Part shown: positions 1 to 64,000 of the stretch, piece after piece | How the letters are laid out: every line of letters begins with the position of its first letter | How positions within the stretch are numbered: position 1 is the first letter of the stretch | Assembly (NCBI GenBank): GCA_025059715.1 | Contig: JANXCE010000004.1 | Coordinates: forward strand, 1 to 64,000 | Source: Caldimicrobium sp. | GTDB lineage: Bacteria > Desulfobacterota > Thermodesulfobacteria > Thermodesulfobacteriales > Thermodesulfobacteriaceae | Reading direction: 5' to 3' | Length of the DNA stretch: 64,000 nucleotides | Notes under the pieces: generated by a model | The model's input: the letters and a program-made list of their open reading frames with translations, nothing else | Databases searched by the model: none | What the model was told of the DNA's origin: nothing | Position numbers and translations under genes: made by a program

Positions 1-73
1 TCCCTCCTTTCTTTGATATTGATTTTCAATTTTAACACTTTTTTTCCTTCTAAAAAGATCTTGAACTTATGCA
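1..73. repeat. Right end of a decayed IS copy (copy A, continues off the window)
   Basis: ATTTTCAATTTTAACAC..TTTTTTCCTTCTAAAAAGA.CTTGAACTTATGCA recurs at 52265-52316; short end CTTGAACTTATGCA also at 50514-50527. Confidence 0.6.
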
Positions 74-82
74 GGGGGGGGG

Positions 83-565
83 TTAGAAAAAAATGCTATT
101 AAGCAGTTACTAGAAATTCAAGATAAAGATTACCAGGAGTGTGTTAACACGATAAAAGAAATTCAGGAAAAACTTAAACCTTACGGTCTACATTTTGGTT
201 ATAGAGTTTTTGATGAGATGCTTATGTTTATTTATAATGCAACTAAGGATACTCTTGATAATTACAAAATGTCTTTAAAAGAAGCATTAGATCTTGCTAT
301 AATGATGAAAGTTTTACCTAAATTTCATGGCACAAAACAAAAACTTGAAGAACCCATAAGAGAGTTACTTGAATTATTTTGGAAAAAATCATCTCAAGGT
401 AAAGTTCCAAAAGAAGTTTTAGACCCAAAATCTATGCCTATTTTCCGAGGTTCAAAATTGAAAGTTGATAATTTAGATGTTAATACTGATTATCCTCATA
501 CTGTGAAGAAGTTGATCGAGATTTTGTATAAATTAAAAACACAAGGTTTTGCAAGTTTTATGTAA
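83..565 (+). pseudogene. 5'-truncated McrB-like (type IV restriction GTPase subunit) C-terminal fragment
   Basis: Frame open from ~65; FDEMLMFIYNA..EALDLAIMMKVLPKFHG..KLEEPIRELLELF...YPHTVKKLIEILYKLKTQGFASF resembles the McrB C-terminus; no NTPase domain; IS end directly upstream. Confidence 0.55.
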
Positions 566-710
566 GAGTTGAAGTCTTAGTTTTTTTGGTAAGCTAAAAC
601 TTAAATTACTCTTCACCGTGAAAATTTAAATCTTTGATCAACATCATTCATCACTTAGGACTTACTTAGGAGTCCATCCCCAGCCAAATACATAAAACTC
701 GTCTTTGATC

Positions 711-1250
711 TTACATTAAATTGAATCGTTTTAAGATTTCTGCTACTTTTTCATCGGTCTTTGCGAGATTTCTAAGGGCTTCTATAACTAAATTAAGCCT
801 TTCTCTTTCTCTGCTTATTTCATCTTCTATCAATTTTGTTTTGATTTCAAAAGGTCTTATCATGGTGCGTCTGTCCCAGATTGCAAAACCAATGGTTGCT
901 GCCGTTATCCCCGTAAAAATCACTACCAGCATCCACATAAAAGTCATCATCTGCTCAAACCTCTTATCAATTTGCTCAAACCTCTTGTCAATTTGCTCAA
1001 ATCTTTTATCGATTTGTTCAAACCTCTTGTCAATTTGCTCAAACCTCTTATCAATTTCTGCAAGTTTTGCCTCTATGCGAATAATTCTATCTCTATCCTC
1101 AAGGGTAAAGGGCACCTCTTTACAATAAGCCCCATAAGGAGTTAAAAGAAGTATTAAAAAAGCCAAGACCAGAAATACTCTCTTCATTTTTTGACATCCC
1201 CCATTTAATTTTCTTTGACCTTCTCTTAGCGACAACCTACACATCTCCAA
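711..1250 (-). CDS. Membrane-anchored coiled-coil protein, copy 1 (five DKRFEQI/M heptads)
   Basis: Signal peptide (MKRVFLVLAFLILLLTPYGAYC), coiled coil, TM segment; likely start at internal MKRVF. Confidence 0.75.
   Translation of the reverse strand: MEMCRLSLREGQRKLNGGCQKMKRVFLVLAFLILLLTPYGAYCKEVPFTLEDRDRIIRIEAKLAEIDKRFEQIDKRFEQIDKRFEQIDKRFEQIDKRFEQMMTFMWMLVVIFTGITAATIGFAIWDRRTMIRPFEIKTKLIEDEISRERERLNLVIEALRNLAKTDEKVAEILKRFNLM
953..1057. repeat. Five 21-bp tandem repeats encoding the heptad DKRFEQI
   Basis: gctcaaacctcttatcaattt-type units at 953, 974, 995, 1016, 1037. Confidence 0.95.
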
Positions 1251-1388
1251 TTTTAGTCTTATTTCAAATTCGCTCTACTCCTTTTCTGAATACAGGCTTT
1301 TCATCTACATACCCATTAACTTCAAGCCTTTTAGCTTGATTTTTCAAGATTCCCTCCCCAGCCAAATACATAAAACTCCTCTTTAATC

Positions 1389-1844
1389 TTACATTAAATT
1401 GAATCGTTTTAAGATTTCTGTTACTTTTTCATCGGTCTTTGCAAGATTTCTAAGGGCTTCTATAACTAAATCAAGTCTTTCGTTTTCTCTACCTATTTCA
1501 TCTTCTATCAATTTTGTTTTGATTTCAAAGGGTCTTATCATGGTGCGTCGGTCCCAAATTGCAAAACCAATGGTTGCTGCCGTTATCCCCGTAAAAATCC
1601 CCACCAACATCCACATAAAAGTCATCATCTGCTCAAACCTTTTATCAATTTCTGCAAGTTTTGTCTCTATGCGAATGATTCTATCTCTATCCTCAAGGGT
1701 AAAGGGCACCTCCTTACAATAAGCCCCATGGGAAGTTAAAAGAAGTATTAAAAAAGCTAAGACCAGAAATACTCTCCTCATTTTTTCACATCCCCCATTT
1801 AATTTTCTTTGACCCTCTCTTAGCGACAACCTACACATCCCCAA
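1389..1844 (-). CDS. Membrane-anchored coiled-coil protein, copy 2 (one DKRFEQM heptad)
   Basis: Near-identical to the 711..1250 product apart from heptad number. Confidence 0.75.
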   Translation of the reverse strand: MGMCRLSLREGQRKLNGGCEKMRRVFLVLAFLILLLTSHGAYCKEVPFTLEDRDRIIRIETKLAEIDKRFEQMMTFMWMLVGIFTGITAATIGFAIWDRRTMIRPFEIKTKLIEDEIGRENERLDLVIEALRNLAKTDEKVTEILKRFNLM

Positions 1845-2082
1845 TTTAGTCTTACTTCAAATCCGCTCTACCACTTCTGCCACAGGCTCTCCATCTACAT
1901 ATCCATTACTTCAAGCCTTTAGTTTGATTTTTCAGGATTTCATGCCCAGCTAAATACATAAAACCCTCAATACTAACTCAAGAATTCCTGAATCTTGGAC
2001 TTTTTTTTAAAAATTCAATAAATTCAACTTGTTCATAGTCTATCCCTTATTTGCTGAATAGTAATAGCATTTTTTTAAAATT

Positions 2083-2140
2083 TTACATTAAATTAAACCG
2101 TTTTAAAGTTTCTGCTACTTTCTCATCGATCTTTGTAAGA
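2083..2140 (-). pseudogene. C-terminal remnant of a third copy of the coiled-coil gene
   Basis: Minus strand reads ..KIDEKVAETLKRFNLM*, matching ..KTDEKVAEILKRFNLM* of copy 1. Confidence 0.65.
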
Positions 2141-2789
2141 AAAGATTGGGATGCCCTCATGTTTTGGACAACTAAAATGTTAGGGTTTGTATTAAAGCTT
2201 AAGGTTTTAAATTTGAACCCCATATTCCTTAAGTTTACCCCTTAAATGCTCCGTTACCACATTATCTATCAAACTAAAATCAACCAATGCCGGAAATACA
2301 TATTGAAAAACACATATCTGTTAAATCTCTCTTCCCTCCATAATCTTAATACTTTTAATATAGCTTACTTTGTAGCTCTCAAGCCTATAAGTCAAAATGG
2401 CTATTTTATATATCTCTATATTCTGACCTTATTTCGCTTTGTTCTTGGTAATAAAAGGTTAAAGGAGGGATAGAGTATCTCTTGGGTTAAAAACTCAAGG
2501 AGATGGTATTTGGGTTGGAGAGTGTTTTGTTTGTATATCAAATTCCTTACATGTTGGCAATTTTTTAAGTTTTGAGTTTTCAGTTTCGAGGGTTTTTAAT
2601 CCTTGAAGAAGCTCAAGAGTAGGAGCCCCTGTATTTTTGGCCTTTACTTGTCAAGAGTTAGTTCAGAAATTTTATGTGATCTTTGGGTAGCCACAAACGA
2701 GTTGTTTGGTAACACAGCTTTAGAGAGGATTTGAGTGATCTATATTTTAGTTATTAACCTTAAGACAATTAATTTGTCCAAAAAAAAGA

Positions 2790-3066
2790 GCGATCCAGAG
2801 CACCTTTATTAATTATCCTCGGAATCCCAGAGGGAATGGGTATGTAGAGAGGTTTAACAAGACATAGGAGGAGGAGTTTATTGAGTATAGGGAGTGGATG
2901 TTGAAGGATGATTTGGAGGAGTTTAAACAGGGAGCTTATGAGGTATTTGATATGGTATAATACTGAGAGGGTGCATAGTGGTCTTGGGAATGTATCGCCT
3001 TTGGAGTGGATTTGTTATAAATTTTATGAGAATTCCCTTCAGTCTAAAATCATATGGACTTATACA
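2790..3066. mobile_element. Decayed IS copy B: C-terminal part of a rve-type (IS481-like) transposase plus left end
   Basis: Plus strand: INYPRNPRGNGYVERFNKT*EEEFIEYREWMLKDDLEEFKQGAYE(fs)YLIWYNTERVHSGLGNVSPLEWI; end GGACTTATACA at 3056-3066. Confidence 0.7.
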
Positions 3067-3071
3067 GTTAC

Positions 3072-3104
3072 TTGACTTTTTGTTTTTTTGCTTATAATTA
3101 TAAT
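3072..3104 (+). promoter_or_regulatory. Candidate sigma70-type promoter upstream of nikR
   Basis: TTGACT at 3072-3077; two TATAAT boxes at 3093-3098 and 3099-3104 (spacers 15 and 21, neither ideal). Confidence 0.35.
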
Positions 3105-3130
3105 ATTAAAATTTTTTTGGGGAATTTCTT

Positions 3131-3553
3131 ATGGAAGAATTGGCCAGATTTGGGGTATCTATCCCAAGTGAGCTTCTAAAGGCCTTTGATAAATATATTG
3201 AGCGGAAACATTATGCGAATCGTTCAGAGGCTATAAGGGATCTTATTAGACAAAAGTTAGTAGAAGAGGAATGGAAAGAATCCCGAGAAGAAGTTGCTGG
3301 GGTAATCACCTATCTCTATGACCATCATAAAAGGGAATTATCGGAAAAACTTTTGGATATTCAACACGAATACTACGAGAAAATTATAACAACCCAACAT
3401 CTTCATGTAGATCAAGATAGATGTTTAGAGATTATTCTCGTAAAGGGTAAAGCTAATGAAATAAGGGAACTTGCGGATAAGATTCAGGCTCAAAAGGGAG
3501 TTTTACATCTAAATTTAGCCTTAACGACCTTAGGTAAAGAAATTCCAGCTTAG
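3131..3553 (+). CDS. nikR: Nickel-responsive transcriptional regulator NikR
   Basis: RHH N-terminus plus ACT-like nickel domain (HEYYEKIITTQHLHVDQDRCLEIILVKG). Confidence 0.93.
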   Translation: MEELARFGVSIPSELLKAFDKYIERKHYANRSEAIRDLIRQKLVEEEWKESREEVAGVITYLYDHHKRELSEKLLDIQHEYYEKIITTQHLHVDQDRCLEIILVKGKANEIRELADKIQAQKGVLHLNLALTTLGKEIPA

Positions 3554-3554
3554 A

Positions 3555-3776
3555 TTGGAGGTGCAAGAAATGGCTCAGAAAGAGAAAATCGAAAAGCAGG
3601 TTAACAAAAAGGAGTTGCTTGAATATTTGAGAAATCTGATCTCTCAAGTAGAACAGGGCTATGTCTTGATAGGAGATAAAAAGATAGAACTTCCCGAGAG
3701 TTTTGAACTGGAGATAAAATACAAAGAAGAGGACAGGAAAAAAGAAGTAGAATGGGAAATTGAGTGGAAGCTTTAG
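3555..3776 (+). CDS. Amphi-Trp domain-containing protein
   Basis: GYVLIGDKKIELPESFELEIKYKEEDRKKEVEWEIEWKL; likely start at MAQKEK. Confidence 0.7.
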   Translation: MEVQEMAQKEKIEKQVNKKELLEYLRNLISQVEQGYVLIGDKKIELPESFELEIKYKEEDRKKEVEWEIEWKL

Positions 3777-3784
3777 TTTCGGAT

Positions 3785-5896
3785 TTAAACTAAGAGAAAG
3801 TTTATTTGAAATCTTATTAAATCCACCTCTTTTACTTTTACTTTTACTCTTTGTCCTAATTGAAAAGTCTTTCCTGTCTTTTTACCAATTAAGCAAGTTC
3901 CCTTTTCATCTAAAATATAATAATCATCGGGTATGTCCACTAATCTTACGACCCCACTTACTAAATATTCTTCAAGGTCAACAAAGAAGCCGAAGGCAGT
4001 AAGCCCTGAGATAATTCCTGTGAAGATCTGTCCTACTTTATCTTTCATAAAGAAAGCTTGAAACTTTTTCAGGACCTCTCTTTCCGCTTCTTCTGCAATC
4101 CTCTCTCTTAAAGAAAGGTGTTTTCCCATAATTTCGAGCTCTTCCGCTGTGTAGGGGGCTCTTTTCTTTCTTAAGGCTTTCTTTAGAATTCTATGCACTA
4201 CAAGATCAGGGAATCTTCGAATTGGAGAGGTAAAATGGCAATAACAGGGGGAGGCTAAGCCGAAGTGCCCTACATTCTCAGGGCTATATTTAGCTTGTTT
4301 AAGGGATCTCAAAAGCATGTGATGATACAGATAACCCAAAGGATGGTCTCTGATGAGCTCTAACAAATGCTGAAAAAATTTGGGATCAGGCTCTTCAGGA
4401 ATCTTAATTTCAATTCCCTCTAAGGGGAAGAATTCCAAAAGTTCCTTTAATTTATTAAGATCTGGAGTTTCATGAATCCGATATAGTAGGGGATAGTTAT
4501 TCTCAGAGAGAAATTCCGCTACTGCCTCATTAGCGGAAATCATGAAATCTTCAATAAGCATGTGAGCTAAATTTCTTTCTCTTTTAACTATATTTTCTAT
4601 TTTTCCCTCTAAGTTTAGAATAATTTCTGGTTCAGGTAAATCAAAATCAAGACTTCCACGTTCCATCCTCTTTTCTCTCAATATTTGAGCTAATTCTCCA
4701 GCCTCTCTTAACATAGAACAGAGGTCTTTATATTTTTGAAGGAGCTGAGCTTTTTCATCTAAAAGTATTTCCTTTACCTCAGTATAGGTTAACCGCGCCT
4801 GGGATTTAATAACCCCCTCATAAAATTTCTGGCTCCTTATCTTTCCTGTGTGAGTATAGTCAATTTCAACCACCATAGCCAATCTATCTACCTTTGGATT
4901 AAGACTACATAAATGATTGGACAGCTTTTTAGGAAACATAGGTAAGACGAGATTTGGAAAATAGACACTGGTTCCTCTAAGATAAGCCTCTTTATCAAGA
5001 TGAGAACCCTTTTTGACATAGTGAGCTACATCAGCAATAGCTACCCATAGTCTATAACCCTCGGAGTGTTTCTTAACACATATCGCATCGTCAAAATCCC
5101 TTGCATTTTCACCATCAATAGTTACAAAGGGAAGATCTCTAAGATCCACCCTACCTATTTTGTCTTCCTCCCTTACCTCCTCTGGAAGTCTTGTTATTTC
5201 TTTTTCTATATAATCGTTAAATTCATGGGGTAGATCCTTGGTAAAAATTGTAGCCCAGGTATGAGATTCTAAGTTTGTGGGATCACCTAAATCGTGGACA
5301 ATTTCACCTAAGGGAACTCCAAATTCTGAGGTCGGTTGAAGTATTTTAGCTACAACAAGGTGTCCCTCTTTTGCCTTATGACGCCTTTTTTTGGGAATAA
5401 AAATTTCAAAGGGAAGCCTCCTATCCTCTGGTTCGACAAAGAAAAATTTATTCCTTTTTACAAGGTAGCCTACAAAATGTTTTCTTGGCCTTTCCAGCAC
5501 ACTGATTATTCTACCTTCTGGCCCCTTTTTGCTAAGCCTTTCAACTCTTACTAATACTATATCACCATCTAAGGCTTGTCCGAGCTTTCTTGGAGGAATG
5601 AAGATTGTTTCCTCACTTTCAGTTTCTACAAACCCAAAACCATCAGGATGAACCCTAAGTTTGCCCTTCTTTAAAGAGAGTTTTTCCAACAAGGCATAGC
5701 GTCTTTTCTTTATTTGAACCAATTTTCCTTGAGAAACTAATTTTTTAATTAACTCTCTAACCTTTTCTCTATCTACTGAAGGAACATTTAATAAATGATA
5801 AACTTCCCTTAGAAGAAGAGTGCCTTTGGTTTTTTCAAAAAGTTTTAATACTTCTCTTTCATCTAAATAATCTTTTTTAAAGGCTCTTTTTCTCAT
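3785..5896 (-). CDS. rnr: Ribonuclease R
   Basis: RNB motifs (TIDGENARDFDDAI, ADVAHYVKKGSHLDKEAYLRGTSVYFP, HFTSPIRRFPDLVVHR) and C-terminal S1 domain. Confidence 0.95.
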   Translation of the reverse strand: MRKRAFKKDYLDEREVLKLFEKTKGTLLLREVYHLLNVPSVDREKVRELIKKLVSQGKLVQIKKRRYALLEKLSLKKGKLRVHPDGFGFVETESEETIFIPPRKLGQALDGDIVLVRVERLSKKGPEGRIISVLERPRKHFVGYLVKRNKFFFVEPEDRRLPFEIFIPKKRRHKAKEGHLVVAKILQPTSEFGVPLGEIVHDLGDPTNLESHTWATIFTKDLPHEFNDYIEKEITRLPEEVREEDKIGRVDLRDLPFVTIDGENARDFDDAICVKKHSEGYRLWVAIADVAHYVKKGSHLDKEAYLRGTSVYFPNLVLPMFPKKLSNHLCSLNPKVDRLAMVVEIDYTHTGKIRSQKFYEGVIKSQARLTYTEVKEILLDEKAQLLQKYKDLCSMLREAGELAQILREKRMERGSLDFDLPEPEIILNLEGKIENIVKRERNLAHMLIEDFMISANEAVAEFLSENNYPLLYRIHETPDLNKLKELLEFFPLEGIEIKIPEEPDPKFFQHLLELIRDHPLGYLYHHMLLRSLKQAKYSPENVGHFGLASPCYCHFTSPIRRFPDLVVHRILKKALRKKRAPYTAEELEIMGKHLSLRERIAEEAEREVLKKFQAFFMKDKVGQIFTGIISGLTAFGFFVDLEEYLVSGVVRLVDIPDDYYILDEKGTCLIGKKTGKTFQLGQRVKVKVKEVDLIRFQINFLLV

Positions 5897-5924
5897 GAAT
5901 TGAGTTAGAAAGACATAGAAAAAC

Positions 5925-6212
5925 TTATTTAAGATTTAGATATATAATAGCTCTTTCAATATCCGCATCGGTGCTTGTGACGTGTAAGCCCGCTTTAGGG
6001 CCTTTACGAATGAGAGCTCTTAATTCTTCTGCAGTTTTTATATTTTTCTCATAAACATACTTCTCTAAACTGTCTTTTCCCTTATGACATTTGAGACATT
6101 TAAAATCTTCCGCTGTGGTGTTTTCAGAAGAATATTGTAAATAAAGGACTGTGGCTATTAAAATAACAACTAAAACAAAGTAATGATTTATAGAATTTTT
6201 TTGTCGTAGCAT
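5925..6212 (-). CDS. Small membrane-anchored c-type cytochrome-like protein (one CxxCH)
   Basis: N-terminal TM plus CLKCHKG. Confidence 0.6.
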   Translation of the reverse strand: MLRQKNSINHYFVLVVILIATVLYLQYSSENTTAEDFKCLKCHKGKDSLEKYVYEKNIKTAEELRALIRKGPKAGLHVTSTDADIERAIIYLNLK

Positions 6213-6220
6213 TTTAGACC

Positions 6221-6249
6221 ATTATACTTACTTTTAGGCCTTTTGTCAA
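6221..6249 (-). promoter_or_regulatory. Consensus sigma70 promoter TTGACA-N17-TATAAT for the cytochrome-like gene
   Basis: Minus strand TTGACA (6249-6244), 17 bp, TATAAT (6226-6221). Confidence 0.7.
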
Positions 6250-6254
6250 ATATT

Positions 6255-7019
6255 CGTATGAGTCCACATAATTTAGTCCATGTAATTTCGAGATTGAGTA
6301 AAATTTTGACATAATTTTTGCCATACCCTCTGCACGGCGATTTATTAATCAATCCATAATGCCCCCTCTTCATATCCTATATCCCTCCCCAACTCCCCCA
6401 TTTAGCTCTCTCAAATCCTCCTTCCACCTCCTGTTAAATCGCTCCCCATAACTATTCATCTTCTGATTCGTTAGATAATTAAAGTAGTGCCCTATCCCTT
6501 CTAAAGACATTCCCAATACCTCCAACCCATAGGGAAATTCCAATCTCTTGCGCATATCTAATCCAGCTATTATATACCTTTTTATCTTGCCCCCAAAAAC
6601 ACCCTACTATCTCTTGTCCTCTACCTCCCTCTTTAGCCTCCCTACAAGCCTAATTATCCATAAATAACGAGGGGCTTATGCATCTCTTTACCTGTTTATT
6701 CCTTTTACTCTCCACTGCTTTTTGTCTTCCTTCTTCCATTCCCGGTCCCTTTAAAGTTTGTTACACCTGAAAACATTGCGGTTAGATACTCCATAGGCTT
6801 TCAAAGTAGCTTGAGGGCCCTATTTGTTGAAAATTTTTGAATGATGCTTTTTTAATAAAGTTGAAGCTTTCAAAGAGTTAGAGCTTTCAAGCCTTTTTGG
6901 GATCTAAATTCCACACTTACCTTTGGGATTTTTTTACTTTTCATTGAGATGCCCTCAGGAATTGATTTTTTTGATTTTTATCTTTTTTCTACATTCTAAT
7001 AGGAAGCGGAACTTATACA
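6255..7019. mobile_element. Decayed IS-like element (copy E)
   Basis: Left end GTATGAGTCCACAT, right end GGAACTTATACA followed by A-tract; inside, minus-strand transposase-like fragment (NSYGERFNRRWKEDLREL). Confidence 0.45.
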
Positions 7020-7110
7020 AAAAAGAAATATTAAAATTTGAGATGAGGCATTTAACAGATTTTAATTATTATTGAAGGTAAGATAAAAGGCATTAAAATA
7101 TATTTTGTTG

Positions 7111-7184
7111 CGGGGTGTAGCTCAGCTTGGCAGAGCGCTGGCTTCGGGAGCCAGGGGCCGGAGGTTCAAATCCTCTCACCCCGA
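7111..7184 (+). tRNA. tRNA-Pro (anticodon CGG)
   Basis: Cloverleaf CGGGGTG...CACCCCG; anticodon stem CTGGC/GCCAG, loop TTCGGGA; TTCAAAT T-loop; no encoded CCA. Confidence 0.93.
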
Positions 7185-7191
7185 CTTCGAT

Positions 7192-8007
7192 TTAACTCAA
7201 AGAAGTATCCAAGATCATCATCGTCAAGAAGCCTAACCCAAATCCAATACTTGCAAGGTCTGAGGTTCCATACTTTTGAGCTTCAGGAAGGAGTTCTTCA
7301 ATTGTCACAAAGATCATAGCACCAGCTGCTAAACTCAAGGCGTAGGGTAGTGCAAGTTTTATCCACAGAGTAGCTACAGCGCCCAACAGAGAGAAAAGGG
7401 GTTCCACAAAGGCGGAAAGCGCACCATAAAGGAAACTTTCTACTTTACTAAAACCGGTATGCCTTAGCGCTAAACTAAGAGCTAAGCCTTCAGGAATATT
7501 TTGAATCCCTAAAGCTAAGGTAAGATTAAATGCGGATATAATAAGCTCCTTATTTTCTTCCACACTTCCAAAGGAAACCCCTAAGGCAAGCCCTTCAGGA
7601 ATATTGTGAATAGTTATGGCTAATAAAATAAGAACACCCTTTCTTAAGGGGATTTTAAGTCCCTCTTGCTCTTCAGGTAATGAAGTTAAGTGAAGATGAG
7701 GGATAAAGAGATCCATAAGTCTTAGTAAAATTATCCCAAGGATAAAACCTACGGTTACCGGAAAAAAGGCAAAACTATGATGGCGCTCTGCTAACTCCAA
7801 GGCGGGATTCAAAAGGGACCAAAAACTGGCAGCAATCATTATGCCACCAGAAAAACCTAAGGAGAGAGAAAAAACCTTGGGATTTACTTTGTTTAGAAAT
7901 AGGGTTCCACTACTTCCTAACCCAGTTAGCAAAAAGGTTAGGAATCCTGCCCCCAAGGAGAGTAATACTAAGGAATATGATTCAGTTAACTCCTGTAAAA
8001 TAATCAT
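7192..8007 (-). CDS. ZIP family metal transporter
   Basis: HNIPEGLALGVSFG and NIPEGLALSLAL motifs, multiple TM. Confidence 0.9.
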   Translation of the reverse strand: MIILQELTESYSLVLLSLGAGFLTFLLTGLGSSGTLFLNKVNPKVFSLSLGFSGGIMIAASFWSLLNPALELAERHHSFAFFPVTVGFILGIILLRLMDLFIPHLHLTSLPEEQEGLKIPLRKGVLILLAITIHNIPEGLALGVSFGSVEENKELIISAFNLTLALGIQNIPEGLALSLALRHTGFSKVESFLYGALSAFVEPLFSLLGAVATLWIKLALPYALSLAAGAMIFVTIEELLPEAQKYGTSDLASIGFGLGFLTMMILDTSLS

Positions 8008-8124
8008 AAATTGAATTTATATAATAATCTAAGGAGTTATTTTTTAAAGGGTTTTTTTAAAATCAGGGAGTCTCTAAACAAAATCAATGCTTTAAAATAA
8101 CAGAGAACATAGTAAAATTATTCT

Positions 8125-9144
8125 ATGTGCTTTATAGCTTTTGATTGTGAAGGTCCCCTAACATTAAACGATAATGCCTTTGAATTTACCTCCTATCTTA
8201 TTCCCAAAGGAGAGTATTTTTTCACTCAAATTTCCCGCTTCGATGATTATCTTGCATATATTAAGGCCAAGCCTGGTTACAAGGCAGGAGATACCCTTAA
8301 ATTGTTACTCCCCTTTTTAAGACTTTTTGGAGCAACAAACAAACTATTAGAGGAATTTTCAGAAAGAACCCTAAGCTTTCTTAAGGGAATTCCTGAAGTT
8401 TTACCAAAGCTTTATAAATCCCTTCCCCTTTTCATTATCAGCACCAGTTATAAACCCTATCTCGTAGCCTTGTGTAAACGACTATCTCTGCCTTATTCGC
8501 AAGTCTTTTGCACGGAAGTGGATTTAGATAGGGTTATTCTTAGTAATGAAGAAAAAAGGATTCTTAGAAGATTTTACGAGGAAATAATTAATTACCCCCT
8601 TATTGAGCTTCCTAGAGAGGCAAAGAGTCCACAGGATCTATCTCAACAGCAAAGAAATATTCTTGATCGTTTAGAGGAAATTTTTTTTGAAGAAATTTGG
8701 AACCTTGAATGCGGAGTGTTTTTAAGGGAAGTTAATCCCATAGGTGGAGAGGAGAAGGCCAGAGCCTGTGCGTTAATTGCTGACAATCTTAGTGTTTCTC
8801 TTAGTGAAGGTTTTTATTGTGGAGATAGTATAACGGATGTGCAAGCCTTGGAGCTTATAAAAAAACAAGGTGGAATAAGTCTTTCTTTTAACGGAAATAG
8901 ATATGCCTTAAAGAGTGCGGAGTTTTATGCCTTAGCTGATCATGGTTATATCTTTGAAGATTTAGTGAAAATATTTAGGGATAAAGGTCCAGAGGGATTT
9001 AGAACTACACGATTAGAGGTTAGTCCTACCTTTGAATTTGGGTGTATACCCCCTGAGGGGACTTGCGAATTTCTGGAGCTTGTAGAGAAAAGTGAAACTT
9101 TTCGCAAAAAAGTGCGAGGTGAAGCCATAGGATCCTTAGGATGA
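8125..9144 (+). CDS. HAD-like protein resembling archaeal EhaR-type proteins
   Basis: FDCEGPLTLNDNAFE, FIISTSYKPYL, FYCGDSITDVQAL. Confidence 0.6.
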   Translation: MCFIAFDCEGPLTLNDNAFEFTSYLIPKGEYFFTQISRFDDYLAYIKAKPGYKAGDTLKLLLPFLRLFGATNKLLEEFSERTLSFLKGIPEVLPKLYKSLPLFIISTSYKPYLVALCKRLSLPYSQVFCTEVDLDRVILSNEEKRILRRFYEEIINYPLIELPREAKSPQDLSQQQRNILDRLEEIFFEEIWNLECGVFLREVNPIGGEEKARACALIADNLSVSLSEGFYCGDSITDVQALELIKKQGGISLSFNGNRYALKSAEFYALADHGYIFEDLVKIFRDKGPEGFRTTRLEVSPTFEFGCIPPEGTCEFLELVEKSETFRKKVRGEAIGSLG

Positions 9145-9881
9145 TACCCTTACAGGATTTGAATCCTCGTATAAAACCTCCCATAGTTACCTGGACACTC
9201 ATTGTCATCAATGTATTGGTTTTTCTATATGAAATCTCTTTGTCTACCTCTGAAAGAGAGATCTTTTTTAAAACTTATGGTTTTATACCTGCTCTTTTCT
9301 TTGATAATTATTTTGCAGTTCTTATAGGAAAAGCTCCCTGGGAACCCTATATCTCTATCCTCACACACCTCTTTATTCATGGGGGATGGCTTCATCTTAT
9401 AAGTAACATGTGGAGTCTCTGGATATTTGGAGACAATGTGGAGGATAGATTGGGATCTCTTAGGTTTCTGATTTTTTATCTTTTAATGGGTGTAGCAGCA
9501 TCTCTTGTGCATAGTTTAATTTATGCGGACTCTGTTATTCCTTTGGTAGGAGCAAGTGGAGCCATATCCGCAGTGATGGGTGCCTATTTTATGATGTATC
9601 CCTTTGCCAGAATATTGGTTTTGGTGCCCGTTTTCTTTGTTCCTCTATTTATAGAGGTGCCCGCTTTTATCTTTTTAGGACTTTGGTTCCTTCTTCAGTT
9701 TTACAGTGGGCTTTTTACCCTTGCCATGCCAGGCTCATTAGGAGGAGTTGCTTGGTTTGCCCATTTGGGTGGATTTATTGCCGGAGCAATCTTTTATAGG
9801 TTTTTCTGTAGAAAACACTGTAGGTATTTTAAAGATCAATATGGAATCTTTGGCTCTCTATTTGATTTAGATAAAACATAG
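9141..9881 (+). CDS. Rhomboid family intramembrane serine protease
   Basis: HGGWLHLISNMWSLWIFGDNVEDRLG, GASGAISAVMG, AHLGGFIAG. Confidence 0.92.
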   Translation: MIPLQDLNPRIKPPIVTWTLIVINVLVFLYEISLSTSEREIFFKTYGFIPALFFDNYFAVLIGKAPWEPYISILTHLFIHGGWLHLISNMWSLWIFGDNVEDRLGSLRFLIFYLLMGVAASLVHSLIYADSVIPLVGASGAISAVMGAYFMMYPFARILVLVPVFFVPLFIEVPAFIFLGLWFLLQFYSGLFTLAMPGSLGGVAWFAHLGGFIAGAIFYRFFCRKHCRYFKDQYGIFGSLFDLDKT

Positions 9882-9891
9882 GAGTGAAAAA

Positions 9892-10716
9892 ATGGGAGGC
9901 TTTGAATTATTGTTTATACTTCTACTTGCCTTGGCGATGCAACCCTTTTTAAGGCAAAAGTTTTTGGAAATGGCACGGGCTAAAATGATTGAAAAAATAG
10001 AAGCCCAAAGGGGCTCACGGGTAATACTTTTGGTCCATAGACAAGAAACTATGAGTTTTTTGGGATTTCCGCTCATGCGCTATATTGATATAAATGACTC
10101 AGAAGAAGTGATCCGTGCTATTCATCTCACCGATAAAGATGTCCCCATAGATATAATTCTTCATACTCCTGGAGGTTTAGTCTTAGCAGCTTTACAGATA
10201 GCCTTAGCTATCAAGAAGCATCCTGCTAAGGTTACAGCCTTCATACCCCATTATGCAATGAGTGGGGGCACCTTGATAGCCCTTGCCTGCGATGAAATTG
10301 TCATGGACGAGCATGCAGTGCTTGGCCCAGTTGATCCGCAGATAGAAGGCTATCCCGCTGCCTCAATATTAAGATTATTGAAAAGGAAACCTTTGGATAA
10401 AATAGAGGATAGAACTCTTATTTTAGCCGATGTAGCAGAAATGGCCCTAAGACAAATGAAAGACAATCTACGACTTATCTTAAATGAACGCCTTTCTGAG
10501 GAAAAAATTGAAGAATTAGCAGAAATACTTTCTCAAGGTTACTTTACCCACGATTATCCCATTACTTTTGAAGAGGCAAAAAGGCTTGGTCTACCAGTAT
10601 CCAAGGAAATGCCCATTGAAATTTATCAACTCATGAAATTATTTCCCCAACCTACGAGAAGCTTTCCCTCGGTAGAATACTTACCCCTTCCTAAAAAGAA
10701 AATTGAAAGGGCCTGA
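9892..10716 (+). CDS. SDH-type Clp-fold serine proteinase, membrane-anchored
   Basis: IDIILHTPGGLVLAALQIA, HYAMSGGTLIALACDEIVMDEHAVLGPVDPQIEGYPA. Confidence 0.88.
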   Translation: MGGFELLFILLLALAMQPFLRQKFLEMARAKMIEKIEAQRGSRVILLVHRQETMSFLGFPLMRYIDINDSEEVIRAIHLTDKDVPIDIILHTPGGLVLAALQIALAIKKHPAKVTAFIPHYAMSGGTLIALACDEIVMDEHAVLGPVDPQIEGYPAASILRLLKRKPLDKIEDRTLILADVAEMALRQMKDNLRLILNERLSEEKIEELAEILSQGYFTHDYPITFEEAKRLGLPVSKEMPIEIYQLMKLFPQPTRSFPSVEYLPLPKKKIERA

Positions 10717-11200
10717 AAATTCTAAGATTTGGATCAAAATCTTTCCCTTTAGTTTTGAACTCGAGTTAGATTCCTATGGAAGAGTAACATATTTAAGATT
10801 TGATCTTTATCTGACTTACGATAAGCCCCAATTTTCAGGGGAACCTGAAACTATCAATCAGGCTAATTCATTTGTGAAAGAATTCTTGTCCTACTTAAAA
10901 GGGACTAAAAATTATTTTGAAATTCCCCACAGTTTTAAAAGGACCTCCCCTTTATCTCAAAAGGTTCTTTTAACCCTACGAGAAATACCACGAGGAGAGG
11001 TGCGAACCTATGGAGAATTTGCTAAAAGAGTTGGCTTAGTCTCCTCTCCAAGGGCGGTTGGACAAATCTTAGCCCATAACCCATTACCATTAATTTATCC
11101 CTGTCATAGAATTATTAGTAAAAATCATCTTGGTGGATACTCTGCTAAGGTTCTAAATAAATGGCTCTTATTATATTGGGAAAAAATTTTAAAAACTTGA
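10703..11200 (+). CDS. ogt: Methylated-DNA--protein-cysteine methyltransferase
   Basis: IPRGEVRTYGEFA...PRAVGQILAHNPLPLIYPCHRII (PCHRI active site). Confidence 0.92.
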   Translation: MKGPENSKIWIKIFPFSFELELDSYGRVTYLRFDLYLTYDKPQFSGEPETINQANSFVKEFLSYLKGTKNYFEIPHSFKRTSPLSQKVLLTLREIPRGEVRTYGEFAKRVGLVSSPRAVGQILAHNPLPLIYPCHRIISKNHLGGYSAKVLNKWLLLYWEKILKT

Positions 11201-11295
11201 CGCCCCATAAGTCAAAGTTTTGACATTTGAATTTAACTTGAAGGGTTTATGAAATTTTTAGTTAGAAATAGGCAATAAGAATTTCTTAGGAAGAT

Positions 11296-11311
11296 TAGGC
11301 ACATTTTTTGT
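11296..11311 (+). promoter_or_regulatory. Candidate sigma54-like -24/-12 element upstream of fliL
   Basis: TAGGCACATTTTTTGT: GG-N10-GT versus GG-N10-GC consensus. Confidence 0.25.
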
Positions 11312-11339
11312 ATCTATTTTTTTGTCAAGGAGGTATTAT

Positions 11340-11813
11340 ATGGCAGAAGAAGTTAGGAGTGAAGAGAAGAAAGGGGGTAAAAAGAAGTTATTAATCTTTT
11401 TTCTTTTAGGACTTTTGATCATTGCTGTATCTGGAACAGGTGTTCTACTTATGTTAGGAAAAAAAGGGTCTGATGGGGAAGTTAAGGGTAAAAAGGCGAA
11501 GAAAAATCAACAAACCCTTTTTATTGATTTTGATCCGATTATTGTCAATCTTCTCGATCCTTCTGGAAAGAGATATCTGCAGATTAAGCTTAGTTTGGAG
11601 GTAGCAGATAAAAAAGCAGAACAAGAGATAAAGAGAAAGGAACCTAAGATAAGGGATAGAATTTTAACCATACTAAGTGGAAAGACCGTGGAGGAGGTTA
11701 TTATTCCAGACGCCAAAGAGAAGATTAAAGCAGAGATCCTAAGAAAACTGAAGGAAGATATAGATGAGGAAATGATAATAAATGTCTACATAACTCAATT
11801 TATCGTGGAGTGA
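11340..11813 (+). CDS. fliL: Flagellar basal body protein FliL
   Basis: N-terminal TM, FliL-like C-terminus, precedes fliM; ATG at 11340 preceded by AAGGAGG. Confidence 0.85.
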   Translation: MAEEVRSEEKKGGKKKLLIFFLLGLLIIAVSGTGVLLMLGKKGSDGEVKGKKAKKNQQTLFIDFDPIIVNLLDPSGKRYLQIKLSLEVADKKAEQEIKRKEPKIRDRILTILSGKTVEEVIIPDAKEKIKAEILRKLKEDIDEEMIINVYITQFIVE

Positions 11814-11820
11814 AAAGTTT

Positions 11821-12798
11821 ATGGAAAAGGTTCTTTCTCAGGAAGAGATTGATGCCTTACTTGCTGGGTTAGACAGTGGGAAAATTGATATCACTCCTGA
11901 AGAAAAGGGAGAGATCGAGGCTCGCTCTTTTGATTTTAAAAATTATGTTATTTCTACCAGATTAAAAATTCCAGGGATTGATGTTATTAACGATCATTTA
12001 GCTAGATCCTTAAGAATTAGCTTTTCCACACTTTTAAGAGAAATCGTAGATCTTACAAATATTCCCACACAGATGGAGCGATTTAAAGATTTTATGAATA
12101 AAATTCCTGTTCCTACTTCTATACATGTATTCAAGTTGGAGCCTCTAAAGGGCAATGTTCTCCTAATAATTGATGCACCCTTAGTGTTTGTCTTTGTGGA
12201 GAGATTTTTGGGTGGAGGTGAAAGAAAGATAATTAAAGTAGAGGGCAGGGAATTTACCCCTATTGAGCAAAGACTGATTAAAAGAGTGGTAGATATGATT
12301 TTTATTGAACTTGAAAAGGCTTGGAAAAATATCTATCCTGTCAAAGCAAAGTATATCAGAGGAGAGGTAAATCCTCAGTTTGCAAGAGTGCTTCAACCAG
12401 AGGAGACCGTAATAGTAACTGGTTTTACTGTGGATTTAGAAAGTCTCAGCGGAAAAATTCTCTTTTGTTACTCTCTTAGTGCCCTTCAACCTATTAAGGA
12501 GAAACTTTACTCTCCTTATCAAATAGAAGAAGTAATTGATGTAAAGTGGAAAAGGGCCTTAGAGCAAGTAATCTTAGGTAGTCAAGTTACTCTTAAAGCT
12601 TTTTTAGGTAAGGGCCAGATAACCTTAGGAGATTTGCTCCATTTAGAGGTAGGCGATGTGATTGTGTTGGAGAGAAAGATTGAGGAGCCAGTGGAAATCT
12701 TGATTGAGGATACACCTAAAATATTGGGAAGACTTGGTGTTTATAGAGGACACTTAGCGCTAAAAATTGATAACTTTATAACCTCTGAACAAGAGTAA
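11821..12798 (+). CDS. fliM: Flagellar motor switch protein FliM
   Basis: LSQEEIDALLAGLDSG and switch domain. Confidence 0.95.
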   Translation: MEKVLSQEEIDALLAGLDSGKIDITPEEKGEIEARSFDFKNYVISTRLKIPGIDVINDHLARSLRISFSTLLREIVDLTNIPTQMERFKDFMNKIPVPTSIHVFKLEPLKGNVLLIIDAPLVFVFVERFLGGGERKIIKVEGREFTPIEQRLIKRVVDMIFIELEKAWKNIYPVKAKYIRGEVNPQFARVLQPEETVIVTGFTVDLESLSGKILFCYSLSALQPIKEKLYSPYQIEEVIDVKWKRALEQVILGSQVTLKAFLGKGQITLGDLLHLEVGDVIVLERKIEEPVEILIEDTPKILGRLGVYRGHLALKIDNFITSEQE

Positions 12799-12809
12799 GG
12801 AGGCCTAAT

Positions 12810-13286
12810 ATGTCTGAGGAAAAATTAGAGAACAGAGAGGAGCACATTAATCCCGATGATTTGATGGCCATGTGGGAGTCTGCTCTAAGAGAAGCTCAAG
12901 TTGTTACAAGCAAGGAGGAAAAATCTGCGGAAGAGATAGTTTCTCAAGAGCAGAGGCCCTCAATAAAGGAGACTCAACCCATTAAACTTCAGGAATTGAC
13001 GCCTTCCAAAGAAACAGGCCATCCGCAAGAGCTGGACTTTATTTTAGATATTCCTTTAGAAATTTCTGTAGAAATAGGCAGAACAAGAATGTTAATCAAA
13101 GACCTCTTAAAGCTTAATCAGGGGGCTATAATTGAATTGGACAAATTTGCTGGTGAACCTGTGGAAATATATGTAAATGGAAGACTTATGGCAAAGGGAG
13201 AAGTAGTGGTGGTGAATGAGCGCTTTGGAGTGAGGATAACCGAAATCATAAGTGCTCAGGATAGGATCAAAAGGTTGGGGTCCTAA
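12810..13286 (+). CDS. fliN: Flagellar motor switch protein FliN
   Basis: ILDIPLEISVEIGRTRMLIKDLLKLNQGAIIELDKFAGEPVEIYVNGRLMAKGEVVVVNERFGVRITEI. Confidence 0.95.
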   Translation: MSEEKLENREEHINPDDLMAMWESALREAQVVTSKEEKSAEEIVSQEQRPSIKETQPIKLQELTPSKETGHPQELDFILDIPLEISVEIGRTRMLIKDLLKLNQGAIIELDKFAGEPVEIYVNGRLMAKGEVVVVNERFGVRITEIISAQDRIKRLGS

Positions 13287-13291
13287 TAATT

Positions 13292-13543
13292 ATGGAATGG
13301 ATAAATTATATTCAAGGTTTAGGTGTTCTTTTTCTTATATTGAGTGCCTTACCTTTGGTTTCCTACCTGTATAGCAGATTCCAAAAAAAATCTATCCAAT
13401 CTTCTCAGATAAAGATACTTGAGATCAAGCCTATTGCCTATAAGGCACAACTAATGTTAATTGAGATAGAGGGAAGAAAACTTTTAATAGGGCTTTCAGA
13501 TAAGGGATTTAGTTACTTGGGGGAGTTTAAAAGTGATAGCTAA
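13292..13543 (+). CDS. fliO: Flagellar protein FliO (putative)
   Basis: Short single-TM protein between fliN and fliP. Confidence 0.7.
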   Translation: MEWINYIQGLGVLFLILSALPLVSYLYSRFQKKSIQSSQIKILEIKPIAYKAQLMLIEIEGRKLLIGLSDKGFSYLGEFKSDS

Positions 13544-14231
13544 CCTTTATCTATTGACTCTACCTGCTATAAAACTTACAGTAGAGTCTACCCAAAATCC
13601 AGCCCAATTTAGCACCCTTCTCCAGATCCTTCTCCTCTTAACAGTATTATCGGTTGCTCCTGCCTTACTTCTTATGCTTACCTCTTTTACACGACTAGTA
13701 ATTGTTTTTTCCATACTGAGACACGCCTTGGGACTTCAGCAAACTCCACCAAATCAAGTATTAATCTCCTTGGCTCTCTTTTTAACCTTTTTTATCATGA
13801 GCCCCGTGTTTCAAGAGGTATACAAACAGGCCATTCAGCCCTATCTTAAAAAAGAAATTGATGAAAAAACTCTCTTTGAAAGAGCCAGTCTTCCCTTTAA
13901 GAACTTTATGCTTAAAAATACTCGAGAAAAGGACTTGGCGCTCTTTATCAAACTTAGAGGTGAGGAAAGACCAAAAAGTAAAGAAGAGATTTCACTCCTC
14001 ACTCTTATTCCAGCCTTCATGATTAGCGAACTAAAAACCGCCTTTCAAATTGGATTTCTTCTCTATGTTCCTTTCTTAGTGATTGATATTGTGGTCTCCA
14101 GTGTTTTAATTTCTATGGGAGTTCTCATGCTTCCTCCTACAATGATTTCTTTACCTCTTAAACTTCTCCTTTTTGTCCTCGTAGATGGTTGGAATCTTCT
14201 TGTAATGTCATTAGTGAAAAGTTTTTATTAG
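13533..14231 (+). CDS. fliP: Flagellar type III export protein FliP
   Basis: FTRLVIVFSILRHALGLQQTPPNQVLISLALFLTFFIM; ISMGVLMLPPTMISLPLKLLLFVLVDGWNLLV. Confidence 0.96.
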   Translation: MIANLYLLTLPAIKLTVESTQNPAQFSTLLQILLLLTVLSVAPALLLMLTSFTRLVIVFSILRHALGLQQTPPNQVLISLALFLTFFIMSPVFQEVYKQAIQPYLKKEIDEKTLFERASLPFKNFMLKNTREKDLALFIKLRGEERPKSKEEISLLTLIPAFMISELKTAFQIGFLLYVPFLVIDIVVSSVLISMGVLMLPPTMISLPLKLLLFVLVDGWNLLVMSLVKSFY

Positions 14232-14243
14232 GGAGGGAGGATC

Positions 14244-14513
14244 ATGACGGATACCGTAGTAATAACCTTAGCCAAAGAAGCCATTAAACTTAGTCTATTA
14301 CTATCCGCCCCACTGCTAATAACCGCCTTAGTTGTTGGGCTGGTGATCAGTATTTTTCAAGCGGTAACCCAAATTCAGGAAATGACTCTTACCTTTGTTC
14401 CCAAAATACTTGCCATGGTAGTGGTTTTGTTTATCACCTTACCATGGTTTTTGAAAAAATTAACCGAGTTTACCGAAAGGCTTTTACTCAATATCCCAGG
14501 GATGCTTAAATGA
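14244..14513 (+). CDS. fliQ: Flagellar export protein FliQ
   Basis: ISIFQAVTQIQEMTLTFVPKILA. Confidence 0.95.
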   Translation: MTDTVVITLAKEAIKLSLLLSAPLLITALVVGLVISIFQAVTQIQEMTLTFVPKILAMVVVLFITLPWFLKKLTEFTERLLLNIPGMLK

Positions 14514-15289
14514 ACCCGGGACTCATCATCTATATATTAGAAAGAGAACTTCCCCTTTTTCTCCTAATTTTTTTGCGAACCCTTTTTCTGTTAGTAATCT
14601 TTCCCATCTTTGCCGGAAATTTCTTTCCCACTAAGGGAAAAATCGCTTTGTCCTTAGTTTTGGCTCTATCCTTAACTCCTTTTTTAAGTTCCAAAGTAGG
14701 TGCTCCAAAGGATCTTGGAGAGCTCTTTTTTTTAATAATCTCTGATTTTTTTCTCATGTTTGTAGTAGCCCTTTTTTTCAGACTTATTATTGGAGGCTTG
14801 CAATTAGGTGGTGAACTGGTGGGATTACAGATGGGATTCGGTATATCGCAAACCTTTGATCCCATAAGTGGAGTGAGTATGCCTGTTATAGCTCAGTTTA
14901 TATACTTTATTTTTATATTTTTCTTTTTTTCCTTAGATGTTCATCATAACCTCATTTATTTTTTAATTAAGTCCTTTTATGAGCTTCCCCCTGGAATTCT
15001 GTTCAATAGCGAAAATTTCTTTAGGTTTATAATTAAAAAGAGTCACCTCTTATTTGACATTGCTGTCAAATTTTTGGCACCACTTATAGTTTTTATGTTC
15101 TTAATAAATGTGATTCTGGGAGTAATAGGTAGACTTCTTCCTCAGATAAATGTTCTTTTTGTAAGTTTTCCCCTTACCCTTGGGTTAGGATTATTTTTCC
15201 TTAGTCTGATGCTATTGGTAGTGCCTAAGGTCCTCAAACAATACTTTTTCCAATTTGGAGAGTTTTTGATCTCTATTTTAAGACTCTGA
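14510..15289 (+). CDS. fliR: Flagellar export protein FliR
   Basis: GELVGLQMGFGISQTFDPISGVSMPVI. Confidence 0.95.
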   Translation: MNPGLIIYILERELPLFLLIFLRTLFLLVIFPIFAGNFFPTKGKIALSLVLALSLTPFLSSKVGAPKDLGELFFLIISDFFLMFVVALFFRLIIGGLQLGGELVGLQMGFGISQTFDPISGVSMPVIAQFIYFIFIFFFFSLDVHHNLIYFLIKSFYELPPGILFNSENFFRFIIKKSHLLFDIAVKFLAPLIVFMFLINVILGVIGRLLPQINVLFVSFPLTLGLGLFFLSLMLLVVPKVLKQYFFQFGEFLISILRL

Positions 15290-15296
15290 GGGTGCC

Positions 15297-16376
15297 ATGC
15301 CTGAGGAACAGGCTCAAGAGCGAACGGAAGAGGCAACGCCACGGCGGAGAGAAGAGGCTCGTAAACGTGGCCAGATTGTAAAGAGTAGAGAGTTATCTTC
15401 TGTGGCCATTTTATCCACAGGTTTTATTTTTTTATTTTTCTCAAGTCTTATCTTTTTTCAACAGTATATCTTTATCACAAGGATCAGTTTTTCTAATTTT
15501 ACCTCAGACTTGACTGACTTGGGCTATTTTCTTTACTTTTTTAAAACTTGCACCCAAGCCATGTTAAAATTCCTTCTTCCCTACTTAGTATTATTGGTGC
15601 TTGTTGCGATAGTGATCTATCTGATTCAAACCGGAGGTGGTGTTTGGGCTACAGAGGCTCTGGGATTGAAATTGGAAAGAATAGATCCTATCGAAGGCTT
15701 TAAAAGACTTTTTTCCATGGTGGCCCTCTTTGAACTAATTAAGTCCCTGGCTAAATTGGCTATAATAGTTAGTCTTGGTTACTGGATTGTAAGTCAAAAT
15801 GTTGGCACCATAGTAAAACTATTGGGTCAAAACTCCTCTCAGCTCATCCTTGCTTTGAAATTTCTACTTCAGGAACTGATGAGTAAGTTACTCTTTGTTT
15901 TAGCCTTTCTTGCTCTTTTGGATTGGTTGTACAACCGTTGGGATGTGGAGAGAAAACTCAGGATGACCCGTCAAGAACTTAAGGAAGAGCTCAAGCAAAC
16001 AGAAGGTGATCCCTGGGTAAAGGCTAAAATTAGACAGAAACAACGTCAAATTAGCAAACAGAGAATGCTTGCGGAAGTGCCCAAAGCGGATGTAGTCATA
16101 ACTAACCCCGAACACTATGCGGTAGCTCTCAAATATGACTTAGGTCAGATGCCCGCACCCAAGGTTATAGCTAAGGGTATGGATCATTTAGCCCAAAAAA
16201 TCAAGGAAATAGCCAAAAAACACGGAGTTCCTCTCTATGAGGATCCACCACTGGCACAAATTTTGTATAGAAAAGTTGAGATAGGAGCCTATATTCCAGA
16301 GGACCTATATGGGGCTGTGGCTAAGATTTTAGCTCAGGTATACAAACTAAGAAAGTGGAAGAATAGGAGCTCCTAA
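15297..16376 (+). CDS. flhB: Flagellar export protein FlhB
   Basis: EEATPRRREEARKRGQIVKSRE, autocleavage NPEHYAVAL. Confidence 0.96.
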   Translation: MPEEQAQERTEEATPRRREEARKRGQIVKSRELSSVAILSTGFIFLFFSSLIFFQQYIFITRISFSNFTSDLTDLGYFLYFFKTCTQAMLKFLLPYLVLLVLVAIVIYLIQTGGGVWATEALGLKLERIDPIEGFKRLFSMVALFELIKSLAKLAIIVSLGYWIVSQNVGTIVKLLGQNSSQLILALKFLLQELMSKLLFVLAFLALLDWLYNRWDVERKLRMTRQELKEELKQTEGDPWVKAKIRQKQRQISKQRMLAEVPKADVVITNPEHYAVALKYDLGQMPAPKVIAKGMDHLAQKIKEIAKKHGVPLYEDPPLAQILYRKVEIGAYIPEDLYGAVAKILAQVYKLRKWKNRSS

Positions 16377-18439
16377 TGGAAAGAGGCTTAACAATCAAAT
16401 CTCTGATAGATTTCTATAGTATAAGTGCTGTTTTAGGTATTATAGTTCTCTTTTCTCTTATTATATTTCCTTTGCCAAGATTTCTCATTGATTTAGCTTT
16501 ATCTCTCAATTTTTCTATAAGTCTTCTCATTTTGATCATGGCCATGCAGGTTAATAAACCTCTTGATTTTACAGCCTTTCCTGCTCTATTGCTGTTAACC
16601 ACCCTTTTCCGATTAACGATGAACATTGCTACTACCCGAGTGATTTTACTTCGTGGACATGAGGGAGTTGATGCAGCAGGGCATTTAATAAAAAGTTTTG
16701 GAGAGTTTGTAGTGGGTGGGAATTATGTGGTAGGCTTTGTAGTATTTCTCATTTTGATTTTAATTAATTTTGTGGTTATAACCAAAGGTGCTGGAAGAAT
16801 TGCGGAGGTTGCTGCAAGGTTTACTTTAGATGCCATGCCAGGAAAACAAATGGCTATTGATGCGGATCTCAGTGCGGGACTTATTGACGAGAGGGAGGCT
16901 AGACGAAGGAGAGAAGAGATTGCAAAAGAGGCTGAGTTCTACGGTGCTATGGATGGTGCCTCTAAATTCATTCGAGGTGAGGCGATAGCGGGGCTTATCA
17001 TTACAGTTATTAATATCATCGGAGGGATTTTGATAGGAACTCTACAAAAGGGTTTAGATCTGGCCACTTCCGCCAGAACTTACACGATCCTTACAATAGG
17101 TGATGGATTAGTTTCTCAACTTCCCGCAATAGTAGTATCTACCTCCGCAGGTATTATAGTTAGTAGGGCTGCCGCTGAGGCAGGCATGGGGAAGGATATT
17201 GCCAAACAATTCGTTCATAAACCTGAGGCTATGTTTTTAGCCAGTGGTGCAGTGTTTGCACTGGGCTTAATTCCGGGGCTACCTTTTCTTCCCTTCTTTA
17301 TTTTTGCCCTCTTTCTCTTGTCTTTGGGGTTTCTCTCTTATAGACAGATTCAAAGAAAAGAGGTTCAACCTCCAGTAGAGACACTACCTCCACCCCCTGA
17401 AGTAGAGGAAATTAAGCCAGTGGAACTATTAGCGGTAGAGTTAGGCTATGGACTTATATATCTTGCGGACGATACAAGGGGAGGGGATCTGCTTGAGAGA
17501 ATAAAGGGATTACGAAAGCAGTTGGCTCACGAGTTAGGTATTGTTATCCCTGCAGTGCATGTCAGAGATAATTTGTCTTTGAAACCTGGAGAATATCAAA
17601 TTTTGATAAAGGGTGTGGCGGTAGCTAAGGCAGAGCTGTTACCAAATTATTACCTTGCGCTTCCTCCCTATGGAGAAGCCATCCCCCCTGAGGGAGCGAT
17701 TCCTACCATAGAACCCACCTTTGGGATGAAGGCTTATTTTGTGTCTGAAGAGCTTCGCGAGTCTGCTGAAATGGCAGGTTTTACCGTAGTTACATTATCC
17801 ACAGTTATTACTACTCACTTATCGGAGATTATAAAGACTTTTGCGGATGAACTTTTAACCAAACAGGAGGTTCAAAAGATAATAGAAACTATGAATAAAT
17901 ACTATCCTAAGCTTGTTGAGGAGACCCTGAATACTGTAAATCTTAATACTATACAAAAGGTTTTACAAAATCTCTTAAAAGAGGGCATACCTCTAAGGGA
18001 TATGGTTACCATTTTTGAGGCTATAAGCGATTATGGGACAACTATAAAAGATGTAGATATTCTTACTGAATATGTTCGCCAACGATTGGGAAGACTAATT
18101 ATAAAACCTCTTTTGGTTGATAATAAGTTGCCTTGCATTCTCGTAGGCGAGGATATAGAGGAGATAATAAGAAAGAGTCTTCAGAAGACAGAGCAGGGAA
18201 CTTTTTTAATGATTGATCCTAAAATTGGGGCAAAGATTGTAACCGCCCTGTCTCAGGCAGTTGAAAGATATACCCAGAAGAATCTAATGCCCTCTATATT
18301 GACTGGACCTACAATACGGAGACATCTCCGAAAACTTATAGAAAGGACACTCAGGCCAGTAGCTGTGCTATCTCAGGCGGAGATTCCAGGAGAGATCCAA
18401 GTGGAAATTTTAGAAGTAGTTAAATTGATTAGAGAATAG
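16376..18439 (+). CDS. flhA: Flagellar export protein FlhA
   Basis: AEVAARFTLDAMPGKQMAIDADLSAGLIDEREARRRREEI. Confidence 0.96.
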   Translation: MERGLTIKSLIDFYSISAVLGIIVLFSLIIFPLPRFLIDLALSLNFSISLLILIMAMQVNKPLDFTAFPALLLLTTLFRLTMNIATTRVILLRGHEGVDAAGHLIKSFGEFVVGGNYVVGFVVFLILILINFVVITKGAGRIAEVAARFTLDAMPGKQMAIDADLSAGLIDEREARRRREEIAKEAEFYGAMDGASKFIRGEAIAGLIITVINIIGGILIGTLQKGLDLATSARTYTILTIGDGLVSQLPAIVVSTSAGIIVSRAAAEAGMGKDIAKQFVHKPEAMFLASGAVFALGLIPGLPFLPFFIFALFLLSLGFLSYRQIQRKEVQPPVETLPPPPEVEEIKPVELLAVELGYGLIYLADDTRGGDLLERIKGLRKQLAHELGIVIPAVHVRDNLSLKPGEYQILIKGVAVAKAELLPNYYLALPPYGEAIPPEGAIPTIEPTFGMKAYFVSEELRESAEMAGFTVVTLSTVITTHLSEIIKTFADELLTKQEVQKIIETMNKYYPKLVEETLNTVNLNTIQKVLQNLLKEGIPLRDMVTIFEAISDYGTTIKDVDILTEYVRQRLGRLIIKPLLVDNKLPCILVGEDIEEIIRKSLQKTEQGTFLMIDPKIGAKIVTALSQAVERYTQKNLMPSILTGPTIRRHLRKLIERTLRPVAVLSQAEIPGEIQVEILEVVKLIRE

Positions 18440-18444
18440 GAGCT

Positions 18445-19458
18445 ATGAGAATAAAAAAGTTTAGAGCTAAAAATATGATTGAGGCCTTAAGAAAGGTTAA
18501 AGAAGAGTTTGGAGATGAGGCGGTAATTCTCGATTCTGGGAAAGTGAGAGAGGAAAATCAGGAATTCTATGAGGTTGTAGCTGCTGTCGAAGAAAGGGAA
18601 ATAGAAATATCCTCTAATAGTAACTCTCTTTCTCATTCTTACGCCTTGGAAGTAGGGATGTCAAATTACAGGGAAATTCTCAAGGAATTGCAGGATATCA
18701 AGAATCTCTTAAAAGTTTTAGCTACAGATAAAAAGGATGTCTCGGGATATTTAGAAGTCGAAGGGGTTCCAGGGGATTTAGCACAAAAAATCTATGCCTT
18801 TAATGGCGATTTGAGAGAATTTTTGCGATATAGTTGGCGTAGTAAAGGTGTTAATCCATTATCTCGTGTGCAGGTTTTTGTAGGGGAGGCAGGTGTAGGC
18901 AAAACTACAGGTCTTTATAAAATAGCCTTTTGGTTTAAATATTATCGTAAACAGAAAGTAGCAGTAATAGAGACAGATAACTATAAGGTTGGAGCTAAGG
19001 AGCAGGCTCAAAGACTTTCAAATCTACTGGATATTCCAATCTATGTAACCGATTGGGAAGAATTAGGCAGACATTTAGATGTTTTGTTAGAAAGGCATGA
19101 TTTTTTATTTATAGATACCCCAAGTCTTGGAAAGAAATTTTATTTTCAAGAATTAACAGAGATTTATAATCATTATCCTTCATTCAGATTCTATTGGGTG
19201 GTGAGAAGCACTGATTACTGGGACCACAATTTGGAAATCTGGGAGGGATTAAAAAGTTTACCAGTGGAAGGTCTTATTTTAACCTTTATAGATAAGTATT
19301 TAAAGGGATATAGACTTTTTTGGCTCCTGTATGAGGATATTCCCCTTCCGGTCTTTATTTCCAGAGGGGAGCGGATACCAGAAGATATTGAAAAAATTAA
19401 TGAGGATAAGTGGTTAGAGTTACTAACTAGAGGAGTAAAGGAAGTTCAAAAAATTTAA
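18445..19458 (+). CDS. flhF: FlhF-like SRP-type GTPase (divergent)
   Basis: MRIKKFRAKNMIEALRKVKEEFGDEAVIL; P-loop GEAGVGKTTGLYKIA; between flhA and flhG. Confidence 0.85.
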   Translation: MRIKKFRAKNMIEALRKVKEEFGDEAVILDSGKVREENQEFYEVVAAVEEREIEISSNSNSLSHSYALEVGMSNYREILKELQDIKNLLKVLATDKKDVSGYLEVEGVPGDLAQKIYAFNGDLREFLRYSWRSKGVNPLSRVQVFVGEAGVGKTTGLYKIAFWFKYYRKQKVAVIETDNYKVGAKEQAQRLSNLLDIPIYVTDWEELGRHLDVLLERHDFLFIDTPSLGKKFYFQELTEIYNHYPSFRFYWVVRSTDYWDHNLEIWEGLKSLPVEGLILTFIDKYLKGYRLFWLLYEDIPLPVFISRGERIPEDIEKINEDKWLELLTRGVKEVQKI

Positions 19459-19474
19459 AACATATGGAGGAACT

Positions 19475-20269
19475 ATGAAAAGTTTATCTATAGCCAGTGG
19501 CAAGGGTGGGGTTGGTAAAACCAGTTTTGTTATAAGTTTAGCCTTAGCCCTACAGGAATTAAGTCAGAAGGTGCTAATTTTTGATGCGGATCTTGGGTTA
19601 GCTAATGTAGATATTATGCTTGGGCTTTCCCCAAAATTTGACATCCGCTATGTTCTGAATGCTCAACTTCAACTAAAGGATATAATTTTAGACACTGAAT
19701 ACGGTTTTAGTATAATACCAGCTGGATCAGGGGTGAGTGAATTAACTCAGTTAAATACTGCTCAAAAATTGATCCTGAAAAGTCAGATGGAAGAAGCCTT
19801 TAAGCCCTTTGATTTTCTATTATTTGATATCTCTGCTGGTATAAACGACAATGTTTTATTCTTCTCCAATCTTGCGGAAGAGCGTATTGTTTTGGTGACA
19901 CCTGAACCCACTTCAATGGCAGATGCCTATGCCTACCTGAAGGTTGCTTATCGAAGATGTAGAATAAAAGAATTTCACTTAATTGTAAATATGGTTAGAG
20001 ATGACGCAGAGGGAAAGAAGATCTATCAACAACTTCTCTATGTTAGTGAAAAATTTTTACCAGAATTAAAAATCTCCCTATTAGGTATCTTGCCCTATGA
20101 TGAATGTGTTAAAAAGGCTATAAGATCTCAAATTCCCTTTGTAAAATATTGTCCTGATGCTAAAATATCTACTCGAATCAAAGAGATTGCTTTTAAGATG
20201 TTAAATAGGAAAAAAATGCAACATAACAAATACTTAACTGAATTTTTAGAGAGATTTTCTCAATTATAA
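19475..20269 (+). CDS. flhG: FlhG/MinD-like ATPase
   Basis: SGKGGVGKTSFVISLALAL, FDADLGLANVDIMLGL. Confidence 0.92.
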   Translation: MKSLSIASGKGGVGKTSFVISLALALQELSQKVLIFDADLGLANVDIMLGLSPKFDIRYVLNAQLQLKDIILDTEYGFSIIPAGSGVSELTQLNTAQKLILKSQMEEAFKPFDFLLFDISAGINDNVLFFSNLAEERIVLVTPEPTSMADAYAYLKVAYRRCRIKEFHLIVNMVRDDAEGKKIYQQLLYVSEKFLPELKISLLGILPYDECVKKAIRSQIPFVKYCPDAKISTRIKEIAFKMLNRKKMQHNKYLTEFLERFSQL

Positions 20270-20281
20270 GGAGTGTGTTTA

Positions 20282-21007
20282 ATGGAAAATGTATATAATA
20301 TTAAGCCTTCTATAGAAAAGGTAATTGAGGAATTTCTACCAAGGATTAATCATATTGCTAACAAATATGCCCAATTGGGTAATCCGGTTTTGTCTAAGGA
20401 GGATCTTATTTCAGCAGGTATTATTGGTTTGATAGAAGCTTATCATCGTTTTGATCCTTCAAAAAAGGTTAATTTCCGCACCTATGCGGAATTTAGAATT
20501 AAAGGAGCAATTATTGATGAGATCAGAAAAGTAGATATAATACCAAGGAGTATCAGAGAAAAGGTTACTGAATTAGAGGAAAAAATTCGAGGTCTCCATC
20601 TCAAATTGGGAAGGATGCCTGAAGAGGAGGAAATCGCAGAGGCTTTGGGACTAACTATAGAAGAATATCATCGTTTTTTAGAAAACATTAAGGGAGTTTC
20701 CTTTATAGACATTGAAGCTTTGAAACAAAGGATGCCTGATTTGGAGGAGGAGGATATCTTTGAATTTATTCCGGGACAAAAAAATGATCCCTTTGAAAAT
20801 TATGCCTTAAAGGAACTTCAGGAACAACTTGAAAAAGCTTTAAGCTATCTTTCAGAAAAGGAAAGACTTGTTTTAATTCTTTACTACTATGAAGATTTGA
20901 ATATGAAAGAGATTGCCAAAGTAATGAACTATACCGAGGGAAGGATATCTCAACTTCATAATCAGGCTATTATGAAATTAAGAGCTATAATTAATAAAAT
21001 CCAGTAA
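20282..21007 (+). CDS. fliA: Flagellar sigma factor FliA (sigma28)
   Basis: DLISAGIIGLIEAYHRFDPSKKVNFRTYAEFRIKGAIIDEIRKVDIIPRSIREK; LHNQAIMKLRAII. Confidence 0.93.
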   Translation: MENVYNIKPSIEKVIEEFLPRINHIANKYAQLGNPVLSKEDLISAGIIGLIEAYHRFDPSKKVNFRTYAEFRIKGAIIDEIRKVDIIPRSIREKVTELEEKIRGLHLKLGRMPEEEEIAEALGLTIEEYHRFLENIKGVSFIDIEALKQRMPDLEEEDIFEFIPGQKNDPFENYALKELQEQLEKALSYLSEKERLVLILYYYEDLNMKEIAKVMNYTEGRISQLHNQAIMKLRAIINKIQ

Positions 21008-21011
21008 AAAC

Positions 21012-21410
21012 TTGGAGGGTGCTACTATGCCTATTGATCACAACATTAAAATTCTTATTGTGGATGATTTTTCAACCATGCGCAAAATAATCAGAAACAT
21101 CCTTACACAGCTTGGTTTTAAGAACATAGTTGAAGCGGATGATGGCACCACTGCTCTAGATATACTAAATAAAGAAAAGATTGACCTAATCATTTCCGAT
21201 TGGAACATGCCCAAAATGAATGGATTGGAGCTCCTGAAGGCGGTGCGGTCTAATGAAAATACTAAGGATATCCCCTTTATCATGGTTACGGCAGAGGCTC
21301 AAAGGGAAAACATACTTGAGGCAATTAAATACCGCGTGAGTCAATATGTTGTAAAACCCTTCACTCCTGAGACATTAAAAGAAAAAATAGAAAAGGTCTT
21401 GGGAGGCTAA
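21012..21410 (+). CDS. cheY: Chemotaxis response regulator CheY
   Basis: ILIVDDFSTMRKIIRNIL..LIISDWNMPKMNGLELLKAVR..VVKPFTPETLKEKI. Confidence 0.93.
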   Translation: MEGATMPIDHNIKILIVDDFSTMRKIIRNILTQLGFKNIVEADDGTTALDILNKEKIDLIISDWNMPKMNGLELLKAVRSNENTKDIPFIMVTAEAQRENILEAIKYRVSQYVVKPFTPETLKEKIEKVLGG

Positions 21411-21411
21411 T

Positions 21412-22107
21412 TTGGACGAAGAAACAAGAAGAGAGCTAAAGGAAATAGAGGAGGAAAGCGAGGAGAAGAGGGCTTTTATAGAAGAGAGTCCTTTAGAAAA
21501 GACAGAAGAGCTAATAAAGGATTTAATTGAAGAACCCGAACAGAAACCCCAACTCATCGATAGAAAATCTAAAAATTTTAAAATCCTTATTTATATTTTC
21601 CTTTTCTCTCTTTTGTTTATCTCTTTAACATTAGGATTCTTAATTCTTTGGAATCTCTTTAAAGTATCCACCAAAAGACAGGCTAAATCATCCTTTATCT
21701 CAGAGACTTCTGGTATTATTAAAGAGGAAAAAGAAAGGACTGAAAAAGTGGGTGAACCCCTTTTAAACAAAACTCAACTTTCTCCTACAAATCAAAGGGT
21801 GGAAAAAAAATACGATTACTACATAAAAATTTCCAATCTGCTTTTTTTAACGAATAATGATACCTTTGTAAAAGTAGATGTTTTTTTGTATTTTGAAAAC
21901 TATGAAAGTTATCAAAAAGCCTTAGGAAGGGAATTTGAATTACGAAGATTTTTTAATCAAGAGCTTAAGAGAGTTAGTAAAACCCTCTGGTTAAGGGAGG
22001 CCAAACTCAAAGATTTTGAAGAAAATCTAAAAGAGAGATTAAAAGGGGAAGTATTAGAGCTACAACCAGCAAAAATAGAGTTAGAAGGGGTTCTCCTTAG
22101 AACCTAA
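21412..22107 (+). CDS. Single-TM protein with FliL-like C-terminal region, unknown function
   Basis: Acidic N-terminus, TM, then YYIKISNLLFLTNNDTFVKVDVFLYFENYESYQKAL; TTG start. Confidence 0.5.
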   Translation: MDEETRRELKEIEEESEEKRAFIEESPLEKTEELIKDLIEEPEQKPQLIDRKSKNFKILIYIFLFSLLFISLTLGFLILWNLFKVSTKRQAKSSFISETSGIIKEEKERTEKVGEPLLNKTQLSPTNQRVEKKYDYYIKISNLLFLTNNDTFVKVDVFLYFENYESYQKALGREFELRRFFNQELKRVSKTLWLREAKLKDFEENLKERLKGEVLELQPAKIELEGVLLRT

Positions 22108-22109
22108 TT

Positions 22110-22445
22110 ATGGATAAAAATTTAATTCTTTACTTATTAATTATTCTTGATCTTATTATTCTCGTTTTTCTGTTAGTTTTATATTTTAAATTTAAAAGGG
22201 TCCTCACTCTGCCCTGGGAAGATATAGAGTCTTCCTTAGAGAAAGCACAATCTTTGGTTGCTAAGCTTCAAGAGTTAAAAAGCCAAAGTCAAAGGATTGG
22301 AGACACAGATAAACAAGCATATAATGTGAAGGAGGAGGTTATTTTGCTTTATAACAAAGGTTTAGGAATTAAGGAAATAGCTAAGAGATTGGGGCTTAGT
22401 GAAGGCGAAGTGGAGATTATATTGAAGAGAAGAGAAATTTCCTAA
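22110..22445 (+). CDS. Small membrane protein with C-terminal HTH (DUF6115/DUF2802-like)
   Basis: N-terminal TM, then VILLYNKGLGIKEIAKRLGLSEGEVEIILKRR. Confidence 0.55.
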   Translation: MDKNLILYLLIILDLIILVFLLVLYFKFKRVLTLPWEDIESSLEKAQSLVAKLQELKSQSQRIGDTDKQAYNVKEEVILLYNKGLGIKEIAKRLGLSEGEVEIILKRREIS

Positions 22446-22451
22446 TATAAT

Positions 22452-23255
22452 ATGCAGGTAACTGCTCCTTTCCCTATATTTTATTTACCTGAAAATATAT
22501 GGTCGCTATTCTCCAGGCCTGGAAGAGAATTGACTGTGAGGGTATTGCAAATTGAAGGCAAACTTCTCCATTTAGAACTTGGAGGACATAAATTTCAAGC
22601 TCGCATCACTGGAAGTCTTAATCCAGAGGATTTTAAGATTGGAGAATTTATAAAGGTTAGAGTCGCTAAGTCCGAGGGACCTGTAGTATTAGAGGTATTA
22701 GAGGTCCCACAAGGTAAGCATGAAGCTAGTTTTTTGTATTTACTTGTTAAGAGGGGAGAGGCAATTAACATAAAGGCTGCTCAAAAGAAACAGGAATTTA
22801 ATTTTATAATTGGTCTTTTGAAACTTTTATCAGAGAAGAAAGAGGTTAGGGATAAAGATTCTTCCAAGCGAGGATTAGAAGATTTGCTGGGAAAGGAAAT
22901 AAAAATAAGTGAGTTTATATTGGAAGAGGACAGACTTTTTTTGCCCTTTGTTTTCAGGGATGACAAGTCCTGGGGTTATATTGAGATTCTTACTCCTGAA
23001 GAAAAAGCTGGGAAAATTAAGGTATTACTTTTAAAACTTTTTTTAGAATATTTGGGATTAGTAGAGGCCTCTTTTTGGTATCAAGATAATCATATAGAAA
23101 TAGAACTTTTCTTTTCTGAAAGGGAAGCCTTAGAGTTTGCTAAAGGGCATTTAGCGGATTTAAAGGCGGATCTTTCTTTTTTTACAAAATTTGTTAAGAT
23201 AATGCTTGAAAAAAGGGATGTTATTCCAGGGCAAATATTATCAAAAATTGGGTAA
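22452..23255 (+). CDS. Uncharacterised protein, possibly FliK-like
   Basis: Beta-rich N-terminus; C-terminal GYIEILTPEEKAGKIKVLLLKLFLEYLGLVEASFWYQDNHIEIELFFSER; gene context. Confidence 0.35.
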   Translation: MQVTAPFPIFYLPENIWSLFSRPGRELTVRVLQIEGKLLHLELGGHKFQARITGSLNPEDFKIGEFIKVRVAKSEGPVVLEVLEVPQGKHEASFLYLLVKRGEAINIKAAQKKQEFNFIIGLLKLLSEKKEVRDKDSSKRGLEDLLGKEIKISEFILEEDRLFLPFVFRDDKSWGYIEILTPEEKAGKIKVLLLKLFLEYLGLVEASFWYQDNHIEIELFFSEREALEFAKGHLADLKADLSFFTKFVKIMLEKRDVIPGQILSKIG

Positions 23256-23258
23256 GTA

Positions 23259-23816
23259 ATGATAGTTTATTTTGATAGACCTGGTCCTCAGAATACGGAA
23301 GTTTGTCTTCAGATAGTCCAGAGGGTTTTGAAGGAGAGGGGATTAAAACATCTTGTTGTGGCCTCTACCTTTGGGGATACCGCCCTTAAGTTTGCTAGGG
23401 CCCTTCAAGGAGAAAATGTCAATTTAGTAATTGTAACTCATAATGTGGGATTTAGAGAGCCAGGGACCTTAGAGATGAGTGAGGAGACAAGGAATGAGTT
23501 AACAAGCCTTGGTGCAAGAGTTTACACAGGAACTATGGTTTTTAGAAACATAGGAGCTGCTATAAAGGCGCATTTTCACTATTCAGAAGAAGCTTTAATA
23601 GCCCAAACCCTTCGAATCTTTGGACAAGGCTTGAAGGTTTGTGTTGAGATAGTTTTGATGAGTTGTGATGCCGGATTAATTCCTCCTGAGGATGTAGTGG
23701 CAGTTGCTGGAACAGGACGGGGAGCAGATACTGTTGCCTTAATAAAGGCGGTGCCTTCTAATATGTTTTTTAATCTAAAGGTGCGCGAAATTTTTGCAAA
23801 ACCAAGGGATTGGTAA
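23259..23816 (+). CDS. Pyruvate kinase alpha/beta (PK_C) domain-like stand-alone protein
   Basis: YFDRPGPQNTEVCLQIVQRVLKERGLKHLVVASTFGDTALKFARAL.....VAVAGTGRGADTVALIKAVPS. Confidence 0.65.
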   Translation: MIVYFDRPGPQNTEVCLQIVQRVLKERGLKHLVVASTFGDTALKFARALQGENVNLVIVTHNVGFREPGTLEMSEETRNELTSLGARVYTGTMVFRNIGAAIKAHFHYSEEALIAQTLRIFGQGLKVCVEIVLMSCDAGLIPPEDVVAVAGTGRGADTVALIKAVPSNMFFNLKVREIFAKPRDW

Positions 23817-24187
23817 TGAAGAAAGCCTTAGTTGTTGATGATTCCAAGGCCATACGGCAGATTGAGAGAAAGTATTTAGAAGAGCTTGGCTTTCATGTCT
23901 TAGAGGCAGAAAATGGAGAAGTGGCCTTAAGTATTTTAAAGGAAGATCCTCAAATTGATCTTATTCTTCTTGATTGGCATATGCCGGTTATGAATGGTTA
24001 TGAGTTTTTAAAGAAAATGAGGGAAAATCCAGCCTATTCTCATATAAAGGTTATGATGGTGACGACTGAGAATCAACAAAAGAGCGTAATTGATGCTATT
24101 ATGGCAGGTGCTAACGAGTATTTAATGAAGCCCTTTGATAAAGAAATGCTTGAAACCAAAATTAGATATCTTTTTGAGGGGTTTTAA
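23816..24187 (+). CDS. CheY-like response regulator (second)
   Basis: KALVVDDSKAIRQIERKYLEELGF..LILLDWHMPVMNGYEFLKKMR. Confidence 0.9.
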   Translation: MKKALVVDDSKAIRQIERKYLEELGFHVLEAENGEVALSILKEDPQIDLILLDWHMPVMNGYEFLKKMRENPAYSHIKVMMVTTENQQKSVIDAIMAGANEYLMKPFDKEMLETKIRYLFEGF

Positions 24188-24194
24188 AGTCCAT

Positions 24195-25226
24195 ATGCCT
24201 AAAATTAGTGTCCTTATAGTTGACGATTCCGCAATTATGCGAAAGCTTATTTCGGATATACTTGCCAAGGATAGTGATATAGTAGTAGTTGGGCAAGCCG
24301 TTAATGGAAAGGATGCCATCGAAAAGGCTAAAATTCTCAAGCCGAATGTGATAACACTTGACATTGAAATGCCTGAGATGGATGGATTAACAGCCCTTAA
24401 GTTTTTAAAAAAGGAGGTTCCTCAAGCTAAAATAATAATGTTTTCTTCTCTTACTCAAGAGGGAGCAAAGGCAACTTTAGAGGCTTTGTCTTTAGGAGCC
24501 TATGACTTTGTGCCTAAGCCTTCAACAAAGTCTTTCTTGGAGAGTGTGAAGAAAATTGAACATGATCTTATCCCTAAAATCAAGTCTGTCACTTTATCTC
24601 AAGAAGTAAAGACTTTTAAGCCAACTGTACAACTTCCCAAATTGAGATCGGGGATTTACAGAGCCATAGGCATAGGTGTCTCCACAGGCGGTCCTCAAAC
24701 TCTTTTAGAGATCTTTAAAAATATCCCCGCCACATTGCGAGTGCCCATCTTCATAGTTCAGCACATGCCACCGATTTTCACACGACAACTTGCGGAGAGA
24801 CTGGATAAGATTTCACCTCTTACCGTAAAAGAAGCAGAAGATGGAGAGGTTATAAAAGAGGGTTATGTCTATGTGGCACCGGGTGACTATCATATGAGAA
24901 TCAAGGTGAACAATAGAGACAAAATTATAACTCTTAATCAGGATCCACCAATAAATAATTGTAGACCTGCGGTAGATGTGCTTTTTGAGTCTCTGGCCGA
25001 AGTGTTTAATGGGACCTGTCTGGGAATAATCCTTACTGGTATGGGTAGAGATGGGACAGAGGGAGCAAGAAAGATAAAACAAAAAGGTGGTGGAATAATT
25101 GCCCAGGATTCCTCAAGTTCTATTGTATTTGGGATGCCCAGAGCGGTTATTGAGGCAGGTCTTGCAGATGAAGTTTTAAGCCTACAGGAAATCCCTAAAA
25201 GAATCCGTGAACTCTTTAGAGTGTAA
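24195..25226 (+). CDS. cheB: Protein-glutamate methylesterase CheB
   Basis: REC domain plus GIGVSTGGPQTLLEIF...QHMPPIFTRQLAERLD...GMGRDGTEGARKIK. Confidence 0.95.
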   Translation: MPKISVLIVDDSAIMRKLISDILAKDSDIVVVGQAVNGKDAIEKAKILKPNVITLDIEMPEMDGLTALKFLKKEVPQAKIIMFSSLTQEGAKATLEALSLGAYDFVPKPSTKSFLESVKKIEHDLIPKIKSVTLSQEVKTFKPTVQLPKLRSGIYRAIGIGVSTGGPQTLLEIFKNIPATLRVPIFIVQHMPPIFTRQLAERLDKISPLTVKEAEDGEVIKEGYVYVAPGDYHMRIKVNNRDKIITLNQDPPINNCRPAVDVLFESLAEVFNGTCLGIILTGMGRDGTEGARKIKQKGGGIIAQDSSSSIVFGMPRAVIEAGLADEVLSLQEIPKRIRELFRV

Positions 25227-26055
25227 GTATTCAATTATGGAGAGAGAAATTTTTAATTTTTTCACGGGCTTGTTAGAAAAGGTAAGTGGAATATCCTATC
25301 AAACTGGAAAGGAATATCTTTTGGAAAATCGGCTCAAAGAGCTTGCTATTAGTTTGGGTTATAAAGATTTAAGAGATTTCTATGAAGGTATCAGAAATAA
25401 CCTTAAACCTCAAATTATCAATCAGATTGTGGATACTCTTACGACAAATGAAACCTATTTTTTTAGAGACCAACATCCCTTTGAGGCTATTAAAAAAAAT
25501 ATACTGCCAGAACTTTTTCAAAAAAAAGCTCAGGACAAAACCATAAAGATATGGTCGTCCGCCTGTTCAACCGGTCAGGAACCATACAGCATTGCCCTAC
25601 TGATTTTAGAATACTTTTCCACTTATATTTCCACTTACAAAATCAATATTTATGCTACAGACATTTCGGAGACATCACTAAAGAAGGCTAAAGAGGGTAT
25701 TTACAATCAAATAGAAGTGAACCGCGGATTACCTGTTACTTTTCTCATAAAATACTTTAAACAAGAGGGAGGGCATTGGAGAATTAGCGATGATGTCAAA
25801 AGATTGGTAAGATTTGAATTCCTAAATCTTCTTGATGTAGAGAATAAAGTCAGGGAAAGATTCGATTTAATCCTTTGTAGGTATGTTTTAATTTATTTTA
25901 ATAGAGACACTAAAACTAAGGTTTTTAAATCCCTTTGGAATTGCCTAAATAATGGTGGATACTTGCTCTTGGGTGCAACAGAAATTCCTCCTATTTCCTT
26001 ACCAGACTTGGAAAAAAAGACTTTTGGTAATACTATAGTTTATTATAAAGCTTAG
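25207..26055 (+). CDS. cheR: Chemotaxis methyltransferase CheR
   Basis: TTNETYFFRDQHPFEAI, WSSACSTGQEPYSIALL, FDLILCRYVLIYF. Confidence 0.95.
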   Translation: MNSLECKYSIMEREIFNFFTGLLEKVSGISYQTGKEYLLENRLKELAISLGYKDLRDFYEGIRNNLKPQIINQIVDTLTTNETYFFRDQHPFEAIKKNILPELFQKKAQDKTIKIWSSACSTGQEPYSIALLILEYFSTYISTYKINIYATDISETSLKKAKEGIYNQIEVNRGLPVTFLIKYFKQEGGHWRISDDVKRLVRFEFLNLLDVENKVRERFDLILCRYVLIYFNRDTKTKVFKSLWNCLNNGGYLLLGATEIPPISLPDLEKKTFGNTIVYYKA

Positions 26056-28704
26056 GTGGAGGTTATTAAGATGATAGATGAGGATATACTTAAGGATTTT
26101 TTGGTAGAGGCAAAGGATGGTATCAGAAAAATGGAGGAAGAATTTATTGAGCTTGAACGGGACAAGGGGAATTTGGAAATTCTTAAGAGTCTCTTCAGAA
26201 CCATGCATTCTCTTAAAGGAGCTGCAGGTTTCTTTGGGTTTAAATCTTTAGAGGGTATAGCTCACTTTGCAGAAGATATCCTATCTAAACTCAGAGATGG
26301 TTTGATTGAGGTCGATGAAGAAATAGTTGATATTTTGCTGAAATGTTTAGATGAAATAAAATTTATCGTTGCTCATATTGAAGAAAACAAAGTCGAGCCA
26401 ATAGATGACCGAATTTTGGATTTCTTAGTGGATCTTTCCAACTTTAATGAAAGGCTGAAAAAGAAAGTACAAGGGGAATTGGAGATAAAAGAGGGTATTG
26501 CCAAAGAGGAGACTATAGTGAGGCCTTCTCAAACCGAAAAAGTTGAGGAAGCTAAACCTCAAGAGATTATTGAACATGCTATCAAACCCTCTTTAGATAT
26601 TCAAAAGGAGGAGCAAAAGGAGGAGTTAAAAGAAGAAAAAGTTATTTCAGCGCCTACCGTAAAGGAGCTTACTGAGACGCATATAAAAGTTGATATAAAA
26701 CTCTTAGATAGTCTCATGAATCTTGCTGGGGAGCTTGTTTTAGCAAGAAATAGGGTTGTCCAGCTGGCTAATAAATTAAATGATCCTGACCTCACAAGAA
26801 GTGTTCAAGTGCTATCCATGGTTACCACAGAACTGCAAGAAACAATAATGAAGACCAGAATGCAGCCTATTGGGGTGGTATTTAATAAATTTCCTAGGAT
26901 TGTTAGAGATCTCTCCAGGAGTTTAAACAAAAGGGTTAATCTTCATCTTGAAGGCACAGAAACAGAGCTTGATCGGTCCATAATAGAGGCCATAAAAGAT
27001 CCTCTTACTCATTTAGTCAGAAATTCCATTGACCATGGTATAGAGCCTCCGGAGATAAGAGTTCAGATGGGTAAGCCTCCTGAGGGTAATCTCTTTTTAA
27101 GAGCCTATCATGAGGGAGGTCAAGTAGTTATTGAAATTGAGGACGATGGAAGGGGTATTGATTTAGAAAAGATCAAAAAGAAAGCCCTGGAAAAGGGCCT
27201 TGTTTCTCCTGAAGAGATACAATATCTATCGGAAAAGGAAATCCTCTCCTTTATATTTAAATCGGGATTTTCTACCGCGGAAAAGGTTACTCAGATCTCC
27301 GGAAGAGGCGTGGGGATGGATGTGGTGAAGACAAACATTGAGAAATTAGGGGGCTCTATAGAGATTAATACCCTCTCAGGTAAGGGAACCACAGTGCGAG
27401 TTAAGATTCCACTGACTTTAGCTATCATTCCAGCTCTAATAGTTACTTCCATGGATCAGAGATATGCTATTCCCCAGGTTAACCTGAAAGAAATAGTAAG
27501 TATTAATCCCCAAAAGGATATTTTATACCTTGGTGAAAGTCAATTCTATAGGCTAAGAGGAGAGATTATTCCTATATTGTCTCTTTCTTCAATACTTGCT
27601 CAACAAAACACAAAAAGAGAGCATAATTTATTGATCTTAACTACAGGAGAGAGAGAATATGGCTTATTAGTGGATAGGATATACGATTCTGAAGAAATAG
27701 TAGTTAAGCCCTTAGGAAAATGGTTTAAGGGAATACCTCTTTACAGTGGAGCAACAATTATGGGTGATGGTAGACTTGCTCTGATACTTGATGTAGTAGG
27801 ACTGAGTAGATTTGTAGGTTTAAGGGCGGAGGAGGTAGAAAGGGCCTTTGAGGAGAAAAAACTTAAGACAATAGCCGAGGAGACTCAATTTATTTTACTC
27901 TTTGACATAGAGGATTCTACCTTTGCCCTACCTTTGGCACTCATCTCAAGACTTGATAAAGTGAAGGCTAAGGAGATTCAGATAATAGGTGGAAAAGAGG
28001 TCTTTTTGTATAAGAATAAAGTCATCCCCATAATTCGATTGGAAAATTACTTACCTATACAAGCGGTAAGCCCCCAAGATGAGTATAGCGTTTTATTTTT
28101 CTCAGAAAGAGAGAAAACTTGTGCTATTTTATGTTCTCGCATTGTAGATACTATTGAGACAAGTTTACAAGTGGAAACAGATCTTTATGTGCAACCTGGG
28201 ATATTAGGACATAGAATAATCAACAATCGAACAGTGCTTTTCCTTGATATTTACAAAATTATAGAGATGTATGATCCTGAATGGTTCAAGGTGAAAAGGT
28301 ATGAGGTTGAGGAAACTATTAATATTTTACTCGCAGAAGATTCACCTTTCTTCCAGAATATGGTTAGTAATTATCTTAAACAGGCAGGATTTAACGTAGA
28401 AATAGCTCCCAATGGGCAAGAGGCTTTGAATAAGTTAAAGGCGGGTTACAAACCGGATTTGATTATAAGTGACCTTGAAATGCCAGTTATGGATGGATTT
28501 GAATTTATTAAAGAGGTGCGAAATATTCCCGAATATAAAGATATACCAATTTTGGTGCTAACTTCCCTTACTGGTGAAGATATCAGAAAGAGAGTTTTGG
28601 AATTAGGTGCCAATGGCTATGAAGTTAAGTTAGAGCGAGAGAGAGTTCTTTTGGCTATAGAAAATTTCTTAGCAACAAAAAAGAAGAAAGTCTCAGTATT
28701 CTAA
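26056..28704 (+). CDS. cheA: Chemotaxis histidine kinase CheA with second CheW-like region and C-terminal REC domain
   Basis: Hpt MHSLKGAAGFFG; HLVRNSIDHGIE; GRGVGMDVVKTNIEKLGG; C-terminal INILLAEDSPFFQNMVSNYL..SDLEMPVMDGFEF. Confidence 0.95.
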   Translation: MEVIKMIDEDILKDFLVEAKDGIRKMEEEFIELERDKGNLEILKSLFRTMHSLKGAAGFFGFKSLEGIAHFAEDILSKLRDGLIEVDEEIVDILLKCLDEIKFIVAHIEENKVEPIDDRILDFLVDLSNFNERLKKKVQGELEIKEGIAKEETIVRPSQTEKVEEAKPQEIIEHAIKPSLDIQKEEQKEELKEEKVISAPTVKELTETHIKVDIKLLDSLMNLAGELVLARNRVVQLANKLNDPDLTRSVQVLSMVTTELQETIMKTRMQPIGVVFNKFPRIVRDLSRSLNKRVNLHLEGTETELDRSIIEAIKDPLTHLVRNSIDHGIEPPEIRVQMGKPPEGNLFLRAYHEGGQVVIEIEDDGRGIDLEKIKKKALEKGLVSPEEIQYLSEKEILSFIFKSGFSTAEKVTQISGRGVGMDVVKTNIEKLGGSIEINTLSGKGTTVRVKIPLTLAIIPALIVTSMDQRYAIPQVNLKEIVSINPQKDILYLGESQFYRLRGEIIPILSLSSILAQQNTKREHNLLILTTGEREYGLLVDRIYDSEEIVVKPLGKWFKGIPLYSGATIMGDGRLALILDVVGLSRFVGLRAEEVERAFEEKKLKTIAEETQFILLFDIEDSTFALPLALISRLDKVKAKEIQIIGGKEVFLYKNKVIPIIRLENYLPIQAVSPQDEYSVLFFSEREKTCAILCSRIVDTIETSLQVETDLYVQPGILGHRIINNRTVLFLDIYKIIEMYDPEWFKVKRYEVEETINILLAEDSPFFQNMVSNYLKQAGFNVEIAPNGQEALNKLKAGYKPDLIISDLEMPVMDGFEFIKEVRNIPEYKDIPILVLTSLTGEDIRKRVLELGANGYEVKLERERVLLAIENFLATKKKKVSVF

Positions 28705-28707
28705 AAA

Positions 28708-29646
28708 ATGGAAGTCCTCAATACAAAAACTAATACTATCATGCCCACTTTCTCTACCAAAGAGGAAATCAAGAATTTTTATAGAGAGCGAGTAAAAAAG
28801 TTACATCCCGATAAAGGTGGAAATCTTGAGGAATATCTGCTCTTACAAAAATGGTATCAATTTGTTCTTAAAGAAAAGGAAAATAAGGAGAAGATCAAGG
28901 TTAAGGCCCTTAAGGAAAAACAATTTGTAAAGGGGAACTCCTTTTATAAAACTCAAAGATTTTCTATCAGAGAGTTGGCCTTAGCCTTAGAGAAGGAGAT
29001 ACATCTTCCAGTTAAAGAAGTTCCATGTCCTCATTGTCAGGGCTTAGGTAAAAACAGACAAAGTAAAAAGATACCGTGCTTACATTGTGGAGAACTGGGA
29101 ATTTTAAAACTTTCCTCTAAGCAGGGCGATATAATTCAAGATTGTCCTTTCTGTAAGGGTTTAGGTTATTTTTACAGTGAGAGTTGTGGTTACTGTTTTG
29201 GAAAGGGCAGGATAAGAGAAGAAATTCCTCTTAGGATTAAACTCCCTCCCGGTCTAGGAGAAGGGGATATCCTCTTTATCTCTGGCGACTCTCTGGGAAC
29301 AAAATGGAATTTTTATATCGAGATAGAAGTGGAGCCCCATCCTCTTTGGAAATTAGAGAAGGATAGAATTGTATGTGAATTGAGAATGGCCTTTTATGAG
29401 ATTCTTATTAGAGATTTCCTCGAGATTGAAACCCTCGAGGGAAAAGAATTGGTCCCCACTTCACTTTTTGTCAAAGGTGAGCCCGTTATCTTTCCCCAAA
29501 GAGGGCCCTTTTTGCCTGATTCCTTTTGGAAAAGGGGTGACTTTGTAATAATCTTTAGACCCTTATTCCCTAAAAAGCTTTCTGCAGAAGCTAAACAATT
29601 ATTAATACATTTTAGTAAACTATTAGAGGTGGACTATGATGATTGA
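28708..29646 (+). CDS. DnaJ-like protein with four CxxCxG-type zinc motifs
   Basis: J-domain HPD (KKLHPDKGG); CPHCQGLG, CLHCGELG, CPFCKGLG, CGYCFGKG; DnaJ-type C-terminus. Confidence 0.8.
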   Translation: MEVLNTKTNTIMPTFSTKEEIKNFYRERVKKLHPDKGGNLEEYLLLQKWYQFVLKEKENKEKIKVKALKEKQFVKGNSFYKTQRFSIRELALALEKEIHLPVKEVPCPHCQGLGKNRQSKKIPCLHCGELGILKLSSKQGDIIQDCPFCKGLGYFYSESCGYCFGKGRIREEIPLRIKLPPGLGEGDILFISGDSLGTKWNFYIEIEVEPHPLWKLEKDRIVCELRMAFYEILIRDFLEIETLEGKELVPTSLFVKGEPVIFPQRGPFLPDSFWKRGDFVIIFRPLFPKKLSAEAKQLLIHFSKLLEVDYDD

Positions 29647-30109
29647 AAGGAATTTGCCTACGACAAAGGAGTCTACAAGAACTCTAACCACGGGAAATAA
29701 TGTTACTTTAGTGACCTTTTATTTGGGCGACTATCTTTTTGGAATTAGGGCGGAAAAGGTTATGGAAATCAATCGAGATCTTGATATCACGCCAGTTCCC
29801 CATGCCGCGGATTACATTTTAGGAATTATGAATCTACGTGGGCAGATAATTACCGTCATAGATCTTTCAAAGAAGATAAAAACTAAACTTTTAGTGCAAC
29901 CAAGGTTAAACCTTATTCTTCGCCATCAGGATGAAGTGGCCGCCTTTCTAATTGAAAAAATTGATGACATCTTAGAGGTTCCTCTTAATAAATTAGAGGA
30001 ACCTCCAGAAAAAATTGAAGGAATAAATAAAGAGTTTGTAGAAAACGTTTACCAATTACCTGATAAATTACTAATTATTCTAAATGTAAATAAAATTTTT
30101 GACCATTAG
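29636..30109 (+). CDS. cheW: Chemotaxis coupling protein CheW
   Basis: VTFYLGDYLFGIRAEKVMEINRDLDITPVPHAADYILGIMNLRGQIITVIDL. Confidence 0.93.
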   Translation: MMIERNLPTTKESTRTLTTGNNVTLVTFYLGDYLFGIRAEKVMEINRDLDITPVPHAADYILGIMNLRGQIITVIDLSKKIKTKLLVQPRLNLILRHQDEVAAFLIEKIDDILEVPLNKLEEPPEKIEGINKEFVENVYQLPDKLLIILNVNKIFDH

Positions 30110-30726
30110 GCTTCGTCATTTTCAAGTATACCTGCAAAATTAAGAAAGACCTTCCATTTTTCTTTCTTATGTTTAGGGAACTCCTCTAAAATTAGAGCTT
30201 GCCATCGGGGTGTTCTTGGTATTTTTAGAAGCTTAAGCCCTGCTTCATCGGGGGTTCTATTTCCCTTTTTAAGGTTACACTTCTTGCAACAGAGAACAAC
30301 GTTGGTCCATACAGTCTTACCACCTCTACTCTTAGGTATCACATGATCTATAGTTCTCTCTTTGGGATTTTTTAGAAGTTTACCACAATATTGGCAAGTA
30401 AATTGATCTCTTAAAAAAAGATTTTGACGGGAAAAAACTACTTCATTTTGGGGAAGTGATTCAAAATAGGGGAGATAAATTGCCTCTGGAACAATCAAGG
30501 AGATTGAGGGGCTTCTGATAAAGGTTAAACCTGTAGAAGAACCATTTTCATAAAATTTACTGATTTTAATCCATTCTTCAAAGGTGTGAGTGGTCCAATC
30601 TGGTGTTATAACTTTTGCAGTGCCTTTGACTAAATGACATATAGCCCTTTGTAAAGTAGTAATTTGAGTAGCTTGATAGAATTTATTGAGGACTAATACC
30701 TTTTCTTGGAGACTGGTTTTAATCAC
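30106..30726 (-). CDS. HNH endonuclease family protein
   Basis: CQYCGKLLKNPKERTIDHVIPKSRGGKTVWTNVVLCCKKCNLKKGNRTPDEA. Confidence 0.9.
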   Translation of the reverse strand: MIKTSLQEKVLVLNKFYQATQITTLQRAICHLVKGTAKVITPDWTTHTFEEWIKISKFYENGSSTGLTFIRSPSISLIVPEAIYLPYFESLPQNEVVFSRQNLFLRDQFTCQYCGKLLKNPKERTIDHVIPKSRGGKTVWTNVVLCCKKCNLKKGNRTPDEAGLKLLKIPRTPRWQALILEEFPKHKKEKWKVFLNFAGILENDEA

Positions 30727-30734
30727 CCCCTGGT

Positions 30735-30968
30735 TTAACTTACTACAGGACAGGTCATAGTGTGGTTTATAGCAGGAATGTTTTGAAATTTCTCTAAAAG
30801 AAGTTTTGAGATTTCATCGTAGTTTGATACTTCAATTTCTACAATGATATCATAGGGTCCCATTATTATGTCTAATTTCTTCACCTCTGAAATCTTTTTT
30901 AATTCCTCTGCCACCCTTTGAGTTTGCCCGATTTGAGTATTTATCAGCACATAGGCTCTAATACTCAT
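30735..30968 (-). CDS. Stand-alone Lrp/AsnC ligand-binding (RAM) domain protein
   Basis: AYVLINTQIGQTQRVAEELKKISEVKKLDIIMGPYDIIVEIEV; no HTH. Confidence 0.85.
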   Translation of the reverse strand: MSIRAYVLINTQIGQTQRVAEELKKISEVKKLDIIMGPYDIIVEIEVSNYDEISKLLLEKFQNIPAINHTMTCPVVS

Positions 30969-31007
30969 CTTTTACCTCCTTACGTTTCTTTCAATAATAT
31001 CATATTT

Positions 31008-32030
31008 CTACCAGAAAACAAGTTTGAGGGAATTTAAGAGATCAACGACCTTTTTAACCGTTTCTTCAGCGAGACTCCCCATTCCACAAGTAGGAGTGAT
31101 TAGACTTCTTTTCAAAAGCTCTTGAAAGTCTAAATTTAAAATTTGGGCGGTAACTTCAATTTGTTTTTTCCATTTCATTGCAAGTTCTTCCCTGGAAGTT
31201 GAGTTCAAAAGCTCTTGATCTGTGGGGACTACTCCCCAAGCTAAAAGGGTCTCCTTCCGATCTAAAAATTTCTCTAAAGCCTCTCTATAAATTATTAAGC
31301 GATCAAAAAAGGAATAACTATCGAAATTTATAATCTTTACCGAGGACTCTAATACTAAATCCCAGGAGGTATTAGCACAGATGTGAATTCCAGATATCAA
31401 CTCAAAGGAGTGTAAGGCCTCAAAAATCTCTTCTAACATAGCTTTAACTAGCTCCTTTCCTAAGGTTATATAACCACTACTTCCAAACCCTGAAAGCCCT
31501 GGTTCATCTATAAATATTATTACCTTTGGAGATATTTCCTTGAGATAATAGCCTTGAGCTAAGGCTTTTACAATGAGAAATTTTACAATTAAATCCCGGA
31601 GCTCATCGCTGAATATAAGGTTTTCTCCGTTTTGTGTTTTTAGTGCGGTTCCTAAGGTAAAAGGTCCCGTAATTTGCCCCTTTACTATAAGGGGATTAAG
31701 CGCTTTGATCTTTTCTAAAAAGGGGAAAAAAGTCTTGCTATAAGTAGGAGTCCAAAATCTCTTAAGTAAATCATAATTTTTATTTTCCATTATTTCCACA
31801 TAAGTTTCATAAAACTGGAGAAGTTTTTCTTCAAAATCGCTATTAGTGGTTATAAGAATTTCTTTACCTAAATCAAAACCGGGGAGATCCTGGACAAATT
31901 GCCAGAGCATACCTTCTTCTTTATATTTAGGAAGTTGGGGCCAGGCTGGGATATCAAAGCGAAGTGCTACTTCTATAGCCTTATCCACTTTGGTATAGGG
32001 AAGACTCCCTACATGGGTTGTAAGTGGCAT
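31008..32030 (-). CDS. Methionine synthase-like protein (UROD/MetE-type, short core form)
   Basis: THVGSLPYTK, DEPGLSGFG, HICANTSWDLVL, TPTCGMGSL; start adjusted to MPLTTHVGS. Confidence 0.75.
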   Translation of the reverse strand: MPLTTHVGSLPYTKVDKAIEVALRFDIPAWPQLPKYKEEGMLWQFVQDLPGFDLGKEILITTNSDFEEKLLQFYETYVEIMENKNYDLLKRFWTPTYSKTFFPFLEKIKALNPLIVKGQITGPFTLGTALKTQNGENLIFSDELRDLIVKFLIVKALAQGYYLKEISPKVIIFIDEPGLSGFGSSGYITLGKELVKAMLEEIFEALHSFELISGIHICANTSWDLVLESSVKIINFDSYSFFDRLIIYREALEKFLDRKETLLAWGVVPTDQELLNSTSREELAMKWKKQIEVTAQILNLDFQELLKRSLITPTCGMGSLAEETVKKVVDLLNSLKLVFW

Positions 32031-32034
32031 CCGA

Positions 32035-32796
32035 TCAGGGTAAGACACAGAGGCCTCCTTGGGATTGCACTTCACAGGTAGCATTAGATAATGGGTTACT
32101 ATTAATAAGGATTTGATTTTCTCTTTTTTCAATAATTATTGGTAAAGTATTTAGATGTAGAGCCTTAAGAAGTGAATAGACCTTACTAACATGGACCTTT
32201 TCCCAAGTTGTGTAAAGGGGATTTTTCAGTAATTCTTGACACCTAATGCAGTCCTCAGAGTAGATTATAATTCCCTTTGAGGTGCTGTTTATAATTTTAC
32301 TATAATCATTGCTTGTTAAATAATAAGCAAAGGTCAGTCCAAGAAGAGCACTTAAACTAAAGGAAATTAGTGAGGATATAGCTAAGGGTTCTTTCTTTAT
32401 GATGATGAGGATAGATATAAAGCTAAGCAAAATTAAAATAGCTATCGCTATACAAAAATAGCAGAGCACTTTAAATTCAAAAAGTAGTCTAAAGACAAAA
32501 ATAGTATCTGCAAAGAGACCAAAGCCAGTGAAAAAAAGTAAAAGATTTCTAAAAAGGGTGCCTTGGGTCTTGCTATAAATTATAGTAATAAGAAAGAGAG
32601 ATAAAAAGAAGAAGATACCTAATTTTAACATTGTGTTTTTTGGAATTGGAGAGATTAAAGAGGCTACTTCGCAACTTTCACTAGGACATAATGATTTGTC
32701 AAAGTGGGTAAGAAAAAGTTCCAAGGTAACTAAAAATAGGGAAAAAAGGATTAAGATGTAAAGTGTATAAAAGGAACCTCTTTTTTTTCCGTTCAT
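32035..32796 (-). CDS. Vitamin K epoxide reductase (VKOR) family protein with thioredoxin-like C-terminal domain
   Basis: CPSESCEVA, CYFCIAIAI, C-terminal SEDCIRCQELL. Confidence 0.8.
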   Translation of the reverse strand: MNGKKRGSFYTLYILILFSLFLVTLELFLTHFDKSLCPSESCEVASLISPIPKNTMLKLGIFFFLSLFLITIIYSKTQGTLFRNLLLFFTGFGLFADTIFVFRLLFEFKVLCYFCIAIAILILLSFISILIIIKKEPLAISSLISFSLSALLGLTFAYYLTSNDYSKIINSTSKGIIIYSEDCIRCQELLKNPLYTTWEKVHVSKVYSLLKALHLNTLPIIIEKRENQILINSNPLSNATCEVQSQGGLCVLP

Positions 32797-32870
32797 TTTG
32801 GAATATTTTATCTTTTCACAAAAAAAAGTAAAGGGTTGTTTTAATACCTTTTTAGATTATACTATTTAAT

Positions 32871-33335
32871 ATGAAAATGCTGTTAATACTTGCTTTTCCG
32901 CTGTGCTTTTTAATCTTGACCTCAGTAAACCTATTTTCCTCCAAAGAAATAAATATTACCTCTGATAAGATGGAGGTATATGAAGATAGTGGTGTGGCTG
33001 TATTTACGGGAAAGGTTTATGCTCAAACGAGGGATATTAGACTCTGGGCAGATAAACTATATGTCTATTATGTTAGGAGAGAGACTAAAAGGGATATACA
33101 AAGATTAATTGCTCTTGGGAGAGTGAAAATTGAAAAAAACAAGTGGACGGCAGTTGCAGGAAAGGCCACTTATTTTAGAGATCAAGAAAGACTCGTTTTA
33201 GAGGATATGCCTAAAGTTTGGCATGAAGATAACTTAGTAGAGGGTGACCTGATTGTAATTTACTTTAATGAAGATAGGAGTGAAGTTTTTTCCCGTGAAG
33301 GTGGGCGGGTTAGAGTGAGGATTTATGAAAGATAA
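32871..33335 (+). CDS. lptA: LPS transport periplasmic protein LptA (OstA-like)
   Basis: INITSDKMEVYEDSGVAVFTGKVYAQTRDIRLWADKLYVYY; precedes lptB. Confidence 0.85.
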   Translation: MKMLLILAFPLCFLILTSVNLFSSKEINITSDKMEVYEDSGVAVFTGKVYAQTRDIRLWADKLYVYYVRRETKRDIQRLIALGRVKIEKNKWTAVAGKATYFRDQERLVLEDMPKVWHEDNLVEGDLIVIYFNEDRSEVFSREGGRVRVRIYER

Positions 33336-34059
33336 CTTCTGTAGACTTGAAGCTCAAAATCTAAAGAAAAGCTTTAAAAGAAGAGTTATTGTTCATGATG
33401 TGTCTTTATATGTTGATAAAGGGGAGATCGTAGGCCTTTTGGGTTCAAATGGTGCAGGCAAGACTACTTCTTTTTATATAATTGCGGGATTTTTAAAACC
33501 AGATAGCGGAAAGATCTCTTACAAAGGAAAGGATCTTACAGATTTAGATGTATCTGCAAGAGCACGTTTAGGTATTATTTATCTTCCTCAAGAAACCTCA
33601 ATTTTTCGAGGCTTAACAGTTAGGGAAAATTTGCAGATTGTTAAAGAGAGTTGGGCGGATCGAGCTAAGAAAATTGAGGAAAAAATAGAGAGGTATTTAG
33701 ATGTGTTTAGTCTTAGAGAGGTTTTAGAGGTGAAGGCTCAGCATCTCTCTGGAGGACAGAAAAGAAAAGTGGAGATTTTGAGAGCCCTTTTGATCGAGCC
33801 TGATATTATGCTGCTGGATGAGCCCTTTGCAGGTATTGATCCTTTGGGTATAGCGCAACTAAAGGAAATATTCAAAAGGCTTCGAGAGGAGGGCCTGGGG
33901 TTGCTAATTTCAGATCACAATGTTCGAGAGACATTGAAGATTTGCGATAGAGTTTATGTGATGGCAGAGGGCGTCATTATTGGTCAAGGAGCACCGGAGA
34001 CACTATTGAACCATGAGAAAGTCAGAGAAAAATACTTAGGGAAAGATTTTCAAATTTAA
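33325..34059 (+). CDS. lptB: LPS export ABC transporter ATP-binding protein LptB
   Basis: GLLGSNGAGKTTSFYIIAGFLKPDSG, YLPQETSIFRGLTVREN, LSGGQKRKVEILRAL. Confidence 0.95.
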   Translation: MKDNFCRLEAQNLKKSFKRRVIVHDVSLYVDKGEIVGLLGSNGAGKTTSFYIIAGFLKPDSGKISYKGKDLTDLDVSARARLGIIYLPQETSIFRGLTVRENLQIVKESWADRAKKIEEKIERYLDVFSLREVLEVKAQHLSGGQKRKVEILRALLIEPDIMLLDEPFAGIDPLGIAQLKEIFKRLREEGLGLLISDHNVRETLKICDRVYVMAEGVIIGQGAPETLLNHEKVREKYLGKDFQI

Positions 34060-34060
34060 C

Positions 34061-35455
34061 ATGATTGAGCTAAAGAATAAGTTACAACTTGCGCCCCAGC
34101 TAATACTTACTCCACAACTCAAAATTCTTTTAAAGATCCTTCAATTTAATACTATAGAACTTAACGAGTATCTTCTTCAGGAGGTCCAAAGCAACCCTTT
34201 TTTAGAAATAGAATTTAATGACCTTTTAGACAGAACATTTCAAAACGAGGAGAAAGAAATTCACTTGACTGATGAATTTAACTGGGAAGAGCCAATTCTT
34301 TTAGAGCCCAAGTTTCTTATCTATACTTCAGAGGAACCAGAGGATGAAGGGTCCTTATTAGAGCGTAGCCTGGGCACGGAGGAAACCCTTACCGAACACC
34401 TCTTCTGGCAATTGGGTTTTCACGAATTGAGTCCCCTGGAGCGCGAAATAGCTCAACATATCATTGGTAACCTCAATGAGAGGGGTTATCTTGTTGTCTC
34501 TCCCCAAGATATTTCCAACGATCTTGGAGTGCCCTTGGAACAGGTAGAAAGGATTAGAACCCTAATAAAAACCCTTGATCCCGTTGGAGTTGCCTCTCTT
34601 GATTTGAAGGAATGTCTTCTTGAACAGCTGAAATTTTTAGGCTATTCTAAAGATTCTCTTCCATGGCTTTTGATTGAAAGAAGCTTAGAGGAGATACCTG
34701 AAGGAGCAGAGGTTTTAGCTCAAAAATATGGTTGCTCCTTAGATTCTATTCAGGAAGCCTTAGATGTAATAAAAAGTCTTGAACCTTATCCTGCACGAAA
34801 CTTTTTTTCTACTCGAGGCATCTATTTTGAGCCTGACTTACGCTTTTTCAAAGAAGAGGGCTTGTGGAAAGTTGAAGTATTAAGGGATAAAAATTTTAAA
34901 GTGTGTTTTAATTCTGTGTACTATAGATTCATCAACAACAAAAGATTATTAAACAAAGCTAAAGCCAAGGAGTTTCTCCGTGAAAAATTAAGAAGTGCGG
35001 AACATCTACTAAAGGCACTTGACAGCAGATATACTACTCTTTACAAGGTAGGGAAAGCCATTTTGGAAACCCAATGGGAATTTTTAGAGAAGGGAATTAA
35101 ATTTTTCAAACCTCTAACCCTTAAAGAGCTATCCAGATTAACTAACTTTCATGAATCTACTTTGAGCAGAGTAATAAGTCATAAATATGTTGATACCCCT
35201 ATAGGAGTTTTTCCTTTAAAATTCTTCTTTTCAACGGGTTATCAAACTCAGCGAGGTGAAAGTGTATCCGCAGTGGCTATAAAGGACTACATAAAGGAGA
35301 TAATTTCTCAGGAGGATCCCAAAGAACCCTTTAGTGATAATGAAATAAGTCAAATACTCTTAAAGAAATATGGTCTTAAAATTGCAAGACGAACTATCAC
35401 TAAGTATAGAGAAGAGCTTGGTATTCCCTCTATTAGAGAAAGAAAGAGGAAATAA
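34061..35455 (+). CDS. rpoN: RNA polymerase sigma-54 factor RpoN
   Basis: LQLAPQLILTPQLKILLKILQFNTIEL; C-terminal ARRTITKYREELGIPSIRERKRK. Confidence 0.96.
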   Translation: MIELKNKLQLAPQLILTPQLKILLKILQFNTIELNEYLLQEVQSNPFLEIEFNDLLDRTFQNEEKEIHLTDEFNWEEPILLEPKFLIYTSEEPEDEGSLLERSLGTEETLTEHLFWQLGFHELSPLEREIAQHIIGNLNERGYLVVSPQDISNDLGVPLEQVERIRTLIKTLDPVGVASLDLKECLLEQLKFLGYSKDSLPWLLIERSLEEIPEGAEVLAQKYGCSLDSIQEALDVIKSLEPYPARNFFSTRGIYFEPDLRFFKEEGLWKVEVLRDKNFKVCFNSVYYRFINNKRLLNKAKAKEFLREKLRSAEHLLKALDSRYTTLYKVGKAILETQWEFLEKGIKFFKPLTLKELSRLTNFHESTLSRVISHKYVDTPIGVFPLKFFFSTGYQTQRGESVSAVAIKDYIKEIISQEDPKEPFSDNEISQILLKKYGLKIARRTITKYREELGIPSIRERKRK

Positions 35456-35471
35456 TCTAAAGGAGGTGGCT

Positions 35472-35978
35472 ATGATAGAATTTAACTTTACTTTTAAGGG
35501 TATGGACTCTTCACCATCTATTGCTCAATATGCGGAGAAAAAATTCTCCAGGTTAGAGAGATATTTTTATGGTCCAGTCCATGCCCATGTAATATTAAGA
35601 CGAGAGAAATTTAGAGAGATTGTGGAGGTCATCTTGAATGGAGATGGTGAGACTATAGTGGTAAAGGAAGAAACTGATGATATCTATTCCTCAATAGATT
35701 TTGCCTACGAATCCTTAGAGAAACAGGTTAAAAAACTTAAAGAAAAAAGACAAGAACATAGACCTCCACGGGTTCTTCCTCAAGTTGTTACCGAGAGACG
35801 AGAAGGGGTTATTGTGCAAACCACTAAGGTGAATCCTCTTACCACACAGGATGCAATTAGACTTTTTCTTAACGGTAAAGACAAGTTTTTTCTCTTTTAT
35901 AATACAGACTACGAGAAGATTTGTTGTTTTTATCGTGAGGGGGAGGATATTATCCTACTAATACCAGAGATGGCTTAA
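35472..35978 (+). CDS. hpf: Ribosome hibernation promoting factor (long HPF/RaiA)
   Basis: KGMDSSPSIAQYAEKKFSRLERYF; C-terminal MTxxDAIxLF-like QDAIRLFLNGKDKFFLFYNTDYEKICCFYREGEDIILLIPE. Confidence 0.9.
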   Translation: MIEFNFTFKGMDSSPSIAQYAEKKFSRLERYFYGPVHAHVILRREKFREIVEVILNGDGETIVVKEETDDIYSSIDFAYESLEKQVKKLKEKRQEHRPPRVLPQVVTERREGVIVQTTKVNPLTTQDAIRLFLNGKDKFFLFYNTDYEKICCFYREGEDIILLIPEMA

Positions 35979-36847
35979 TGGGAATTCATTTAGTTATTGT
36001 TACAGGTGAATCAGGAGCTGGCAAAAGCACAGTGTTAAAAGCTTTAGAAGATTTAGATTATTTGGCCATCGAAAATTTTCCCATAAGACTGCTCATTCCC
36101 TTTATAGAGGAATTAACTAATATTGGTTCTACGGAGAAAGTTGCTTTAGTTATGGATCTTAGAGATCCTTACTTTATAAAAGAAGCCCCAAAAGGACTTT
36201 TAGAGCTTAAAAGAAAAGGTTACTCCTACGACTTAATTTATCTTTCTGCTGACACGGAGGTTTTGCTCACTAGATTTAGCCAAACAAGAAGAACTCACCC
36301 TCTTTTAAAAGATTTCAAGGACCTTAGAAAGGCCATTGAAGCGGAAAAGGAGCTTTTCTCTCCTCTTAAGGCATTTGCTACCCTCTATTTAAATACTTCT
36401 CAATATAATGTGCATCAATTGAGACACCATATATTTACCTTATTTGGCAAGGGGGCACCTTCTCAAAAGCCCCTTTTGCATATAATATCCTTTGGTTATA
36501 AATATGGGATTCCATCAGAGGTTAATTATCTCTTCGATGCCCGTATATTGCCTAATCCCTATTTTATTCCTGAGTTAAATCCTCTTACTGGTATAGATCA
36601 AAGAATAAAAAATTTTCTTCTTCAAAATAGCAAAACAGAGGTGTTGTTGAATTATTTAGTAAACTATTTAAAATGGGCTATACAAATGCATCTTGAAGAG
36701 GGGAGAAAATTGATTATTGTTGGTATAGGATGCACCGGTGGTAAACATAGAAGCCCTGCAATAGCTTATATGTTAGCGGAGCGAATTACTAAGGATTTTC
36801 CTAATATAGAGGTAGTAGTGACCCTTAGAGATGTGGAAAGAGGTTAG
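35978..36847 (+). CDS. rapZ: RNase adapter protein RapZ
   Basis: VTGESGAGKSTVLKALEDLDYLAIENFP; FGYKYGIPSEVNYLFDARILPNPYF; GIGCTGGKHRSPAIAY. Confidence 0.95.
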   Translation: MGIHLVIVTGESGAGKSTVLKALEDLDYLAIENFPIRLLIPFIEELTNIGSTEKVALVMDLRDPYFIKEAPKGLLELKRKGYSYDLIYLSADTEVLLTRFSQTRRTHPLLKDFKDLRKAIEAEKELFSPLKAFATLYLNTSQYNVHQLRHHIFTLFGKGAPSQKPLLHIISFGYKYGIPSEVNYLFDARILPNPYFIPELNPLTGIDQRIKNFLLQNSKTEVLLNYLVNYLKWAIQMHLEEGRKLIIVGIGCTGGKHRSPAIAYMLAERITKDFPNIEVVVTLRDVERG

Positions 36848-37310
36848 AGCTATTCCTATTGAAGATCCCTCAGAAATTCAAACTCTTTACCAAATTGAGA
36901 CAGAGACCTTTGGAGATTTAGCTTGGAGTTGGGGGATGTTAGAAGGGGAATTGAGGCATCCCTTTTCTAAAGGCTTACTTTTAAGACTCCATTCCCAACC
37001 TCTTGGCTATGCTCTTTATCGTAGACAAGAGAGAGAGGGAGAATTGTTAAGATTGGCAATCAAACCTGATTATCAAGGCAAGGGTTTAGGTAAATATCTT
37101 CTCTCTGAGCTCTTTAAGAGATTGATCTCCGAGGGAGTGGAAAGGCTTTATTTGGAAGTTTCTGAAGTGAATCAGAGGGGTTTGAAATTTTACGAAAGAA
37201 TGGGTTTTAAGTTACTGGGAAAAAGAGAAAATTATTATAAATGGGGAGAACATGCAAGAGTTCTATATATTTCTCTAAAGGAGGTAAAGGATGATAAAGG
37301 TTGCTATTAA
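36831..37310 (+). CDS. GNAT acetyltransferase (RimI-like)
   Basis: LLRLAIKPDYQGKGLGKYLLSELFKRLISEGVERLYLEVSEVNQRGLKFYERMGF. Confidence 0.88.
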   Translation: MWKEVRAIPIEDPSEIQTLYQIETETFGDLAWSWGMLEGELRHPFSKGLLLRLHSQPLGYALYRRQEREGELLRLAIKPDYQGKGLGKYLLSELFKRLISEGVERLYLEVSEVNQRGLKFYERMGFKLLGKRENYYKWGEHARVLYISLKEVKDDKGCY

Positions 37311-38295
37311 TGGTTTTGGTAGAATAGGTAGGGCGGTATTGAGAGCACGTTTTAAATATCCAGAGTTTAATCAGATTGAAATTACCGCCATTAATGATCT
37401 CTCTTCCCCTCAAATGTTAGCTCATCTTTTTAAGTATGATTCTATTTTTGGGAAACTACCTTATGAAGTCTATGTGAAGGGAGATTATATAATAGTTAAT
37501 GAGAAGGAGATTCGCATTTTTCAAGAAAGTGATCCAGAAAGGATACCCTGGAGAGAAGCTGGGATTGACTATGTTATTGAAGCTACAGGTCTTTTTACTG
37601 ATGGTGAATTAGCAAGAAAGCACCTAAAGGCAGGAGCTAAAAGGGTAATTATTACTGCACCTGCCAAAAATGAAGATGTAACTATCGTGATGGGAGTAAA
37701 CGAGGAGGATTACGATCCCTCTAAGCACTTTATTGTCTCTAATGCTTCATGCACTACAAATTGTCTTGCTCCAATACTTGCGCTCCTCTCGCGTTATTAT
37801 GAGATAGAAAAGGGTTTTATGACCACAGTGCATGCCTATACAAATGATCAAAGGCTTCTTGATATGGTTCACAAAAGAGATTTTCGCAGAGCAAGAGCAG
37901 CGGCACTCAATATGATACCTACTTCTACTGGAGTGATGAAGGCTTTACAAAAGATACTACCCCATTTGGCAGATAAAATTGAAGGATTATCCATTAGGGT
38001 CCCAACCTCCGATGTCTCTCTTCTGGATTTGGTTATTAAGATCAAAGGAGAAACTACCACCGCAGAGGTAAATAGAATATTTAGGGAAAATCAAAGTAGA
38101 TATATTAGTTATGTGGAAGAACCCCTTGTGTCACAAGACTTTATCGGTGACCCCCATAGTGCTATAATAGATGGTCTATCTACCAAAGTAATCCAAAAGG
38201 ACCTAATCAAAATCCTTGCTTGGTATGATAATGAATGGGGATATTCAGTGAGGCTTCTTGACTTGGCAAATTTTATGATAAGTAAAGAATTTTAG
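37291..38295 (+). CDS. gap: Glyceraldehyde-3-phosphate dehydrogenase, type I (canonical)
   Basis: INGFGRIGRAVLRA, SNASCTTNCLAPI, WYDNEWGYSVRLLDL. Confidence 0.96.
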   Translation: MIKVAINGFGRIGRAVLRARFKYPEFNQIEITAINDLSSPQMLAHLFKYDSIFGKLPYEVYVKGDYIIVNEKEIRIFQESDPERIPWREAGIDYVIEATGLFTDGELARKHLKAGAKRVIITAPAKNEDVTIVMGVNEEDYDPSKHFIVSNASCTTNCLAPILALLSRYYEIEKGFMTTVHAYTNDQRLLDMVHKRDFRRARAAALNMIPTSTGVMKALQKILPHLADKIEGLSIRVPTSDVSLLDLVIKIKGETTTAEVNRIFRENQSRYISYVEEPLVSQDFIGDPHSAIIDGLSTKVIQKDLIKILAWYDNEWGYSVRLLDLANFMISKEF

Positions 38296-38301
38296 ATATT
38301 A

Positions 38302-41300
38302 ATGGGGAGCCCTGCTTTTACCTCCAAAGCACTATTAGCTAATTTAGCCCAAACTCAGGTTGTAGATATCAACTATGATCCAAAGTATGAGATATTTTTC
38401 GAGATATTTAGAGACTTTCCCGCCCTAAAAAAACAAATTGCCTTTCTTTTGCGTGAAATTTTTCATCCCTTTCGTAATAACAAACTTGTTTTGGAGGAAT
38501 TTAGAGGCTTTTTCTTAAAGAACCTCTCTCTTTTAATAAGGAGTAGCTCCAAGGAAAAGGGGCTTTACACACTATTTGAGCTTCTCTTTAAATTTTTTGG
38601 AGAAGATAGGCATCTTAACATAAGGACTGCAGAAACCTATTATGCTATTCTTGACAGGACCTTGGAGCTACTTAAGAAGGAAGAGTTTGCTCCATTATCA
38701 CCTATATTAAAAGAAATACTTAAAGCGGGAGCAGAATTACCAGATCACATTTTCTTCGCTTTCTTGGAAAACTACTACTCCTTTAAAAGGTTAGCCAAAA
38801 AATTTACTAAATTTGATTTAGATGAAGAATTTATCCTAATCTTAGAGCGCTTACTTATAAAATACTTTGGCCTTGTTTATCAAATATGGGAAAAGCAAAA
38901 ATTCCCAGAGGCTGATTTTTTGCTACCCTTTAGGGAACACTTTAAGGCTCAAGCTTCCAAACTTTCCCAACTACTTCTTCTGCCTGATCATTTGGACTTA
39001 CTTCGTGCGGTTAAAAATTTTGTTCAAAACCTGATTAGCGAAGAAGAAAGTTCTCTCTCGGAAGAAGAAAAGCTATCTCTACTCTTTCAATTTATTGAAA
39101 ATCCCCTTTTACTCCTCCTTCACGAAGAACTCATTAAGGAAGTCAACCTTATTCTTTTAAAGTTAATTGAGAGTAAACCTTCGGAGAAATTAGAGGAATT
39201 CTTGATCAAATTTTTCTCCATTCTTAAAGAAAAATCTAATCTCTATCCTTGGACTGCCTTTGAGTGTATTAAAAATATAGGTATATCGATTTTAAATAAG
39301 AGAGCGGTATATCTGTCGGAGGTATTAATTAATGAGATAATAAAGTATGGTTTTTTCCCCCCCGAAGTAGATGGGATTGACGAACATTGGAGAATCAAAC
39401 AGAACCCCAACCATCTACTTAATATAAAGAGTTGGTTGGAGATCTTTAAAACTCATCCTGAATGGTGTAGTAGCTTACTTTCCGCTTTACTCGTTAATCT
39501 AAAACTTTACGGTGTTTCCATTAAAGATACAGATTTATTTCAAAGAGAGATCACTTCACTCCTTAATTCTCCTATAAAACCCGTTTATAATTTAGTTAAG
39601 CAATTTTGTAAAATTTTTCCTGTATACTTCAATGAAATAGGTGCGGAGGGCTTAATTAGAGATCTCTCTACGGAGATTGACGAACTTTTTCAGAGAAAAG
39701 ATACTCTCTTACACTTTTTAAGAAAATTCATTCACATTGAAAACTCCAGCTTAGCTATAGATTTCATTAGAGATATTTTTAGATTCTGGTATACTCTTGA
39801 TGGTTCTTATATAAAGAAATATCTACCAGAGAATATTTGGAAAAGAGTCACATCAGAAGAACTATCTTACCATATAATTACCCAGAAGATTCTGGTAGCT
39901 CTTCTTAGATCCCTCTCAATTTATGATTTAGATGAGTTTTTAGAATTGGATCTTTCCTTGATAAGGCAACAAATAGAAAACTTTGCCGAGGTGGAAGAGC
40001 ACAAAAAAAAGATTCTCTGGATGATTCATCTTTTTAAATTAGAAAAACAAAAGTATTTTGGATATCTAACAGATTTAGAAAGTTTTATAGAGCAATACAG
40101 GACTTTGGGGTTTACTTTTGTTGAGGAGATTCCCTCTTTACTTCAGGAACAGAGTATAAACAAAAAGATCGAAACTCTTCTTAATTGGCTGAGACTTCTA
40201 AAGGAGGAATATATACTATCTCCCCAAAAGTTTACCCCAGTAGAGGAGATCTTTTTTAAGAGACATGTGGCAGTTGATATTCCTTCTATGTATGGGCGAT
40301 ATAAGGAAAAAAAATTCGATGCCTTAGGTTTAACTTATAGATTAGAGTATCTTTTGGAAAACCTCTTTGAAGATTTAGTTGAAAACTTTAAGATAGAATT
40401 TCTAACAAAAGAGAAATTTTATGATATTTTAAATATCCTCTCTCTTTTTCAAAGAGCTCTGGAAAACGATGGTATCTCCTCTCAAAAGTTCAACATGTAT
40501 TTAGATCTTTTAAAGAATTCGCTTCTGAGTTATCCCCTCTCTTTTTGGCAGTATTTGGATATTTTTAAGGGGTTAATGGATGGGATTCAACACATAATTA
40601 AGTCCTACTACATCAATCCCTATCTTAAAGTATTTCCTTTAATTTTTGAAAGTATTAATCCCCAGGCCCTTAAAGATAAATACAAAAAGCATTTTCGTAA
40701 TAAGGAGAAAGAGGTGATTTATTATTGTATAAGTGAAGAGGTTGTAAGGGATATTTTGGTTTCGGGATTTGTAATAAGAGCTCTTGATAATTTTTTAAAG
40801 AAGGTTTACCTTGCGCTAACCACAACCAAAGACAAAGTAAAGGAAGAAGATTTAAATCTACTTTTAAGTTTGGATTTTCGCAAGGCAATTTCTTTTTTGG
40901 ATGCACCAAATCCTTTGGCTAATGATCTTATTTATCTTGGTGGTAAGGCTTATAATTTGATGCGAATTTCCCAGCTCCCGCAAAAGTGGGTTAGGATTCC
41001 TCAAGGCGTGGTTTTAACTACTGAGGTCTTTAGATGTTATCAGTTGTTTAAGAAGTATCCCTTGATCTGGAGAGAGTATGAATCTTTAGTGAGAGAGGCG
41101 GTAAGGGTGATTGAAAGTAAGACTGGCAAGAGCTTTGGCTCTTCTCAAAATCCGCTCTTATTGAGCATAAGGAGTGGTTCTGCTATTTCCATGCCTGGAA
41201 TGATGAGTTCTCTTTTAAATGTAGGTCTAAACATTGGGATCGTTGAGGGTATCGCCGAGAGGACACAAAATCTTTGGTTTGCCTGGGATACCTATAGAAG

Positions 41301-42402
41301 ATTTATCCAAAGTTGGGCTATGTCACAGGGGGTTCCTCGGGATTTCTTTAATAGATTAATGAGGGAGCATAAGAGAAAATATCGCGTTAAAGTGAAGAGA
41401 GAATTTTCTGGAGAGGAGATGCGAGAATTAGCTTTACTCTATCGACGGGAGGTAGAAAAGCTTGGTATCCCCATATTAGATGATCCCTGGGAACAACTCT
41501 TTAAAGGAATTGAGCTGATTCTCAGTTCCTGGTATCATCAAAAAGCCTCCTTTTATAGGGAGATTATGGAAATCGCAGAAGAATGGGGTACTGCTATTAT
41601 CATTCAGGAAATGGTCTTTGGCAACAAGGGATCATACTCTGGCACTGGAGTAACCTTTACCACTTCACCTTTAGGGAAGTTTCCTAGAATTTTACTCTGG
41701 GGTGATTATACCCCCTACAATCAGGGAGAAGATATTGTTTCGGGGCTGGTCAATGCTCTTCCTATTTCTATTGAACAGAGGAAGATAGAGGGTAGGGAAG
41801 GGCCTTCTCTTGAAGAGGCCTTTCCTGAGATCTATAGAGCTCTGCTTGAATTTTCTTATTATTTAGTCTATGAGGAAGGATGGGATCATCAGGAAATTGA
41901 ATTTACCTTTGAAAGCGAAAATCCCAAGGATCTTTATATTCTACAGATAAGGGATATTATTTTGAGAGATGAAAAAATATTGCCTTCCTTTCAGAAAAAA
42001 GCTTTAAAAAATCTTTACTATTTAGGCAGGGGAATTGGAGTGTCGGGTAGTTTAGTGTCGGGAAGGGTGGTCTTCACTTTGGAGGATATATTAACACTAA
42101 AGGAAGAGGGAGAACCTCTTATTTTATTACGATATGATACTGTTCCTGAAAATATTAAGGAAATCTCTCTGGTTGATGGTTTACTCACTGCAAGAGGGGG
42201 ACAGACCTCACACGCAGCCATAGTTGCTGGTAGGTTAGGCAAAGTTTGTGTCGTTGGTTGTGAGGACTTGCGAATTGATGATTTGAAAAAATCCGCTAAA
42301 CTTAGTAATCAAGTGCTTCATCTGGGGGATTGGATAACTTTGAATGGAATAACTGGGGATATCTATAAAGGAAAAATAGAAACAAAGAGGAGGGAGCTAT
42401 GA
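38302..42402 (+). CDS. PPDK-like PEP/pyruvate-binding domain protein with large unidentified N-terminal region
   Basis: SIRSGSAISMPGMMSSLLNVGLN and GGQTSHAAIVAGRLGKVCVVGC; ends after the phosphohistidine domain. Confidence 0.8.
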   Translation: MGSPAFTSKALLANLAQTQVVDINYDPKYEIFFEIFRDFPALKKQIAFLLREIFHPFRNNKLVLEEFRGFFLKNLSLLIRSSSKEKGLYTLFELLFKFFGEDRHLNIRTAETYYAILDRTLELLKKEEFAPLSPILKEILKAGAELPDHIFFAFLENYYSFKRLAKKFTKFDLDEEFILILERLLIKYFGLVYQIWEKQKFPEADFLLPFREHFKAQASKLSQLLLLPDHLDLLRAVKNFVQNLISEEESSLSEEEKLSLLFQFIENPLLLLLHEELIKEVNLILLKLIESKPSEKLEEFLIKFFSILKEKSNLYPWTAFECIKNIGISILNKRAVYLSEVLINEIIKYGFFPPEVDGIDEHWRIKQNPNHLLNIKSWLEIFKTHPEWCSSLLSALLVNLKLYGVSIKDTDLFQREITSLLNSPIKPVYNLVKQFCKIFPVYFNEIGAEGLIRDLSTEIDELFQRKDTLLHFLRKFIHIENSSLAIDFIRDIFRFWYTLDGSYIKKYLPENIWKRVTSEELSYHIITQKILVALLRSLSIYDLDEFLELDLSLIRQQIENFAEVEEHKKKILWMIHLFKLEKQKYFGYLTDLESFIEQYRTLGFTFVEEIPSLLQEQSINKKIETLLNWLRLLKEEYILSPQKFTPVEEIFFKRHVAVDIPSMYGRYKEKKFDALGLTYRLEYLLENLFEDLVENFKIEFLTKEKFYDILNILSLFQRALENDGISSQKFNMYLDLLKNSLLSYPLSFWQYLDIFKGLMDGIQHIIKSYYINPYLKVFPLIFESINPQALKDKYKKHFRNKEKEVIYYCISEEVVRDILVSGFVIRALDNFLKKVYLALTTTKDKVKEEDLNLLLSLDFRKAISFLDAPNPLANDLIYLGGKAYNLMRISQLPQKWVRIPQGVVLTTEVFRCYQLFKKYPLIWREYESLVREAVRVIESKTGKSFGSSQNPLLLSIRSGSAISMPGMMSSLLNVGLNIGIVEGIAERTQNLWFAWDTYRRFIQSWAMSQGVPRDFFNRLMREHKRKYRVKVKREFSGEEMRELALLYRREVEKLGIPILDDPWEQLFKGIELILSSWYHQKASFYREIMEIAEEWGTAIIIQEMVFGNKGSYSGTGVTFTTSPLGKFPRILLWGDYTPYNQGEDIVSGLVNALPISIEQRKIEGREGPSLEEAFPEIYRALLEFSYYLVYEEGWDHQEIEFTFESENPKDLYILQIRDIILRDEKILPSFQKKALKNLYYLGRGIGVSGSLVSGRVVFTLEDILTLKEEGEPLILLRYDTVPENIKEISLVDGLLTARGGQTSHAAIVAGRLGKVCVVGCEDLRIDDLKKSAKLSNQVLHLGDWITLNGITGDIYKGKIETKRREL

Positions 42403-43637
42403 AACTTGGTATAAACGGTTTAGGAAGAATAGGGAAACTTACCCTATGGCATCATGTAGCTCGTAAATATTTCTCCGAAATCGTAGTTAATCTCGGCAGA
42501 GAAGTGGGAACTTCCTTTACTGATATTGCGGAATATGTGGAAAAGGATAGCACCTACGGTTGGCTACCCGTTTGGTTATATGGTCATAGAGCCAAAAGGG
42601 TTATTGAGAATTTAGATGAAAAAGAGGGCACAATGTATATTGATGGAGTTAAGGTGAAATTTCTCAGAAAAAATAGAAATCCTAAGGATATTGAATGGAG
42701 AGAAGAAGGGGTGAGGTTGGTAGTTGATTGCACAGGTAAGTTTAGAGATCCTACGATAGAACCAGATAATCCTAAGGGCTCCGCAAGGGGGCATCTATTA
42801 GCTGGAGCGGAGAAAGTCATAATTTCCGCACCTTTTAAGGTCAAAAACAAAGACAAAGCTCTTCCTGAAGATACAATAACTCTGGTCTATGGAATCAATG
42901 AGGAAAGCTATCAACCGGAAAAACATCATATAATATCCTCTGCTTCTTGCACTACTACCTGTCTTGCTTACATGGTAAAACCACTAATAGATTATTTTGG
43001 TCCCGAGAGGATCCTTTCCGCGTCCATGGTAACTGTGCATGCTACAACCTCTTCTCAATCTATCTTGGATAGAGTTCCTAAAGAGGCAGAAAAGGATCTC
43101 CGCAGAGCAAGAAGTGTATTCAACAATATTATCCTCACCTCAACAGGGGCAGCGGAAGCCTTAGCTTTAGTAATACCAGAGATGAAAAAGATTGGTTTTA
43201 TGGCCGAGAGTGTTAGAGTTCCCTTAACAACAGGGAGTCTTATTATTCTTACAGTGAATATTCAGGATGAAAGTATAGAAAATCACATAAATCGAGATCT
43301 AATAAATCAGATATACAAAGAGGCCTCTGCCACCAAATACAAAGACTATCTTCTTTTTTCCATGGAACAAAATGTTTCTACAGACATAATAGGTTATCCT
43401 AAAGCTGCAGCCATTATTGAAGGGAGAGAGACCCACACCAGAACAGCTATTGCTCGAGTTGACCTCCATAAAGCTTGTGGGAACTTTGCTAAGGAAGAGA
43501 TACAAAGCCTTTCTTGTTCTCAAATTGAAATACCCATTACACAAGTTGTTGTCTATGGGTGGTATGACAATGAACTTGCCTCATACACCCATCTAATGGG
43601 AGATCTTACGGTATTTATTGCAGAAAAGATGTTGTAA
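42399..43637 (+). CDS. Divergent glyceraldehyde-3-phosphate dehydrogenase paralogue (412 aa)
   Basis: INGLGRIGKLTLWH, SSASCTTTCLAYM, WYDNELASYTHLMGD. Confidence 0.85.
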   Translation: MKLGINGLGRIGKLTLWHHVARKYFSEIVVNLGREVGTSFTDIAEYVEKDSTYGWLPVWLYGHRAKRVIENLDEKEGTMYIDGVKVKFLRKNRNPKDIEWREEGVRLVVDCTGKFRDPTIEPDNPKGSARGHLLAGAEKVIISAPFKVKNKDKALPEDTITLVYGINEESYQPEKHHIISSASCTTTCLAYMVKPLIDYFGPERILSASMVTVHATTSSQSILDRVPKEAEKDLRRARSVFNNIILTSTGAAEALALVIPEMKKIGFMAESVRVPLTTGSLIILTVNIQDESIENHINRDLINQIYKEASATKYKDYLLFSMEQNVSTDIIGYPKAAAIIEGRETHTRTAIARVDLHKACGNFAKEEIQSLSCSQIEIPITQVVVYGWYDNELASYTHLMGDLTVFIAEKML

Positions 43638-43641
43638 GATT

Positions 43642-44073
43642 ATGTTAAGGAGGAAAGGACGGGAAATTGCCTTACAGATCCTATACTTAATCGATGTAGT
43701 AGGATTAGATGTTGATAGAGCTTTAGAGACCTATTACAAATACCTCAACATTGAAGATGAAAGGGCCTTTGAGTTTGGCAGGAGCTTAGTAAAGGGAGTT
43801 GTAGCCCATAAGGAGCAACTTGATAATTATATAAAGAGGTATACCCCCTCTTGGCCTTTAGAACGATTAAATCTTACTGATAGAAACATTTTGCGCATAG
43901 CTCTATATGAATTCTTTTACTGCCCTGATATTCCCTATGTTGTCAGTATAAATGAGGCTGTAGAGCTTGCTAAGACCTTTAGCACTGATGAATCCCCTGC
44001 TTTTATCAACGGAGTTTTAGATCAAATTTACAAAAATGAAATTCAGTCCCAAGAAAGGAGACTTTTTAAATAG
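43642..44073 (+). CDS. nusB: Transcription antitermination factor NusB
   Basis: RRKGREIALQILYLIDV...LNLTDRNILRIALYEFFYCPDIPYVVSINEAVELAKTFSTDESPAFINGVLDQI. Confidence 0.94.
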   Translation: MLRRKGREIALQILYLIDVVGLDVDRALETYYKYLNIEDERAFEFGRSLVKGVVAHKEQLDNYIKRYTPSWPLERLNLTDRNILRIALYEFFYCPDIPYVVSINEAVELAKTFSTDESPAFINGVLDQIYKNEIQSQERRLFK

Positions 44074-44917
44074 GCTTTTAAGCCCTTCCTTTTGGGAGGA
44101 CCTCTCTTCTTTTCGGAGCAGGGAGAAGAGTGCCTATCTCAAAAGTGATTTTTGGAACCTTGTAGCGGAGGATTATGATGCCCTGGAAGAGAGTTCCTTT
44201 TATAAAACTATGCAAGAGGATATCATATTGGAGATGGAAAGACGAGGGGCACTGCAAAGGAATTTTACTTTTTTTGATGTCTGCTGTGGCACAGGGTCTT
44301 ATGCCTTAAGGATTGCCCCTAAGGTGGCCCAAGTCTATGCCTTAGATATTTCTCCCTCCATGCTTGAAATCCTTTCTAAAAAAGCCAGAGAAAAGGACAT
44401 AAAAAACTTGGAGATTATTGAAGCAGATTGGAGAAACTATAAGCCACCTCATATTTATGATACGGTATTTGTCTCTATGACTCCTATTTTAAGAGATTTA
44501 GGGGAAGTGAAGCGCCTAATTCAATGTGCCAAGAGGTTTTTTGTTGTGGTTCAATGGGCAGGTTTGAGAAAGAACCCCTTGGCAGAAGAGGTGGAACAGA
44601 TTTTTTTTAAGAGAAAAAAAACCGAAGAAAATTTAGGATTTTTCTTAATTTTTAATTATCTTTATACCTTAGGCATCCCTGGGGATGCAAAGTTCTACGA
44701 GGGATATTTTGAGAGAAAAACAACCCTTGAAAAATTCTGGAAAAGGCTTAAGTTCCGCTTAGTTGCTAAGGGATATAGTATTGGGCCAAAAAAAGAGAGA
44801 GATATAATAAAATTTTTAGAGAAAAGTGCCAGAGAGGGAATCATAGAGACAAAGACAGAAGTTAGAATTGGAGCTCTATTTTTGAAGATCAAGGAGGGCA
44901 AAAGTGGAAACTTTTGA
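44036..44917 (+). CDS. Class I SAM-dependent methyltransferase
   Basis: FFDVCCGTGSYALRIAPKVAQVYALDISPSMLEIL. Confidence 0.85.
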   Translation: MKFSPKKGDFLNRLLSPSFWEDLSSFRSREKSAYLKSDFWNLVAEDYDALEESSFYKTMQEDIILEMERRGALQRNFTFFDVCCGTGSYALRIAPKVAQVYALDISPSMLEILSKKAREKDIKNLEIIEADWRNYKPPHIYDTVFVSMTPILRDLGEVKRLIQCAKRFFVVVQWAGLRKNPLAEEVEQIFFKRKKTEENLGFFLIFNYLYTLGIPGDAKFYEGYFERKTTLEKFWKRLKFRLVAKGYSIGPKKERDIIKFLEKSAREGIIETKTEVRIGALFLKIKEGKSGNF

Positions 44918-45110
44918 AATTACTGTTGAAGGTATGACCTGTGAACACTGTGTAAGAAGGGTAGAAAGAGCACTTCTTAGCACTGGGAAGGCACACAATG
45001 TGAAGGTGGATCTATCAACGGGTAAAGTTATCTTTGAGAAAGAGGAGTCTCTCACCTTAGAGGAGATAAGAAGTCTACTTGAAGGTTATGGTTATCAGGT
45101 CAAGGCTTAG
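44904..45110 (+). CDS. Heavy-metal-associated domain protein (CopZ-like)
   Basis: VEGMTCEHCVRRVERALLSTGKAHNVKVDLSTGKV. Confidence 0.9.
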   Translation: METFEITVEGMTCEHCVRRVERALLSTGKAHNVKVDLSTGKVIFEKEESLTLEEIRSLLEGYGYQVKA

Positions 45111-45112
45111 AG

Positions 45113-45808
45113 ATGGAGACCTTTGTTATAACTATTGATGGACCAGCAGGAGCTGGGAAGACCACAGTAGCTAGAGCCTTAGCGCAGAGAATCAATTTTG
45201 TCCTTTTAGAATCTGGGGCCCTTTATCGTTTTATAACTTGGCTTTTATGGAAAAGGGGCATAGAGATTCAAGACTTTGCCTCAAAGGAAGAGTTGAGAAA
45301 CTACCTTAAGTCTCTTTTGTCAAAGTTGGAGGTGAGGCTTACATCCTTTGGAACAAAGGTAATATTTGAAGGAAAGGAGCTATCGGAGGAATTGAGAAGA
45401 AAGGAGGTTGAGGATAGGGTTTCCCATGTTTCCGCGGAAATTACAGTGCGAGATGTGGTTAACGAATATCTCAGAGTTCTTGTTGAGGGAAAGAAGGTTA
45501 TTACTGAAGGGAGAGATATGGGCACGGTGGTTTTTCCCAGCGCCAAGCTTAAAATCTTTTTAACTGCAGATCTTGAAGTAAGAGCCAAAAGACGGTTTCA
45601 AGACACAAAAGATAGAGATTTTAAAGGAGTGTTAAAAAATATCCATCAGAGAGATGTTCTTGACTCTCAGCGTCAATACGCACCTTTGAGGAAAGCTGAA
45701 GATGCAATAGAGATAGATACTACTAATCACAGTGTAGAGGAAGTGGTAGAGCAAATAGTTTGCCTTGTGGAGAGGGCTATGAGATGGGAGGAAGAGGGGA
45801 AACCTTAA
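45113..45808 (+). CDS. cmk: Cytidylate kinase
   Basis: ITIDGPAGAGKTTVARALAQRINFVLLESGALYR; EGRDMGTVVFPSAKLKIFLTAD. Confidence 0.95.
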   Translation: METFVITIDGPAGAGKTTVARALAQRINFVLLESGALYRFITWLLWKRGIEIQDFASKEELRNYLKSLLSKLEVRLTSFGTKVIFEGKELSEELRRKEVEDRVSHVSAEITVRDVVNEYLRVLVEGKKVITEGRDMGTVVFPSAKLKIFLTADLEVRAKRRFQDTKDRDFKGVLKNIHQRDVLDSQRQYAPLRKAEDAIEIDTTNHSVEEVVEQIVCLVERAMRWEEEGKP

Positions 45809-46101
45809 CCTTAGAGGAGCACATAAAAAGAGAGCGGGCTAAAGCCAGGGCCCTCAGAAAGACTCGCTGGTGGAGAAGGAAAGTGGAAAGGGGGATTTGT
45901 TTTTATTGTGGAAAGAGGGTTTCTCCCGAGGAACTAACCATGGATCATCGGCTTCCTCTAAGTCAATGGGGGTATTCAAGTAGGGAAAATATTGTGCCCG
46001 CTTGTAAGGATTGTAACACTAAGAAAAAGTATATGGCTCCCTGGGAGTGGGAGGAATATATAAAGGCCCTGCGAGGAGAGGGAAAGCTATGTGTGGAATA
46101 G
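45760..46101 (+). CDS. HNH endonuclease
   Basis: CFYCGKRVSPEELTMDHRLPLSQWGYSSRENIVPACKDCNTKKKYMAPWEW. Confidence 0.88.
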   Translation: MPCGEGYEMGGRGETLTLEEHIKRERAKARALRKTRWWRRKVERGICFYCGKRVSPEELTMDHRLPLSQWGYSSRENIVPACKDCNTKKKYMAPWEWEEYIKALRGEGKLCVE

Positions 46102-47930
46102 TAGGGTATTTAGGAGATAGACCTCTTTTGCCGGTCCTTTTAGAGGGCTTAAGAAGACTCGAGTATAGGGGTTATGACTCTGCAGGAGTAGTCTATCTTA
46201 GGGGTAATACTCTGGAAATTAAGAAAGTTAAGGGTAGGGTTTACGATCTTGAAGAGAGGCTTTTTCAGATGGATCACAGGGGTATAAAATCTCCTGGTCT
46301 TGGGCATACTCGTTGGGCCACTCATGGAGAACCCTCCGATGAGAACGCCCATCCTCATTTTGATTGCAGGGGAAAACTTGCCCTGGTTCATAATGGTATC
46401 ATTGAGAACTATTATAAACTAAAAAGAAGGCTCATAGAAAGGGGACATAAATTTAACTCTGAGACTGACACAGAAGTCATAGTGCATTTAGTTGAGGATT
46501 ACTTACTGGAAGGATTACCACTTTTAGATGCTTTTTTGAGGACTCTGAGAGAACTTCAGGGTGCCTTTGCTTTAGCTATGATCTCTGCGGAGGAGCCTGA
46601 TAAGATTTTAGTTGCTCGCTATCAGAGCCCCCTGGTCATAGGAATTGGCGAAGATGAATTGTTTTTGGCCTCAGATATTCCTGCTCTTTTACCCTTTACC
46701 AAAAAGATGGTTTTTCTTGAAGATAGAGAGGTAGCCCTTTTACAAAAAGGCACTTTGCAGATCTTTGATTTTGAGGGAAGATCCAGACACTACACTTTGA
46801 AGGAAATCTATTGGGATCTTTCTCAGGCTGAGAAGGGAGGTTATCCCCACTTTATGTTAAAGGAAATCCTTGAACAACCCCAAGCCCTGCAGAATACCCT
46901 GATGGGAAGAATTGATCTTAACACCGGAGAGGTTGATTTTTCTAAAGAAGGCTTAACCAAAGAATGGCTAAGTCCTATAAATAAAATCTATATTGTAGCT
47001 TGTGGCACTTCTTATCATGCAGGATTAGTGGGAAAATATCTCTTAGAGAGGGTCATAAATCTTCCCCTTGAAGTTGAGCTTGCTTCAGAATTTCGATATC
47101 GAAACCCCCATGTTACTGAAAAGACCCTTTTTATTGGTATTTCCCAATCAGGAGAGACCGCAGATACTTTAGCCAGCTTAAGATTGGCAAAAGAGAAAGG
47201 AGCTAAAGCTCTATCAATTTGTAATGTTTTAGGGAGCACCATAACAAGGGAAAGTGATATAGTGCTCTACACTCAGGCAGGTCCTGAGATAAGTGTAGCC
47301 TCAACCAAAGCCTTTACCACGCAGGTGTTAATATTTATCCTTCTTTCCCTTTATTGGAGTAAACTTTTAGACAAGAACTATGAGAAATCCCTCATTGAAA
47401 AGCTTTTAGCTCTACCATCCCATCTGGGCCAATTTTTGGAGAGGATTAGGCCCAAAATCAAGGAGATTGCCAAGCATTGGTATCATGCCAAGGATTTTTT
47501 ATATTTGGGTAGAAACATCCTTTATCCAATAGCCTTGGAAGGTGCTTTGAAGCTTAAGGAAATTGCCTATATTCATGCGGAGGGCTATGCGGCTGGAGAG
47601 ATGAAGCATGGTCCTATTGCTCTAATTGAAGATACAGTTCCTACAGTAATACTTTCTGCCAAAGAGACAGGGGTGATCTTTGATAAAACCCTTTCCAATG
47701 CGGAGGAGATTAAATCCAGAAGGGGGCCTCTCATTGGTGTAATCACTGAAGGGTCCCCAGAATTTCAAAAGCTCTGTAAGGATTATATCGAAATACCCAG
47801 GACCCATTATGAGTTTTTACCTTTATATTATGTTTTACCCTTGCAACTTTTAGCCTATGAAATGGCAGTGCTAAGGGGTTGTGATGTGGATAGACCAAGA
47901 AATTTAGCTAAGAGTGTAACGGTAGAATAA
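46089..47930 (+). CDS. glmS: Glutamine--fructose-6-phosphate aminotransferase
   Basis: MCGIVGYLGDRPLLPVLLEGLRRLEYRGYDSAG; ends NLAKSVTVE. Confidence 0.97.
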   Translation: MCGIVGYLGDRPLLPVLLEGLRRLEYRGYDSAGVVYLRGNTLEIKKVKGRVYDLEERLFQMDHRGIKSPGLGHTRWATHGEPSDENAHPHFDCRGKLALVHNGIIENYYKLKRRLIERGHKFNSETDTEVIVHLVEDYLLEGLPLLDAFLRTLRELQGAFALAMISAEEPDKILVARYQSPLVIGIGEDELFLASDIPALLPFTKKMVFLEDREVALLQKGTLQIFDFEGRSRHYTLKEIYWDLSQAEKGGYPHFMLKEILEQPQALQNTLMGRIDLNTGEVDFSKEGLTKEWLSPINKIYIVACGTSYHAGLVGKYLLERVINLPLEVELASEFRYRNPHVTEKTLFIGISQSGETADTLASLRLAKEKGAKALSICNVLGSTITRESDIVLYTQAGPEISVASTKAFTTQVLIFILLSLYWSKLLDKNYEKSLIEKLLALPSHLGQFLERIRPKIKEIAKHWYHAKDFLYLGRNILYPIALEGALKLKEIAYIHAEGYAAGEMKHGPIALIEDTVPTVILSAKETGVIFDKTLSNAEEIKSRRGPLIGVITEGSPEFQKLCKDYIEIPRTHYEFLPLYYVLPLQLLAYEMAVLRGCDVDRPRNLAKSVTVE

Positions 47931-47955
47931 AGTCATTAATGAAAGGAGGAGGGAT

Positions 47956-48159
47956 ATGGAATGTAAAAGAGAAAAGAACTTAAGAAGATGCAACTGCTCT
48001 TATGACCCCTGTTCCAAAAAAGGTATTTGTTGTGAATGTTTACATTATCATTTGAGAATGCGTCAACTTCCTGCTTGTGCCTTTCCGAAAGAGGCAGAGG
48101 CAACCTATGATCGCACCTTCGAGCACTTTGCCAGATTGGTAAGAGAGGGGAAGGTGTAG
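47956..48159 (+). CDS. Small Cys-rich protein (DUF6485-like)
   Basis: RRCNCSYDPCSKKGICCECLHYHLRMRQLPACAFP. Confidence 0.7.
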   Translation: MECKREKNLRRCNCSYDPCSKKGICCECLHYHLRMRQLPACAFPKEAEATYDRTFEHFARLVREGKV

Positions 48160-48160
48160 T

Positions 48161-48529
48161 ATGGAAGAACGGATCGAAACTATTGTTAAGTTACTTTCAG
48201 ATAAAAAAGCGGAGGATATCTTGGTTTTAGATGTCCGCTCCAAGGTTAGCTATGCGGACTATTTTATCATCTGTAGCGCCCACTCTACAAGACATGCTCA
48301 GGGTATCTCTGATTATGTAGTTGGGGAATTGGAAAAGTTTAACATTAAGCCCTTAGGGATTGAAGGCTGGGAGACAGGAAATTGGATTATTTTAGATTAT
48401 AACACTATAATAGTCCATATCTTTTTTGAGCCTATCAGAGGCCTCTATGCTCTGGAAGAACTGTGGTCTGAATCTCCTCCGCGAAGGCGACAAAGGATTC
48501 TTCCTCTGGAAAGAGAGACCTTTCAATAG
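48161..48529 (+). CDS. rsfS: Ribosome silencing factor RsfS
   Basis: ILVLDVRSKVSYADYFIICSAHSTRHAQGISDYV..GIEGWETGNWIILDYNTIIVHIFFEPIRGLYALEELW. Confidence 0.94.
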   Translation: MEERIETIVKLLSDKKAEDILVLDVRSKVSYADYFIICSAHSTRHAQGISDYVVGELEKFNIKPLGIEGWETGNWIILDYNTIIVHIFFEPIRGLYALEELWSESPPRRRQRILPLERETFQ

Positions 48530-50186
48530 CCCCTAAAAGTTCATCAAGGTTATAGCCTGTTTTGGCAGAAATAGCAATTCCTTGATATTGTTTTGAAATT
48601 CTTGCTAAAAATGAGGCTGAGAAGTTTTCGCTTTTTTCTAAGAGATCCACTTTATTAAAAACTCTTAGACGAGGTGCCTGCAGGAGATTCATTTCCTCCA
48701 GGATAGACTCTACAGTTTGGATGTGGGTTTCCCAATCTCCATGACTTATGTCAATGAGATGTAGGAGAAGATCCGCATTGTAGAGTTCTTCTAAGGTAGC
48801 TTTAAAGGCTTTTTTTAGATCCTCAGGAAGGTCTCGAATAAAGCCAACAGTATCAGTTAGGAGAAAGAATTTGTTATTTTTAGTCTTAACTAATTTTGTT
48901 ACAGGATCAAGGGTTGCAAAGAGTTTGTCTTCCGCTAAGTAGTTAGCCTTAGAGAGTCTATTTAGTAAAGTGGTTTTTCCTGCATTTGTATAACCGATAA
49001 GGACCACCACCTTGTAGTCAAGCCTTTTTCTTCTACTTCTACGTAATTCTCTCTCGGAAGATATTTTTTCCAGCTCTTTTTCAAGTTTTGCCAGGCGATC
49101 TTTAATTCTTCTTCTATCCACTTCCAGTTTAGTTTCTCCTGGTCCTCTTCCACCAATCCCTCCTGTGAGTCTGGAAAAAGCATCGTCTTTGGCTCTAAGT
49201 CTCGGAAGAGCATAGCGCAGTTGGGCCATCTCTACTTGAATTTTTCCTTCTCTTGATTTTGCCCTTTGGGCAAAAATATCTAATATAAGCTGAGTGCGAT
49301 CAATAACACGGAGATCGGTTGCTTCTGTTAAAGCTCTAACCTGAGAAGGGGAAAGTTCTCTATCAAAAATAAGGAGATTAGCTCTACTTCTCATAGCTTG
49401 AATCATAACCTCAAGGAGTTTACCTTTACCTATTACATAGCGAGGATCAAGAGAGGTGCGCTTTTGCACTATCTCTCCAACCACATTAACTCCTGCGGTT
49501 TTAGCAAGCTCTCTGAGTTCACTAAGACGTTCTTCCCAATCATGCGTTTGAGGCTCTCTAACGAGAATAAGAAGCGCCCTGTCCTCTGTATCCTTGACAT
49601 TCTTTAGGGGTTGAATTCTTTCAAGTTCATCCTCTAAGTTTTTAATAAGTTCAAGGAAATTCTCTTTTAGGTCCCAGACATAGCGAGGTTTAAGGAAAAA
49701 GAAGAACTGATTCTCTTCCTCAGCCAGAGAGGCTTGAAAGAAGTCTTTATGAGGTAGGATATGGGCAAGATATATCTTTCCCGGCTCGCCCTTTTCATTA
49801 ACCTCAAGAGCTCCCACTAAATCCAACCTTAAAAAAGCAAGATCTATGAGGTCCTCCTGATCTAAGCCCGAATTTTTTGAATTCCTAACAAGGTGTGTAT
49901 GGATCAACCGAAGTCCCTTTAGTCTGGAAACATAATCTCTATATCCTCGCAGTTCAGGGATCTCTATTTGATTAAAGGTTCCAAGGATAACATAATCGAT
50001 TTCTCCTTTTCTATTGATAAGAAGACCTATTTGACGATTGAGTTGAGAGGAGAGCTCTGCTAATTCCCACACAAGCTCAGGGGAAATTATTGTCTGAGGA
50101 GGGACCTTTCTATAGTAGAGCTTTTCTAATTTTCTTATTTCGCTTGGTTTTAGACCCTGTAAATTACCGTAAATTACTCTGCTCAA
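48435..50186 (-). CDS. hflX: GTPase HflX
   Basis: FSRLTGGIGGRGPGETKLEVDRRRI, VVLIGYTNAGKTTLLNRLS, DTVGFIRDLP. Confidence 0.95.
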   Translation of the reverse strand: MSRVIYGNLQGLKPSEIRKLEKLYYRKVPPQTIISPELVWELAELSSQLNRQIGLLINRKGEIDYVILGTFNQIEIPELRGYRDYVSRLKGLRLIHTHLVRNSKNSGLDQEDLIDLAFLRLDLVGALEVNEKGEPGKIYLAHILPHKDFFQASLAEEENQFFFFLKPRYVWDLKENFLELIKNLEDELERIQPLKNVKDTEDRALLILVREPQTHDWEERLSELRELAKTAGVNVVGEIVQKRTSLDPRYVIGKGKLLEVMIQAMRSRANLLIFDRELSPSQVRALTEATDLRVIDRTQLILDIFAQRAKSREGKIQVEMAQLRYALPRLRAKDDAFSRLTGGIGGRGPGETKLEVDRRRIKDRLAKLEKELEKISSERELRRSRRKRLDYKVVVLIGYTNAGKTTLLNRLSKANYLAEDKLFATLDPVTKLVKTKNNKFFLLTDTVGFIRDLPEDLKKAFKATLEELYNADLLLHLIDISHGDWETHIQTVESILEEMNLLQAPRLRVFNKVDLLEKSENFSASFLARISKQYQGIAISAKTGYNLDELLGAIERSLFPEEESFVAFAEEIQTTVLPEHRGL

Positions 50187-50223
50187 TTTCCCCCGTTTAA
50201 CTATTTAATTTACTCATTCATTT

Positions 50224-50251
50224 ATTTTAGTCATCTCTTTATGTTCGTCAA
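50224..50251 (-). promoter_or_regulatory. Candidate promoter upstream of hflX (TTGACG-N16-TAAAAT)
   Basis: Minus-strand TTGACG 50251-50246; TAAAAT 50229-50224. Confidence 0.4.
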
Positions 50252-50257
50252 GAGTTA

Positions 50258-50527
50258 TGCATGAGTCCATAGGATTTTAAACTGAAGGGAATTCTCATTA
50301 AATTTGTGGAAAATCCACTCCAAAGGTGATTACGGTCCCAAGCCCGAAACTTACACCAAAAAGTCACACCACTCCTACTCGATAAATAACTATATCCATA
50401 GTAATCTAAAGGCGACTTCTTTTCATCGAAAGATGTAACCTTAATTGCTTCAAGATTCTAACAGCATCTCTAAGTCTTTGAATGGGAGAAGGGGTTAGTG
50501 AGAAGCTAAAAGCCTTGAACTTATGCA
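50258..50527. mobile_element. Decayed, internally deleted IS copy (copy C, 270 bp)
   Basis: Left TGCATGAGTCCATAGGATTTTAAACTGA.GGGAATTCTC and right CTTGAACTTATGCA match copy D; right end abuts CCCCCC. Confidence 0.65.
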
Positions 50528-50589
50528 CCCCCCTTCCACAAACTTTCCATGTAGGGTTGAAATCAGAGACATGATTCTTCCCAGCTACA

Positions 50590-50850
50590 GAGCCCCTCAA
50601 ATGCGACGTTTAGAGTGCCCATGGCAGTAGTTGTGGGATTACCTTAATTAGGAAGAATGCTTACCTTATTGGTCCCATTGGAGATATCTTTTGCTCTTTC
50701 ACTTATACATTAGGCTATGGTTATATTGGCGCAAGCTGAAATAAGGGGCATGGCATAGAAATTTTCGTTTTATCTTGAGACCTTGAATAGAAACAGAAAT
50801 AGCAAGAGCGGAGATGATAGATGATATGGTGATGTAAATAATAAGCTAAT
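50590..50850 (-). pseudogene. Decayed type IV pilin paralogue
   Basis: Minus strand: YITISSIISALAISVSIQGLKIKRKF(fs)FYAMPLISACANITIA*CISERAKDISNGTNK, parallel to intact pilin LIVIAIIAILASIAIPQY..SYALPIARACAMDIVSWCVENPGQQFTSNATPN. Confidence 0.6.
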
Positions 50851-50885
50851 TAAATGAAATCATTTGTTTCAGGAAATTTTATAGG

Positions 50886-50910
50886 TAGCAGAGGGAAGCC
50901 CCCTCTGCTA
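50886..50910 (-). terminator. Hairpin terminator downstream of pilin gene
   Basis: TAGCAGAGGG-AAGCC-CCCTCTGCTA, perfect 10-bp stem just past the pilin stop. Confidence 0.75.
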
Positions 50911-50916
50911 TAGAAA

Positions 50917-51348
50917 TTATTCAACTGTGCATTTTACAGACTGATTCTCGTACACACATTTTGCTTTATATTCATCAACACCAGCAAGGGTTGCGGTAAC
51001 TAATGTTAGGGTGGTATTAGATACAGTTCCATCATTTTGGCATTGTTTGTTGTTGAAATTATTCTGAAGGGTTACATCTCCTCCGGCTGATTGTCTTGTT
51101 TCTGGGTGACAATTTGGAGTGGCATTACTGGTGAACTGTTGTCCTGGATTTTCTACACACCAGGAAACAATATCCATGGCACAAGCTCTGGCAATTGGCA
51201 AGGCATAACTGGCAACCCTGGCTTTTGTTTGATACTTCATGTACTGGGGAATAGCAATACTTGCCAAAATGGCAATAATAGCGATAACGATTAAAAGCTC
51301 AACCAAAGTGAAACCCCCTCCTTTAGATCTCTTTACTTTACTCATCAT
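50917..51348 (-). CDS. Type IV pilin-like protein
   Basis: GGGFTLVELLIVIAIIAILASIAIPQYMKYQTKARVASYA prepilin motif. Confidence 0.92.
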   Translation of the reverse strand: MMSKVKRSKGGGFTLVELLIVIAIIAILASIAIPQYMKYQTKARVASYALPIARACAMDIVSWCVENPGQQFTSNATPNCHPETRQSAGGDVTLQNNFNNKQCQNDGTVSNTTLTLVTATLAGVDEYKAKCVYENQSVKCTVE

Positions 51349-51502
51349 ACACCTCCGTTTTTAATTTTTTATATCATGAAAATCAATCAGTATATTTTTA
51401 AGTCAATTTATTTTTGAGATTTAGATCTTTGTTTAACATTAACTCCCTATTTTATAGTTTATTTTTCCTTTTTACTTTATAACCAGAGAAAGTCAAGCTT
51501 AA

Positions 51503-52316
51503 TGGATGAGTCCATAGGATTTTAGACTGAGGGGAATTCTCGTGAAATTTATAACAAATCCACTTCAAAAGTGATACATTTCAAAGCCCACTTTGTTCCC
51601 TCTCCATATAACACCACATCAAAAACCTTATAAGGTCCCTATGCTCAATAAACTCCTCCTCCAATATCCTGTTAAACCTCTCTATATACCCATTCCCTCC
51701 CTCTCAAGCTCAGTCTGCACGCCCCTTATCTCAAAAGGAGTTACCGCCTTAAACTTACTCCAAAAGTCCCTCCCACTCCTGCTCGATAAATGACTGCTCT
51801 TCATACGCAAATCCAAATCTACTAATCTCCTCCTCTTCTTCCTCTCAATAAACCTTCCCCTCTTCCTACAAAAACTAAAGCTTCTTCACTGCCTCATCTC
51901 AAGGAAATCCCCTCTCTTTCAAATACTTTATAATCCTTCCAATCGTAGATACTGCTACCAAAGCTATACCCCTCTCCCTACAAAATCTATCCACCAAAGG
52001 CCTAAGCTTTCCCTTGCCTATGCGAGGATGTTTCTCTCCTGTAACTCAGGATAAACGCTATTACCTCATTCGCCACCTCTTTGAGCATTTCCTCTTTGGT
52101 CAATCTATGGGTTTGGTGCCAAAAGAGTTTGTGAAATTCTATGACCTTTTAGTCTAAAGGCGATTTCTTTTCTTTGAGAGAGGTGCATCTTTGATAGTTT
52201 CAAGTCTTTGTAGCATTTTTAAGTCTTTGATGGAAGATGGGGTTAGTGAAAGGCTAAACAATTAATTTTCAATTTTAACACCTTTTTTCCTTCTAAAAAG
52301 ACCTTGAACTTATGCA
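51503..52316. mobile_element. Decayed IS copy (copy D, ~814 bp), rve-type transposase pseudogene on minus strand
   Basis: Left TGGATGAGTCCATAGGATTTTAGACTGAGGGGAATTCTC, right CTTGAACTTATGCA; minus-strand integrase fragments with stops and frameshifts. Confidence 0.7.
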
Positions 52317-52510
52317 AAAAAAAAGTCAAGAGGCTGTCCTTGCAAAACAAAGGGCTTAAGCTTCTCCTTACCCATTTGTTGCTTCCAACTCCTTTTTGCT
52401 TTTTGGCCATTCTCTTTACCACCACTATCCTTTGGAAGTTTCTTCCACCTGTGAACAAGTGCTTTTAGATAGGAAGAAGCTTCTTTAATAGAGTTGCGTT
52501 TTACAAACAT
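52310..52510 (-). pseudogene. Short ORF of probable IS origin
   Basis: MFVKRNSIKEASSYLKALVHRWKKLPKDSGGKENGQKAKRSWKQQMG; next to IS copy D. Confidence 0.3.
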
Positions 52511-52678
52511 CTTTGGATCTTAACTTACTATTGTTTTTTCCCATTTTTCATCGAGATTCCCTTATGGGATTGCTTTTTTTATCTTTGATTTTGCCCCTTT
52601 CTTTGCAATAAGAAGCAAATATTGAAATAGGCAAAAAAGGATATAATATATAAAAAAGCTGATTTTAAGGAGGGCCAT

Positions 52679-53173
52679 ATGGGGAAGGTAAGGAAGGTTC
52701 TTTATATAAGCCTTTTAGTAGTAATACTATACATTCTCTTTCCTACAGCCTTAAAAGGGTCCACTTCCAACCTTTTCTTTAGCTCACCAGATGGAAAGAG
52801 ATATAATTTTGCAGATTTTAGGGGTAAGTATCTCCTGGTTAATCTTTTCTCCAGTTATTGTCCTCCCTGTATGGTCGAACTAAAGGTTCTTCAAAAACTT
52901 CATGAAAGTTGTGACACCAAAGGTCTGCAAATTGTGTCTCTCATGATTGATCGTGACGGTGCTCCCCTCTTACCTAAGATCATTTCTTCAAGAAATCTTA
53001 CCTATCCGGTAGGTTTAGCAAATCAGGACATCCTTAAGCTCTTCCCTGATTTTTCTATCACTCCCACCACCTATCTTTTTGATCCTCAGGGCAAGAGACT
53101 GGAGAGATTTGTCGGATTTAAAAACTATAAAGAGTGGACGCAAGTTCTGAGTAAGTATGTAAAATGTAACTAA
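52679..53173 (+). CDS. TlpA-like thioredoxin family protein
   Basis: NLFSSYCPPCMVELKVLQKLHESC. Confidence 0.88.
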   Translation: MGKVRKVLYISLLVVILYILFPTALKGSTSNLFFSSPDGKRYNFADFRGKYLLVNLFSSYCPPCMVELKVLQKLHESCDTKGLQIVSLMIDRDGAPLLPKIISSRNLTYPVGLANQDILKLFPDFSITPTTYLFDPQGKRLERFVGFKNYKEWTQVLSKYVKCN

Positions 53174-54222
53174 GGAAGTATCTCTAAGGAGGGTTCACCC
53201 TCCATAACTTCTCCAACTAAGTATAAGGAGTAAAAGCCTCTCTCTAAGGCTTTACTCTCTAAGAGGGCTTTTTTTTCTTTTGGACAGGCAATAAGTAATC
53301 CCCCTGAAGTTTGGGCATCTGCAAGAATAAGGCGATCTTCCTCTTTTATAGTGGGATGGAATTTCAAAAGATTTGTGCAATAGGCAAGATTTTGATAATC
53401 TCCTTCGGGTATTATTCCCATCTGGGCAAATTCCCTTGCTTCCTTAAAGAAGGGGATGCGATGGAAGTAAAAGAGTAATTTTTTTTTGCTTCCTTGAGCC
53501 ATCTCTAAAGCATGTCCAATTAAGCCAAAGCCAGTTATATCAGTTGCAGAGCTTACTCCTACCTCTATCATTAACTCCGCAGGCACTTTATTTAGTTCAA
53601 TCATAGTGCTGACCATTTTCTTATAAAGGAGACTCTCTTCATTAAAAAGGCCTGCTTTAAAAGCGGTAGTGAGAATCCCTGTGCCTAAGGGTTTAGTAAG
53701 GTAGAGTAGGTCTCCCGCCTTAGCACCTCTGTTGGTGATAATTCTCTCGGGATGAACGATTCCCACAAGGGCTAAACCATATTTAGGCTGGGGATCATCG
53801 ACGCTGTGTCCACCTACGAGGAGGGCTCCTGCTTCTTTGATTTTGGATAGACCTCCCTCAAGGATTTTTTTTATAACCTCTCTGGGTATGCCCTTTTTGG
53901 GAAAGGAGAGGAGATTAAGCGCAAGAAGGGGCTTTGCTCCAGTGACATATATGTCAGAGAGGGAATTGGCAGAGGCAATTTGTCCAAAGATGAAGGGATC
54001 GTCTACCACGGGGGTAAAGAAATCTGCGCTAAATACAATGGCGAGTTCAGAAGTAAGTCTAAAAATTGCAGCATCTGCTCCATATTCAAAGCTTTGAAGA
54101 AGATCTGGATGAGAGGGTAGGGGAAGTTCTTGAAGGATCTCCTCCAGGAACTCCTGGGGAAGCTTGGAAGCTCAGCCTGAGGCGGTAACCATCTGAGTCA
54201 ATTTAATCCTTGGCGCACTCAC
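53170..54222 (-). CDS. selD: Selenide, water dikinase SelD, selenoprotein with in-frame TGA (Sec17)
   Basis: ORF track begins at 54009, but the same frame continues upstream: V-S-A-P-R-I-K-L-T-Q-M-V-T-A-S-G-[TGA]-A-S-K-L-P-Q-E-F-L-E-E-I..ADFFTPVVDDPFIFG; GTG at 54222, TGA at 54174-54172. Confidence 0.9.
54142..54174 (-). promoter_or_regulatory. Candidate bSECIS hairpin downstream of the selD UGA
   Basis: UGA GCUUCCAAGC UUCCCCAGG-AGUU-CCUGGAGGA: stem with G at second loop position, ~20 nt after UGA. Confidence 0.6.
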
Positions 54223-54694
54223 TGGGGTCTCCCTTAATTTTATTTACCGCATGCCAAAGGAGCTCCTTTAATTGGGGCATGATCTCTCTTAATGCCCTGG
54301 GACTTCCTGGAAGATTAACAATAAGTGTTTGTCCACAAACCCCTGCTAATCCTCTACTCAGAGCAGAGAGAGAAGTTTTGCTAAAACCAATAAACCTAAT
54401 ATACTCCGCAATTCCAGGGATTTCCCTCTCAATGACCTCTTTTGTAGCTTCGGGAGTAACATCTCGAGGATGAACACCAGTGCCTCCAGAAGTAAGAAGG
54501 AGATCTACTTTGGAGGACTCACAGAGGCTCTTGAGTTTACTTACAATGAGGGGCTTCTCATCTGGCAGAAGGGTATAATCCACTACTTCCCAACCAAGGC
54601 TCTCAAGAAACTCAAGAAGGTATTTGCCTGAGAGATCCTCCCTTTCCCCTCTACTTCCTCTATCACTCAAGATTAATATAGCGCACTTAATCAT
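54203..54694 (-). CDS. Molybdenum cofactor biosynthesis protein (MogA/MoaB-like)
   Basis: ILILSDRGSRGEREDLSGKYLLEFL; LLLTSGGTGVHPRDVTPEAT; VNLPGSPRALRE. Confidence 0.92.
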   Translation of the reverse strand: MIKCAILILSDRGSRGEREDLSGKYLLEFLESLGWEVVDYTLLPDEKPLIVSKLKSLCESSKVDLLLTSGGTGVHPRDVTPEATKEVIEREIPGIAEYIRFIGFSKTSLSALSRGLAGVCGQTLIVNLPGSPRALREIMPQLKELLWHAVNKIKGDPSECAKD

Positions 54695-56646
54695 TCTCCC
54701 ACTTCCGCCTTTGCTTGAGCAATTATCCTTTCCGCAATAAAGGGAGGAACTTCCTCGTAATGGGAGAATTTGCTAACAAAGTAGCCTCTTCCTGCAGTAA
54801 TTCCATTAAGGGTTACTACATACTCTAAAAGTTCTGCCATGGGAGCTTGAGCCCTTATTTTAGTTTGTTTTCCCCTCTTCTCAAGATTTAAAACCCTTCC
54901 CCTTCGGGAATTAAGATCTCCAATTACATCTCCCACGGTCTCATCAGGCACAAAGATCTCAAGTTCTAAATAGGGCTCAAGCAGTGTTGGACTTGCTTGT
55001 TCCAGGGCCTTTTTCAAACAGTGAAAAGCAGCAATCTTAAAGGCAAGATCAGAGGAGTCTACCTCATGAGACTTTCCATCGTAGAACTGCACTTTCAGAT
55101 CCACCACTGGGCAACCAGCAAGCACACCCTTCTCCATAGCTTCTCTCACCCCCTTTTCTACTGCCGGAACATAATTGCGCGGGACATTCATGCCCGTTAA
55201 GGTCTCCACAAACTCAAACCCCTTTCCTCTCTCTAAGGGAAACACGTGGAAGTGCACCTCAGCAAATTGCCCCCTTCCCCCGCTTTGTTTCTTATGCCGG
55301 TATATTACTGCCTGAACAGGTTTTTTAATAGTCTCTCTATAGGGCACCTTAGGAAGGGATGTTTTAACCTTAACTCCATATTTTTCTTTAAGTTTTTCCA
55401 CAGTCTTTTCTATGTGAACCTTTCCTAAGCCTGAGACAAGAAGTTCTCTCGTCTCCTCGTGGCGATAAAAATGTAAAGAAGGATCTTCCTCTTTAAGTTT
55501 GGATATTGCTCCGCTAATTTTATCCTCATCCGCTCTGCTCTCTGGAATAAGAGCCAAAGTAAACATAGGAGTAGGCATCTCTGGAGAGGGAAGTGCCACC
55601 TTGAGGGGTTCTAAGGAAAAGGTATCACCTGTTTTTAGAGACTCTACTTTGGGAAAAACCACAATTTCCCCTTCCCTAATTTCCTTTATAGCTTCCAGAG
55701 AGTCTCCTCGAGGAGAGAGTATCTGGGTATACTTTTCCTCTTTACCCTGAGAGGTATAAAGAAGGCTATCGGGTTTAAAAGACCCCTTGAAAACCCTTCC
55801 GAAAGAAAGCTTTCCCGCATAGGGATCATAGAGGGTCTTAAAGATAAAGCCATAGGAATTCTGGTGATTTAGTTGCGGAAAATCTCGCTCAGGATAAATT
55901 TCAAGGAGTCTTTTTAAAAAAAGGGAAACTCCCCTTCCCGTTTGAGCGGAGCCTATAAAAATTGGAACCATCCTTTGATTTTGAAGGTTCAATTTTAAAC
56001 CCTCAAGAAGTTCCTCTTTAGTTAACTCTCCAGTTTCCAGATACTTTTCTATGAATTCATCCTTTGCCTCTGCTGTTACTTCCATAAGTTGTTCTCTTAA
56101 AGTTTTAACCCTCTCTACATACTGATCAGGAACGGAGTTAAATTTTAGATTTTCTCCCTCCTCGGTAAGAGAGGCATTTTCAATAAGGTCAATGAGGGTC
56201 AAAGGTATAGAGGTATTAAAGCCGTAAACTACAGGAAGCTGGAGTATTTCTAAGAGATCTTGAAGATCGCAAATGGTTTGAGCCCACTGGGTTTTCTCCG
56301 AATCCAATTTATTTACAAAGGCTACTAAGGGGAGCTTTGCTTCTCGAGCAAGCTCAAAGATACGGTAAATGTGATATTTGATCGGAGTTGTAGAGTCTAC
56401 CACTAAGATTCCCAAGTCCGCAACAGCAGTTGCCCACTTAAGTTCTCCAACGAAATTTTCATCGCCAGGAGTGTCTATGAAATAGTAGGGCATTCCCTTA
56501 AATAGACAGCCATAAACATTTAAGAAAGTAGTTGGCCCTTTTTTAGGAATTTTCAACCTTGTTTGAGTAAGGGATAGAATTTTCTCAATCAATTGGGTTT
56601 TACCGCTTTCGGAACAACCAAAAACAGCTAAAACTCGTCCTCTCAT
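54691..56646 (-). CDS. Elongation factor G-like protein (EFG-II type, divergent)
   Basis: GCSESGKTQLIEKIL, FIDTPGDENFVGELKWA, NKLDSEKTQW, EF-G domains IV/V. Confidence 0.85.
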   Translation of the reverse strand: MRGRVLAVFGCSESGKTQLIEKILSLTQTRLKIPKKGPTTFLNVYGCLFKGMPYYFIDTPGDENFVGELKWATAVADLGILVVDSTTPIKYHIYRIFELAREAKLPLVAFVNKLDSEKTQWAQTICDLQDLLEILQLPVVYGFNTSIPLTLIDLIENASLTEEGENLKFNSVPDQYVERVKTLREQLMEVTAEAKDEFIEKYLETGELTKEELLEGLKLNLQNQRMVPIFIGSAQTGRGVSLFLKRLLEIYPERDFPQLNHQNSYGFIFKTLYDPYAGKLSFGRVFKGSFKPDSLLYTSQGKEEKYTQILSPRGDSLEAIKEIREGEIVVFPKVESLKTGDTFSLEPLKVALPSPEMPTPMFTLALIPESRADEDKISGAISKLKEEDPSLHFYRHEETRELLVSGLGKVHIEKTVEKLKEKYGVKVKTSLPKVPYRETIKKPVQAVIYRHKKQSGGRGQFAEVHFHVFPLERGKGFEFVETLTGMNVPRNYVPAVEKGVREAMEKGVLAGCPVVDLKVQFYDGKSHEVDSSDLAFKIAAFHCLKKALEQASPTLLEPYLELEIFVPDETVGDVIGDLNSRRGRVLNLEKRGKQTKIRAQAPMAELLEYVVTLNGITAGRGYFVSKFSHYEEVPPFIAERIIAQAKAEVGE

Positions 56647-56737
56647 GGTGTTTACCTCCTTTTTATGTTAAACTTATTATTATATATTATAAAAATATAA
56701 AAACGACAAGATCATTAAAAACACTATCATATATTAT

Positions 56738-57058
56738 TGGGCAACAAACTTTTGAAGATAAAAAAGCAAGGCCTGTTTCTCTTTGGATAGAGGCCTCTCC
56801 TTTTATGTCTAACCCAAAAAAATTTTTTCAATGGTTCTTAGAATTTTAATAAAGGCTTGCCGTATCTTGGTCTCAAGCTTTTCGAACCCCTTTAAAAGAA
56901 TTATTGGTGTTACTGCGAGATAATTTTCAAGTGGATGTGTCAGCCCCTTTGGCTTAAATTACAAGTGGGACTTTTGAAGCTGAAGCCCTGCTTTTCTAAG
57001 GGTTACATTTTAAAGAGGGCACTAAATTAAACACTTTTCCATCTTATAAAAGGTTGTA
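56738..57058 (+). pseudogene. Decayed coding remnant, family unidentified
   Basis: Single frame with protein-like stretches and four stops: GQQTFEDKKARPVSLWIEASPFMSNPKKFFQWFLEF**RLAVSWSQAFRTPLKELLVLLRDNFQVDVSAPLA*ITSGTFEAEALLF*GLHFKEGTKLNTFPSYKRL. Confidence 0.35.
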
Positions 57059-57117
57059 ATGGTAATAATTTTGATTAAAATGATGAAAGAATCAAAAGTG
57101 AAATCGACAAGAGAATT

Positions 57118-57942
57118 ATGAGCTTAAATGTTAAGGTTATAATTTTTCTCCTTTTATTTTTTGTCTTAGGCTCTAAGATGACCTATGCTAAAGAGTGGGC
57201 TATTTCCTCTTATCCACTCTTTAAAATAATGCAGGAAATTTTTAAGGAAGAGAGCCTTTATCTTATTCAACCCCCAAGGGGAGAGTTTCACTTTGCTGAG
57301 CTAAGCCCTAAGGAGTGGCAAAGATTAAAAGGTGCGGAGCTTGTTTTTGTTGTGGGAACCGAGCCTTGGGCGTCAAGGTTAATAAAGACCCTTCCAAATG
57401 AGAAGGTTCTATCTCTTTTAGAGACCAATGAAAAACCAGTAGATCCCCATTTGTGGTTTGACCTTGAGAGATTAGAAAGGAAATTAAAAACCCTTGTAGA
57501 ACTACCTCAAGTAAAGGCTAAGCCCCTTTATGCTACTTATTATAAAAGAAGTGAAGAATTTCTGCAAAGGGTTCGAACCCTCAGAGAGGCTTATGGCACT
57601 TTAAAAAAATGTCCCCAGAGGGAATTATACATCATAGGGCACAGCGTTTTCTATTATTTATTCAAGGACCTCTCTATTCAGGAAAGGCCTCTTATAAGGG
57701 GGCATCACCATGGAGAGATTAGTGCCAAAAAATTAAAAGAGGTAATCCAATTAGCCAAGGAGAGAAAGATTAAAGCCCTCCTCTTGACAGAAAGGGAATT
57801 TATTAAATATAAGAAAACCTTTGAAAAAGAGGGATTAGAGATTTTAGAGGCCTGGTCTGGAGATTATGATAGACCTGGAGATTTGGTTACGCTTCTTGAG
57901 GATAATTTAAAGGTTTTTAAAAAAGCACTTAATTGTCCTTAA
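57118..57942 (+). CDS. Zinc ABC transporter substrate-binding protein (ZnuA-like)
   Basis: Signal peptide; GAELVFVVGTEPW, PVDPHLWFD, IIGHSVFYYL, ALLLTEREF. Confidence 0.82.
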   Translation: MSLNVKVIIFLLLFFVLGSKMTYAKEWAISSYPLFKIMQEIFKEESLYLIQPPRGEFHFAELSPKEWQRLKGAELVFVVGTEPWASRLIKTLPNEKVLSLLETNEKPVDPHLWFDLERLERKLKTLVELPQVKAKPLYATYYKRSEEFLQRVRTLREAYGTLKKCPQRELYIIGHSVFYYLFKDLSIQERPLIRGHHHGEISAKKLKEVIQLAKERKIKALLLTEREFIKYKKTFEKEGLEILEAWSGDYDRPGDLVTLLEDNLKVFKKALNCP

Positions 57943-60554
57943 AAGGAGACCCTATGAGAGGAATACTTAAATTGAAAATCCTTTTGGTGATAGTTTTAAC
58001 TTTAGTTGCGGGAATTTTACTGTTACCAACTTTAATTCCAGACCTCCCTCCTTGGTTTACTAAGTACATATACAGGGGCCAACTTAAGCTCGGGTTAGAT
58101 CTTAAGGGAGGAGTTCATCTGGTGCTCAAGCCTGATCTCGATAAGGCTCTACAGAATCAACTTGAGAATTATCTGCGAGATATTAGGCAAAACTTAGAAA
58201 AGAGGGGTATTAACTTTGAATTGCAAAGAGAGCCTTTTAGAGCTACCTTCAGACTATTTAAAGAAGAGGATTTAATGGTCTTTAAAAAAGAGATAATTGG
58301 TGGTTTGAAAGAACTTTCCATTGAGAGCGAAAAAAGAGAAAAAGATGCCTTTGTGCTTGTGTTAGGGCTTTCTTCGGAGCGTGAGGGGTTTATCCGTGAA
58401 AATCTTGTTAATCAGCTTCTTGAGGTTCTGAGAAATAGGATTGACCAATTCGGTGTCTCTGAACCTATTATTACCAAACATGGTAAGGACAAGGTAGTAG
58501 TGCAATTGCCTGGGATAAAGGATCCTGAAAGGGCACTTAGACTTATAGGACAGACCGCTCAACTTGAATTCAAACTGGTGGATGAGGAGACTCAGACGAA
58601 AATTAATATTAATACCCTTGTCAATGTCCTTACTCAGGAAGGAAGAATAAAGGATCTGCACAATATCGAAGAGTGGCGCTCCGCTCTTAAACCATATCTT
58701 CCTCCAGACACAGAGTTTTATTTCTTGGTTGAAAAAGACAGAGAGACTGGCCAGATCACTCGAAGCCCCATATTATTGAAGAGAGAAACTCTTCTTACTG
58801 GAGAATATCTAAGGAATGCTCAAGTGCGCATTGATCCGAATTTTAATGAACCCTATGTTTGGATTCAATTCAATGAGAGGGGTGCCAAGATTTTTGAAGC
58901 AATTACCGCTATTAATGTGGGTAAGCGATTAGCCATAGTGCTTGATGATGTAGTGAGGTCTGCACCGGTGATTAGAGAGAAGATCTCAGGGGGGGAGGCT
59001 CAGATAACAGGCTCTTTTACCCTGGAAGAAGCTCAAGATCTCTCCTTAGTTCTAAGGGCTGGGGCTCTGCCTGCACCAGTTAAAATCCTCCAAAATATCA
59101 CCATCGGGCCCTCTTTAGGTAAAGACTCTATTGAAAAGGGAATAAAAGCGGGTCTCATAGGGGCCTTAGCGGTGATTATCTTTGCCCTTATTTACTATAA
59201 GATTTCTGGATTAGTAGCAGTCATAGCCCTGATATTGAATATCTATTATCTTATTGCCCTTCTCTCCGCCTTTCAAGCTACTTTGACCTTACCCGGCATT
59301 GCAGGTATTATTCTCAGTATTGGCATGGGGATAGACTCAAATGTTCTTATCTTTGAAAGAATTAGAGAAGAGCTTAGGTTGGGAAGAACCTCCTATTCTG
59401 CGGTATTTCAAGGTTATAGCAAGGCCTTTTGGACTATATTTGATGCCCATATCACTGTGTTAATAACTTCCCTAATTCTGTTCATCTTTGGCACCGGGCC
59501 CATAAGAGGTTTTGCCGTCACCCTCTCAATTTCTATTTTGGTTAATCTATTCACTGCAATCTTTGCTACCAAAATCTTTTACGAATACCTTTATGATAAG
59601 GGCAAAGAGCTAAAGGTTTCTTTTTTGTCCCTGCTGGAGAGACCCAATTTCGATTTCATGAAATATAAAAGGATCTTCGGGATAATTTCTCTGGTTTTAT
59701 GTTCAGTAGGTATTTTGGGCTTCTTTTTAACTCTGGCAGGAAGAGCTAATTTGGGTATCGATTTTACTGGTGGAACTCTCCTTTATCTTAAGACCGAAAA
59801 ACCCCCTATTTTAGAGGAGATAAGGAAAACTCTTAAAGAGGCTGGTTTTCCCGATGTGGTTCTACAAGATGTAAAGGGAGAGAACATGCTCCTTCTTAAA
59901 ATCAAAAGTGAAAGGGAGACTCTAACTGAGGAAGTAAATCGCATAGTAAGTGCCCTCTCCCAGAAGCTTCCAGAGTTAAAAATTCAAGTTTTAGCCAAAG
60001 AAGAGATTGGAGGTGTTATTAGTAAAGAGTTACAGAAAAAGGCTATCTTTGCAGTTCTTGGAGCTGTGATTGGTATCATCCTCTATCTCAGTTTTAGATT
60101 TAATCTTTATTTTGGTATTGCGGCTGGGCTTGCAACTTTTCACGATGTCATCGGAGTTTTTGCAATCTTTTACATGTTGGGGCTCGAAATTAATCTTCTT
60201 TTCATAACTGCCCTTTTGACTATAGCAGGTTATTCTCTTACAGATACAGTAGTCATTTTTGATCGTATTAGAGAGGTCATTTTAAAGGAAGAGATTTCAG
60301 GAGATTTTGACGCCCTCATTAATAGAAGTTTAAATGAAGTATTCTCTCGAACAATCATAACAACCCTAACCACTCTTTTTGGCTCTTTAGCCCTTTTATT
60401 TTTTGGAGGAATTGTGATTAGAGATTTTGCCCTGGCCTTGACTTTGGGCTTTATTCTTGGCACCTATAGTTCCATTTTTATTGCCTCACCTCTTTTGAAA
60501 CTTTTGCACAAGGGAAAAATTCCTGAGCTCAAAAAAGCGGAAGAGATGTTATAA
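57933..60554 (+). CDS. secDF: Fused protein translocase SecD-SecF
   Basis: SecD (LKLGLDLKGGVHLVL, PGIAGIILSIGMGIDSNVLIFERIREE) and SecF (LGIDFTGGTLL, LTIAGYSLTDTVVIFDRIRE) in one ORF. Confidence 0.95.
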   Translation: MSLKGDPMRGILKLKILLVIVLTLVAGILLLPTLIPDLPPWFTKYIYRGQLKLGLDLKGGVHLVLKPDLDKALQNQLENYLRDIRQNLEKRGINFELQREPFRATFRLFKEEDLMVFKKEIIGGLKELSIESEKREKDAFVLVLGLSSEREGFIRENLVNQLLEVLRNRIDQFGVSEPIITKHGKDKVVVQLPGIKDPERALRLIGQTAQLEFKLVDEETQTKININTLVNVLTQEGRIKDLHNIEEWRSALKPYLPPDTEFYFLVEKDRETGQITRSPILLKRETLLTGEYLRNAQVRIDPNFNEPYVWIQFNERGAKIFEAITAINVGKRLAIVLDDVVRSAPVIREKISGGEAQITGSFTLEEAQDLSLVLRAGALPAPVKILQNITIGPSLGKDSIEKGIKAGLIGALAVIIFALIYYKISGLVAVIALILNIYYLIALLSAFQATLTLPGIAGIILSIGMGIDSNVLIFERIREELRLGRTSYSAVFQGYSKAFWTIFDAHITVLITSLILFIFGTGPIRGFAVTLSISILVNLFTAIFATKIFYEYLYDKGKELKVSFLSLLERPNFDFMKYKRIFGIISLVLCSVGILGFFLTLAGRANLGIDFTGGTLLYLKTEKPPILEEIRKTLKEAGFPDVVLQDVKGENMLLLKIKSERETLTEEVNRIVSALSQKLPELKIQVLAKEEIGGVISKELQKKAIFAVLGAVIGIILYLSFRFNLYFGIAAGLATFHDVIGVFAIFYMLGLEINLLFITALLTIAGYSLTDTVVIFDRIREVILKEEISGDFDALINRSLNEVFSRTIITTLTTLFGSLALLFFGGIVIRDFALALTLGFILGTYSSIFIASPLLKLLHKGKIPELKKAEEML

Positions 60555-61487
60555 AAGCAAGTCCCCCACTTTAAGTCTTTGCCCTATTGCAAATTGATAG
60601 GCGGATACCCTTTGTCTTCCCTCAAGTTGAACTTCCTTTAGCAGAAGGGCTCCCTTTGTGGTAGCAACCAAAAGGCCTTCTTTATCAATCTTTATTATGG
60701 ACCCTACTGGATGTCCCATAATATTGGGCATAGCCTTAGCAGAGTGTATTTTTAGGATTTTGTCTCTAAATTTAGTGTAGGTTCCAGGCCAGGGGTAAAA
60801 GGCTCTTACTTTTCTCTCAATTAGAGTGGCCTCTTCATTAAAGGTTATGTATCCATCCTCCTTCTTAATCAATGGAGCATAGGTTGCCTCTTCATGATTT
60901 TGGGGCTTTGGTATAAGTTTGCCATCTTTTAAAAGAGTTAAGGCCTCCTCTAAGGCATGGACAGATAATTCAGAAAGTTTTTCTGTTAAAGAGATACTGT
61001 TGTCTTCCTCCGCTATGGCTATTTTTTTTTGTAAAAGTATGGGACCGGTATCTAACCCCTCATCCATAAGCATTATGGTAACCCCAGTTTCTATCTCGCC
61101 ATTTAGTAGAGTCCATTGCACAGGGGATGCCCCTCTATACTTTGGAAGAAGGGAAAGATGGATATTCCAGGCACCCTCCCTTGGGATTTCAAGTAACTCC
61201 TTTGGTAGAATCTTTCCGTAGGCAAAAACTATTATTAAATCAGGGCTTAAATCCTCCATCTGTCTCAAAAAAGTTTCCTCTTTAATTTTGTTTGGCTCAA
61301 AAATCTTGAGATTTCTCTCTTGAGCCCAAATCTTTACTGGGGAGGGAAGGATTTTGAGTCCCCTTCCCTTAGGTTTATCAGGTTGGGTAACTATACCTAC
61401 CAGCTCTTCATTCCGATACAAAAATTCAAGCACTGGGAGAACAAATTTAGGAGAGCCAAAAAAAACAATCTGATATTTATGGTTCAT
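60549..61487 (-). CDS. fmt: Methionyl-tRNA formyltransferase
   Basis: [51 protein letters not shown]. Confidence 0.95.
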
Positions 61488-64000
61488 TGTAATATAGCCT
61501 TTCTAAATTCGAACTCTCCACCATCTCTAACGTCAATTATGATTTTATCTGCTTCATTGAAAGTTCCCTCAAGAATGCGCATAGAAAGAGGATTTTCAAT
61601 ATAACGTTGTATAACTCTTTTAAGAGGTCTTGCGCCAAAGAGAGGATCAAAGCCAATTTGGGAAAGTAATGTTTTTGCCTTCTCTGTCAGCTCTACATAA
61701 AGCCCCTTTTCTTGTAAGCGAGCGTTTAAATTTTTGATCTGAATATCTACTATTTGCATAATGTGTTCCATAGTAAGGTTGTTAAATATTATTATCTCAT
61801 CAATTCGATTTAAAAACTCCGGTCTGAAGGTGCTTTTGAGGAGATCAAAAATTTTATGCTCAATCTCTTTTCTATCCAAAAAGGTATCCTGAAAATAGTG
61901 GCTTCCCACATTAGAAGTCATTATAATTATTGTATTTTTAAAATCAACGGTTCTACCTTTACCATCGGTTAATCTTCCATCGTCGAGAACTTGAAGTAAG
62001 ATATTAAATACCTCGGGGTGAGCCTTTTCGACTTCGTCAAAAAGAATAACCGAATAAGGTTTTCTTCTAACAGCTTCGGTAAGCTGACCGCCTTCCTCAT
62101 ACCCAACATATCCCGGAGGTGCCCCGATAAGTCTTGCTACCGAGTGTTTTTCCATATATTCACTCATGTCAATTCTAATCATAGCTTGTTCGGTGTCAAA
62201 CATGAACTCCGCTAAGGCCTTAGCAAGCTCTGTCTTACCCACCCCTGTTGGTCCAATGAAGAGAAAGGAGCCTATAGGACGATTAGGATCTTTGAGCCCC
62301 GCTCTTGCCCTTCTAATAGCATTTGCAATGGCAGAAATTGCATGTTCCTGTCCTACTACTCTCTCTTTGAGTTTCTCTTCAATTCTCAATAACTTTTCTC
62401 TCTCACTTTCCAAAAGCCTTTTGACGGGAATACCAGTCCACTTAGAAATAATTTCCGCAATATCTTCTTCATCAACTTCCTCTTTTAAAAAGCTTTTCTC
62501 CCTCTGAAGTTCAGAAAGTTTTTGATTTTCCACTTCTAACTCTTTTTGGAGTTGAGGGATCTGGCCATATATGATCTCCGCCACTCTATTCAGATCTCCT
62601 TTTCTTTCCGCCTGTTGGGCTTCGATCTTTAATTGATCTATTTTCTCCTTTAATCTTCTTATTTTTTGAATTATTTCTTTTTCTTTTAACCACTGAGCTT
62701 TTAGATTCTCCGCTTGAGTTCTCAGATCATTAAGTTGTTCAAGGATCCTTTGTAATCTCTCTTTTGCCTTGGGATCAGTTTCTTTCTCTAAAGCTACTTT
62801 TTCGATTTCAAGTTGTTTAATCTTTCTCTCAATTTCGTCAATCTCAGTGGGCATTGAATCGATTTCAATGCGCAATTTTGCACAGGCCTCGTCAATAAGA
62901 TCTATAGCTTTATCAGGTAAATATCTATCACTAATATAGCGATGAGAAAGTGTAACTGCAGCCACAATAGCGTTGTCAGTTATACGAACACCGTGATGCA
63001 CCTCGTATTTTTCTTTTAATCCTCGTAAAATAGCTATGGCTTGTTCTGGGGTTGGTTCATCTACATATACTGGTTGAAATCTTCTCTCTAAGGCTGGATC
63101 TTTTTCAATATATTTTCTATATTCTTCAATCGTAGTTGCCCCTATACAGCGTAGCTCACCTCGGGCTAAAGCTGGTTTTAACATATTAGCCGCATCCATG
63201 GCCCCTTCTGCCGCACCAGCGCCTACAATAGTGTGAATCTCGTCAATAAATAGAATAATCTCTCCCTCACTTGCCTGAACTTCTCTAATTACTCCTTTGA
63301 GTCTATCTTCAAATTCCCCTCTATATTTTGTTCCCGCAAGAAGGGCACCTAAGTCCAGTTGAATGATTCTCTTATTTTTTAAAATCTCTGGCACATCCCC
63401 TGCAACAATTCTCTGAGCCAATCCTTCCACGATTGCAGTTTTACCTACACCAGGTTCTCCTACTAAAACAGGATTATTTTTAGTTCTTCTACTTAGGATA
63501 TGCATAACCCTTCTAATTTCCTCGTCTCTTCCGATAACTGGATCAAGTTTTCCAGCCTTAGCTAAACTAGTAAGATCTCTACCAAATTTTTCTAAGGCCT
63601 GATATTGTTCCTCGGGATTTTGGTCAGTTATCCTTCTGCCCCTTCTAATCTGATTAATTATCTCCTTAGTAGAGCTAAAAGTGGCTCCTCTTCTTCTTAG
63701 TAAATCTCCAGCTTTAGTGGAACTATCTAAGATACTAAGAAAAAGATGTTCGGTAGAGATAAATTCGTCTCTCATTTCTTTAGCTAAGGCTTCCGCTCTA
63801 TCCAGAACCTGTTTTGCATTAATGGAGAGATAAAGTTGATAGGCACCAGTAGAAATCCTTGGAAAAGTGTTTAAAATCTCTTCAAGTTCAGACAATAAGA
63901 TCTTGGAATTTATGCCCAGTCTATCTAAGATGATTGGAATTATTCCTCCCTCTTGTTCAATCAGAGCCTTTAGTATATGCTCTGGTTCCAGTTGAGCATG
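61484..64000 (-). CDS. clpB: Chaperone ClpB (5' part beyond the window)
   Basis: Two AAA+ modules ([30 protein letters not shown]); frame stays open to 64000 as ..[40 protein letters not shown]. Confidence 0.95.

Follow-up and report, generated by a model that had tools for sequence, protein, structure and literature searches.

A Caldimicrobium selD gene that very probably encodes selenocysteine at the catalytic position of its own product

Does the in-frame TGA near the beginning of a selD gene from the heat-loving bacterium Caldimicrobium sp. end the frame, or is it read as selenocysteine (Sec), the 21st amino acid, at the catalytic position of this selenium-activating enzyme? The gene lies in a stretch of 64,000 nucleotides, which we call the window, and the mechanical list of open reading frames begins it only at a GTG at 54009, as a truncated frame of 279 aa. 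The original prediction held that the same frame continues upstream through the TGA, and translation confirms this, since the minus-strand frame 54222-53170 encodes a complete SelD with this TGA as its sole interruption. Counted from the GTG at 54222, the TGA is codon 17 and a Lys is codon 20, both as had been described. We consider it very likely (probability about 0.97) that the product of this gene is an active selenophosphate synthetase with Sec as its catalytic residue 17; Sec insertion and activity are taken from knowledge of the family. The features on which this reading is built are collected in Table 1.

Table 1. Position, strand and basis of the features at the selD locus
Feature	Position in window	Strand	Basis
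selD, full-length selenide, water dikinase, 350 aa, one Sec UGA	53170..54222	-	translation, TIGR00476, PRK00943, 3u0o, 2yye
GTG start codon of selD	54220..54222	-	preceded by AAGGGAG; kept in close relatives
In-frame TGA, putative Sec codon 17	54172..54174	-	aligned with catalytic Cys17 of E. coli SelD; codon survey of 143 loci
Candidate bSECIS hairpin	54140..54160	-	window folding; conservation and covariation; constraints from PMC13188914
Upper stem, 5 bp uninterrupted	54157-54153/54148-54144	-	part of bSECIS hairpin
Apical loop AGUU, G at position 2	54152-54149	-	part of bSECIS hairpin
Bulged A	54143	-	separates upper from lower stem of bSECIS hairpin
Lower stem, 3 bp	54160-54158/54142-54140	-	part of bSECIS hairpin
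MoaB/Mog-type molybdopterin-binding protein, upstream of selD	54203..54694	-	PF00994, 104 bits; TIGR00177, 113.5 bits

The identity of the read-through protein is clear. It scores 349.1 bits against NCBIfam TIGR00476 (cut-off 125) and 315.9 bits against PRK00943 (cut-off 299), and its closest matches of known structure are 3u0o (E. coli SelD, E=7.7e-66) and 2yye (SelD, E=1.3e-64). In the translation, the family profiles and the structure alignment, the homology is unbroken on either side of the TGA. The alignment to 3u0o retains Lys20, which both proteins share, as well as Asp at the positions of D51, D68, D91 and D227 in the E. coli enzyme, the acidic metal-site residues that hold the metals. 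The two proteins are alike in family, length and catalytic layout; in contrast, E. coli SelD has Cys17 and needs no SECIS, whereas the window SelD would have Sec. The GTG is preceded, at a distance of 6 nt, by GGGAG, which resembles a ribosome-binding site, and the position of the start is kept in close relatives as GTG, or as ATG in one of them (L024).

An alignment with Cys- and Sec-type SelD proteins had been proposed as a check; the alignment to 3u0o places the TGA on Cys17 of E. coli SelD. Across 143 SelD loci from many phyla, the aligned codon is TGA in 110 and a Cys codon in the other 33 (19 TGC and 14 TGT), and nothing else. Loci from the phylum of the window contribute 63 TGA, 2 TGC and 1 TGT, and species from many phyla contribute 47, 17 and 13, respectively. 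At the level of sequence, this restriction to TGA, TGC and TGT is the signature of Sec/Cys exchange. Moreover, nearly all SelD matches in 60 related genomes have exactly one in-frame TGA, and among the matches listed from 296 genomes of the phylum there is one in each, except for two matches without a stop. The TGA is also kept in genomes of the same genus at 74-81% identity, one of them a single contig; among named relatives, Caldimicrobium sp. SKYB93 is the nearest, at 81% identity. SelD copies with a Cys codon occur in three genomes that retain SelB and tRNA-Sec (loci L078, L079 and L080 of genomes G058, G153 and G277), and G277 has a Sec copy as well. A second, Cys-type SelD that could act as a backup was not found in the genome of the window, where the other two weak SelD matches are AIR-synthase-like proteins, 31% identical.

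Downstream of the UGA, the transcript is predicted to fold into a hairpin that begins 12 nt past this codon. The published constraints for bSECIS elements are a loop of 3-9 nt with a G in its first two positions, an upper stem of 4-16 bp, a distance of 16-37 nt from the UGA and an MFE of at most -7.5 kcal/mol (PMC13188914, Fig. 2A), and the window hairpin lies inside every one of them in loop length (4 nt), loop G, stem length (5 bp), spacing (19 nt from TGA to loop) and energy (about -12.4 kcal/mol). Thus, the 5-bp upper stem, the AGUU loop with G at position 2 and the fit to the bacterial rules stand as they had been described, but the 'extended lower stem' does not, as it has only 3 bp and a bulged A sits between it and the upper stem. 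In a sample of 520 TGAs from the window, rule-fitting hairpins of any kind followed 8 (1.5%), and only one TGA had such a hairpin at or below -10 kcal/mol. As a single sequence, however, the hairpin is only moderately convincing, because when this peptide is recoded at random with synonymous codons, 16% of the recodings satisfy the rule and 3.75% reach the same stability. Plain folding gives it modest z-scores (-1.0 to -1.9), and no Rfam family matched it at threshold.

It is the comparison across relatives that makes the case for the hairpin strong. We set 38 loci from this order, representing 35 distinct sequences, in register codon by codon and without gaps, and built a null from 2000 shuffles in which synonymous codons were exchanged between sequences that share the amino acid there. 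In the 35 sequences, 311 of 350 cells are paired, against 282.8 +/- 3.7 in the null, and none of the 2000 shuffles reaches 311, although the shuffle ignores relatedness and so overstates independence. Similarly, the mean MFE of the hairpin is -12.5 kcal/mol, compared with -9.0 +/- 0.5 kcal/mol after synonymous swaps, and pair 18-32 alone is formed in 31 of the 35 sequences, compared with 22.5 +/- 1.5. The partners in this pair are the third base of a Pro codon and, five codons on, the middle base of another codon, so that covariation links a silent position to one that alters the amino acid: CCG occurs with GCG, CCA with GTG and CCT with GAG (Pro with Ala, Val or Glu), and repeated switching at this pair is plain in the listed sequences. 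The stem is thus kept beyond the needs of the protein, which shows selection on the hairpin across the order.

Two sequences, those of the window species and of its closest relative (L018 and L019), depart from the register of the family, with GAG where most relatives have GCG or GTG. Relative to that register, the window has no pairing at alignment columns 20/30 (A,G) and 18/32 (C,A), and its stem forms only with a slip of one base, which counts against the Sec reading. The upper stem of both sequences can pair one base out of register; the window version leaves A 54143 bulged beneath its 5-bp upper stem, and the slipped hairpin is still stable and inside the bSECIS model.

The original prediction also implied a full Sec machinery elsewhere in the genome, whose absence would have refuted it, and the machinery is there: tRNA-Sec (79.4 bits, anticodon TCA), SelB (378.5 bits) and SelA (605.1 bits) were all found. 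Since this assembly is fragmented (80 contigs) and has an estimated contamination of 4.8%, we also checked nine related genomes, several of them single-contig, and all nine have SelB and tRNA-Sec. The genome encodes a second selenoprotein, the formate dehydrogenase alpha subunit FdhA, with one TGA in the motif CPARV-U-H and a hairpin that fits the bSECIS rule (7-bp stem, loop GGUCU, 18 nt after the UGA). We therefore rejected, for this genome, the idea that SelD is the only selenoprotein, in a Sec loop serving itself alone. The FdhA gene (L087, on contig C19 of the window's own genome, G000) is a very long frame of 1368 codons with a genuine TGA stop at its end, and its N-terminal part, named by eye, is glutamate-synthase-like/ferredoxin in the same frame as the formate dehydrogenase alpha subunit. 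In a sister genus (g6), FdhA seemed at first search to be absent from two genomes; genomes of this genus carry a TIGR01553-type formate dehydrogenase with one in-frame TGA. A search for SelU/YbbB, the selenouridine route, found none in 11 genomes of the order, including that of the window.

How would such a gene be expressed? The UGA would be read by Sec-tRNA(Sec) delivered by SelB, itself bound to the downstream hairpin. The finished SelD would make selenophosphate from selenide and ATP, SelA would use it to convert Ser-tRNA(Sec) to Sec-tRNA(Sec), and this would serve formate dehydrogenase as well as SelD itself.

Two other readings of the TGA have to be weighed against Sec. It could be a true stop or a sequencing error, the gene being a pseudogene or starting at the GTG at 54009, where the mechanical ORF finder indeed begins it. 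A protein begun there would lack residue 17 and Lys20 along with its N-terminal part; moreover, relatives share the TGA in a frame that is otherwise intact, and the hairpin past it is conserved beyond coding need. Resequencing that showed TGC or TGT at 54172-54174 would have spoken for an error, but separate assemblies of close relatives carry TGA at the same codon, which excludes one. Conservation across these sequences effectively refutes this reading, to which we give almost no credence. Equally improbable is that TGA has been reassigned genome-wide, or is read through by a near-cognate tRNA, so that a standard amino acid occupies position 17; nothing was found in favour of this. Among the window's 39 open frames of 200 codons or more, 10 end in TGA, as does FdhA; codon 17 switches only with Cys codons; and the Sec machinery is complete.

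Another idea, compatible with Sec at position 17, is that SelD is also a selenium-sensing switch: when selenium is short, the UGA would terminate, SelD would fall and the pathway would go off, with the slipped hairpin tuning the response. The only SelD found in the genome is the Sec form, so that its synthesis would depend on its own product, and autoregulation follows only by inference from this need. However, dependence on one's own product is no proof of a regulatory role, and relatives that retain SelB and tRNA-Sec (G058 and G153) have Cys in place of Sec; we regard the switch as unlikely. It is tempting to speculate further, from the Sec form being the sole SelD found and from the selection on its UGA hairpin at silent and amino-acid-changing sites alike, that SelD may be a selenium switch that depends on itself and has two stable states, pathway on and pathway off, and that the one-base slip might alter the efficiency of UGA reading. 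We hold this to be slightly less likely again.

The end of the MoaB/Mog-type gene overlaps selD by 20 nt, and the two adjoin in 27 fetched loci; they are likely to belong to the same operon. Further upstream, 54691-56646 on the minus strand encodes an EF-G-like GTPase, of an NCBIfam EF-G subfamily and not SelB, that overlaps the mog-like gene by 4 nt, and the order EF-G-like, mog-like, selD is retained in about 24 fetched loci. On the plus strand, 52679-53173 encodes a ResA/TlpA-like thioredoxin with a signal-like N-terminus and a CPPC motif, convergent with selD, their ends overlapping by 4 nt. A homologue is found close to selD in 32 of the 49 loci fetched, across several families, so this thioredoxin may have a functional link, for example to selenium or thiol reduction. 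Elsewhere in the window, at 48435-48529, convergent HflX-like (minus strand) and RsfS-like (plus strand) frames, named by eye only, overlap by about 95 nt.

Sec-containing SelD is already known and widespread, and the present finding is correct but ordinary. Sec was found in 19% of the SelD genes of a reference set of prokaryotes (PMC4561486), many Deltaproteobacteria are listed as having Sec-SelD, Geobacter, Desulfovibrio, Syntrophus and Syntrophobacter among them (PMC1794560), and SelD is reported to be the second largest family of prokaryotic selenoproteins (PMC13188914). In these known Sec-SelD/SPS proteins, Sec is always at the same N-terminal position and Cys homologues are common (PMC4561486; PMC1794560; PMC13188914); the window SelD differs from them only in sequence, in the lineage of its host (Caldimicrobium-like Thermodesulfobacteriota) and in a hairpin register that is off by one base.

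What the locus adds is twofold. Standard annotation cuts selD at 54009 and loses the active site, and the correction matters for annotating the genomes of Thermodesulfobacteriota. In addition, the alignment is a clean example of an RNA hairpin constraining a protein, the third base of a Pro codon being set against the middle base of an Ala, Val or Glu codon.
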